Shown one piece after another: positions 1-64,000 of a stretch of 64,000 nucleotides of DNA. The notes beneath the pieces were generated by a model. The model was not told the DNA's origin and did not search any database. It worked only from the letters and a program-made list of their open reading frames with translations. The DNA is from Diploscapter coronatus. Lineage: Eukaryota; Nematoda; Chromadorea; Rhabditida; Rhabditidae. A program made the position numbers and the translations under genes. The stretch's first letter is position 1. The number at the start of each line of letters is the position of its first letter. The stretch spans positions 60,039,201 to 60,103,200 of the forward strand of contig OZ038422.1 in the NCBI GenBank assembly GCA_964036155.1, in the 5' to 3' direction.

Positions 1-453
1 GACTTTGTTCGCCTTCAATTTTTTTGTTTCCTAATAGTAAGTTCAAGTCGTGTAATTTTCAAATCATCAATAAACCGTTGTTAGAATTGAAAGACAAAAA
101 TAAAAGCAAAGAAAGAAGAAGAAAATTACGGTACCCGAAATTAGAAAATCCACAGGACAAAGTTATAAAACAGTATTTTCGCAATTTTCATCATCAAAAA
201 TCTTTAAGAATTGGCAGGTTTCAAAATATTATTGGGCTGTCTTATGAGTTTTTTTCCCACTTTTCAGCTTTGGAATTTTCTGAAAATTGATTTGCGATAA
301 ATCTAAAGAGTTTACAACTTTCGTTGGTAATTTGCCTGTTCTTCTAAAATAATATCATAAGAAAGTTTCAAGTAAAGTGGGAAAGGACTTTATAAGGCGG
401 CAACCCAATAGAGTATCCTTTGTAAATGTTCAGCTTTCATGCATGGGGTTGCC

Positions 454-1336
454 TTACAGGAAAGAGGGGAAGAGTTTCCCATTGAAATTGGTCTTTTTCT
501 GTGCTGCGGTTCCAGACGTTCTCGGCGGCGGCTTGCCTGTACTCGGTCCTAAAAATGGATCATTTTATCCAAAATACCGTTTTTTTTTTGCAAAAATAAT
601 TTATTCTAGAACAAGTTATTCTTTTACTAGTAGTGATCCTTGATGAAAAATAAACAAATTTCAAGTTTTAAATAGCTTTGCACAATACGAAATAATCATG
701 CTGTATATTTTGCAGTATCGATGAAATGAAGCAAATGAAAAATAAAGAAAAGGTACAATTATAAACGTGTTTCCTACCTGCACTATTACCCGCAGCAGAT
801 CTGCTAGCGGCTTTGCTGGGGGCCCTCGTCGTGCGCGGCTTCTTCGTTCGACTTCCACCGCTGCTTCCCGCCCTGAAATTTGATTTTTTATTGGTTTGGA
901 AAAAAACTACTATTTTCAACTTCCAAATGTTTTTCTTTCATATTTTCGTCAAATCAAATAGAATTTTTCATTTCTCTTGATTTGGAAACATATTTTCATA
1001 TTCCAATTTTTCTTAATATTTTTATCACCACCTATAAGGTCGGCAATATCAATTATTATAGCATTTGCGTGAAACATTAGATATTTATAGAATTTCAAAA
1101 AATTGAAAAAAAAAAAAACAACTCACGATGCTCCACTTCCCTTCCTTTTTGGCTTCGCACGTCCGAATTGCGGCTTGAAGCGACCCGTCGCCGTGCCGAC
1201 TGTGGTTGGCCCTGAAGTTTTTTTTCGAAATATTTCTTAATTAAAAAAATATTACCTTGGAGAACAGGGATTACCGCGATGTCGTTGTTTTTCTTCATCG
1301 ATTCTAGTTGTTGGTGCATCTCTTTGGCGTCACGCT
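454..1336 (-). pseudogene. Duplicated 3' tail of the BLM/him-6 helicase gene
   Basis: Four exons on the minus strand (about 1256-1336, 1127-1211, 778-872, 454-548) match the last four exons of the RecQ helicase gene at 16725-25983 almost base for base, including introns and splice sites. The matching block covers 1-1374 and 16272-17646 and may extend left of the window. I can see only a handful of differences: one T in a T-run near 1220, a synonymous change near 1312 and three changes between 1340 and 1366. The helicase and HRDC exons are absent, so this copy can encode only the basic C-terminal tail. Without a promoter it is best called a partial duplicate. An assembly artefact is an alternative, although the unique sequence to the right argues against simple double counting. 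Confidence 0.85.
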
Positions 1337-1374
1337 CTGAAGTTTTAAAGATTTTATTTTCTAAGACATAAAAT

Positions 1375-1510
1375 CAGGGCTGGGATTCAAGTAAAATTTT
1401 ACACCCCCCTGTAAATTTTTACACTCCCATTTACACCCCCCTGTAAATTTTTACACCCTCCTGTAAATGGTTTTACAGGGGGGTGTAATTTTACTTGAAT
1501 TCCAGCCCTG
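1375..1510. mobile_element. Short foldback element (136 bp)
   Basis: The two ends are near-perfect inverted repeats (CAGGGCTGG at the left, CCAGCCCTG at the right) that continue inward for about 35 bp. Between them lie repeated blocks of C-rich 'ttacaccccc' sequence. The other copy of the flanking sequence, at about 17640-17655, lacks the insert, so it behaves like an empty site. No coding sequence. Probably a non-autonomous inverted-repeat transposon. Confidence 0.7.
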
Positions 1511-2160
1511 AATTTTTAAAATCAAATTAGGCAAAAATAAGCATGATAACTCTTCGAAGAAGTGGTATTTCTCCGCTAGTGAGCAGTCGGTAGGAAAACG
1601 GTCAAGTGTTTCAGAAACTAGAAGTTCTGGACTACTTCTCAGTATAAATAACTCAAGGAATCTGGCACTTAAAAAATAATAATTAAAACAAGCGAAAAAT
1701 CGATATGCAATTTTTCATATGTTTCACTATGTCCATCATAACTTTCTTATTCAGTGTCATTTCGATGAGATCTCTTAGGAGTCGTGTTCAGCTAGCCTTT
1801 GCGAGCATTTTGATACCAAATTTTAATTTTTCCCATGCAGAATAACGAAAATATAATTTCCACTAGCCTTCAGGGGCCGCTTCGCGGCCCCCTTCGGCTA
1901 GGACTTTTGCTTCGCAAAAGTGTGAAACAGGGATGTTTGCGGTACGATGAGCGGAACTTTTTTGATTTTGTGATGCGGTGCGGTGCGCCATTTCTGCACC
2001 GCCAACATCTCTCGTGCAAACCAAAGACAATATCAAAACAAAACAACACCAACTCCAGCACCAAAACAATTGTTTCTAAATTAGAATGCATTGCATTTGT
2101 TGCATTTCTCATTTTCATGCTCATACTCTCTCACACTATCAAAATTTTGAATTTCATAGC
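1511..2160. other. Gene-free stretch with a GC-rich twin hairpin
   Basis: I see no supportable gene here. The one structured element is at 1863-1921. GGGGCCGC-TTC-GCGGCCCC (1873-1891) is a perfect 8-bp hairpin, enclosed by an outer CTAGCC/GGCTAG pairing. It is followed directly by ACTTTTGC-TTC-GCAAAAGT (1903-1921), another perfect 8-bp hairpin with the same TTC loop. The open frame running through it on the plus strand has no family signal. Confidence 0.5.
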
Positions 2161-2545
2161 TCTCCCCCCTGAGAATTCATCAAACCATAAAACTAAAACT
2201 ATCCAATTAGAAAAAAAAATTCAATCAATCATTTCAAATATTTCTTTTTCATCATTCAATTATCCCATTGATGTCATTTTCTAAAACTCTTCAAAGATTT
2301 TGCAAAAAAATTTCAAGCCCCTTTTCCTCCATAAAATTGCAAAAAATCGATTCATTAAAGGAGAAATCACTTCTAATAAGGATAATTGCCCAATTATCTG
2401 ATCAAACCCAAACAAAACCTATACGTTGCACACCGCCGGAAAATTACGCATCTTTTGGTGCAAATCCCATCTCAATTGGGTGGTCACATCTCTAGATATA
2501 AGCGCGCACAAACAGACAAACATATTTTACGAAAATACTAATAGA
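2161..2545. repeat. Dispersed repeat unit, copy 1
   Basis: This stretch resembles 7220-7735 in order and sequence (the 'cattcaattat', 'caaacccaaacaaaacctatacgttgcaca' type blocks). Its end, with 'tctctagatataagcg', recurs at about 6000-6060 and 6940-6990. No open frame with family signal. It looks like an old, diverged member of an interspersed family. Confidence 0.6.
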
Positions 2546-2875
2546 GTAGATGTGATTTTGAGTTTTCATTTGAGCTTTATATGAAATTTTGAGCCCAAAC
2601 TTGGTTAGAATTTGGTCTGGGATTTTCGATCCTGACTTCGACCTTCAAGTTGTTTAATTTGGACTTGGAATACCTTGAATTTTTGAACCTAATAATTGAA
2701 TTTGACCTGATTGGATTTTAGATTGGATTGTGAATTAAAATTTAAATCTTGATTTTTGAGTCGAATTCGCTTTGTAATTTGAAATATACATGAGATGTTT
2801 ATCCAAAAATTTGACTACCTTTAAAAAGTAGCATAATATTGGTGTTTGGATATGTAAATTAGGCAGAAAAAAACT
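2546..2875. other. AT-rich stretch, nothing recognised
   Basis: A T-rich stretch of short 'ttgaatttgacctg'-like motifs. No coding, RNA or repeat structure that I can support. Confidence 0.4.
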
Positions 2876-3010
2876 AAATTATTTTAAAAAAATATAAAAT
2901 GAACATTTGGCCAAAATTATGAATATTGATCTTTCGGTCCATTATTCATTTTATCTCAACCATAGAAATTATCTGGTTCCATTGAATCTCTAATTCCACC
3001 TTGACCCTAA
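2876..3010 (-). mobile_element. Tc/mariner-like remnant, copy 1
   Basis: The block around 2915-2985 is nearly identical to 28318-28395. In the second copy it adjoins a fragment resembling the N-terminus of a Tc-type transposase. Here only the repeat part remains and no usable frame is present. Confidence 0.55.
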
Positions 3011-3096
3011 TGATAATGACCAATTCTTTGTTAAGCCTTTGCCATTTATGCATTTTGAATATACGATAATTTTCTAATTTTATATATCTGCATTTG

Positions 3097-3722
3097 GAAT
3101 TCCCATTCTCATTGATCTCATTTCCCACTATCTGGAGACCACCTTTCAAGGCCAAGATGTGTCGGATAATGACTACCCATTATTCAATTTTTCATAAGAG
3201 AAGAAGTTAATGAAGTCAAAAATATTAAATCGCGATAAAACCTATACGTTGCACACGGGTCACGATTATCTTTCGAACCATCTGTGGGTTTCCTTGCTCA
3301 CAATCAGGTATCGAAATCTAAGCTCAGACACACTCAGCAATTTTACTAAAAAGGAAATATTCCAGATTCGGATGTTCCATACTTGGTTATCATAATTTAT
3401 CAATTTTTCAATCAAATTCTAAAAATAGCAGGCGTATTCTGCTCATATGTAATACCCACAATTGTGTTGTCTAAAAGTGAGAATAAACTTCAGATTCCCT
3501 GTGCTTGATTATCCTTTTCCATCAGTTTTTGTCATTTTTCATCAAAAAGTGCATTTTATCATTAAAGTTTCAGTGGATAGTTTTGCGAAAAGGAAACTTT
3601 TGAGCTATGATTGCATTATCATATCTCAATTCAGGGATGGGCCAGGACCGACTTTGAAAAAAATTCGGAACCAGGATTGGGAATCTTTTAATTTCTAGCA
3701 TTTTCAAGGTATAATAAACCTT
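3097..3722. repeat. Dispersed repeat unit, related to 6066-6600
   Basis: Long stretches match 6066-6600 in the same order: the 'ctggagaccacctt' block, 'tcggataa.gactaccca', the 'gaaccatctgtgggttt' block, and 'tgttgtctaaaagt'. Divergence is around 10-15 percent by eye with small indels. Short open frames in it are not conserved between copies, so I do not call genes. Confidence 0.65.
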
Positions 3723-3725
3723 ATA

Positions 3726-4644
3726 GGGTGTGTCTCAAAATTATGAGCGCACCCCTCTTTTTTGCAATGTTCCGACTGGTACTAATGCTATCAAAAGTCA
3801 AATAATAATTTTATACTATCAAGCTCGCAGAAGAATAATATCTATCCACTTTTCACCTGAACTGTTTCATCAGTAGACTCGTTGGCGACAAAATTAAAAA
3901 TTCCTTGCCTCAAATTATGAGCGCACTTTGAGTTCAAGAGCCCCACACCCGCAATACCTGAATTATCTCGGCTCAAATTTTGTACATAGATTCTCTAATG
4001 TATTATTCATATATCTGCAGGATTTCAGTTCGATTAAATTTACTATACTGTTTCTATGATTTTTTTTCTGAAAATATCCCTTAACTATGGAAAATGTTAA
4101 GAAAAGTTTCTTCGAAAAATTCAAAGGACGAAAATTTCATATGATATACGCAAAAATGACATAAGTCCTGGAAATATATTCCATTCCGCTTCTTTTGAGA
4201 CCAAGTACATCTCTTGCATCACGTTACTGGAGATCTACACTTCATCAAACATCCGACGTAGCCCTAATTATGGGAAAATATGCCATTTAAAGAAACTTAA
4301 AATGTTGTTCCAGGCTCTTATAGACTTTTCATTATAAATCGTTATGACATTTTGGAAGCCTAATAATGATCTTATCATTCCATGCTACCAGTTTTCTGAT
4401 AGGTTAGCTATACTCAGAAATAGACATTTTTGAAGAAGGTTCTCTTAACATTTTCCATAGTTAAGGGATACTTTCAGAACAAAATCTTAGAAACAGCATA
4501 GTAAATCGAATCGGACTGAAATCTTGCAGATATGTGGGGAATATATTAGAGCATCTGGGTACAAAATTTGAGCCGGAATAATTCAGGTATTGCGGGTGTG
4601 GGGCTCTTGAACTCAAAGTGCGTTCATAGTTTTGAGACACACCT
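3726..4644. mobile_element. Non-autonomous DNA transposon with long inverted repeats
   Basis: Both ends carry GGTGTGTCTCAAAA in inverted orientation and are flanked by TA (3724-3725 and 4645-4646), the target preference of Tc1/mariner elements. Long subterminal arms, about 3906-4110 and 4443-4630, are inverted copies of each other, so the element could fold back on itself. No transposase frame. The left side has two end-like motifs, at 3730 and again near 3908, which suggests a duplicated or nested left end. Confidence 0.8.
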
Positions 4645-4739
4645 TAGTCAAAAATTCATTCCATTGTCAAATTACTAAAAAGTGGCTATTTTGCTTATTT
4701 TGAAAATCGGAAGTTCCGCTAAAATTTGGCCGGGATCGG

Positions 4740-4860
4740 GATTAAAATTTCTCGAACACCGAGACTCCCGGCCCACCTCTGATCTCAATCGGTTATGAAC
4801 ACCCGCCACAATTTGTAAACGAACCACCACTCTATCCACTTGACCACATCATTACGTCCC
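4740..4860 (-). repeat. tRNA-like head of a SINE-type repeat
   Basis: On the minus strand the sequence from about 4855 downwards reads like a degenerate tRNA front: TGGTCAAGTGGATAGAG resembles a pol III A box, and GGTGTTCATAACC lies where a B box would be. It does not fold into an intact tRNA. It is followed by blocks shared with 5560-5830 and 6700-6890. Confidence 0.4.
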
Positions 4861-5130
4861 TTTTCCTCTATTCCTTTCCTAAATTCTCTCCATGTATCGT
4901 GTTGTTCCTCTTTGCGCCACTATTTCTCTTCTTTTTACACCTTCGTAAGTAAGGAAATAGTCTTTTGGGTAAAAGTCCCCATTTCTTGAACCAAAATCGA
5001 TCAGGTTCTTTATGTTGCACATCAGGACGAAAAGACCTTTCCAACCATGTATAAAACTTGGGTCTACCATGCTTAGTATCGAGAACTAAGCTTGGACAGA
5101 CAAATAGATACATTTAACAAAAGTACTAAA
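4861..5130. repeat. Repeat unit R, copy 1
   Basis: Contains the order 'ttctctccatgt', 'ctatttctctt', 'gggtaaaagt', 'aaaatcgat', 'ttatgttgca', ending in 'cagacaaa' and 'actaaaaagtag'. The same order recurs at about 5560-5840 and 6720-6890. No gene called; the open frames are frame-shifted between copies. Confidence 0.5.
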
Positions 5131-5545
5131 AAGTAGAATAAAAATATTTTTTCTAAAGTAGTCTCAGCACAGATTTTAGTGATTTTCTAAAATTGAGTTC
5201 AGCTCCAAACTTTTCTTTCTGAAATGACTTCAACTCCGATTTTGATTGATTTCATACTAAATTTCCCCCACAATGTATTTATAAATTTAAATTTCAGGCA
5301 AAAACTGCCTTGTGAATTTCTACATTTCTGATGAAAGATTGGAATGTTCGCAAAAAGTGTAGCTCTTGCAAAATATTTGAATATTTGGGGAAAAATTAAT
5401 TTTTGAAGTATTTATAAATTTTGCAAAAATAAACCCACATCACTTAGGGGCAACAGAACCCGAACATTAATCACATCATCTATTCACACTAAGCCGCCCC
5501 ATTGAGAGCCGGGAGTCATTCCCACTCCTCCATAGGAGCATACCT
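5131..5545. other. AT-rich stretch between repeat units
   Basis: AT-rich sequence up to about 5440, then the block 5445-5545 with 'gagccgggagtcattccca' that recurs around 6650-6690. No gene supported. Confidence 0.4.
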
Positions 5546-6065
5546 TTATTCCTTTCAAATTCGATCATCCACTGGACCTTCTCTCCCTCTTCCTTTTCGC
5601 TTGCTCTCTCCATGTCACATGCTATTTCTCTTTTCTGACTTTATATAGGGAAGCCACATTTTTGGCTAAAAGTACCCATTTCCTGAACCAAAATCGATCG
5701 GGTTTTTATGTTGCACTCACCAGAGAAATCCTCCATCCAACCGTATCACATTCAACCACTTTTATTCATTCCACTTCAAGCAATAGCGTTGGAAATACAG
5801 ACAAACAGACATCACCAATTTACTAAAAAGTAGATTGCCCAATTATCTAAACAAATCTATACATTGCACACCACCAGACATTCCCCAGATGACCCCATTT
5901 TTGCGACACTGACACTGTCAATGTCAAACTCTGAAATGTCTGCATACGGCGAGAAAGTTGCCCATCTTTTGGTGCAACCCCCATCTCAGTTGGATGATCA
6001 CATCTCTAGATATAAGCGTGCACAAACATATAACACACGCTTTACAAAAATACTAATAGTAGTGA
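5546..6065. repeat. Repeat unit R, copy 2
   Basis: The order of blocks matches 4861-5130 and 6600-6990: a pyrimidine-rich 'ccttttcgctt', 'ctatttctctttt', 'tttatatagg', 'aaagtacccattt', then 'tctctagatataagcgtgcacaaaca'. Coding potential is not conserved between copies. Confidence 0.55.
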
Positions 6066-6600
6066 TTTGGAATTCTCATTCTCATTGATCCCATTTCCCA
6101 CTACCTGGAGACCACCTTCCAAAACCAAGATATGTCGGATAACGACTACCCATCATTCAATTTTTCATCAAAGAAGAAATTAACGACAGAGTCAAAAATA
6201 TTGAATCGCATAAAAACTGTACATTGCACGCTGGTCACGATTACACTTCGAACCATCTGTGGGTTTCTTTGCTCAGGTATCGAAATCTAAGCTCAGACAC
6301 ACTCAGCAGTTTTACTAAGAAGGAAAGATGTCAGATTCGAATGCTCCATACTTGGTTATCTTACTTTACCATACTTTATCAATCTTAGTCATTTGGCAAT
6401 CAAATTCTAAAAATAGCAAGCGTATTCTGCTCATATGTAAATACCCACAATTGTGTTGTCTAAAAGTAAGAATAAACTTCAGACTCAGATTCTCTGTGCT
6501 TGACTATCCTTTTCCAACAGTTTTTGTCATTTTCTCACCAAAAAGATGGATTTTATCATTAAAAGTTCCAGTGGATAGTTTTTGCAAAACTAATTCCACA
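6066..6600. repeat. Dispersed repeat unit, related to 3097-3722
   Basis: Second copy of the unit described at 3097-3722, in the same orientation and separated from it by about 3 kb, with indels. The two copies flank the transposon at 3726-4644, so the arrangement may come from a local duplication followed by insertion. Confidence 0.65.
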
Positions 6601-6995
6601 TCATTTTGGAGGTAACAGAACCCGAACACTACGCACACCATCTCTTATACATTGAGAGCCAGGAATCATTCCCACTCTTCCACAGGAGCACGCCTCAATT
6701 CCTGGTCAAATTCGACGATTCACTGGACCTTCCCTTCTCCCTTTCCTTTTCGCTCGCATTGCGCTTGTTCTCTCCATCTCACGCGCTATTTCTTTTTTTT
6801 TGTCTTTATATAGGAAACCATATTTTTGGGTAAAAGTACCCATTTTCTGGACCAAAGTCGATAGAATTTTTACGTTGCATACCACGGGGGAAATTGCCCA
6901 TCTTTTAGTGCAAATCCCATCTCAATTGGGTGGTCACATCTCTAGATATAAGCGTGCACAAACACACTTTACAAAAACACTAATAGTTTTGAGTT
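6601..6995. repeat. Repeat unit R, copy 3
   Basis: Third copy of the unit, with the same block order as 5546-6065, ending in 'tctctagatataagcgtgcacaaaca'. The copies are roughly 85 percent alike by eye. Confidence 0.55.
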
Positions 6996-7219
6996 TTGAT
7001 AAGAAATTGAAGAAAACATGTCAATGATAATCGCGCAATTTAATGCAAAACACAACAGCAATACAAATTCAAAAGCAATACTAAACTCAAAAACAATGCA
7101 AAACTCAAAAGCAATACAAAATATCTCCTAACAATCAATGAAATCTATCTTACCAATCAATGCAAATCTCATCTATCATATCTCACATCAATCAATACTG
7201 TATCCTCATATTCATATTT

Positions 7220-7735
7220 TCTATCCAAGTAAAAAATTAAAAAATTCAATCACCCATTTAAAATATTTCTTTGTCATCATTCAATTATCAATTATTCCAT
7301 TGACATCATTTTCTGAGTCTTCAAAAATTTCAAGCTCCTTTCCATCCATAAAAATGCAAAAGAGAATCGAACTCTCGCATCATATACTCGCCATAAGGTC
7401 ATGCGCGCTATCCACTTGGCCATCCAAGTATGCTCGCGACTCTCTCCTTTCAGAGACATTCGGAATAAAGAGCCCATTCTCCCCACAAAGAAATAGCATG
7501 CGGGGGTGAGAGAGCAAAAATGCTAAAGGCGAAATCATTTATATAATAAGGATAATTATCTAATTATCTCATCAAACCCAAACAAAACCTATACGTTGCA
7601 CATCACCGGAAAATTCTGCATCCAACCATATATATATATCATCATATTTTTATTATCCCACTTCAAGCAATAGCGTTGGAGACACAGACAAACAGACAAA
7701 CACACTCAGGGGTTTTACTAAAGAGTAGGATAGGA
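7220..7735. repeat. Dispersed repeat unit, copy 2, with a nested insertion
   Basis: Matches 2161-2545, but it is interrupted at about 7355-7520 by roughly 160 bp that copy 1 lacks. The flanks of the insert share 'aaaatgc', a possible target-site duplication. The unit ends with 'gacaaacagacaaacaca'. Confidence 0.55.
7355..7520 (-). mobile_element. tRNA-like insertion (SINE candidate)
   Basis: On the minus strand 7440 to 7365 reads TGGCCAAGTGGATAGCGC (A-box like) followed by GAGAGTTCGATTCTC, a perfect tRNA T-arm with B box. The acceptor ends do not pair, so it is not an intact tRNA gene. The repeat copy at 2161-2545 lacks this block, which makes it an insertion relative to that copy. A decayed tRNA gene is the alternative. 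Confidence 0.5.
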
Positions 7736-10700
7736 TAACAGACGGAACAAGTGGCCAGATCGGGTTTTAACCCTCAGATTCATCATCAGCGTAGTCGAAA
7801 CCCCCAGGGGCGAAAAATCAGCTCGAAATTTGAGGGTCGACTTCTTGGGTGCCACCCCTCCACTCTAAAAAAAACTTAATTTTTACGAGGGCGTGTCATA
7901 TAACTGCCTTAGTCGCATTTTCTCTTCCTTCAATGTGATTCCAAATCTATCATTATTATCTTTCCTTTTTCTGATAAAGGCAGAGGGATAAGGAAGGGTG
8001 ACTTCGTGTCTTTTTCGATGGGCTATCAGCCCGTCAAATTCGAAAGTGGAACTGCATGCAGCCCTTTCCGCAAGAATGCAACGGTAGCTTGGAAATATCG
8101 CAACGTCACAATATGAACATGCCATAATTTTCATTTGAAAATGTTGCACTTTTATAAATCTGCAATATCAGCCTTTGGATTTTTCCTTATTTCGGCATAT
8201 AGCTAGGATAGTCAGGGAAGGGGATCTTTTCTCCACGCTATTTCGTAGGATGGGCGAAGTGGCGTTGGATGCAATTACCGCAAAATCTACAATATTTTCG
8301 ACTTGATATAATGACGCAATTTCAACATTAAACCTATTGACCCATATTAGGTAATATGCGGATCCGCAGAGAAATTCCATTGTAAATCAATGCGAGGGAA
8401 TGCGATCTGTATATTACCTTACACGAATCGGCAGTTCACGACTGCTGATTCTTGCCGGTCCACTCAGATTGGTGGCTTGAACACTAGGGCATATTCATTT
8501 TGCGACATTGTGACATTAAAAGTTTCTGACAAATATGTAATTCTCCTGATTAGAAGAGAATATCAGCTTTTCTTCTCTCCCTAATCGCCTGTGTTTTGAT
8601 TTGCGATTATCGATCGGCTAACTTGATGAGAGATTTAGAGAAGAAAATTATGATAAAAAGGTGATAAGAATTTGAAGAGAGAATTGGAAAGCGAAATATA
8701 TGCCCTTTTATCAGGGAAAGTAGCCAAATAAAAAAGAAATCCTGTCTAAAAAGGTCATGATTGATCCTATAACTTCCCGTAAATATTCTTATAAGCATGA
8801 AGGGCATCTTTTGGCAAGGTTAATTGGAATGAAATAGCGGGATATTGAAAATTTACCCTTCTCTTGTTAAGATGGGTACAAAGCATATAAATAAAAATTC
8901 CAAAGAAAAACTCCTTCATCCAGTTTAAGGGCTATGACTTTGTCTTCACACTTGGAAAGTCACTTGCGCCCTTCAAATATAAGAGAAAAGATCCCTCAAT
9001 TTGGCATTCATCCTAAAGCATTCAAATAGCCTACGCTATCGACCTTGGTTGTTCTGATTTATCTCTTTTTTCTTCATTAGCCGGTGGATTTTTCTCCTTC
9101 TCATAGTCAGATTATCTCTAGCTGGATATCAATGCCCTCTCATCGCCATGACATGCTGAAACATTGAAATAAGATTAGCTGAGATAAATTCCTTGGAAGA
9201 CATACAGACAAAATCTCTCACTGTTTCTTATTTTTTCTTTTATAAACCACTCCCCAATCGGTCATCTGATGATAGTTTCTATTCTGATAGCCGACCAGGA
9301 ACCTCTCGTCGATGTCTCTCCATCTCTCTTTCTCTAATGCTCTCTAACTGGCATTGAGCGTTTGCATCAGGGCTGTAACGAAATCAAATTTTGAACATTT
9401 TCGAAAAGGAATTCCGAAAATTGTTCAAAAATCCTTGGAATCCCGATTCTCAATTCCGGTCAACTCTGAATAAAACACAAAACGGCTGATTGTGAGAGAA
9501 GTCATATTCTGGTTGTGCTGAAGGACGAACTGACTATTCTTCAAATACCGTAAAACCTATAATAGAAGTCCACTCTCAAATACCAAAATCATAAATCTAT
9601 ACATTGTCCAATTCAAATCGTATCAAGAAGTGTTTTTATATTCTTTAGAGGGTTTAAAATGGGTTTAGTTTTGATTTGAAGTGATTATGATCATTAGATG
9701 GTGAGTTATGGTGGTTTGAAAAATTCCATTTTTGTTCGAAATAGGGGGTTGAAAAATAGAAGGCCATTTTCTTCAATTAGAGGGAATACGATAATCATTA
9801 TTTAGCTTAGAATACCTATTATTATTTTCACTTTTTTCTATTTCCTATTTCCTATTGAAATAAATTTGAAAGTTATTAGAGGCATGGCTTTTCACGGTCG
9901 TCAGATTCTCACTGTCATTAAAAAACTAGCAAACAGTCTAGAAGCAGCAAGAAAAAAATTTAGCGGTTATAGAGAGATAAATAGCGAGGGGATGAGAACA
10001 TTTTTTTCTTATATTTTTTCAACACTTCTACACTGCTTCATCATTTTTTTTCGAAGTACATTGCCGCAATTGCTTCCGGAGATTTTTTTCAGCAGTTGAT
10101 AATGCTTGCCAGGGAAAAAGTTGGCTGATCGAAAAAGGCTTCTCAGATAAGTGAAATCAAAAGTATGCAGTCCTTGTCAATCAAAAGAGGAAGAAATAGT
10201 GTTGGGTTAAGTTATTTCCTTATTCTCTTATATCAAAACATTGCATGTCTCTCAGAATCGGAATGAAACTGCGATGATATTCCTCGATTCCTTGATTTCG
10301 TCAGAGGTGACCATAAGAGAGAGAGAGAGATTAATCAAACTGATAGGCAGGGTCTTCTGACAGATAGAGAAAAAAGATTCTACTCTATCAGTTGGATGAA
10401 AGATGAAGTAGTATGGGATATGGAGAGATTTTCTTTTTGTTCTTTGTCTGTGTCTCTCCTCCTATACGGCTTTCATATCTTCCTAAATATATCGTCATCG
10501 ATTACTTCCCGATGCCTGTTTGAAAAGGAGACACGCTCGTAAAAAATCAATAAATCCGTAAACATGTATAAAAAACAGTAATGAAAAATAGAATCAGCAA
10601 GGAAAAAATTGGCATAAAACACATGTTGTAATTGACGAAAGTTGACCAGAATAGGAGTAGGAGTCGACTCAAATCTGTCATAAATGAATGATCCGAGTTA

Positions 10701-10770
10701 GACGTTCGGACTACTTAGGAAAGTTCGTCCTCGGTGAATGCAATTTCCAAAAAGTATGTAATATGTATAT
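7736..10770. other. Gene-free stretch, nothing recognised
   Basis: About 3 kb of AT-rich sequence. Open frames are short, none shows family motifs, and none is joined to another by plausible splice sites. 9548-9570 resembles one end (TACCGTAAAACCTATAATAG) of the inverted-repeat element at 14924-15198. 10318-10331 is a short (GA)n run. Confidence 0.5.
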
Positions 10771-11392
10771 CCATTGTAAAAAAACTTGACAGTCGCAGTG
10801 CCCTTCGCACAAGGGGGCGGTGCGAACAGCACGCTTCCCGCTCGCGTCGCGGCATGCATTGCGAATTCATTATTCAAACTGGATTTCCACTTTCATTTAT
10901 TTTTTTCAACGTTTTCATCCGTGATTTTTATAATTATTCGGTAATTATCGATAATTAGAGCTAATTACCTTTAGGTGATTCAATGAACAGCCACTTTTCA
11001 CTTATTTCTCTCGTATTTTGCAGTGATTTTTTAAATAGATTTTTGAATTTCTTCAAAATTGTGATAATTACCGATAATTAGAACATAATTACAGATACAG
11101 GTTTTAGTTTTCTGTTTATTTCGTGTTTTTTCGTGACTTTTTATCGTTTTTCTCGATAAAATGATTTCTTGAGCATAATTTCTCAGCAAAATTATGTAAT
11201 TATATCCTAATTATCGATAATTATCGAATAATTATAAAAATCACGGATGAAAACGTTGAAAAAATAAATGAAAGTGGAAATCCAGTTTGAATAGTGAATT
11301 CGCAATGCGTGCCGCGACGCGAGCGGGAAGCGTGCTGTTCGCACCGCCCCCTTGTGCGAAGGGCACTGCGACTGTCAAGTTTTTTACAATGG
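10771..11392. mobile_element. Foldback element with about 170-bp inverted repeats
   Basis: The ends CCATTG / CAATGG begin arms of about 170 bp (10771-10945 and 11225-11392) that are inverted copies with very few mismatches. The arms include a GC-rich block, CGCACAAGGGGGCGGTGCG, which stands out from the AT-rich surroundings. The interior is rich in 'taattatcgataatta'-type palindromes. No coding sequence. I could not identify a clear target-site duplication. Confidence 0.8.
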
Positions 11393-12154
11393 ACAATAAG
11401 AAAAAATTTGGGAGACCTGAAATTATGATTTTCATGTAGAACGTACTAACAATAAGATGTTATCTAAAGATAGAAAAGACATTTTCAGTTGGACATCTCT
11501 TGGTTGAATATTTAAATAAATGCCCTGTCCTAAGTTTAGAGCTTAGGAATTAGAATTTTTGAGAGAAATTTTAATTTAGCTCGTCCTTCTGATAGCAGCT
11601 GGTGAGTTGATGATAATCTTTGCCAGAATCTTTCATCCTTTGCTCTTTTTCCAAGCTAGCCGAACTCAGTTTATGTAATATCAACTGCGTATGCTACTTT
11701 AGCCTTTCCACTTTTGTTCCTAAAGCTAAATCTTCAGTAAAAATCGAATTTATGCGAAAAAGAAAGACAGGTATCAGCCAAGGACTAATGTGGGCGGCGC
11801 CAACGCCCTTGGGTATATTTAATCTGAAAGTGTGAATTCATTCATTCATTACTTTTCTTATATCTTTCCATCAATCGTATTTGTTTTGAATAACCAAAGC
11901 TGGGACGTAGTTTATTATCGAGTAGTAGTGGGCGCATTTTCGTTTTCGAAGATTTTTGAATCCAAGACTTTGAACATATCTTCACTGTTAAAATTTTAAA
12001 AATTTCTGCCTTCTCACACATCTGCTATCAGAAATTTCCTCTTCATGTATCTTGATATCTCTATAGGAAAATTATAAGAATTTGTCTCAAAATTACAAAT
12101 TGCTAAAGATTCGAAGAATAAATCATCGACTTTTAGGTCGCAATATTTTCAACA
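11393..12154. other. Intergenic stretch upstream of the lectin gene
   Basis: AT-rich sequence without a supportable gene. It presumably holds the promoter of the lectin gene at 12155, but I see no motif that I can name. Confidence 0.4.
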
Positions 12155-14958
12155 ATGATACATTTCGTAATTGTTCTGTTTCTCTTCAAATGGTCCAATG
12201 CCTGTCTACCAATGCCAGATATGGAGCTGCCTCCTGTCCGGCCCACCACTTACGCAGGTAAATTATCACTGTGTATTAAATGAATTTGCTACTTTTGAAA
12301 AAGTCGGCTACACATGGTTTTTTTTTTCCAAATTTTGTCTCTTCACAATGAATGTGGAATGAGCTTATAGTTCAATCTGGTCTGTTTTTTGGCAAGTCGG
12401 CCATCACATTGTTTTGTAAAATCTGATAATCGTCGGTTCAGCTACCGACATTAAAGTCCAAAGTAAAGCATAAAATTTCGCAAGCTCAACAACAATAGAT
12501 ATAGATACAACGGTGTCTACATCGACACCTACAACCACGTCCACATCGACGTCTACGTCCACATCGACGTCCACGTCCACATCGACGTCCACGTCCACAT
12601 CAACGTCCACGTCCACATCAACGTCCACATGTAGTACCACAACAGCAACTATTCCAACCGATCCTTGTTTCGCAAATTCAGCTCCATTAGCTCAATCTGG
12701 TAAGTCTTAGCAATTGTTCAAGACAACCATTTTATTATCAAGTCAAGAAGAAGCCTATTGCCCGAATCCATAAATTTCATGAACCTTTTTTCGAAGGAAT
12801 CATTGTTTTCTGGAAAAATTACTGTATATGTTCCGAGAGCAAGTTCATTCATAAAATTAGATTAAAATTCATACATCAAATTTGTAAGAATAGTGTATGA
12901 ATTACAAAGAAAGCGTTATCACTTCTTTTTAACCGAACTTGGCTATCAACATCTAATTTACATGAATAAACAATCAAATCGTTTTTTTTTTTCAAAAAAT
13001 AGCATCATCTTACTCTTCCTCAATAATAATTCATTGTGATTAGAGAGTAAAGAAAGATGTCTTCTTCTTCAAGTAAAAGAACCTTTCAAATCTAAACTCA
13101 ACAATTTCAGCTGCACAATGTCCTCCTCCCTGGGAATTTGTTAACGGCAAATGCTATCAGGTGATTGCTGAATATCATCTTCGTTTTAATTTCATTTTGT
13201 GAATAGCAAGGATTTTTACAGTTTTTTGCTAATTTTGTCAGTTGGAACGACGCAGCTGCGAACTGCATGGGATTATGCACCCCTCCCTCCTCCATGTGCC
13301 ATCTACCAAGATTATACAGCCTACAGCAAAACCAGGACTTGCTTAATTATGGTAAGGAATTTCATGAGAATTTATTAATGGATAAATGAATTTGGAACAC
13401 TCAAGTTCTAAATTGCGTGTTTGTTTTTTTCATTTTGCGGCATTAATAAGACTACTCACAAAGGAGGCTAATGGTTAGAGAGACCAAATCAGTTTTCAAA
13501 ATTGATTTTAACGTTTAAATTGGTACCAGCCTGATGATCGGAGTCATGCTGATTTCAAAACTTTTTAGATCTTATTGAAAGATGTAATTTGACGTAAAAC
13601 TCATCCAAATTATGTCGAAACTGGCCAAAATTTCTTACTAACTAAATTTTATTAAAAGTTAAACAGATAATTAAAGTCATATATTGATTTTCTCCTTTTT
13701 CAGGGATTATGAATGGCGATACCGACGGCATTCATATTGATATACGTAAAGTCATCCCAGGTGATTCTAGTGTAAGTCATCATTCTACTTATAGGCAATT
13801 TTGGAAAGTAGAACGATAGAAACATACGAAAATAGTAAAGGGTTAGGGGAGGGTAGGCTAGAGCATCTTTTACTATATTATTTCGTATGTTCCTATGATT
13901 TATCGTTCTACATTTCCAAGTTGCCTACTATGATTAGTTCATGGATATTTGTTTTCATCGTTCTGTATTTTTATCTACAAAAAAATTTAGCGTCTACAAA
14001 ACAGCGATGGCCAAGAATATATGTCTACGTGTATCTTTTGGGATACTATCCGTGGGTAAGTAAACAAAAAGTTTCTCTGTAACCATGATTTTATAATAAT
14101 TGGATAATTGAATCAAAAATCTATAGCAAGAGTACCCTCGAGTGTTAGAGATCTGGATTAGAACAGTGGGCATGGCTCGTGCTGATGCCGCGAATGTTAA
14201 GGCTTGGTCTCGATTCTCGTATGGCGATCGCGACGAATCTCGAACATCCGCGTGCATCAGCACAAGTCATGATCACTACATAAATCCAGGTCTCGAATAC
14301 ATATAAAAAGAACAAGATATAATGAGTGATTGAACTTTCAACTAGTGGATAATTATTAATTATATTTAGGGAGCCGGGTAAGAAATTTAGTTAATTGCAA
14401 CGGAAGAAGAATTTGATTTTCAAAAATGCACAAATATCGCAATACAAAATCTGCATATTTTATGGTAGTGCGTTTATGAAAATCAGTTCTTCAATTTCCC
14501 GATGCGCTTTACTAAATTCCTTCAGATGGCACTGGGGATTGTGGTTGGGTGAGTCATATTTTAATCCATCTAAATGTTTACCTTTTATAAAATATATCGT
14601 TGCACAAAAATGAATTAATTTATAACGGGTATATCATTTTCGAAAACCTAAAAATTATTTTGTCTTGCTGAGAGCTTATAATAGTGTTATTTTGATGAAT
14701 TACCGTGATCATTTATTTTCGAAAATTTACTTGACTTCTCCTTTACTTATAAAAGAGATTTTGAAGTTGACTTAGACCAAGGAAAAACGAATTAAATTTC
14801 ATTAAATCCAGAAATTAATAACAACCCAAGTGTATATTTTATAATGAATATTTTAGGCAACTGAGAATGGATTATGGGGCGAACGTCCTGTAAGATTAAG
14901 TTTAATCTGTGAAAATACAAATACCGTAAACTCTCTAATAGAATCTTTCCTTCATTAG
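12155..14958 (+). CDS. Secreted C-type lectin-domain protein with Ser/Thr stalk
   Basis: Exon 1 (12155-12257) begins with a hydrophobic signal peptide (MIHFVIVLFLFKWSNAC). Exon 2 (about 12507-12699) encodes a low-complexity Thr-Ser stalk, probably O-glycosylated. The lectin fold follows in exons 13111-13159, about 13222-13352, 13704-13771, 13991-14047, 14162-14289, 14526-14548 and 14857-14958. Recognisable motifs are CYQFF...SWNDAAANC near the start, DGTGDCGW in the calcium-site region and LICEN at the end. Splice phases join in frame in this model. It is probably secreted; nematode lectins of this type act in pathogen recognition or on the cuticle surface. The last 11 codons and the stop lie inside an inverted-repeat transposon (14924-15198). 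No canonical EPN/QPD sugar motif is evident, so sugar binding is uncertain. Confidence 0.8.
12513..12650 (+). repeat. Coding minisatellite (Thr-Ser)n in the lectin stalk
   Basis: Variants of a 6-bp core (acgtcc / acatcg) are arranged in roughly 18-bp higher-order units and encode about 18 Thr-Ser dipeptides. Repeats of this kind change length by slippage or unequal crossing over, so the stalk is probably length-polymorphic. The complementary strand reads as a long Asp-Val repeat, a by-product of the composition. Confidence 0.85.
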
Positions 14959-15198
14959 AAGCCAACTTCCAATGAAAGTTCTTCCTTGCCAATTTGCCAG
15001 AACTCATCATTACCCTATTCAGATCATATTGAGAAGTGTTTTCTAATGTCTTGCAGACTTTAATGCATATTTTCCTACTAATTTCAAGTGAATATGATGT
15101 CTAAATGATGAATTATGAAAGTTTGAGAAATAGAATCTTTTATTTTTGAGAGATTGAAAATTAAAAGCCCCAAAAGGCATCTATTACAGGGTTTACGG
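14924..15198. mobile_element. Small inverted-repeat transposon (about 275 bp) overlapping the lectin 3' end
   Basis: The element starts CCGTAAACTCTCTAATAGA and ends with its inverted match TCTATTACAGGGTTTACGG, flanked on both sides by TA (14922-14923 and 15199-15200), as for Tc1/mariner-derived miniature elements. A related end sequence sits at 9548. The left end supplies the last 11 codons and the stop of the lectin gene. Confidence 0.8.
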
Positions 15199-15200
15199 TA

Positions 15201-16271
15201 TGAAATATTTTAGTTAAAAATAACTAGAAAGTGGAAGGTAGGAAAATATTTATGATCAGATTTGGGAGATTTGACCCGATATTATATTCGTTTAAATTCT
15301 TCAAGAAATATCACTTTCGATTATTAAAGACATGAAAATGTTCAGAAACTATCACTCACCCTATAGAAAATTTCCTAAAATCATATTCAATATTTAGTGC
15401 GACGCTTACTTAGCTTACTATGCCTGCGAAACGGACGAACGGGTTCCCATACCATGCTCTTGATTATCCTTCTTATCTGATGTTTTACTTGTCAAATGAA
15501 AACTGTACAAATAAATTTTTTTATCAAAAAGTGAAATGAAAATAGATCGAAAGCTATGGTTCACTAATAAAGTTGTTTAACACTCTCCAGAGAAGTCAGA
15601 TCAATTTGATTTTTATTTTCGAGACAAGTATCGACAGGTGAAGCTGGACATCTATAACTTTGCTTTCTTGAAATTTAAACTGCAAATGAATGATGAAGCG
15701 GGAATCATAGTATTTCGCAAAGAAGACTGAACTTGAAATGTCTTATTAACGCATTTGTAACACATTCCTATCATCACTTAAATTTGATTCAAATCTTTCA
15801 TTGAAGTGTTTTGATGACATGCAATTATTCATAGGAGCTACCTAGAATTGAACTTAATGCTCAGGACGAATATCTTTGAAAAATCAGTTTTATTCTATCT
15901 CAGAAATAAGATTTCCCATTATTTCAAACGTTGACTGATATATAATTTTTTCTGAAAATTTGCCCTTTTGAGAAAGAAAAATAAAAGTCTTCCATCGCTT
16001 TCAATTCCACCAAATATCAAACTCACTCATTTCAAATCAAATAAATTCACAGGAACGAGTACAAAAACTCGAAAAAAAATCCTAGAACACCTAGAAAATG
16101 ATTTAGATTTTTCGTAACATCTTTAGATAAATTGGAATTGATTTTTCTATGTTTATCATGTCGAAAAATCCTTTTTTTTGGTTCAAATAATAAAAATAGA
16201 GGTGAATAACTTATACCCAAGTGTCTAATAACTGAACATAATCAAAACAAACAGAGATCTTGAAAATACAC
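15201..16271. other. Intergenic stretch between convergent genes
   Basis: About 1 kb between the lectin gene and the duplicated block at 16272. AT-rich; no gene, RNA or repeat that I can support. Confidence 0.4.
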
Positions 16272-16724
16272 GACTTTGTTCGCCTTCAATTTTTTTGTTT
16301 CCTAATAGTAAGTTCAAGTCGTGTAATTTTCAAATCATCAATAAACCGTTGTTAGAATTGAAAGACAAAAATAAAAGCAAAGAAAGAAGAAGAAAATTAC
16401 GGTACCCGAAATTAGAAAATCCACAGGACAAAGTTATAAAACAGTATTTTCGCAATTTTCATCATCAAAAATCTTTAAGAATTGGCAGGTTTCAAAATAT
16501 TATTGGGCTGTCTTATGAGTTTTTTTCCCACTTTTCAGCTTTGGAATTTTCTGAAAATTGATTTGCGATAAATCTAAAGAGTTTACAACTTTCGTTGGTA
16601 ATTTGCCTGTTCTTCTAAAATAATATCATAAGAAAGTTTCAAGTAAAGTGGGAAAGGACTTTATAAGGCGGCAACCCAATAGAGTATCCTTTGTAAATGT
16701 TCAGCTTTCATGCATGGGGTTGCC

Positions 16725-25983
<9,259 letters not shown>

Positions 25984-26659
25984 TTTGTCTGAAAATTTGA
26001 AAGATGATCGTTTTTTAAAAACTCAAATTTTTTTTAGATATTTTCGTTGATTCGAACAACGTGACTTGCAAAAAAGAAAGTTCAAATTTACAAGAAATGT
26101 ATTTTTTGCAGAAAAATAATGAAAAACGAAGCTTGATAAGAACGATTTGATGCAAGAAAAATACGAGTTAATGGGTAAAGTTTAGGCGAAAATGAGATCA
26201 CTGCGAAATCGGTTATGATAAGTTACAATGAATCAATAAATGAAGAAATTCAAGGTTCGGAAAGCTACAAGCCCGAAATGAATGCGTGAAAGTGAAAAAT
26301 TTCACTAGTGAATTTTGGCAGTGAAAGGAATATCGAAAACTCCTATGTGAGTAGAGATAGCGGTCAAAATATCTTAGAAAGCGTGTTCAAAACTGAAACG
26401 GACTTTTCATACTTGATTTTCCAAAAGAAATTTCCGCTTCGTTTTTGAAAAATGAAGTATCACAATGAAATTCTATGGTTGATTGGGTTTTAATTCAAAT
26501 TTTCGAAAGCCAAATTTTAACGATAAGGCATAGGAATAAGAGAAACGTCTGGGATAACTTGATTTTCAAAGCTCCCAATTGAAGCTATCTTGTCATTTGA
26601 GTCACTGTATTCTGGTGAGTTTGAAGTTTCGGCCGCCGAAAGCTGCAGGTTTCCAAATT

Positions 26660-27836
26660 TCAGTCCCTGATCTTCTCCTTGATGGCCTGTCTAATCTCGT
26701 CGACGCCGTTGCGGAACTTCTCTAAATCTTCACGGTTCTGCCGCAGCTGAAATTCAAAAATTCCCAATTTTTAAAGAAAAAGTTTCAATTTTTCGAAGAA
26801 GAAAAATGTTTTAAACTTATTTGCTAAAGAAAAAAAACCGTACAATATCAGTGGCGATGAGGCCGGCCTTGAGCCTGAGATAGTCCTCGACGGTCCAATC
26901 CGACTCCTTCTTTCGATCCAACCCCACAAAAGGGCAGAAGCGCGTGTGCTCGATGTGCTCTTTCCTGAAATACTCATTTTAAAATTGGCAAAATTTCGAG
27001 AGGCGAGATTTGAAAATAAAAAAGGTTTATTTTCATTTTTGAAAATTGTTTATCCTCGAAAATAATAAATTATGGGGAAAATAGTTTTCGAAAGATTTTG
27101 GAGTCGAAATTTCTCAGATCCTGCTGACTCAATTCTGCATCAGTACCAAATTGAAAATTGGATTTTAGAGAAGACTTTAAAATTTTGTTTCTTGAAAAAA
27201 AAAAATTACCATGGATCGTCGTTCTCCTCGAATAACATCTCTTTGCCACAGAAAACGCAGCACGCGGATTCGGGACAGCCCGCCGTCGCTGTCGACTTGA
27301 AGCCGGCCAGGGCCATCTGGAAAGCAATGAAATTCGAAATATTTCCAGACATCTTTTTTAAATCCAAGATTCTTCTTCAAATAGATTTCAATCTTGCGAA
27401 AAAAAAATAAAAAAAAAAAAAAACTCCACCCATTGTTTGAGGTTCACTTTTACTTTATTCAAAATAGCTGAATATTCGATGTTTTTATTCGTTCTTACCG
27501 CAGTGGACGTGCAAGTGGCGTTGTCGATTTTGTCGAACGGCCATCTGGAAAAATGGAAAATTAATACAATTAGGGAAAGACTAATACTTTTTATAAAACT
27601 CAAATTTCAAGTACTTTTTCCAATATGGGAAAAAGAAAGAAAGGATAAAACTTTGATTTGATAGAAAAGTACTCAATTTTGGGTATAATAAAGTACTCGC
27701 AGTCCTAATTTTTATGAACTACCTACCTGGTGAACGTGGCGACTCTGCCTGCAGTGAAGATGAGTGCCTGCTGGTGCGGCTCCAAATTGCAGTCGATTGA
27801 CACCTCGCCCTCGTCTGTGAACGACACTCGGGACAT
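26660..27836 (-). CDS. bir-1: Survivin-type BIR-domain protein
   Basis: Five exons (27727-27836, about 27501-27545, about 27210-27316, about 26846-26963, about 26660-26747) encode about 157 residues, the size of survivin. It has one BIR domain with the zinc ligands in CVFCGKEM and HIEHTRFC and the typical FTRWPFDKIDNATC, followed by a charged helical C-terminus (LRQNREDLEKFRNG). Survivin homologues are subunits of the chromosomal passenger complex with Aurora B and INCENP and direct chromosome segregation and cytokinesis. There is no RING or CARD, so it is not a classical caspase inhibitor. The start lies 2 nt behind a CTTTTAG acceptor, consistent with trans-splicing. It lies 676 bp upstream of the BLM gene on the same strand; that gap is long for a nematode operon but does not exclude one. 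Confidence 0.93.
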
Positions 27837-28289
27837 TTCTAAAAGCTAAATAAAAACCAGAAAGTTTTGAAACTCCACGATTTTTTTTCCAAGTTTTTAG
27901 AATTCAGAAAAAGTAGAATTTTATGATTTCAGGAGAGGTGAAAATTTCGAGAAAAAAAACGAATAAAATTGAAAAAATACGCGAGGAAAAATCGGAATCG
28001 GAAAACTTGAGTTAAGTAAGAGGGCGAATTCTCACGTTATCAATGATCTTCCTAAGTGATAATCTACCGGTACACCAATACTGATAAGAAAACTCAGGGA
28101 AGTGATAAGGAAAGTCGATGAAAATTCGAAAAATCGCACAACTTAACGAAATTCCAGCCAATAGCAGAAATCCATTCAAACGTGGCGCGGGAAAAATGCA
28201 TTCGCATTCGAGCAGAGTTGCAAATTGAGATTGGGTGCAGAGTTCGGAGAGATAGTAGTGCACATTTTGGAGTTCGGAATACTATAAAC
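27837..28289. other. Upstream region of the survivin gene
   Basis: Non-coding AT-rich sequence with several gggaa/cgaaa stretches. It presumably contains the bir-1 promoter. No named motif recognised. Confidence 0.4.
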
Positions 28290-28472
28290 AAAATTAGCAT
28301 AAAATGGACATTTTGACAAAATTATGAATATTGATCTTTCGGTCCATTATTCATTTTTATCTCAACCATAGAAATTATTTGGTTCCATTGAGCCTCCCTA
28401 TTCCATTCCGCCTGGTAGAATGCCTCGATCTTCGCCTTCTCGACGACCATCAGCTGTTTAGAACGTGGCATT
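28290..28472 (-). mobile_element. Tc/mariner-like transposon remnant, copy 2
   Basis: On the minus strand from 28472 the frame begins MPRSKQLMVVEKAKIEAFYQ, which resembles the N-terminal helix-turn-helix start of Tc-type transposases. After about 28 residues it passes into the repeat also present at 2915-2985 and then stops. The DNA-binding and DDE parts are missing, so this is an internally deleted, inactive copy. Confidence 0.6.
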
Positions 28473-28708
28473 GTTGAAATTTTTATTTACAAGAAAAAAC
28501 GCGGGAACCGTCTATATTTATGTTGCAAGTAAAAATAGATATTTTGCGAAAATGTGGCAATTAAAAGATTTATTAAATGTTAAAATGTTTAATTACAAAC
28601 TTTCATCCATTTTTAAGAAATCAGCAGATTATTTATTAAAAGCAGTCTGAAGCTTCAACATTAAAATCTTAATGAATTATACAATAAATGGTTCAAAATT
28701 TAGGCATA

Positions 28709-29548
28709 TTAATTGCAGTCTTTCTTAAACTCGTCAGCACTTTTTTGATTAGCTACAGCCTGAGTTTTATCAAGTTTTAAAGTTAATGGATCCATTTTCG
28801 GCTTGTTTGTTCCTTTACAGCTAAGTATAATTTCTGTTGAAGAAACTGTATAGTCAATTAATTTAGAGTTAATAATTTGCGTTCGGCTTTGCTCTAGTTG
28901 AATTGGTGCACCGCTTTCTGTCGTTATCGTCCCTCCAACATCCGCTTTGACTCCATTACCAAATTGAAACGCTCCATTAGCGTCGACAGTCACATATTCT
29001 GCAGTGATAGGTTGCAGTGGTGCAAGTGTTGTGGTCGAGGTTAACATTGACGTAGAATTTGAGGTTTGAGCGCTCGGAGTGCCAACTCCTGATGTCGTAT
29101 TCGCACCCTGTGCCGCCTTCTCAACCAATTCCCTCAGCTTCTTCTGTTCCTCTTGCATTTGTTTCGTAGCGTTGCTGATTATCTCCTAAACGACGAGTAT
29201 GGAAGAGGAAAAAGAACTAATTATTGCTTTAAATGGCTCATTATCATAAGCTCATTCAAATTTTATTTTAAATAAATTACCTCCAATTCTAGCGGGGTAT
29301 AAGGAACAGGGTAGGGAACTCCGAGTTGCGCGCTGGCCGTTCTAAAATTCGCATTTAAAATCCATATCGTAAATGAAATATTAGGCATACTTTTAATACA
29401 TGTTGTTTAAACAGACCCGATGTTTCAGATTACAAGATTTCACATTTTCTTCAACGTTAATCTCGTAGTCGAGAAACTAAACGAAATCATTAACTTACTG
29501 AACGTGGCAGAAAGCGAAGAAGAAAACGAAGACGAAGTAGGCGTTCAT
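28709..29548 (-). CDS. Small secreted protein of unknown family
   Basis: Three exons (about 29501-29548, about 29281-29341, 28709-29188) give about 195 residues. The N-terminus MNAYFVFVFFFAFCHV is a signal peptide. A short proline-rich segment (GVPYPVPYTPLELE) follows, then a charged helix (MQEEQKKLRELVEKAAQ), a Ser/Thr-rich linker, and a C-terminal region with regular alternating hydrophobic residues ending in KKDCN. There are two cysteines near the C-terminus (LSCKG and KDCN). I do not recognise the family; a nematode-specific extracellular protein is the likely class. An acceptor-like AAATTTAG lies about 35 nt upstream of the start. An intergenic stretch rich in AT follows upstream to 30,140. 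Confidence 0.65.
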
Positions 29549-30844
29549 TGTTGATGGATGAAAGTTTGGCTCGAGCGGCTAAATTTTAGAATCATTTTCA
29601 CAAATAACAATAATCCTTCTTTGCAACTTGAGAATATCAGCTGAAAATCAGCCAATACAGAGAAGAGAAATGGATACATCTATGCTATGGCCTATCCAGA
29701 TATCTTTTGATTTTCAAATGATACCAGAATGCTGGGGAAGAGGAGGATATTTGAGAGTTCTGATGGCAAACTAGGAGCTTATCACTGGATCTGATTTCTT
29801 GCTCCGAAATCGGAGGTATTTATAGTTTCCAAGGTCGTCATTTCTATGGTCGCATTCTGCAACAATTTGAGTCATTAGTTCAAAACTCACCATTTGTGCC
29901 ATAGAAATTGAGAGGCCCACACAATAGCTGATATTGCCAATTAAAAAAACAGACATAAAATTGCGTTTATTATTTGATTTTTCATAGCATTCCTACGAAA
30001 TTTGTACATATTATTAGAAAAGTCATTATCGAAAATGGGCAATTTTCAAAGTTTAATGTCAGCACACTGATCAATAATATACTTGATCATTTTTAGATAT
30101 TATTCTTCAAAATCAATTTTCGAATGATAGCAACTCCACACTTTCTCTAGAAACACTCAAGTTTATCTTTTTGCAAGTTTTCACGACTTTTTTCTTCTTT
30201 CGAAAAAGTTTCAACGCTCGAATTTCTAGTTGCAAAAGTCACAAATTCGTTTTCCTGCAGCGGAGAAAGCTCTGATCGCCCAGGACGAAGTCGTACAAGC
30301 GACCCATTCTGCACACTCTGGACAGGCACAGAAACATCAGAATCATCACTCAGCGGCGAATTCGATACGGAATGCAAGGGGCTCTCTCAACTGAAACACT
30401 CCAAATGCTAGAGAGTGGCAAGTAGAGGAAAAAGAGCAAATAAGGGATCAGAATGGAATGCGAATGATTGAATAGAGGAGTGATTTTGAGTTCGAAAATA
30501 ACAAACTTTCCACAATATCATTATCTATCAAAGCCAATCTCGAAATGACGGATCGACTTATCTTTTTCGCTAACCCTAACGCCATTCATCTATCTGCCCC
30601 TACAAATTCGACCCGTTATTGCTCGATTTGTTGTTAGTTCGTTATTTCAAAATGATCATATATGAGGTCTGTAAGAAGCGAGCATTGATCAGAAAGAGAT
30701 CCAACTAGCAATGAGTCTGACTTTTATTCATATTTGGAATGATGCTCGAATCTTACAAAACATCTCTTATATAATGTTGGTGCAATAGAAAGTAGATATT
30801 TTGTATTGAAAGTAGCATTAATTTAGTTTAATGCACAAAAAAAG
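29549..30844. other. Intergenic stretch with one unassigned open frame
   Basis: Mostly AT-rich sequence. On the minus strand 30147-30389 is open and has a biased, Ser-rich composition, but it has no ATG and cannot be joined in frame to a nearby TTTCAG acceptor. I leave it uncalled; it could be a 3' exon of an unrecognised gene. Confidence 0.35.
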
Positions 30845-31346
30845 ATAATTCGTCATTGAAAGACTGTAATTATTCGAAAATGAAATGATGCTGAAGAATA
30901 CAGAATGATGTGATGTCTCGAATAATATTTGAAAAGTTATCATTTAATTTCGCAATGTTATGCCATGTAAATTTGGTACTTTCAGCGAGTAAAGTTTGAT
31001 TTATTGGAAATGAATCATACATGTACAATAAAGCTTCAAATAGTGAGGAACTTCTGTTCAACGTTTTATAATAATTATTCAGCAAAACGAATTTAAAATG
31101 TCATAAGGTGAAAGAATTAGAAAAATCGTCGCCAAATTTAGGATGAAACTAGAGTAGGATAATATTGAAATGACGTTAGAGCGATAGTACGATATGCAAA
31201 AAGACGAGAGGGAACTTACGAAATGACGACAGGTCGATACAAAGACAAATTGATATGTCAGGATTAAAGTTGGGTAAGGTAATAGACCATCCTATCGTCG
31301 TTTCGCAAATTTTCGACAAACCTAGAGAAGACTTAAGTCAGAATAG
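30845..31346. repeat. Direct repeat D, copy 1 (502 bp)
   Basis: Matches 33592-34093 with a constant offset of 2747 and no indel. The first 320 bp or so are identical by eye; about seven substitutions lie in the last third. A 71-codon frame on the minus strand (30870-31085) is identical in both copies, but I see no family signal or splice connection for it. Confidence 0.85.
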
Positions 31347-31491
31347 CTGTATGGGGTTCATTCCGTATTTTTCATAGTTTTGTATCTTTAATAAAATGAG
31401 ATTACGTCATAATATGATAACGTAATAACGGTAAATTGGTTCATGCAGAGTGTACCCCTCGTATACTTTTAGTATCTGACCCAAATACTCT

Positions 31492-33440
31492 CTAAGTCTG
31501 TCTTTCTATCGTTCTGTTTGCCCATCGTCCATTCGTGTTAATATCATTTTGAGTTTGCTCTGTAGTAGTAATGTTGTGAACCTTGCAGAAAATCTTATTA
31601 AAAATGCATTTAATATCGTCGGTGACTATTTTACGGTTCTTCTTACTAATAATGAAAAACGATAATGGCACGATAAAAGTGAGCGGATAGGTATTCGCTC
31701 CAGACGTTGACGTATGCAGAAAAGTCAACATATATTCAATATAATCCTTTTTATCCGATTCTGATTCACTCATATTACGCATCCATTCATATAGTTTGAT
31801 AGCTAGATTCCTGCTCTCTGAAATCCAAGAAATGTGAAATATTTGAATCACCTAAAAAAAGTTAAAATTATATCATACAAAAAAGGCCATGTGGTTTTTC
31901 GTGTAGATTCCTTGTCTCGATATCAAACGACAGTAAAATTTATTTTCACGTAAGAAACTTACGATATTAACGAAAAATATTGGCAGTGTTTGAATCATAA
32001 TTGATATATCATACGCCTTTAGTGTCAACGGGCTGATCGTTCGGATTTTTATAAATACAGCGATGTACATTATTAAAGTCAGAGTGGTTAAAAATACTTG
32101 TAGCCAACCATCAAACTGAATTTAAATTTCATAAATAATTAAAAATGTATGCCTCAGTTTTATGCTGTAGATTAATTTTGACAAAAAATACATAAAATAG
32201 ATATTTTTGAGTCAAATTGCTTAAGTTCATTACATTAGTGATAATATAAATATGATAAGGAATATCGAAATCAGTAAATCTAGTATGAAGGCTGACAAGA
32301 TAGGCAATAAACGCATAAACTGATATGGCAAAACACCCAATATATGAATTTCTAAAATAGAATATCAATGTATTGAAACTATATATAAAATCGAAATACT
32401 TTAAGCCATTATGATTTGTATTTTTCCAGGTTTTCATGTCATAATTATCTACAAATTGTAGAATATATTTATCTGTAGTATAAATTTCAAAGTAAAAGTC
32501 AATTAATTGAAATCAACTAGATTATTAGGTTAATTAAATATAAGTTTCGAAATAAAATTTCGTAAATTTACCTTATCATGATAAAATGCTGAACATTCCA
32601 ATCAAATATTCCAACAAATCTTTGTAGGCATAAATAAAAATCTACTAATTGTATAATTTTGCTGAAGAAGTTATATACTTGAAACCGATAGTAAATTGGT
32701 ATTTTAAAATCCAGTTTCGAATTATTTTCATTAGACATATGAAGATTAGAATTGAATGGTAATAATATAATAAATGTGAAAAGGCTACATAATTCCATAA
32801 AACAAACTGTTGGGTAGTAAGCCAGCTGAAATGCATCAATCAAATTCTATGAAACTCCTAAATCAAAATGGCATAATAAAAAGTCCACTTAGGAACAATG
32901 TGACCAGCGTGACATATAAGATTTAGGAAACCATTTGACATCATCTTGGAAACAGCGTGGCATTAAAAAAGTGACATGTCAGATGATTTTTAAAATTTCA
33001 GAAATATGTGGTACGGTGAAAATTATGATATTCACTGACTTTTTAACGGACAATTTCGATAACTCGCAAGGATTTTATCAGAGAGCAGCTGTATCACCGC
33101 TGCTCTACAGCTGTAATCTTCGATTCATGACTACAGTAGCTTACAGCAACGTTATGACATTGATACAGCGGTGCTATAGCTGCTCCCTTTGTAGTCTTCT
33201 CGCGTTGGAGAAAAACTACACAACGTCCAAACCAAGAAATGTTAATTATATTACCTTATGATCTGTTTTGTATAGTCTGATGAGCACATAGATGAATACA
33301 ATGTTGAATAAAGCTATTGGAATTTGAGTATATACCTTGAATATCTCAAAATTGCTATAATATGACGGGAATAATGATCCCGATAGCGTGCGGATGCGTA
33401 TTTGATCCTCTCCGGCACGAACATTTTTTCCTTTAGCCAT
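31492..33440 (-). CDS. Seven-transmembrane chemoreceptor-like protein
   Basis: Exons on the minus strand (33256-33440, about 32575-32845, about 32235-32430, about 31930-32110, 31492-31851) join into a protein of about 400 residues rich in hydrophobic helices. The segments include FKVYTQIPIALFNIVFIYVL, CSLFTFIILLPF, SYIGCFAISVYAFIAYLVS, VFLTTLTLIMYIAVFIKI and ANTYPLTFIVPLSFFII, followed by a charged cytoplasmic tail. This topology fits the large nematode serpentine receptor superfamily; I cannot assign the subfamily. The start ATG (33440) opens with a short polar stretch (MAKGKNVRAGEDQ). Flanked by 502-bp direct repeats. Exon borders inside are approximate, and a decayed receptor is possible. 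Confidence 0.55.
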
Positions 33441-33591
33441 TTATTTTTGAACGATACAATAAGATTAGCTTGAATGTTCTGAATAGACAGAATATAAAGA
33501 AGTTCAAGTTCACTATAATGCAGTGTCAAGATAATATATATTTAAGAAGTCTAATGTTGAAAGTAACATATAATTTAGTTGAAAATAAAAA

Positions 33592-34093
33592 ATAATTCGT
33601 CATTGAAAGACTGTAATTATTCGAAAATGAAATGATGCTGAAGAATACAGAATGATGTGATGTCTCGAATAATATTTGAAAAGTTATCATTTAATTTCGC
33701 AATGTTATGCCATGTAAATTTGGTACTTTCAGCGAGTAAAGTTTGATTTATTGGAAATGAATCATACATGTACAATAAAGCTTCAAATAGTGAGGAACTT
33801 CTGTTCAACGTTTTATAATAATTATTCAGCAAAACGAATTTAAAATGTCATAAGGTGAAAGAATTAGAAAAATCGTCGCCAAATTTAGGATGAAACTAGA
33901 GTAGGATAATATTGAAATGACGTTGGGACGATAGTACGATATGTAAAAAGACGAGAGGGAACTTACGAAATGACGACAGGTCGATACAAAGACAAATTGA
34001 TATGTCAGGATTAAAGTTGGGTAAGATAATAGACCATCCTATCGTCGTTTCGCAAATTTTCGACAGACCTAGAGAAGACTTAAATCAGAATAG
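33592..34093. repeat. Direct repeat D, copy 2 (502 bp)
   Basis: Second copy of the repeat at 30845-31346. It lies between the first exon of the receptor at 31492-33440 and the 3' end of the next receptor gene. Confidence 0.85.
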
Positions 34094-34152
34094 TTGCGCT
34101 AGTTACCCTACATATGTTTTCAGCTCTTCATTTGCTACAAATGATAAATACA

Positions 34153-36158
34153 TTAATATCGAGAGGAATTCGTCTTAGGGCTCTTCACTATAGCTATGGA
34201 TACGGAATTCATAGGAGATTTCACTTCTTTCGACGACACATATGGCTTTGGACATAGCATTTTTCGCAACTCATACCGAACTGTCGAGTTGAATATGAAC
34301 GCAATTGTAGGGCTCATCTGCAAATAACTAATTCATCGCCCATATTCTGATCTTTCAAATACTCTGCACCTATTGAATTACTTGAAGAATAAATCATCTC
34401 ACGACTAAAATGAGAAAGATAATGATATTTTCATCTCATTTGTTTCTTATCGGTTCATAAAAAATGCAAGTTATAGGCGGAGCGTACTTTCACACCAATT
34501 GGCAAAATCATACAATAGGTGGCACCTACCGCAACGTTGGTGTAGTTCGACACTGCCATCAGAACGGAACCCCATTTTTGATGTGTAATCTTCGGAACCA
34601 AGAGAAAACATAGCCAACAGAATACGAATCCCAAATAGGCACCGATAAACTGAAAATCGCAAGGTTTTCATTGTTATTAATTCCTAACTTTAAAAATAAT
34701 TAATTTACCTGGCCTAAAAGTCGTAGTTCCTTTTTACTGATTGTATATTGCTCTGGAGCTCTTTCTGATAGCACCATATTTTCGGTTTTTCCTTTATAGC
34801 TCATCATGACTTTCTCATTTCTCCAAACTTTCTGTAGAATTACGATATAAGAGGTGATCATTAAGACTTGAACAACGATATTAACGCCTAGGTCCAGGTA
34901 TTGGTGCCTGAAAACTTTACCACTATTCGGCAGCTGAGAAAAACAATTGGGCTCATATGTTCATAAGGCTTCTTCTTTCTACACTATTCCTGTCTTTATA
35001 TCGCGCATTTTATTTAGAAACAACTCGGCATCAATTTTGCAAATATTGGTTTAAAATCGAGCAAATACAAAAATTGAGTAAGCGCAAAGTTTTAGCCGAC
35101 ATTGCCATCTCAAATGCTTCATTCTCTCAACTGTAACGTAAAGCTACAAATCTGATGCAGTGTTGATCCTAAATTAAATGTACGACTAAATTTAGATAAC
35201 GAGAAAGGATCAAAAATACTACATATGCGTCCTGTGAGTTGTCATAATTGCCCAATTATTCGTAGTAATAAATAGCGACTTGCCAAGTTTCAGGATCTTC
35301 ATAAAAAGCGGCTAGTTTTCCTGCCATCATAACTGTATAGCAACACGGATGTAATCCAGGCAAAGCAATTGCAAATCCAGCGAAATAACATGCGAATATG
35401 ATTAAGGCAGTTCGCGACTTTTTGAAGATATATTTGAAGTGCATTGGCAACATTATAGCAATGAATCTTAATTTGCATTTAATTATTCAAAATGAATTAT
35501 GAAAAAACCGATTAATTGCCATGACTCCTGATTGCACAACGTAAATGTACCACCAAATGTTATAAAATCCGAACACCAAATAATTGTACTTTGATAATAC
35601 AAAATTCTGGAAAAGCGTAATGCTAATTTTGGGTAAATTTAAATGCCATTTAGAAGATAATACTATCGTGGAATTGAGACAAGAAAAAGCGTACATCTCA
35701 GGGTATTGATATTATTGCTCATTTTTCTATGTTATTAAAATGGCAATACCATCAATTAACAAAATGATCTATAAAATGGCTTACAGTATACGGCACGGGA
35801 AAACAATACCACACGACAATTCTCGACAATGATATGCTGATTGTTATGATATCACAAAATGCTAGAGAAATTATGAACCAATAGCTAAAATTTATAGATG
35901 TTGTTATAAACTTAAAAATATCAACCCTGTATGGTTCCTCAGCTCTTTGTTGCGTAAAATCGCAATTACCATCAAAATGTTTGCAACAATACCATAACTG
36001 ATATAGACCACCATAATCATATTTCGATGAACATCTTCAATAGGCATTTCATAATTTCTGAAATTCGGATAAAATGAGTGCGGCATTGAATAACGGTCCT
36101 ACATTGGTGGTTTTGTAGTTGCACTGTTGGTTTGATTAATTGGAGCAAAATCGGACAT
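34153..36158 (-). CDS. Serpentine chemoreceptor (srx-like), paralogue 1
   Basis: About eight exons encode a seven-helix receptor. The start (36158) lies shortly after a TTTCAG acceptor. The N-terminus has an N-glycosylation site (INQTNS). Helix 1 is YISYGIVANILMVIAIL, ending LRNKELRNHTG. The helix 3 end reads SGVMAINRF (an NRF in place of the rhodopsin DRY), followed by the IAIMLPMHFKYIF loop that resembles nematode Srx receptors. The last helix is MSPTIAFIFNSTVRYELRKM with a Ser/Lys-rich tail. These receptors sit in sensory cilia and detect environmental chemicals; the ligand is unknown. The gene at 38153-39867 is a close paralogue with the same exon structure. Assignment to srx rather than a neighbouring sr family is tentative. 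Confidence 0.75.
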
Positions 36159-38152
36159 CGTATACTCTGAAATAAAGGAAAATTTTGTCGAAAATTTTGA
36201 AAATCGACTGATAATCATGCGATATATAAGGTAGTTTTGATAAACATTGAGAATTATTAGGAAGTTAATAGGTCTTGGAATGAACATCTGATTCTCATTC
36301 CTAGTCTATTCACTGCTCGAATCTTACAGAAACTTTATTATATCTCTGTAGTGTATCAGTCAATTATTATCAGTTCTGTTAAACCGAAATTGTAACGATA
36401 ATATTTAAAAGTTAAAAGGTAAATATATCAATCACTACAGTAGTTATTCAATCTGCATGAATAATGCAAGAAATGATATCCATGCTTATTCATAATTGTG
36501 TGAGAATATTGTATGAAAGCTCGTGCAAATGAGATAACAAAAAAAATTAGAAAATCACACATGAGGGTATAAAATGGATCGATTTTTTCTCGACGATTTT
36601 CTCATAAAATTGTAGCGTTTAGGAAAATGACGGATTGGTGTAGAAGATGAACTTTAGCTGCAATTTGAAGCTGTGTCATTGTGCGAAACTGAGAAAATTG
36701 ATGTTGTTGTCTGAATTTTTGCATGACTATCATATATATTTTGTGGAGGTACTTTGCTTCTGTAAAATGCAAAGCTAATAATTTAGATGTAGGACTGAGA
36801 AATTATTTGGCATTATATAATACCGTTCCTAAACTTATGAAATAGCAATCCGATTTTTCGAAATGGCGGCAAATTTTGTGATGTAAGGATTAGGATAGAA
36901 TTAGGGTCGGGAAAAATTTGGTCTGTCATTTCAGGAAAATAAAACCGTCATTTCGTAAACGATGAACCGACAATTTGAGGTTGCTCAAATTAATAAAAAG
37001 TCACGATACAATGCTGATTAAATGTGCAAAGGTTAAAAGATAATGTGTATTATCACGGAGATTTTTCAGCAAGATTTACTGATCTTCGTAGTTTATCTCT
37101 CAGTTTAAAGAAAGTGCACAGACAAAAGGCAATAATTTAAATTTATAAAGGTAAGAACTACCAAATACAATGTAAAACGAGAATTTTTGCCCAATTATTA
37201 GTTTTATAATGCATTTTTGTTAGACTACATTCTGCAAATACTTCCTTAGGATTTTTTATTGTAAATGTTATGGAAAAGGCGGAAAAGCGTAACTAGATTC
37301 ATCCACAATTAATAGTCAGGCCAGCTTTAAACTTCCGCTAATTTCCAGGAATTATATTGAATTTCGTCGAATAAAAATGCAAAATGGCATGGGAAAATAG
37401 CTCAAACGCGCACAATTATATATCGAAAATCTCTATAAATTTCTTTAGCAAAATAATTCATCTAAAATTTATTTGAGATTCGAAGATGTAATTATTGAAG
37501 AGCAGATATTGAACACCAATTTCTCTACAATCTTTTATCTGATAAAATAATTAATCTGATTTTTTCAAATTTTAAAATCCTAATTTTCCCCTATAAACCC
37601 ACAACCTTCTACATATGACACGGAGTGTATCCCACAAAAATTACCTACAAAATTTCAAGTTCGTACACCGCGTGGGAATTCGTGAGGATAACTTTTAGAA
37701 TTTCAAACTTTCAGAAAATAGCAGCGTGAACCTTTTAAAGGTGGATAATATTAAGTCATTTCCTTAATTCGTTCATGCAAATAATTCAGAATTTGCAGAA
37801 TTTAGCAGATTACTCACAAATTATTATTTTCTATTCATTCACTTGGAAAGCTCCTTCAATTTTTGGAAAGAAGCGAACGAATTATGCAATGATCCTTAGC
37901 ATTTCATAGAACAGAAATTATGTGACACGATAAAATATTTAACCATTTTCTTTCAAGCTTCAATTGAATTTATTTAAGACATTTCTTCTAGTTGTAGTAT
38001 TTCAGAAAACATATATAATATTAATAATTGATTATATTATATTCGTTATGCAAACCTATAAATGAGAAAAGTTGGCATTAGCAATATTTATTTCATTAAA
38101 ACTTAGCTAAATCATAAAAAAGTCAGATATTTAAATTAATTCAAGATTTCTT
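36159..38152. other. Intergenic stretch between receptor paralogues
   Basis: About 2 kb, strongly AT-rich. No gene or RNA supported. It presumably includes the promoter of the receptor at 34153-36158. Confidence 0.4.
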
Positions 38153-39867
38153 TCAGAAATTCGTCTTCATACGTGTGGCGTTGGCCATTGATATAGAATT
38201 CTTCTCAGCCTTTGAACTTCTTTTTGATCTAGTAAATTTTGGACAAACCATTTTACGCAATTCATCCCTAACACTTGAATTGAATATAAACGCGACTGTT
38301 GGACTCATCTGAAATTGTTAAAAAAGTTATTAGTCTAAAATTAAGATACAAGTATAATTCTCCCAATCAAACGAAATTATTTTAAGAATAATTGTAACCC
38401 TAACCGAAACATTGATATAATTCGATGCGGCCATAAGAGTGCCTCCCCACCGCTCGTACGTGACATAAGGGACGATCAAAAAGCAAAGCCAGGTGAAAAC
38501 GAATCCGAAATAAGCAGCTAGAAACTGAAATATGCTTGAATTTGGTTTTTCATTACAATTTATGATCCAACTTGTCCTAAGATCCGTAATTCCTTCTTGC
38601 TGATTTTATATTCTTCCGGAGCCCTTTCCGAGAATGCCATAGTTTCTGCTCTCCCTTTATAACTAACCATGATTTTCTCATTTCTCCAAACTTTCCAAAT
38701 AATTACAGTGTAAGAGACGACCATCAAGATTTGAATGATAATGTTCAAAACTAAATCGAGATTTTGATGCCTGAAATCTCAGAAATAATCAGAATAGTAA
38801 ACAGGTGCTGACCATGTCTCGGGGTCTTCGTAAAAATTGCCTAATTTTCCAGGTAGCATTAAAGTACGGCAACAGTCAAAATAGGTTGGAAAAGCAACTA
38901 GAAAGCCAAGAAAATAGCATAAAAGTATGAATAAGGCAGTTCGTGCTTTTGTGAAGATATATTTGAATTGAATTGGCAGCATTATAGCAATGAATCTGGA
39001 AAAAATAAAGTGATTCTTTTTTATTCGAACAAAAATTCACCGATTTATGCTCATGATGCCTAATTGAACCACATAAGAGTACCACCAAATATCATAGAAT
39101 GCAAAAACCAAATAATTATAAGGTGATGCAACGAGATTCTGGAATAAATAAACAACTGCTGATGCTTTTTTGATAGATTCTTCATAAATAGGCAGAATTT
39201 TCGCGATCAACATCAAAACTCCTTGTTTCGCTGCTATTTCTCGTACTGTTTTATTTGCATCTCGACAATACCTGGTGTCTTTCATTCTTCTCTATTTTCG
39301 TGACTCTGCCTATCTTTGAGCAAATCTGCAGAAAATTAGAATAATCATATGCTGACTTACATTATATTGTACCGGGAAAAAGTACCAAAATGCGATTCTC
39401 GTCATTGACATACCAATTGTTATAACATCGCAAATCGCTAGAGAGATGATAAACCAATAGCTGAAAATTTCATTTTCAGAGAGAAATTACAAAAAGTTAA
39501 TAAGAGACAATTACTAACTTGCAAAAGATCTATATAATTGAAGAGATTGTATAAGATGTAAAAACGAAGTAAAAATTGCGTACGGAAGAACGAGAAGAAT
39601 ACCGTAATAATTGAATACCGATTTTCATTTAAATCGACGATAACTACCTTGTCTGATTCTTCATATCTTTGGATCGAAAAATTGCGATAATCATCAAAAT
39701 ATTCGATATGATCCCGTAACTGATCAGCATTGACATGAAAATATTAATTTGAACAGCTTCAGATGGCATTTCATAATTTCTGAAAAGTCAAATAAAATTG
39801 ATAATAAAATTACAATGAGGTCTTACACTGGTGGTACCGTAGATGGATTCGGTGTCAAATCAGCCAT
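38153..39867 (-). CDS. Serpentine chemoreceptor (srx-like), paralogue 2
   Basis: Tandem paralogue of the receptor at 34153-36158 with matching exon order. It starts MADLTPNPSTVPP, then NYEMPSEAVQ with helix 1, VQLGIMSINRF at the helix 3 end, IAIMLPIQFKYIFTKARTAL, and a long second extracellular loop with YEDPETWS (YEDPETWQ in the paralogue). The last exon is MSPTVAFIFNSSVRDELRKM and a Lys/Ser tail. The extracellular loops differ more than the helices, as expected for diverging ligand specificity. The stop is at 38153-38155. Relative to paralogue 1, the segment 39130-39285 is the most divergent and its splice borders are the least certain. Confidence 0.75.
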
Positions 39868-40531
39868 TATCTATTCTGGAAGAGTGGAAAGTTAGGATAT
39901 ATCAGATTTTGCTAAACTCATGAGAATAAATTGAAGCAAAAATATTCTACATTATTAAAGTTAAAAATAGGTAAAAAAAAGTGAAAAAATAAATATTCTA
40001 ACTCAATCTACAAAATTGATAATAAGAAACCATAATATTTGATGATGTGAAATAAAGGTTAGGAAATTATCCTCGACAGGACAGAAGAACAACTTGAAAT
40101 ATTTGCCCCACTACAGATGTTCCTGGAAACTGTAGCGTCTAGGAAGTTGAAAACCTTCTATCCGAAAGACTTGAACTTTTGATGTTTTGATTCTTCATTG
40201 TATCTGTGTGAAAACTGAATTTTTAAAAGTTTCTCCTTTAATCATTCTTTGCATGACTTCCGGATGTGTCACGCTTATTATTTTTGTAAACAATATTTTT
40301 ATGGAAAATTTGAGTCAAACCGATTGAGAATGTTACATCCGATTTATTCAAAGAATTACTCATTCTCTACAAATTTATAACATGAAAAATTTAAAGAAAA
40401 AACGGGTATTCGGAAAGCTCGTAACCTGATGAGGTAGTATGCTAAATGAATAGATCATAAAGATAGTGCTTCTTATTTCTCCACACTATTTTTTACGTTG
40501 TAAGTTTTTCCGAATGATCGAAAAAAAAAAC
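39868..40531. other. Intergenic stretch
   Basis: AT-rich; nothing recognised apart from the presumed promoter of the receptor gene ending at 39867. Confidence 0.4.
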
Positions 40532-42194
40532 CTAGTTTCTCCTATTATGAACTGAATGTTCGAGGGGGCCTAATTGATGCAAATTACTACTTCTTGAATT
40601 CAGATCTTGTAGAGATTGATATATGAAAATCAAGGCTATGACACTTCCACATAGGGCCAATCCAAGTACTAGACAAAGTATTCCGAGGAACGTGCAGGGG
40701 GAAAATCTAAATTAGTCGTTATTTGTCAATATTTACAAACAATATACAGTGGTGCTCAAAAGTTTGGAAACACTCAAAATTTTTTCGAAAAACTGCCGCC
40801 AAGTGGCACAGAGACGTCGAAATCTAATATCCTTTGGCACACTAGTAGCCTAGTACTGGATGAACTAGCCTGCCAATTTTTATCCAAATATTTTACTCCA
40901 TTGTTAAGTTATGCTAATTTTCCTAGAAAACGCGTGTCCAAAAGTTTGGAAACGCCATAGTAAAATCGTCAAACCTTAAGTATGAAAAATTTTTTTTAAA
41001 TATTATTTAAAAATTTTCCGAATAAGGATATTTGCAAACCGTCTTCTGGGTCTGAAACTTCGGTTATTTTGACATATATTTTCGATTCGTTCGATGATCA
41101 AAAACGTTCTTACGAAAAGATAGTGATGGGTTGAAAATTTTTTTGACAAATTTTGACAGATTTCCATAGTTAACGAAAATTGTATCGTCTGTATATCTTC
41201 ATAGAATTTTTTTTAGCAGACGAATTAATTGAGGAAATGTGGCAAAATAACCGAAGTTTCAGACCTAGAAGACGATTTACAAATATCCTTATTCGGAAAA
41301 TTTTTAAATAATATTTAAAAAAATTTTTCATACTTAAGGTTTGACGATTTTACTATGGCGTTTCCAAACTTTTGGACACCACTGTATGTAGAATTCATTT
41401 TTGGAAAAATTTACTTATTTATCAAAAAAAAAGCGAATATTTCAAATAGATAGACCGAAGAAAGTATTGTTGATTGAAGACAAAGACAATATTCAAAAAT
41501 ACGCTGTTTCTCGCATATTCCTAATGCAACTAATATTCGATAAAAAGTCGGGCGATAATTTTCACTGGAATATTCCCTTTATCATAAATCAGCAACTTTT
41601 TTTTTTTTTTTTTTTTTCTTCCTAGCCTTATTATTCCCACTGGGTGGGGTCGGCTACCCTCAGCCTGTAATGGGTACAGTCGGCCTATCCTAGCCACACA
41701 GGACTAGTGGCCCGTCCCGAGGACAGACTGTTGTTGTGTGCAACAGCCGAGGGATTTTAGGCGAATTTTTCGTGGTTTTATCCACTACCAACATTTCTTA
41801 ACCCCCTTGGTTTGGGTGAGGAGCGGGGGGCGAACTTGAGCCCTAGCTGTAGGCAGTAACACACAACCACTGCGCTACGCCGCCCTTAAAATCAGCAACT
41901 TCTAGAGGCATATTTAGTTCACTTGATTCTAATCAAAATGCCCACTCACCCTGAATCGATTTCATTTGCGCCAATCGTTACCGGCGTTGTTTCCGGAGGT
42001 AATGGATTTGGGTCATTTGGTAAAGATGCCGGTGGCGAATCAGCTGGTGGAGGAATTGCGGCTGGTTGAGGCTGAATATTCGGATCCGGAGGCGCCTGCC
42101 TTTTTCCTAGCTTCCTTCTTTGAATATTATTTTCGGCATAAATAAGATAAACAACAGATAATAGTAGTAACAGAAATGTTTCAATTTGTTTCAT
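40532..42194 (-). CDS. Small proline-rich single-pass membrane protein
   Basis: Two exons (41950-42194 and 40532-40706) join in frame across a 1.2-kb intron to 139 residues. Exon 1 gives a signal peptide (MKQIETFLLLLLSVVYLIYA), a basic KLGKR motif like a furin-type cleavage site, and a proline-rich ectodomain (PPDPNIQPQPAAIPPP and similar). Exon 2 gives one transmembrane helix (GILCLVLGLALCGSVIALIF) and a 31-residue cytoplasmic tail. I do not recognise the family. The intron holds a foldback element (40747-41384) and a SINE (41599-41887) in the same orientation as the gene. That the reading frame survives both insertions suggests they sit harmlessly in the intron. Confidence 0.65.
40747..41384. 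mobile_element. Foldback DNA transposon in an intron (638 bp)
   Basis: The ends CAGTGGTG / CACCACTG are flanked by TA on both sides (40745-40746, 41385-41386). Long inverted arms, about 40930-41050 and 41258-41380, contain TTTGGAAACGCCATAG and TTCCGAATAAGG. A second end-like sequence near 40938, besides the true end at 40747, gives a doubled left end, as in the element at 3726-4644. No transposase frame; a Tc1/mariner-type miniature element. Confidence 0.8.
41599..41887 (-). mobile_element. tRNA-derived SINE with poly-A tail and target-site duplication
   Basis: Read on the minus strand, the element starts near 41887 with a tRNA-like head: A box TAGCGCAGTGG (perfect pol III consensus) and a B box-like AAGTTCGCCCC. 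About 200 bp of body follow, then an A-tail (the T-run at 41597-41619 on the plus strand). Both ends are bordered by the same 13 bases, AAATCAGCAACTT (41586-41598 and 41889-41901), a target-site duplication made by LINE-type reverse transcription. The perfect duplication and long tail point to a recent insertion. Confidence 0.88.
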
Positions 42195-43942
42195 CGATAG
42201 TATTATCGAAAAACGACAAATCTAAAACAGGACAGAGGTTAGGCAACTCGTCACGTTCTCTCTAATTATTTCTGCAGAACGAGATTTCGAGAGTAAATTG
42301 GCACAGGTTTTGCACTTTGCTTTTTAACAATATGGCTTCAGAGTTGAGATTAATCCGGTACATACTAGAATTGAATACGAATTTTATTTACATGAGATGG
42401 CAAAATTTAAAAGAGCAATTTATGAGCAAACATGTATGTTTAAAGCAGGATATTTCGGCAGTAATCATTTTCTGAATGTCAATATCTACCCAATTCGCTT
42501 ATGATAATACAGCAACAGCAATAAATTAAGCTTATTATGGCGATAAGCATATCGATGAACATAGACTAAATTGTAATCATATTAGCAAGTTTTATATTAT
42601 TGTAATCTTACTCGAATTTCTGCTCACCTACTTTACATTCATACTAATGACAATGTGCATCTTTTGGGCAAGCAAGCACAATTTGTTTGATTTTCTTGCC
42701 ACTTTTGGGTATGCCTAAGTGAATTAAGAGTAAATGTCAGTAAGGACCAAAGTCGGTGTTTCCAGGGGTCTTTCGATTTAGCTGATTTTCACATATATTG
42801 TTTAGTTTTTCACGCTGATTCTCATGGTGCTATCCGTTTTTCAAAAATATTTTATAAAAAAGTTTTTTTGTACCTTCAGACGGGTGTAAAATCGCCAAAA
42901 CTCCCAACTTTGACCCCCCACTTAGCCCCGCCTACTTTAGGAGGTGAGCCTGGTCTTCCCATTTTTGTGATTAGGATCCATGGGTGTATCCATCCATATG
43001 GGTTTGGTTCGGATTCAAGAGACTTTGGCAATTGTCCGGCCATTCTCTATATTTTGTTCGGGTTATTCAAAGAATGCGTCTTAATAGTGCAGTTAAGTTT
43101 CTCACGAGGTTATCAGTAATTTATAATGAAATTTTTTATGCTTATAAATTTTTGGTATTTAAAATTTCGTCCCAAATATCACCACGAAAATTTTTTTTGA
43201 TGTTAACGCTTTGCAGTGTCATGTTAATTTATTACCAGACTTAGGGAGAACGATCATCAGAAACCCCTTGCGACCTACTTCCCATAGATTTTTTTCGTCT
43301 GACGAAAGTGCTCCCTAGATCTGTTTATTAATAAATTTGCTTTAATGATAATATCGAACTAATAGAACGAGGTAGGAAAATATCAACGCTGGATTTGAAC
43401 AACTAATGTTTTCTAATAATATTATTATCTTATATTGCGAATCTTATGATTCTAAAGTTGTTATTTTCAAAATTTTCTTATCAAATTTCGTAAAGAAAAC
43501 TACTTCATCCATTAGATATAGTTTTAATGTTGAGTTGGCTGACGAACTTTGTCTTCAATATCATTATAGGCCAGTTCTAAACTTCTTTTTGAAAGTGATT
43601 TGTTTAATAGTTTACTTAATAATTTATTATAGTACTCATAATATGGATAAAATATTCATTTGGGGTCTTTGTATACTTCGACGTCTCGACTCTTTGTAAA
43701 ACTCGACTTCTGTCCAAAGTTGACCCCTCCCACAAATGGATATATTCCAAGGCAGTTAGGGTTGATCCATACCCCTTATCATCCATACTGTTATGCTAAT
43801 TATTTTGATATCAAATATTCCTTATTTGTACATAGTCGTATCTTTTTAACAAGGAATTCAATTTTGGACAGGCATCGAGTCTTACAAAGATCTACGCCGT
43901 CGAAGCGTCGAACTTTACAAAGAGCTATTTATTTGAGATGTA
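42195..43942. other. Intergenic stretch with degraded inverted-repeat fragments
   Basis: No gene supported. 43680-43710 and 43885-43925 carry partly matching inverted copies of a 'tcgac.ctttgtaaa' sequence, possibly the ends of a decayed element about 250 bp long. Open frames at 42868-43119 and 43406-43699 have no family signal. Confidence 0.35.
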
Positions 43943-44578
43943 ATGATGGCAGTTTTGTCAAAGAGAAATCCGATTAACATGCTTGGTGGACTTATTGGTG
44001 GACTTATTGAAAATGTTCTTAATTTCATAGGCACTAATTTCGAAAATGCCGAAAAAATTCTCCGCTTGATTAATAATGCAATCGATGTATGTATATTTCC
44101 ATTTTATTTATACATATCAAGGCCGTCCAGAAATTCTGTTTTTTTTAGTCTTTCGATTTTTGGCCATTTCTGTTCCGTTTTCCAAAATCCAAAAAAAGCC
44201 ATCTCTGCACGGCCCTAAGATATATTATACTATAAGTAAGAATGTTAAAGCTATATAAAAATTAGGTAAAAGAAAAGATATCTTCACTTACTAAAGAAAC
44301 AAGGGCCGAAGCAGCTGAAACTCAAAATTATGTGCAGGAGCAAGTTATAGAAAATGCATCGAATGCCATAAATAACCCACCGAAATTCACCATCGATATA
44401 AGCAATAAAGTATTCTATGCAATTGTGGTGGTTAGTGATGTCATTTATTTATGACTTATGATTAAACAAAATTTAGATATGCATGACTATTGTGATAGTA
44501 ACACTTTGTTGGTTTATCTACGACTATAACATGACTAAATTAGACATCGAAATGAAAAAGTTAGAAAAAGATGATTGA
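43943..44578 (+). CDS. Small membrane protein of unknown family
   Basis: Three exons (43943-44086, 44266-44430, 44477-44578) join in phase 0 to 136 residues. Exon 1 has a glycine-rich hydrophobic segment (MLGGLIGGLIENVLNFIG). Exon 2 is a charged helix (KEKISSLTKETRAEAAETQ) likely to form a coiled coil. Exons 2-3 give one strong transmembrane helix (AIVVICMTIVIVTLCWFIY) followed by a Lys/Asp-rich tail (KLDIEMKKLEKDD). A tail-anchored or single-pass protein is likely; I do not recognise it. Splice sites fit the consensus well, which is the main support that it is real. Confidence 0.6.
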
Positions 44579-44800
44579 ATTTGGATGAAACTTGAGAAAT
44601 TTGAATTAATCAGTCATATTTATTTTATATAAATCAATACGCTTTTAATGAAATAAAAACAAATATTTAATCATATGAATATTACACATTACACTAGCAA
44701 CTACACGAGGAATAAATAGTTTAAAATTTTAAATGAAAATTTGTATATAAAAATTTTTAAAAATACATAAAATTGCACAGAAAATAGGTCCCATATCTTA

Positions 44801-45297
44801 GGACCCACAAACATTTTATATGCTAATTTATTTTTGCTCAATCGAAAATTGAAATCCGAAAAATGTATGTAAAGGAATTTTCATTTTCGTCTATAGCTCT
44901 GCTTAGAATGTTGCATCGCTTATAATCTTCCATAAAACAATTGGTTTTATGAGACACACCTGCATACCAAAGATTGATCCAAAATTTTACAGCTTTCAAG
45001 CGCTCTCAGTTAAAAACTGTTTTTTGAAATTACCATTTCACACCCGCAGGTCAGCCCGTCACATCAATAAACGTAGTAAAAAATAGGTGCGAGCGAGCGA
45101 CGTGGTGTCAAAGAATAGCATATACAATTTTAAATTATAATGTGGTCTTCACATTTCGGCTAGTTTTTACTATTTTTGAGTAAGTGATACTGTTAGAAAT
45201 TTTTTGACATCGTAACTATCTAAGTTACGGTAGGACTTACTCATAAATTAAAAAATTAATTTGACATGATAACATTGAGAAATGTTTTTGTGGGTCC
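44801..45297. mobile_element. Small inverted-repeat element (about 500 bp)
   Basis: Ends GGACCCACAAACATTT and AAATGTTTTTGTGGGTCC are inverted repeats flanked by TA. There is no coding sequence inside. A decayed third end-like motif (aataggtccc) lies just outside the left end, at 44783. Confidence 0.7.
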
Positions 45298-45350
45298 TAT
45301 TTATGATAGTCTATGAATGAAATGCCCGTTGCAATTTCTCATTTCATAAA

Positions 45351-45523
45351 GGGCCCGTTCATACTTTAGTTGCAATGTAACTTGCAATTTGCAACTCGCT
45401 TGAAATAGCATGGGAAGTGAAGAGAGCGCGATTGCACCATTTTTGTGCTCTTCTGATTTCTCATGCTATTTCAAGCGAGTTGCAAATTGCAAGTTGCATT
45501 GCAACTAAAGTATGAACGGGCCC
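45351..45523. mobile_element. Near-perfect palindromic element (173 bp)
   Basis: Arms of about 70 bp, starting GGGCCCGTTCATACTTTAG and ending with the exact inverse, surround a spacer of about 35 bp. The arms differ by only one or two bases, so transcripts would form a long hairpin. It is likely a miniature transposon; no clear target duplication beyond a short A-run. Confidence 0.75.
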
Positions 45524-46092
45524 AAATTCTTGCGCGCGATCCTTCCTTTCGATTTTCTGCTAAATTCCCACGCCTCCATCGTTAGGGTTAGTTTAAATCG
45601 TGCTTGTAAGTAATAGTGCTCATGCACAAACATTTATTTTCTCTCTCCAAAAAATAGCCCCTCCCCAGTTTCGGGGTGAAATATGCCATCCTGCATGCAT
45701 GAGGAGGAGAGAGGAATGGGAAAAGAGGAAAGTTGCATACTATTTTCATGCTCCCTTTTTCTCTGGTCAAAATAGTCTAGATACTCTACTAATTTACTTT
45801 TTACTTGACTGTTCATAAGTATTCATCGACTTGAAAAGCGGAATCGCACGTATTTATTTATTTTTTTTTTAATTTCTCATTTTTTCTCTCAAAACAGGGC
45901 CAGACAGAATTCTAAATGTTGCTTTTCGAAATTCCGCTCGGCCCTGGTTCAAAACTTATCTTTCCCTACCACTTTTGATTATCTTTCTTCTGATTCGAAA
46001 TCTTATCAGTGCTGTCTTATCAATATCACTTTACTTCTTCAAAAACGATTTCTTTTTTTTTTCGAAATGTATTCTTTTCTCAAACATATATG
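45524..46092. other. Upstream region of the MRE11 gene
   Basis: No gene supported. Opposing open frames at 45588-45818 are composition artefacts. This should contain the mre-11 promoter. Confidence 0.4.
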
Positions 46093-46101
46093 TTTCAGAG
46101 A
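46093..46101 (+). other. Candidate spliced-leader acceptor of mre-11
   Basis: TTTCAG at 46093-46098 is followed by AGA and then the start codon at 46102. No 5' exon that would need a cis-intron is visible, so a trans-splice acceptor is the simplest reading. It also decides the start: the upstream in-frame ATG at 46009 would be removed. Confidence 0.6.
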
Positions 46102-49100
46102 ATGAACACTTCCGGTGAAGAATCGGTAAAATCCGAGGATGGGTTGAATATAGATGAGAGGGATTCGATTCGGGAAAGCCAGGAAGGAGGAGGAGGCAGG
46201 AACGAAAGGGAGGAGAACGGAGACGAGGACGAGACGGCGATGGCAGACCCGAGACGAGCCATGAACAGGGTCAGGCAGTTCAACGAGACGACCGCTGGGG
46301 TGCAGAAGGTGGGATTTTGAAGATTTAAAAATTTGAATTTGAAGATTTAAAAAATCAAGCTTACTGTCGATTTCCAGAAACTCACGGAAGCGGATACTTT
46401 CGAGATCCTCGTGGCCACCGACATTCACGTAGGATACGGGGAAAAGAAGCCGGGCAGGTTGGAAGATATTTCTTTTTTATTTTCTGAAAAAAAACTCAGA
46501 TCCGAAGACTCGATCAACACGTTCGAAGAGGTGCTGCAAATCGCCGTCGAGGAAAAAGTCGACTTTCTTTTGCTGGGTAAAATTCTTGGAAAATAAAATA
46601 AAAAATGCTTTCTAAAGAAAATTACAACTTTTTTTTTTAAATTTTATTTCAGCCGGCGACTTATTCCACGAGAACAACCCCTCTCGAGCCATTCAGCACA
46701 AGGTCATCCAGCTGCTCAGAAAGTACTGCTTCAATGATAATCCGGTATTTATTTTTTTATTTACAAAAATTGTTATTTATTTAATTTTTCCAGGTCAATT
46801 TCACGTGCATCTCCGATCCGCACCTCTCGTTCCAGCATAGCAAATTCGAGTCGGCCAACTTCGAGGTGAATTTAATAAGAAATTCTTTCCAAAGATTCAA
46901 ATTTTTAAATTCCAGGACATGAACCTGAACGTGGGTCTGCCGGTTTTCACGATTCATGGAAATCACGATGACATGGCTGGGAAGGTGATTTTTTAATCTA
47001 AATTTTTTTGAAAAATATCTTCTCTTACAAGTTTTCATTTTCAAAAGTTTCAGAAACTGACTGCTTTGGACCTGCTCCACGAGGCTGGACTTGTGAATTT
47101 GTTCGGCAAATTCAACGAGATCTCTCAGTTCGATGTAAATTTTATTTTTTCATATAATATTTTAAAAATGTTTCACAGAAAGAGAATTTCAGGTCTACCC
47201 CGTGCTTATGCAAAAAGGCCAGACCCGCGTCGCGCTCTATGGGATTGGCAGTCAAAGGGACGACCGACTTTGCAGGGCTTTCAAGGTCGATTTTTAAATT
47301 TCTGAAAACCGCTCGTATAAAATTCTTTTTAAAAATAAAGTTTTCATAAATTCTTACTTGAATATTCGCAAAATTCTAATTGTCTTTTTGTATTTCAAAA
47401 AACTTTAGGATAACAACGTGACGTTTCACTGTCAGCCTGATGACGGAGAAAAGTGGTTCAACATTCTCACCCTCCATCAGAACAGGCCGCAAAGGTTGAG
47501 TCTTCAAAAATTAAAAAAAAAAATCTTGAAACATAGTTTTAGTCGATTCTTTAAAAGCACTTTTCAGTATGCCAAAAAGCTACAAACCACAACTAAATCT
47601 GATTATTTTTGAGCAAATTCTTCAAGGAATCATATGATCTAATGACTTATTATCGGTTTTAAATATAATTTTTAAAACATTTTTAGATCGACCGTCCGCT
47701 CAACGGGCTCGCACATCCCGGCCAAACTGCTGCCCAACTTCATGGAACTCGTCGTCTGGGGTCACGAGCACGAGTCCATTCCTCGTAAGTCTAATTTTTC
47801 GCTTTATTTTTTTTTTAAACATATCTCGTCCATTTAATATTTCTAGCAAGAAAAAACATTGAAATGTGGACACATTAACAATTTTAAGATGCTGAATGGG
47901 AACCAGGCTCGGGCGAGGACGGCGACGGCTTCTACATTCTGCAGCCCGGCTCGACCGTCGCCACCTCTCTCACTGTCGATGAGGCAAAGCCCAAGCACGT
48001 CGTCAAACTGAGAGTAAACCAATCTTAGTTATTATCTTTAATCCTAAAACATGAATTGAAAATTTAAAAAATACTCAAATAATTAAAAAAAACATTTGAA
48101 TTGTTCTAAAGATTACTTAATTTTGAAACATTTTTAAAAGCTTCTATAATAGAAGCAAAATTTCAGATCCGCGGTTCGCAATTCAAACTGCAACCCATCG
48201 AGTTAAAAACCGTTCGGCCGGTAAGAAAAATATTATCTTTTCAATTTTTTCTAAAATTGAAATTTTAGATGGTCGTGGACACGATCCGAATGTCGAAAGT
48301 GTCCCGTAGACTGGAATACAAGAAATATCCCAAACCAGACGAAGGCATCAAGCAGAGAATCGCTGGGGTCAAGTATCTGGTAAACTTAAATGTGTACTTA
48401 TTTTTTTTATTTAGAAAGGTCAGGTTTTTTGTTGAAATTTTTGAAGAAAAACTTGAAATAAAAAATAACGATTTAAGAAAATACTTCTTTGCCATAAAAA
48501 ACACGAATCTGAGATAAAATATTTTTTAAAAATTGAGAAAGAATTCGAGATTTTTTTAAACATAAAACATTTCTAGGACGAGGTTCTAGTTGAGGAGAAA
48601 ATCCGCGAGATGCTGGCGAAGGCGAAAGATTTGGTGCTGGACGACAACCGCACGCCCTGGCCGCCCCTCCTCAGACTCAACATCCAATACGACGGCGAGT
48701 GGGCTAATTGTCAGGTGGGGAATTAGATTTAGAAAAAATCATTTTCTATAAAAATTTCTAAAGAAAGCCAGACAATATGTTTCTTTTCTAATTATTTGTT
48801 CTTTCCTAAAGATTGTATAAAGTTTCGACAGAAAATCAGTCTAATCCTTTTTTCGTAGGATCTCTGAAGAAGAATACTTTTCTGTTAATTTTTAGCCTCT
48901 GAACGCGAAGAAAGTCGGCATGCAGTACAGCGAGGAGGTGGCGAATCCGGTCGATATGATAGCCGTCAAAAGGGTGATTTTTTGAAATTTTTGGAAAAAA
49001 AAACAATTTATAAAGGCTGAAAAATGAAACTTTGCAGGAGCGTGTCAAAAACCGGATAAAAATCGACGACGACGACATGGAAATCACCGATCCGACCGCC

Positions 49101-50956
49101 AAAGTCTCCGCTCTCACAGTCGAGCAGGTATATAGTAGTTTTTTTTTAATCAATTTTCTTTTGCAATAACTTTCAAATATTCAAATTTTTGAAAAAGATC
49201 AAATTCAATGATATTTCCCTTTTTTTTTAGATCATCGCCAAGCACTTCGAGACGGTCCCCATGGAGGAAAAGCTGACCATTCTTGATAATGGCGAGTCTC
49301 AATTTCATTAAAAATAATTATGTTTTAGAGAATGCCCTAAGATGAAATGTGTTATGCCTTGCATGATTGCTGAAATTCCAAGAATCTGAAGAGCTATTTT
49401 ACTATTTTAGGCACTATCGCTGATGCTATGTCTATTTTCGCTGATGACGTCGACTCGACCGCCGGTTTGGCCACCATCCGCAGCGCCAACGCCGAATTCA
49501 TCACCAAGCTCAAGGTTATTTCAACTTTTAGACTATTTTACCGTATTTTTACTAAAACTCAAATAAATCAACTTTCTCAGAAATTCAGTTTATTTTTTCC
49601 CCAATCACAAAGTACTATCGGGTATTTTGACTATTTTATAATGATTTTTATCAAGCTCCTGAAATTATGTAACTCTTACACTTTCTCATAAAAATCGATT
49701 TTCTATTTGCCAAAATGACCGGGATAAGGAAACTTGTCTGAAACTTATCGTTATCAGAAAATGATTGAGCACATTTTTCAGGACAAAGTTGGCGAAGTCC
49801 AGAAGAGCCTCAACAAGATGCAACTGCCCGACCTTCCTGATTTGACCAGCGGGGAAGTAAGCGAAAAATTCTTTTGCCTAAATTTGAAAACTGGAAATTA
49901 CACTAGATAAGTATTTCCTTGAAAAAGCGTCCAACTATCATTTTGTATCAAATTTGATTTCTCCGGCACTTTTTAAGCTTTTTTAGCGCGCTCCAAGAGG
50001 CGATCGAATCTACAAGACACTGCTGGACACGGTGACCGCGGACGTAGCCGTGTACAAGGAGATGGCCTACCAGCCGCATGTCATCGACCTGGAAACGGAG
50101 ACCGGGAACATTCCATCCGTATCTAGTCAAAGCACCCAACGTGAGAATTGGGAATATGCTAATTTTGGGGTTTTGTAATGCTCGATTTTCATTTTTACAT
50201 TATGACGATGAATGGTTGAATGTTTTCAAGGTTCAAAATTTTAGACAAATTTCTGGATTTTTAGGTTATCAATTATCATGATTGAAGCGGAAAATTCTGA
50301 ATTCGTTTTGAGATTGTTTTGAAACATAGAAAATTTTGGCAGGAAATAATTTGCAAGAATTAGATATTCGAAAAACACTCTTCAAATATTTCAACTTGGA
50401 AAAATTTACGAAGTACACCTATTCCTAAAGATGGATCCAAATAAGATGCGATTTTCCAGAATCGTCGTCTCACAGTCTGGCTCTGTCGCGCCAATCCACC
50501 CAGGCCTCGGACTCGCATCGCCTCGCCAGAATGAACGAACTGGCCTCTCAGGTACACAATTATTCAATAGCATTTCAAAATATTCAATTCAGTTTTTCCT
50601 TGGTAAAACAAACTCGTTCGTTTACTTCAAATTAACGGCATACTGATCATGAAAATGATTGAAATTTCAGTTTTGGAATTTTTTAACTTGAAGAAAAATT
50701 CATTTTCAGCTTAGGCTTCGTAAGTTTGTCAAATTAAAAGAAACCTTTTATCTTCGAAATTCAATTTTTCTGAGCTTCTAATTAGCATATTTAAAAAAAA
50801 AAAAAAAAAATATTAAATTTTCAGATGGCCGCCTCTCAGCAGCAGCAGTCGTCTCGCAGGGTGCCATTGAAGGAGCAGAATCGTCCTAGAAAAAGGGCGG
50901 CAGCCAGGAATCAGGACGAAGTCATGTTCGATGACGACGACGACGACGACTTTTAG
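46102..50956 (+). CDS. mre-11: MRE11 double-strand-break repair nuclease
   Basis: About 22 exons encode roughly 720 residues, the usual animal MRE11 length. After an acidic, Gly/Glu-rich N-terminal extension of about 70 residues come the phosphoesterase motifs in order: DIHVGYGEK (about 46420), [10 protein letters not shown] (about 46665), GNHDD (about 46955), [13 protein letters not shown] (about 47240), LHQNR (about 47470) and WGHEHES (about 47757). These carry the two-metal ligands of the nuclease. The capping and DNA-binding domain follows (47890-49140), then a low-complexity C-terminus with QQQQ, basic clusters ([11 protein letters not shown]) and a final run of aspartates. MRE11 acts with RAD50 in end resection and meiotic break processing. 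It begins with a probable trans-splice acceptor. The long N-terminal extension is unusual for the family. Confidence 0.95.
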
Positions 50957-51647
50957 AGGCAAATATGAGTATGCCATCGATTTTTAAAAAATAATAATTT
51001 TATATAGGTACATCGAGATTTTTTCTTGATTTGAAAAGTATCAATACATTTGATTTCTTTCTGATTCAAACATTTCGCAAATGACATTCCTATTGCTAGA
51101 TTTCTATGAAACTGAAAATTCGATGTTTTAAATGCTTTGAATTGAACTTTGAGTACGGTGAGCCTTCAGAAAGTGGGTAGGATTTCAGTGTCTTTCATAC
51201 GTCATTTTTCATTAAGTCAGGAGTTTTTACGATAAAAATTTTTTAAAAATAGCGTATGAAAGGTTCATTATTCCCGTGAATTAAGAAAAAAAAACGCCTC
51301 GTTAATTTTGACAATCCTCAGATTATTCTTTTGCTTGAATGTTTTCTCAGAGCTTTGAATTCAAACACTTTACTTCAACTCTATCGATCTAATAGTGAGC
51401 ATTACTGTTTTACCTCAAAACTACCGGTTACGAATAAAATACCTTCGTGTAAAAACAACTTTGACTAATATTCTGAATAGCTAAAATTAGATGCAACGTA
51501 TTTGAAAGAGCATAAATTATGACGATGTTGTGAGACCAGAAAAGTCCGAGTACAAATTAGTGACTAGGTTATTTTAGCAATGTAGAAAGACAATTGAAAT
51601 ATTAGGATTGTGAGACGAACTTGTTAGGAAAAATTATTAGACAATTT
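50957..51647. other. Intergenic stretch between convergent genes
   Basis: AT-rich region between the 3' ends of mre-11 (plus) and the acid phosphatase gene (minus). Two AATAAA-like signals are plausible, near 50985 and 51720, but nothing else is seen. Confidence 0.4.
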
Positions 51648-54600
51648 TTAGAAGACTGCGTTTTTCCTTTTGTACGAGATAAAATAATAAGCCATTGAGA
51701 TGAAGACGGGAATCATTATCGAATAAATAATCTCTGAATAGGCCAAAATCAATGATCCTTCCAAGATTAGCAATGGAGCAGATGGGGTTGAACTGGAGCA
51801 GGTTTGAAGGAAATCCTCTTTGGCGGAGAGAATTCTTGTAGAAGTGAATTGAAGGAAATCGTCAATCGAACAGACGGACTCTTTACAACCAGGCGGTTGT
51901 AGGGTTAATGGAGGCAGAGAAGTCGAGTTACGGTAGAGCAGCTAAAATAATTTATAAAGATTTTATATTGAAAAAGATGGAGTTTTGAAAATTTGAATTT
52001 TATTTTTTAAAATAAAAATTTTAAAAAATGGTACCTGAACGAAATAATCCCCGTCAACTTTGTGCAATTCGAAAATGATCGCCGACGCGTAGGGCGGGAT
52101 TTGGTGATTCGAGACTTTTAGGTTGTAGAGAAGCGACGTCAGGGTTGCGTCGTGCTAAAGTTCAGAAATTTAAAAAACATATTTTGATAATATAACTCGG
52201 AAAAGAACTCCCATAAAACAATAAGGAAAGCACTTCTCTCATAAAGGCTTTTACCTTAAAGAGTAGAGCTATTTTAAGCGTTTTTTCGAGTTATCTTGAT
52301 AAATTTAAAAAGAAAAAAGTCGAATTTACCGACGAAAACAGGAGCATTTTCTTGGTGTTCGATTTCGGGTCGGCGATTTTTGCGTTGATATTAGCGACGA
52401 TCTGCCCCAGTAAATATCCGGTTCGGAGTTTCGATTTTTCATCGGAATTGTAAGATTCCATTCTGTCGAGGGTCTTCAACTCGATAATCTTCTCAAACAC
52501 CGTCACATTGTCGGGAAGAACATTGGCATAGACCCAGGCCGGTTGTGGCAGACCATTTTCGGACTAAAATTTAAAGATTTTTTTCACGAAAATATAATTT
52601 TTTTAGGCTTAAAATTTTATTTTATGCTAATTAAAACTAGAAAAATTGAATAAAAATTATTACCTCTCTAAAAACTGCATTGTAAATGTCGGCGATGTTT
52701 TTCATCGACACTTCGAGTCCAGCGTGATTTGAAACGAACTCGAAAAATTCTCGATTCTTCCGATTTTCCCTTTCATAGAGACGCTTCTTGTCTTTGCCAA
52801 CGATTTCATCAGCTCTAGGGCATTTGACGCTGTTCGGCTTCAGGAGCTGAATTGGATAAAGTTATTGATCTTTCAAAAATGATCTTTTTCAATTATTTTC
52901 TCAGCCTTTAATCTTGAATTAAAAAATAATTTCATCATTTGAAGGTAAAAATCAAAAGTTCAGACTTGATTTTTTAATTTCATAATCTTAAAATACTCTG
53001 ATTTGAATACGTCTTCTCCAGTCAGAAGTCAAAACAAAGACCCCTCTTCATAATTTGATAAGGCCGGTCAGAAACTACATAAAAATTTGGGGCTTCCCAA
53101 GACAAAGAACGAAAAGAGCACAGCCTAATGACGCAATATTTCCACGATCAAATGAATTCGGAAAGGTTTCAATGAAATTTTCAGTGTTCCAAGAGTACTC
53201 TGGTCAGTAAAAGAGCAGAACTATAAAATGGCATGATTATTATTAGAGTTCAGGAATGAACCTTTTCGTTGAAATTATCACGAAAATTACTGATTTCGAT
53301 AATGGAATCACTTTTTCCATAGTAAGAAAAAACCTTGCCCAAAATTCACTGCAAATTTTAGATTATGTCATATTTTTACGGCAACATTTACTTTTGGTTT
53401 AAAAGAATTTGAAAAATTCATATTATTCATCAAAACTCATTTACTTCCCCTTTCGACCCCGTCACTTATCAAAAAATTACGAATATCAGCTTCAAAATGA
53501 CTCTAATTTTCGTCGGAAACCACGCTTTTAGTCAAGACTATGAATAGGAATTGTTTTCTGTTTACCTAAAATGATAACAGAAATCAGCACCAAAAAAGTT
53601 CTCCCCTTTCATCCTGTTTATCGCTTTATTTTTAGCATTTAAAAATGCGACTAAACTTTTCAACTGATAACCAATATGAATTAGAACGTTTTGGAGTTTT
53701 TGAACAAAGGAAGTGGCCTTCATAATACGAATTCTATTTTTGGAGATAGTTAATGGATAAATTAAACAATTAATTAGGGGATTATCGAGCTTCTTACTAA
53801 TTAAAACAGCTGAATAACTAAAAAGTCTCACCAAGTCTTCCTTGTGGCTAGAAAATGTGTGGACAGGGACAATTTGATCGGGGAATAAACCAGAATTCAC
53901 GCCCATCGCTGTTTCAATACATCGGTCCTTGTCACTCGATCGAACATGAACCTGAAATTAGAATTAATTGGAGCAATTATCGCTAATTAGACTAGTTAAA
54001 TATATTTGAGATATTATTATAGTTTGCATCATTTCAAAATGAACGCATTACGTCATCATGATATTATTATGTCATGATTTATCATCTTTTCATGACACTA
54101 AAACGAAATATGTGATGATGAAATCATTTGAAACAAAAAATATTTCATTAAAATTTCATTATCAGAAAAATCTTCATGATATTTTTCGATTTTCAAAACA
54201 AATAATTTCTGAATTAAAAAAAAAAAACGACTAAAATATGAAGAAAACTTTTCTAAAATATCTAAAATAATAAAGTACCTTTTTCCTATTATAGTCCCCT
54301 ACGAAATGTCCATATCTTCCTGCCAGGTAGTGTCCCAACTCCCTGGCCTGTTCGTGGCCTCTCGCAGTCAGTTGGCTGTAACCCCGCGGCCAGGCCGACT
54401 CATCATAGGGGTCATTCGGGTAGTTGCCCGATGGGGCACGGTCAGCGTGTCTGAAATCAGGTATTTCAAAATTTTAATGGATAATAAAATAAATTAAACT
54501 AGATGGCAGGTTGGATAATTCGCTACCTCGTTACCTATAATAGTTAAGAGTATAGAGCGAGATAAGAAGAGAGACCCTTTCCCCTACTATTTCGTGGGTA

Positions 54601-54791
54601 ACGAAGTAACGAATATTGAAGTAAATATTTATTTGAGGAGTTAAATATGGAAATCACTATATTTTCTCGAGCTCTTCTAAAAAAAAAAGAATATTTTTTT
54701 TAAAAAAATCCGACCTGAACAGAACTTGCACCAACTCGAGTTCGGCCTCGACCATTCCGACGAAAGCGATAATAATGGAGAATAGCTGCAT
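51648..54791 (-). CDS. Membrane-anchored histidine acid phosphatase
   Basis: Seven exons (54715-54791, about 54275-54452, about 53826-53952, about 52674-52848, about 52330-52564, about 52035-52154, 51648-51942) give about 400 residues. The N-terminus is a signal peptide (MQLFSIIIAFVGMVEAE), followed at once by the catalytic RHADRAP (the family's RHGxRxP, with Ala for Gly). The second arginine motif is VRSSDKDRC, and the late catalytic pair is in HDATLTSLL. Near the C-terminus ILAYSEIIYSIIPVFISMAY is a transmembrane helix with a short basic tail, as in lysosomal acid phosphatase. The enzyme removes phosphate from monoesters through a phospho-histidine; lumenal or extracellular sites such as lysosome or intestine are expected. 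Similar genes are numerous in nematodes, so I give no symbol. Confidence 0.88.
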
Positions 54792-56921
54792 TTCTTCGAA
54801 TTTAGGGAACAATTAGTGGAAAATTAGACGGCGAGGATTTTTCTGCTTCCTTCTTTTCGCGTAAGGCTTGTCGCCTTAGAAGCCTGCGGCGAAGGTGGAC
54901 TTTTCGAAGCTTGAATCCTCGATCAAAATTTCAACTCCTTTGGGCCCAGAAATTAGGGGTTTTCAATCAAGTTTTAGGAGTTTTAGTGAAAATCCGAGTT
55001 TAAACTCGAATAATACCTCGAAAATATGCGGAGCCTTGTAGAAATTCGAAGTTGTTTTCGGAATAAGGTAGAGTTTTGGTAGTTGAAGTAGTTTAGGTTT
55101 GTTCGAGTAACGAAATGAGTTAAGCTTGGTGATGAGTGGACTCATTTTTGGCCTTTTATAGTCGGGTGAGATAAGGTAGGGCATGCCTGGGACTAAAAGG
55201 CCGATTCAAGCTGAAAAATGCTAAACTGTCTTGGACAAATTTGTCTGTGACAAAGTGTGGGGGACTCACGCACCTGAAATGAAGAACCATCGCTCATAGA
55301 GGAATAACATGGAATATCAAGAGATAACAGAGAAATAAATAGCGGGAAATAGTATGGAGTAATAATAATTAGAGAAAAAAACAGTGATGAAATACTGATA
55401 ACAGAGCAAAAAGAAATAGTGAGCGATAAGAAGTAAAAAAAATGGGAGAATAGTATTAGAAAAGATAGAAAATCTATCACTGATAGTTCATAATTTGTGC
55501 ACGTGTACTTTTGCTCATGCTTTCACCTTATTCAACGACATCTTCTTGTTTTCTTTGCTCCGGAAATTGTAACGAAGATTTTATCGAATAAATTATGATC
55601 AAAAATAGTAAAAATTGGTAAAAATCACTATAATAATTACGATTTAGACCAAGAAAAGCATATTTTCTTTAGAAGTATTGAATTTTTGAACTCGTTGCAT
55701 TTTGAGAGATCTTTGATACTCTACTCAAGTTAATCTTCATCAATATAGTCACTAAATTCAAATTATACTACCATTTTGATTATTCTTGATTTCCCAGATC
55801 TAATATAAGCAAGAAAGGAATCAACGATAAGGCACTGATAACATGACTATCACCAAGATTGGCAACAAACTTCTAAATCAAAATTAGGAACTCACAAGAC
55901 CAAAAATAGAACTGCCATGTGATAAAACTATCAAATAAGAACAATAGCAACAACCAAATGGTGAAAAAGCATTGAAAAAAAACACATTTAAAAAATAATA
56001 TCAACTTCGAAGTTTAAGTTTTAAATGATAATTATGTTAATACATATTCAAAGTAGATTCAAAATCACCGACCCTATCTGATTCAAAATTATCACTTTTT
56101 GACGCTCAGAAGAAATCAAACTTGTTATTCTCTCTCTATGTTTCAAAAAGCTAAGTTATTTTGAACTACGATAACATTCTCTCATGAAAATCGAATTCGA
56201 TTTTCGACTGTCAACTCTGCGTTTACTGAGTGAATTTATAATGAAAATGTGCCTTGATGAAAGGAACAACTTATATTATTTTCCATAAAAAAATAATAAT
56301 TTTTGATAAGATTGCTTTTCAACGGTTTTGCATTAGCTCGATGCCTTTTTGCCTTCCTTTTTCCGAGGGAAAAGTAGATGCGACTTGTAGTCTCTAAGTC
56401 TATAGCAAAAAATTTTCAGTTAAAGTTCGATTTTTTTTTCAAACTTCAAATATTCATATTTTTATTGCATAAATAATTTGAATCTTCGGAAGAATATAAG
56501 AATTAAACAAATTATCCTTCGGAAATGTATTTTCACTTTTAATATATGACAAATCTACTATAGCATTGGTTCTTTATAACATCGCTCATCATTTCGAACA
56601 TTGGTGAAGTGGCCAACAAATAACGCACAACGCCAATTTGTTATCGATTTTTATGAAGAGGAATCGGCAATAAATATCATAGTTTTTATTCGTTATATTT
56701 GATATTTTTATTTATAAAATTAAGTGGTTCATATCGAGATTGATATGGATAGGACATATCTAATCACAGTACTCGACTTGTTCGGTGTCGTTATTAATTT
56801 TTGCATGCGATGAATTTAAAAGTCGATTGATTGATAAGAGGCATTCAAAGCAGCTGACCAATGTCAAAATTCACATATCTTTCTTCACTAGTATTAATTG
56901 CTGATAAAAATTCCTTGCAAA
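54792..56921. other. Intergenic stretch between divergent genes
   Basis: About 2.1 kb separating the phosphatase start from the start of the Hsp70-Kelch gene. AT-rich, with a few short open frames (54963-55184, 55193-55480) that lack ATG context or family signal. I see no HSE-type arrays (repeated nGAAn) close upstream of 56933, which would be expected for a classical heat-inducible Hsp70. Confidence 0.4.
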
Positions 56922-56932
56922 TTTAGACGAAT
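56922..56932 (+). other. Candidate spliced-leader acceptor of the Hsp70-Kelch gene
   Basis: TTTAG ends at 56926 and is followed by ACGAAT and the ATG at 56933. The first coding exon starts with the canonical Hsp70 N-terminus, so no upstream coding exon is needed. Confidence 0.5.
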
Positions 56933-59900
56933 ATGGTATATATCGGCATCGATCTGGGCACGACATATTCGTGCGTAGCAATAATTGAAAATGGAGCATG
57001 CAAGATAATTTTTGATGGCGAGGGTAAATTAATTTTGATATATATATGATTTTCAAAGTAACAAATTGTTTAGGGAAAAATTTCCTTCCATCTATAGTTT
57101 CTTTCGGTGACGAAGAAACTCTGGTAGGCAACCTAGCTCTGAATTACCATGATTTATCAAGTGTTCTCTACGGTTAGTTTAACGCTTCTGCTGATCATTT
57201 ATTAGGTAATCTTTTGAAGATTCAAAACGACTCCTTGGATGGAAATTTATGCATAATTTGCCAATTGCGGAGAATCGCTTACTTTGGACATTCAACTTGG
57301 ATACAAGAAAGGTTCGTAACTTATATTTTCAATAGAAACTCATTCGACCTGTTGATGTTATCAGATCATTTCTCCTAAAAATCTATCCCAAATTATAAAC
57401 CGAGGATTTTCTAAAAGTACAAGCATCGATCTAAATTACCCATCTCTTCATAGAATCAAATTCTGATAAAAATGAATAGCTTTGAGAGTTCAAAATCAAA
57501 AGGTAGAGTAGATTTTATTATAGGCCTTACGGTATTTAATTCCGACTAATTTAGGATAAAGTGGGATATGTTTTGAATAAAGGAAAGCCTAATGAAAGAT
57601 TTGTGACGCCCGAAGAGGTTTCTGCTGAAATTTTGAAGAAAATAAAGACCACTGCTGAGGTTCACTATTTTCAATGTTCTGAAAGTTATACTGATTTTAA
57701 TATTAAGTCATATATTGGAAGTCAAGTGACTGGCGCAGTGATCACAATTCCAGCTAATTTTCAAGAAAGTCAAATAGCTGCAACAAAACGAGCTGTTGAA
57801 ATGGCTGGACTGGAATTGAAGCTATTAATTGAAGAGCCAATAGCGGCGGCAGTTGCTTATAATGCTGAAAGGAAATTGGACGATTCAATGATAATGATAT
57901 TCGATTTTGGTGGAGGTAAATGGTTATTTTATTATATAATTTGTTTCATACAATTCATTTATACGCAGCTGAATTAGAAGAACTCTTATGCATTCGACTC
58001 TGAAAAATTTAAACAATATGGTTTAGGAACTCTCGATATTAGCATATGCGAAATAAAGAATGGAAAAGTTACGATTAGGGCTGTAAAAGGAGATGAGCAC
58101 TTAGGTATATTTTTCATACCATGCAAATAATTTTTTTGTATCAGGTGGACAGGATTTCGACAGCATAATTATGAATCATGTTTATGCTGAATATATGCAA
58201 TTATCGAATAATGATATTTTTGCGACTAATCGTTTGGTTAAACGGTTGAGAAACGAATGTAGAAGGGCTAAGGAAGCATTATCTTTTACTGCTTCAACAG
58301 TAAACATTCATGTAAACAGTGAAAAATAAAGCAGTTGTATAATTTTTCCAATTTAGTTGGATATCGATATTGGGCCGGACTTAGATGTAAATTTAACAAA
58401 AGCAAAATTCAACGAACTGTGTAATGGTTTATTCACCAGAGCGATAAATTTAATCGATCAAGCATTAAGGATGGCTCAACTTCATGAAAATGATATTAGT
58501 CACGTGGTATGTTTTATTCAAATCAAATTTTCCAATTTAATTTTTTTTTTAAATTAAATATTTGTATTTAGATTTTGGTGGGTGGATCTACAAGAATTCC
58601 TGCCGTTAAAGAGCTTCTCGAGAGAAAATTCGGACGAGATAAATTGAAGTGCAAAATAAATCCAGATGAAGCGATTGTTTTTGGAGCAGCTAACTTGGCT
58701 GATGCTATTGAAGTAGAAATTATTATACTGTGAATATTTAAACAATATTTTAGAAGAGAAAGAAAATTCCATTGATTAATAATACAATGGCTGAATTATC
58801 CTGGAATAATAATGATTTGCAGATTGGTGGAGACAATTCGCATAAAATTTTATTCTATCGTAAGAAATTATGTTGAAAGCTAAGTAAGAGACCTTGAAAC
58901 GATTCGTAATAATTTAGTTTATTATCGAAATGATGAAATATATGAAGGAAGAATCTGTTTGTTCAATGTATATACCTGCTCAGTCGAAAAGATTGCGAAA
59001 TTTCACACTTGGTATAGATCAGATGAAATAGCAACTACACAGAATAAAGTAAATTCTTATGTTCGTTATTTTGAATAATTTCCCAGATTTCAGATTTTTG
59101 GAATTCGCAACAATAAATCACTTGAAATATATGACTTGAATACTCGACAAGTTTCAAGAGGTCTTATCAACAGATCTATGAATTATCGATTCGAAGAATA
59201 TTACAGGCCCAGATCCTCCTGAATGGCGTGAAGATGCATCTATCGCTTGTTTCAAAGACAAGTTTTATTATTTGGGTGGAAAGGATCTTAAAAGACAATG
59301 GGGAAATACGAATCGAGTTGATGTAAGAAGATCGAATGAAAGTCCATGAAATAATTATTCAGGTTTTAATAGATGGAAAATGGGAAACAGGACCTGCTTT
59401 TCCTCATCCAACTAGATGTGCTCGAACAATAACATGCGATGAAAGCTTATACGGTCACATTATAACATATGCGTTATTGTAATTATGGATATTCAGTTAT
59501 TGATAAATGGTATAGTGATCAGATATATCGATTATCAGACAATGAACAAGAATGGATTGAAATTGGAGAGATTCTAGAGCAACGAGAGTTATTCGGAGCT
59601 GCATCGCTAAATGGAAAAATTTACATAACTGGAGGATACTAGTCGTTAATCTTGTATGATAAATAGCGTATCATTATATATTTAGTGATGGTGATATATT
59701 AAAATCCTGTTTATGTTTCGACCCCTCAATTCCAGTCTACAATAAAATTTTTCGAATCGCTGATATGAATTATACAAGAAAGAATAATTCACTCATTGTC
59801 GCTAACGGGAAATTGTATGTAATCGGAGGGTGAGCTGAGATTTTGCATATCTTTATACGAAATATTTGTTAACTTACAATTAGATTTCAAACACCTTTCT

Positions 59901-61127
59901 GTGAAAATTTTTGCAATTCAATTGAGGAATACGATCCACAAGCGAATAAATGGTGTGAAGTTGGAAAAATTAATCCGGATGAAATTTTATTCTATCGTAA
60001 GAAATTGTTGAAAGCTAAGTAAGAGACTTTGAAACGATCCGGAATAATTTAGTTCATTATCTAAATAATAATAATAATAATAATAATAATAAGGATGAAG
60101 GAAAGATATGCTTGTTCAATTCATCTACCTACTCAGTAGAAGATATTACAAAATTCCACAATTATTATGAACCATATGAAGTAGCAACTACACAGGATAA
60201 GGTAAATTCTTATGTTCGTTATTTTGAATAATTTCCCAGATTTCAGATTTTTGGAATTCGCAACAATCAATCACTTGAAATATATGACTTGAATACTGGA
60301 CAAGTTTCAAGAGGTCTTATCAACAGATCTATGAATTATCGATTCGAAGAATTTTACAGGCCCAGATCCCCCTGAATGGCGTGATGATGCATCTATCGCT
60401 TGTTTCAAAGACAAATTGTATTATTTGGGTGGAAAGGATCCTAAAACAAAAGAAAATACGAATCGAGTTGATGTAAGAAGATCGAATAAAGTCCATGAAA
60501 TAATTTATTCAGGTTTTAATAGGTGGGAAATGGAAAATAGGACTTACATTTCCTCTTCGAATTAGTTGTGCTCAAACAATAATATGCGATGGAATTTTAT
60601 ACGGTCACATTATAGCATATTCATTATTGTAATTATGAGTATTTAGTTATTTATGGACTTCATAGTAAAATGATATATCGATTATCGTATGATGAGCGGA
60701 AATGGACTGAAATAGGAGAGATTGAAGAAGAACGTTGGGATTATGCAGTCGCATCGTTAAATGAAAAATTTTACATAACTGGAGGATACTAGTCGTTAAT
60801 CTTGTATTATAAATAGTGTATCATTATATATTTAGTGGTGTTAATGCATTAAAATCCTGTCTGTGTTTCGATCCCTCAGCTTCAATTAATAGGCGAATTT
60901 CTCGAATCGCTGATATGGATTATGGAAGATTAGGTCATTCGCTCATTGTCGCTGACAGGAAATTGTATGCAATCGGAGGGTGAGCTGAGATTCAGCATAT
61001 CTTTACACGAAATATTTGGTAACTTAGATATCAAGATGATTCTATGAGAGTGCTTTGTAATTCAATCGAGGAATACGATCCACAAACGAATGAATGGCGT
61101 GAAGTCGGACAAGTTAACATAAAATAA
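56933..61127 (+). CDS. Hsp70 ATPase domain fused to two Kelch-repeat modules
   Basis: About 24 exons join in frame to 950 residues. Residues 1-377 (56933-58712) are a complete Hsp70 nucleotide-binding domain: [12 protein letters not shown] (phosphate 1), DSKRLLG with the catalytic Lys, [24 protein letters not shown] (phosphate 2), LGGQDFD and [11 protein letters not shown] (adenosine motif). The interdomain linker and both substrate-binding parts of Hsp70 are missing. A 41-nt intron (58713-58753) leads in frame to [10 protein letters not shown] and then to two tandem modules (about residues 413-681 and 682-950). Each has Kelch-type signatures: [37 protein letters not shown]. Introns in the Kelch part are 38-57 nt. 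If the 58713 intron were not removed, the protein would end at 58733-58735, giving an ATPase-only isoform. A fusion is inferred from frame continuity; a transcript would prove it. Exons are AT-rich, unlike those of BLM and MRE11. Confidence 0.8.
58842..61127 (+). repeat. Tandem duplication of the Kelch module
   Basis: The unit starting at about 58842 recurs at about 59980, an offset near 1138 bp. Exon order, intron positions and intron phases are the same in both copies, and even intron sequences match (for example the gtaagaaatt introns at 58860 and 59997). By eye they are about 85-90 percent alike, and both copies keep an open frame. Confidence 0.85.
60064..60091 (+). repeat. (AAT)n microsatellite inside a coding exon
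   Basis: A trinucleotide run of about nine AAT units, in frame, encodes an asparagine tract in the second Kelch module. The first module has RNDE at the same place, so the run expanded after the duplication. Confidence 0.8.
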
Positions 61128-61637
61128 AGCTTGATTATAATAATCTCAGATTTCATATAGAAATGTTATTCAATAAAATATGAAATAATAGTTTAATTTC
61201 AATGCCCATGATACAGATTAACCCTCGAAAATATTCACTCTGAAGTAAGTTATTCTGGAAAAATCGAAACTTTGCATTTTTTTCACGCATTACACTCATT
61301 TTGAACAGTTTTCTTTATTTCAAAGTTTGACTAGCAAATTCAGGGCTTAAAATTTTCTATTTTTCTTGAAATTTGAAAATTAGTATATTTAGAAAAATTA
61401 TAGCCCCTCTTCTGCTAATTAACGATTAAAAACAACGAAATTCAACAAAACAACGAATTTGAATAAAATTTTCAAAATCAACAAGAAAAAATCACTAAAA
61501 GTTGGAACATTTCACGAATTTTCGATTCATCTGATAATGGGGGAATTTATCAAAGGAGAAACTTTTCCAGAAAAAAGTGGTTTCCAAAATATGTTTTTTT
61601 TTTCAAAAAGGTGAATTTTTCCAAAATGTCTGAAAAA
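61128..61637. other. Intergenic stretch between convergent 3' ends
   Basis: AT-rich. AATAAA at about 61170 may be the polyadenylation signal of the Hsp70-Kelch gene. No other feature seen. Confidence 0.4.
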
Positions 61638-64000
61638 TTATCGAGATGTCTGAATGATTTCCTCCCCGTCGATGATTGTTCGGATTGCCCTTCTCGATGA
61701 GGGCTCATTTGGCAACTTTTTTCCCGACCGGCCGCTTTTTGACATCTCGAATTTCGGCAATGGCTCGTTCAGTAGGGCGTTCAGTCTTTTCTAAAAAAAA
61801 TGTATTACTTCCAAAGCCTTATTTTATCTTTATAATTTTATTTTAGGCAACAAAACCTTATCATCTCAATGACTTTTTCTTTGATTTTTATTCCCGAATT
61901 CCTGTTTTTCTTTCGAGGTTACCAATCTCCCCACTACATTGCTCAATTTATTTTAAGATCGATTTTACCAGTTGAAAAAGTCTCAAATTTTATATTTTCT
62001 TTCAAAAATCCGTTTTTTCAAATCCGCCCCACCTTGATGCTCTTCTCTGTTAGTCGTTTATCTTCCATCTCCTGAGTGTCGTTTTCCCTTTCTCTCGTTC
62101 GTGCATCGTCTTCGTCCAAATCTGCCTCACGGACGATCTTTTCGAACCAGCTCTCTTTCAGGCGGATCTGAAAATGTTCGAAAAATTGATGTTTTGAAAT
62201 TTTTGTTATTGAAGCTCGGAAAAATCTTTTTCTTTTTAATGATTTCTTAAAACATTAATTGTTTTTATTCCAAAAATTCGAAGTTTCCACCCCCACCTTC
62301 TTCCTCTGGTAGTTGACGCGCTCCAACTCGCTGCACGTCTCGACCCGCTCCCTCAAAGTGTCCATCAGCTCGGGGAAGTCGATTTGGAACAGTTTCAGGT
62401 CTTCGGCTGAAATTCGTATTTTTTATTTAAATTTGTTATTACTCTGAAAATAGAAAATATTCGAGAAATTCTAATTTTTCAATGTTTAAATATCGATTTT
62501 CTAAACTTTGCAAAAACTGCACCTCGATTGAGCATCCTGCAGAGTTTTCTGTACAAATCAGCTGATTTCGGGTCGATGAGGAGAATCGATTTTCCGCTGG
62601 CCGAGGCCCTTGCAGTTCTGCCTGATCGGTGGATGTACATCTTGAAATCTTCCATTGTTTCAATTTTTAAACATTTTTTGAACATAATTTGCTTGATGTT
62701 ATTTTCTTTTGTATAAAAGCAAAAAAATTTTATCTTTTTCTTCGAAACCGACCTCAGCCTTAACCGGCACGTTGTAGTGAATCACGTGGTCGACGCCCTT
62801 GATGTCCAGACCCCGAGCGGCGACGTCCGTCGCGATGAGCGTCGAATTCGGGACTTTCGCGAAAGCCTCGATGCTCCGGAGCCGTTGTCGTTGTGCCATA
62901 TCGGCGTGAAGAAGCAGGGGTTCCATTTTGAGCAGCGACAGCAGGTTGTAGAGTCTGAAAAGAGATCGTTTTCTTTCTATAAAAGATATTTTATTTTTAA
63001 AGAAATCATTTTCAAGCATACTAACCTTCTAGCCCCCGTCATGGAGTTTGCGAAAATCAACGTCCTTCCCGGATGTCGAGTCAACAAGTAGATGACTGTG
63101 GTGTCCTGAAATTTCCATTTTCAAAAGGAATTCCAAGTATCGAGCTTCTTAAATTATATTAACTTCTTCACGAAACCATTTTCTCGGACATTATATTATT
63201 CCAAAAATATAATCTTTTCCAGAAGATCATCATAGTTTACATGTTATAAAATTCCATTTTTCAACCTCAGAACAATTTCTTCTTCAAAGTTATTTTGTTC
63301 TAGAGCATCTAGTCTAGAATTTTATTGGTTTAACCCAGCAAATTCTCGTACCTTTTCCAGGAGATTGTCGCAATTGATTCTCGACTCCTGAATGGCGCCT
63401 GCCATGCCGAACTCCTTCGTCACGTCGACCACCTTCTTCTTGCCCTTTCTCAACCCAGCAATTTCGACCAAACGTTCTGGAAAATTCTATTCTAGACAAT
63501 TCGACTTTTTATTAATATCGATTTTGCATTGTAAAAATTCGGTGTTGCTCAATTTTCATTTTTGTTCATTTATTCTTTTCTAGCATTTTGCACCTTCAAA
63601 ACTTTTCAAGACTTACGAATTTTCTCCTTCGTAGATAACTTCTTGTTTTCGTCTCCCTTTTTCTTCAGATTCGGGGTGACGAAAGTCAGTGTAGCCGAGA
63701 AGACCATGGTTTGAAGTTGAGATTTATCAGCGTGCAGTTTGATGTACTCCAAAATCTGCGCGAGCTCCTCGAAATGATTGTCCTCGACCATTCGGTCCAT
63801 CTCGTCGATCACCAGGCATTGGAGGGCGGAAAAGTCCTAAAAGAGTTGATTTTTGTCTAGATTTTGAAAATTTTAAAAATTGATCTTTTTCCTTTCAACA
63901 AATTGCTGGTTTTCCTATTGTTTTGTGGTTTTGAAATTTTATTTATTTTTTTTAAATCTAAGCGAACTAACCTTTAGATACGACCCCTTCTCAGCGGATT
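61638..64000 (-). CDS. DEAD-box RNA helicase, DDX24/Mak5 type (3' part)
   Basis: The gene runs out of the window at 64000, so the N-terminus and the Q and Walker A motifs are not seen. Exons in view: about 63972-64000 (SAEKGSYLK), about 63618-63838, about 63352-63478, about 63025-63105, about 62753-62955, about 62523-62660, about 62296-62407, about 62035-62169 and 61638-61790. The Walker B-type motif is CLVIDEMDRMVEDNHF (DEMD in place of DEAD), followed by MVFSATLTFV (motif III), TLIFANSM, LHADMAQRQRLRSIEAF, TLIATDVAARGLDI (motif V) and YIHRSGRTARA (motif VI). The 'RMVE.NHF' and 'QRQRLRSIE.F' contexts resemble DDX24, which acts in large ribosomal subunit assembly. The C-terminus is rich in Lys/Arg/Ser. 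The exon at 62523-62660 could alternatively begin at an AAG acceptor just before MYIHRSGRTAR, which would restore the usual spacing. Confidence 0.9.

Follow-up and report, generated by a model that had tools for sequence, protein, structure and literature searches.

A predicted Diploscapter protein joining an Hsp70 nucleotide-binding domain to two fast-evolving Kelch units may represent a new type of ATP-driven recognition protein

Hsp70 proteins are among the most conserved chaperones, and the peptide-binding domain is their defining output. A locus in a 64,000-nt stretch of the Diploscapter coronatus genome (the whole stretch analysed, hereafter "the window") has a predicted product in which an Hsp70 nucleotide-binding domain (NBD) is fused to two fast-evolving Kelch units, and which may be a new type of recognition protein driven by ATP. 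In the Diploscapter lineage, the ATPase appears to have been kept under strong constraint while its output domain was dropped, and it appears to have been joined in dozens of genes to Kelch units. These putative recognition modules are of a kind also found behind F-boxes, with signs of positive selection on their ligand-face loops. It thereby becomes testable whether the NBD of an Hsp70 is able to drive a binding module of another kind.

Weinstein et al. (2019) described an expansion of Hsp70 in Diploscapter, with 59 genes and positive selection at the cluster root, and treated the expanded Hsp70s as heat adaptation (PMC6872716). The word "kelch" is absent from the main text of that paper, and in the parts available to us we found no discussion of the missing peptide-binding domain. 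The architecture described here would offer an alternative reading of the published expansion, shifting it from heat tolerance to recognition and conflict. Our literature search found no paper on an Hsp70-Kelch fusion; among the papers listed, two contain both "Diploscapter" and "kelch" (PMC11139335, PMC6826867).

The gene model and its relatives

The spliced model runs on the + strand, as do all features of the gene given here, from the ATG at 56933 to the stop codon at 61125–61127. Its 24 exons form an open frame of 950 aa, and the product consists, in order, of the NBD, a linker of ~30 aa, and two tandem Kelch units. The NBD (56933–58712; 377 aa), identified from the spliced model, the Pfam HSP70 match and the ATP-site residues, is encoded by nine exons (56933–57023, 57074–57172, 57220–57311, 57555–57659, 57708–57915, 58027–58104, 58145–58311, 58357–58506, and 58572–58712). 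An in-frame GT-AG segment of 48 nt within it (57660–57707) is treated as an intron, and not as a 16-aa insert, because the homologous gene described below carries two stop codons there; a 966-aa model that kept this segment as coding was rejected, its insert being spurious. The Pfam search was redone on the 950-aa model, and the protein searches and NBD tree used the version with the 16-aa insert. Between the NBD and the linker exon (58754–58859, recognized by its similarity to D. pachys linkers) lies a 41-nt junction intron (58713–58753). A candidate intron of 23–25 nt at 58860 was replaced by a 58-nt intron (58860–58917) with a TAATTTAG acceptor. Kelch unit 1 (58918–59982), identified from the spliced model and Pfam, is encoded by exons 58918–59048, 59094–59160, 59207–59322, 59363–59453, 59497–59641, 59686–59829, and part of 59884–59996. 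Unit 2, with the stop codon (59983–61127; exons 60053–60201, 60247–60313, 60360–60472, 60513–60603, 60647–60791, 60836–60979, and 61028–61127), is a tandem copy of unit 1, i.e., the Kelch part of the gene is a ~1.14-kb unit duplicated in tandem. Six blade-like segments can be counted by eye in each unit. An AATAAA 45 nt past the stop codon (61172–61177) is a candidate polyadenylation signal by its motif alone.

An earlier note on this DNA had proposed an in-frame splice from NBD to Kelch, through a 41-nt intron, in a protein of ~950 residues, and each of these points held. The frame is open, the same junction occurs in many paralogs, and the length is 950 aa once the intron at 57660–57707 is removed. 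Both Pfam models that the note had suggested searching with matched the 950-aa protein (HSP70 at residues 4–376, E = 1.9e-106; Kelch_1, E = 2.5e-44). The junction intron is within the range of the gene's other introns: compared with the 21 others of the 966-aa model, it has a donor (3.9 bits) that outscores only 5 and an acceptor (8.6 bits) that outscores 15. The homolog keeps a 43-nt version, with differences at 5 of 41 positions. The note had also stated that there is no linker or substrate-binding domain, which stood for the second part only: the HSP70 match stops at position 375 of the 599 in the Pfam model, so that the peptide-binding domain (SBD beta and lid) is absent, but a linker of ~30 aa exists, though not a hydrophobic interdomain linker of the DVLLLD type.

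The homologous gene occupies the corresponding syntenic position of the other large contig, where its parts follow one another as in the window gene, at ~76% identity (its exons 3, 4a, and 4b were placed by hand); the DNA matches listed do not include it. Between the two genes, NBD synonymous sites are saturated and Kelch Ks is 0.20. Blastp comparisons found an NBD and then Kelch in 13 of 23 D. pachys proteins examined. The note knew of no reported protein with this architecture; public D. pachys gene models carry it, as unnamed hypothetical proteins. D. pachys proteins make up 22 of the best 120 matches in the protein search (query with the 16-aa insert), and the linker of the window protein, which is specific to this family, reaches 74% identity with those of D. 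pachys; a search with residues 385–610 of the D. pachys protein P0124 matched only P0124 itself. In a tree of 34 NBDs, with the insert in the window's row, the window protein falls in a clade otherwise composed of D. pachys proteins (support 100/99, for the clade as a whole). It groups with NBDs including WR25_05901, in the cluster II/III branch table of PMC6872716 (available in part), a placement in Diploscapter Hsp70 cluster III that is based on our own 34-NBD alignment.

Searches of the window's genome scored the best 150 of 340 NBD, 319 linker, and 634 F-box exon candidates; the resulting counts are lower bounds because the best candidates alone were scored. Among the 150 NBD candidates, a linker exon or Kelch follows the last NBD exon in 56, and a linker exon lies within 400 nt in 48, with a spacing of 40–61 nt in 41 of these. 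At least 150 linker-like exons are present (the best 150 of 319); for 102 of these, the capped list shows no NBD exon in the 400 nt upstream. Kelch without an NBD was found in 7 of 30 loci, within the sequence examined. Judged from these sequence comparisons, the window gene is a real protein-coding gene, one of dozens of predicted Hsp70-NBD-Kelch genes, and it is not unique, since the predicted architecture recurs in Diploscapter.

Kelch cassettes and the selection acting on them

The intron motif of the Kelch cassette has 884 matches in the genome, with none for a reversed control. We compared 36 cassettes, comprising 34 unique full-length matches in 30 loci (L010–L038, i.e., 29 of 55 places, and L043) and the two window copies, a non-random sample of the 884. 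Three of the 36, in L033, L037, and L011 (one per locus), read with stops inside the frame and were excluded from the entropy and dN/dS tests. Loop classes were taken from the strands of an AlphaFold model of the D. pachys protein P0001, not of the window protein (mean pLDDT 70.5, pTM 0.47). These strands can be grouped in fours; P0001 ends inside the last blade, and 34 of 266 residues beyond the model end are unlabelled. Across 33 of the 36 cassettes, dN/dS is 1.63 for BC loops, 1.00 for DA, 0.51 for AB, 0.58 for CD, and 0.53 for strands (intervals were from 60 resamplings). Values above 1 are thus confined to the predicted BC loops, part of the usual ligand face. Loops drawn by hand, based on the Kelch motif but after the entropy profile had already been viewed, give 1.38 versus 0.46 for the rest. 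Earlier entropy and loop readings omitted 16 and 17 of the 36 cassettes, mostly through a frame shift from a cut first exon; the later reading keeps 33.

Over whole cassettes, the median Ka/Ks is 0.74, and 9% of the 630 pairs exceed 1. The two window units give 0.84 against each other, and window and homolog give 0.98 and 1.00, all with intervals that include 1. The three codon positions are almost equally diverged across the Kelch family. Lengths of interior Kelch exons differ in 93 of 216 comparisons, never by anything but a multiple of three; for introns, 38 of 98 length differences are multiples of three. The median core pS of exons is 0.214, versus 0.112 for introns. Such conserved introns next to diverged exons might owe more to gene conversion between the hundreds of cassettes than to selection for recognition. 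Conversion would accommodate the excess of synonymous change in exons over introns, an excess not expected from simple positive selection, but on its own it gives no reason for dN/dS to exceed 1 only in BC loops while AB and CD stay at ~0.5, and we consider it somewhat unlikely to be the main cause.

A homologous cassette with common introns is also present behind F-box-like exons. An F-box-like segment precedes Kelch in L027, L028, L029, and L037. The Kelch intron motif lies downstream of 17 of 32 F-box exons on the same strand and of none on the opposite strand (the 32 listed exons on contig C1 below 39.9 Mb, against 100 of the 884 motif places), and at least 4 of 20 F-box exons compared (from 150 listed, with partial Kelch lists) have Kelch within 300 nt. 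The comparison that the note had drawn with F-box/Kelch proteins is therefore apt. The window gene shares its cassette and introns with these putative SCF substrate receptors, and it differs in carrying, where they have the F-box, a linker exon preceded by an Hsp70 NBD; the 950-aa protein has no Pfam match to F-box, nor to BTB or BACK at E up to 1. A pairing of protein kinases with Kelch in this genome is thinly supported, because Kelch lies within 2.5 kb downstream of 5 of 26 kinases (from 138 rows), scored against a partial, hand-picked Kelch list.

The ATPase domain and a possible recognition function

The window NBD resembles that of canonical Hsp70s (HSPA1A/HSPA8, DnaK) in its sequence, which is 41.8% identical to the NBD of human HSPA1A over 368 positions (version with the insert), and in its ATP-site residues. 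The likeness extends to the predicted fold of the P0124 NBD, which matches Hsp70 NBDs in a fold search in which all of the matches listed were Hsp70-family structures (the AlphaFold model is of P0124, not the window protein, with a mean pLDDT of 74 and values below 50 for most of the linker and first blades). Eight ATP-site residues that were checked are unchanged in all 11 paralogs, and NBD Ka/Ks is 0.17–0.26 in each; the predicted NBD is intact and under purifying selection. One of eight NBD donors in L013 is not GT, by projection. Besides the absent peptide-binding domain and DVLLLD-type linker, the window protein differs from canonical Hsp70s at the equivalents of HSPA8 R155, R171, and N174, which are I, L, and E; the I is common to 11 of 11 paralogs and the L to 10 of 11. 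We take these three to be J-protein and interdomain coupling residues. HSPA13/STCH is an Hsp70 consisting of an NBD only. In the part of PMC7159879 available, HSP70 without a peptide-binding domain is also described from bacterial conflict systems. Both are like the window protein in lacking this domain and unlike it in having no propeller.

We consider it probable that the gene encodes an ATP-binding recognition protein, with propellers substituting for the peptide-binding domain and the NBD at the position of the F-box in F-box relatives. The note had likewise suggested that the propeller may replace the peptide-binding domain, which fits, and the fusion is backed by the many paralogs that share its junction. 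The ATP switching proposed in the note is a candidate feature: the ATP-site residues are kept, but those coupling Hsp70 NBDs to linker and J-protein are replaced. The propellers would bind protein ligands via the face formed by the BC and DA loops, and these ligands would be fast-changing; the obvious candidates are proteins of parasites, viruses, or selfish elements. The NBD would bind and hydrolyse ATP and would occupy the position at which F-box relatives carry an E3-recruiting F-box, with a target recognised by this class of propeller directed to ATP-dependent holding or remodelling, not ubiquitination. With the residues for J-protein and interdomain coupling replaced, the ATP cycle is probably not governed by J-proteins in the standard manner. 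Kelch cassettes may be swapped or converted between genes, and recognition would therefore change faster than the ATPase.

Alternatively, the NBD could be an inert actin-fold scaffold or regulatory module, with the propellers alone mattering. The replaced coupling residues fit this, as does P0001, whose ATP site has lost catalytic residues (D10H, T13M, K71N, and D199N), meaning that ATP use is not universal in the family. However, none of the eight ATP-site positions has changed in any of the 11 close paralogs, whose Ka/Ks is ~0.2, and we judge an inert NBD unlikely.

Beyond an ATP-binding recognition protein, we tentatively suggest, as a reading that may well not hold, an innate-immunity-like repertoire in which several hundred Kelch cassettes, hypervariable on the BC face, are shuffled among F-box, protein kinase, and Hsp70 NBD heads. 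The F-box would stand for degradation, the kinase for phosphorylation, and the NBD for ATP-driven holding or remodelling; the window gene would represent the Hsp70 version, in which the recognition unit is doubled. If so, Hsp70 client specificity would be set by a fast-evolving propeller and not by the peptide-binding domain. Thomas, in 2006, reportedly described rapidly evolving F-box and MATH adaptors in Caenorhabditis. As presented in the available parts of two papers (PMC12062965, which names Thomas 2006, and PMC5392922), these adaptors are like the window family in their lineage-specific expansion, in positive selection on the substrate-binding part, and in constraint on the ligase-recruiting part. 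They differ in using FTH and MATH binding domains and E3 recruitment, not an Hsp70 ATPase, and we found in those parts no cassette common to several effector types.

One product or two at the junction

Both forms might be made, with splicing of 58713–58753 giving the fusion and its retention, through the TGA at 58733–58735, giving a 383-aa NBD-only protein. The retained intron would add VEIIIL before the stop, and the gene model of the D. pachys protein P0135 ends in much the same way, although that end may be an annotation error. Because no AATAAA starts within 58656–59042, an NBD-only product would depend on a full-length transcript that keeps this intron, and we find the production of both forms doubtful.

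A division into two genes, or an operon, in which an NBD-only protein ends at 58733–58735 and translation of a Kelch protein begins at ATG 58787, is highly improbable. The unspliced intron does contain an in-frame stop, the TTTTAG at 58753 is a possible trans-splice acceptor, and the end of P0135 resembles read-through into the intron. Yet D. pachys linkers conserve, as protein, the codons ahead of ATG 58787, the Met encoded there is L, V, or I in five of nine aligning D. pachys linkers and I in the homolog, just 18 nt separate stop and acceptor, and the linker exon sits close behind the last NBD exon in the 48 of 150 cases given above.

A decaying pseudogene or repeat copy, noticed through the sheer abundance of Kelch (hundreds of copies) and in keeping with the three stop-containing cassettes, is no less improbable against a window frame open over 950 aa, exclusively triplet differences in interior exon length, a conserved NBD, and a homolog whose frame, its unplaced start codon aside, is intact; Kelch copies as pseudogene relics were likewise ruled out by open frames.

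Scans of the window for tRNAs and Rfam families gave no matches, and a Pfam scan of ten other ORFs in it matched Helicase_C in one.

Gene model and junction

The gene at 56933-61127 (plus strand) comprises 24 exons that, when spliced, form a single open reading frame of 950 residues. An earlier note had put its length at about 950 residues, which holds once a 48-nt intron at 57660-57707 is removed. A 966-residue model, in which this segment encodes a 16-residue insert, was rejected: the segment is a GT-AG intron, and the homologous gene on the other large contig of the genome has two stops in it. The note had also described an Hsp70 ATPase domain without a peptide-binding domain, followed by Kelch repeats. 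Pfam searches of the 950-residue model agree, with an HSP70 match at residues 4-376 (E 1.9e-106) that stops at model position 375 of 599, where the ATPase domain ends, followed by Kelch motifs (Kelch_1, E 2.5e-44). Judging by sequence, the peptide-binding domain has been lost from this gene. The closest solved structures are human Hsp70 ATPase domains for the first part and Kelch propellers, both designed and natural, for the second. The Kelch part consists of a ~1.14 kb unit duplicated in tandem, with six blades readable by eye in each copy.

The nucleotide-binding domain (NBD) is joined to the linker across a 41-nt intron (58713-58753), whose donor is weaker than those of 16 of the 21 other introns of the 966-residue model and whose acceptor is stronger than 15 of the 21. 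The linker exon that follows has up to 74% identity to linkers of Diploscapter pachys proteins. An ATG at 58787 is not conserved as a start, because only four of nine aligned D. pachys linkers have M at this position (P0003, P0127, P0137, and P0144; L, V, or I in P0124, P0134, P0138, P0140, and P0146), and the homologous gene has I. Two D. pachys proteins, P0134 and P0137, carry a second copy of the NBD end downstream of the linker, and P0137 repeats the linker too.

Relatives in D. pachys

In protein searches, the top matches to the Kelch part were three D. pachys proteins, each with HSP70 and Kelch domains; the sole further HSP70-bearing protein among the matches listed was the D. pachys kinase-HSP70 protein P0087. 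Of 7993 matches to the NBD and first Kelch residues, the best 120 include 22 D. pachys proteins. The domain order proposed in the earlier note recurs in these proteins: by blastp, NBD and then Kelch segments are found in 13 of 23 (the 22 plus P0087). No protein of any other organism combined both domains among the matches listed in these length- and word-sharing-limited searches. Several of the D. pachys gene models look imperfect by eye; in P0001, for instance, a single Kelch exon seems to be read in the wrong frame. A tree built from 34 NBDs places that of the window gene, with no firm position, inside a clade (100/99) whose other 20 members are all from D. pachys; three further D. pachys NBDs lie outside it.

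Two variations were seen among these relatives. In P0001, the Kelch-bearing NBD (residues 349-723) has ATP-site residues replaced (D10H, T13M, K71N, and D199N) and would constitute a pseudo-ATPase branch. In P0003, P0133, P0140, P0149, and P0229, a second actin-fold-like segment (DAIAIDIGTSKCKIAICKE or a similar sequence) comes after a related Hsp70 NBD, with or without intervening Kelch sequence, a putative further change of output within the Hsp70-NBD family.

The Diploscapter Hsp70 expansion has already been published (PMC6872716); “kelch” does not occur in the main text of that article, and neither “hsp70” nor “kelch” in that of the D. coronatus genome paper (PMC5483258). Among the open-licence papers listed in literature searches, none described an Hsp70-Kelch fusion in its title or abstract opening.

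Homologous gene, copy number, and other heads

The assembly of the window's genome (169.7 Mb) has three contigs, two of them 87.7 and 82.0 Mb; together with the D. pachys matches, this is consistent with a haplotype-resolved assembly of a Diploscapter that has a single chromosome pair. The DNA flanking the gene matches the other contig at 87% identity. It includes a helicase-like gene (62255-63836, minus strand, extent by eye; Helicase_C match in 62702-63028), which served as the anchor for the homologous place. The homologous gene lies directly upstream of this DNA in the same order, NBD-linker-Kelch-Kelch, with 938 codons and a stop, 23 of 23 introns GT-AG, and no internal stops. Its start must lie elsewhere or have been lost, because the codon aligned with the window gene's ATG is a different one.

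Between the two genes, divergence is 33-44% in NBD introns and saturated at synonymous NBD sites; the junction and Kelch introns differ at 63 of 674 positions (9.3%), and Kelch Ks is 0.20. The change in divergence falls between the intron at 58507-58571 and the junction intron. In five paralogous loci (L015, L016, L019, L021, and L022), it is the NBD that is closer to the window gene (87-90%) than the Kelch part (79-82%). Since Kelch is closer in the homologous gene and the NBD in these paralogs, the two parts differ in their history. Both divergence patterns would be explained if Kelch cassettes undergo exchange or gene conversion between genes.

Used as a DNA query, the whole gene had at least 55 matches in the genome at 69-100% identity (best 40 of 1357 candidates scored). 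In an exon census that scored the best 150 of 340 NBD last-exon candidates and the best 150 of 319 linker-exon candidates, a linker exon lies no more than 400 nt downstream of 48 of the 150 NBD exons, at a distance of 40-61 nt in 41 cases; the other 102 scored linker exons have no NBD exon within 400 nt among the matches listed. Counting DNA-level Kelch matches as well as linker exons brings the number of NBD-Kelch junctions to at least 56 over the two contigs.

Among 30 loci compared, seven have Kelch without an NBD in the available DNA. In four of these (L027, L028, L029, and L037), the exon directly 5′ of Kelch encodes an F-box-like segment, scoring 24.7 bits in L027, against a PF12937 cut-off of 24.3, and 23.6 bits, under that cut-off, in L037. 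L033 has a linker exon directly before Kelch, and nothing was recognized in the exon before Kelch in L023 and L038. The F-box/Kelch family is very large: F-box exons with 82-98% identity to the query number at least 150 in the assembly, and the 18-nt Kelch-unit intron motif occurs at 884 places (≤1 mismatch; reversed control, 0). Among the exons and motif places listed for contig C1 below 39.9 Mb, at least 17 of 32 F-box exons have the exact motif downstream on the same strand, in 16 of the 17 at 765-798 nt (corresponding window distance, 809 nt), and none has it on the opposite strand. Two D. pachys models, P0002 and P0087, contain kinase-Kelch sequence. In the window's genome, sequence of the same Kelch cassette is weakly seen downstream of protein-kinase genes (5 of 26 kinase matches compared: G000:C1:21888750, C2:54994670, and three others).

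Near-identical direct repeats 16.27 kb apart lie at the left of the window (1-300/16272-16571 and 1218-1377/17490-17649) and may reflect recent duplication or a mobile element. An inverted repeat (10779-10905/11259-11385) has 127-nt arms, 98% complementary, with 353 nt between.

Selection and a possible role

In 11 of 11 close paralogs, the nine NBD exons are equal in length and free of stops, Ka/Ks is 0.17-0.26, and D10, T13, K71, E175, D199, T204, G339, and D366 are unchanged; by projection, one NBD donor in locus L013 is not GT. At the sequence level, the ATP site is under constraint. Across 36 Kelch cassettes, interior exon lengths differ in 93 of 216 comparisons (including six of the reference with itself), always by multiples of three, and intron lengths in 98 of 245, 38 of these by a multiple of three. 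In 506 of 630 cassette pairs, divergence is higher in Kelch exons than in the cores of the introns; the median Ka/Ks is 0.74, and codon positions 1, 2, and 3 have diverged about equally.

The ligand face of Kelch proteins such as KEAP1 is formed by the BC and DA loops. With strands and loops assigned from the predicted structure of P0001, dN/dS in 33 cassettes, as pairwise counts among related sequences rather than a site-model test, is 1.63 (5-95%, 1.18-2.52) for BC loops, 1.00 for DA, 0.51 for AB, 0.58 for CD, and 0.53 for strands. Median synonymous divergence of Kelch core codons in these cassettes is 0.214 versus 0.112 for intron cores, an excess explained neither by neutral drift nor by simple positive selection.

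C. elegans F-box and MATH adaptors are reported to show positive selection and induction upon infection, with no F-box or MATH gene response in C. briggsae (PMC5392922), and the substrate-binding FTH domain is reported to be under positive selection versus a constrained F-box (PMC12062965). In the window gene, the Hsp70 NBD may occupy the place of the F-box, and fast-changing ligands would be recognized in an ATP-dependent manner. In canonical Hsp70 (HSPA8), R155, R171, and N174 act in J-protein and interdomain coupling. The equivalents of all three are replaced in the window NBD; matches in a fold search with the predicted structure of P0124 include R171C-auxilin complexes, in agreement with this role.
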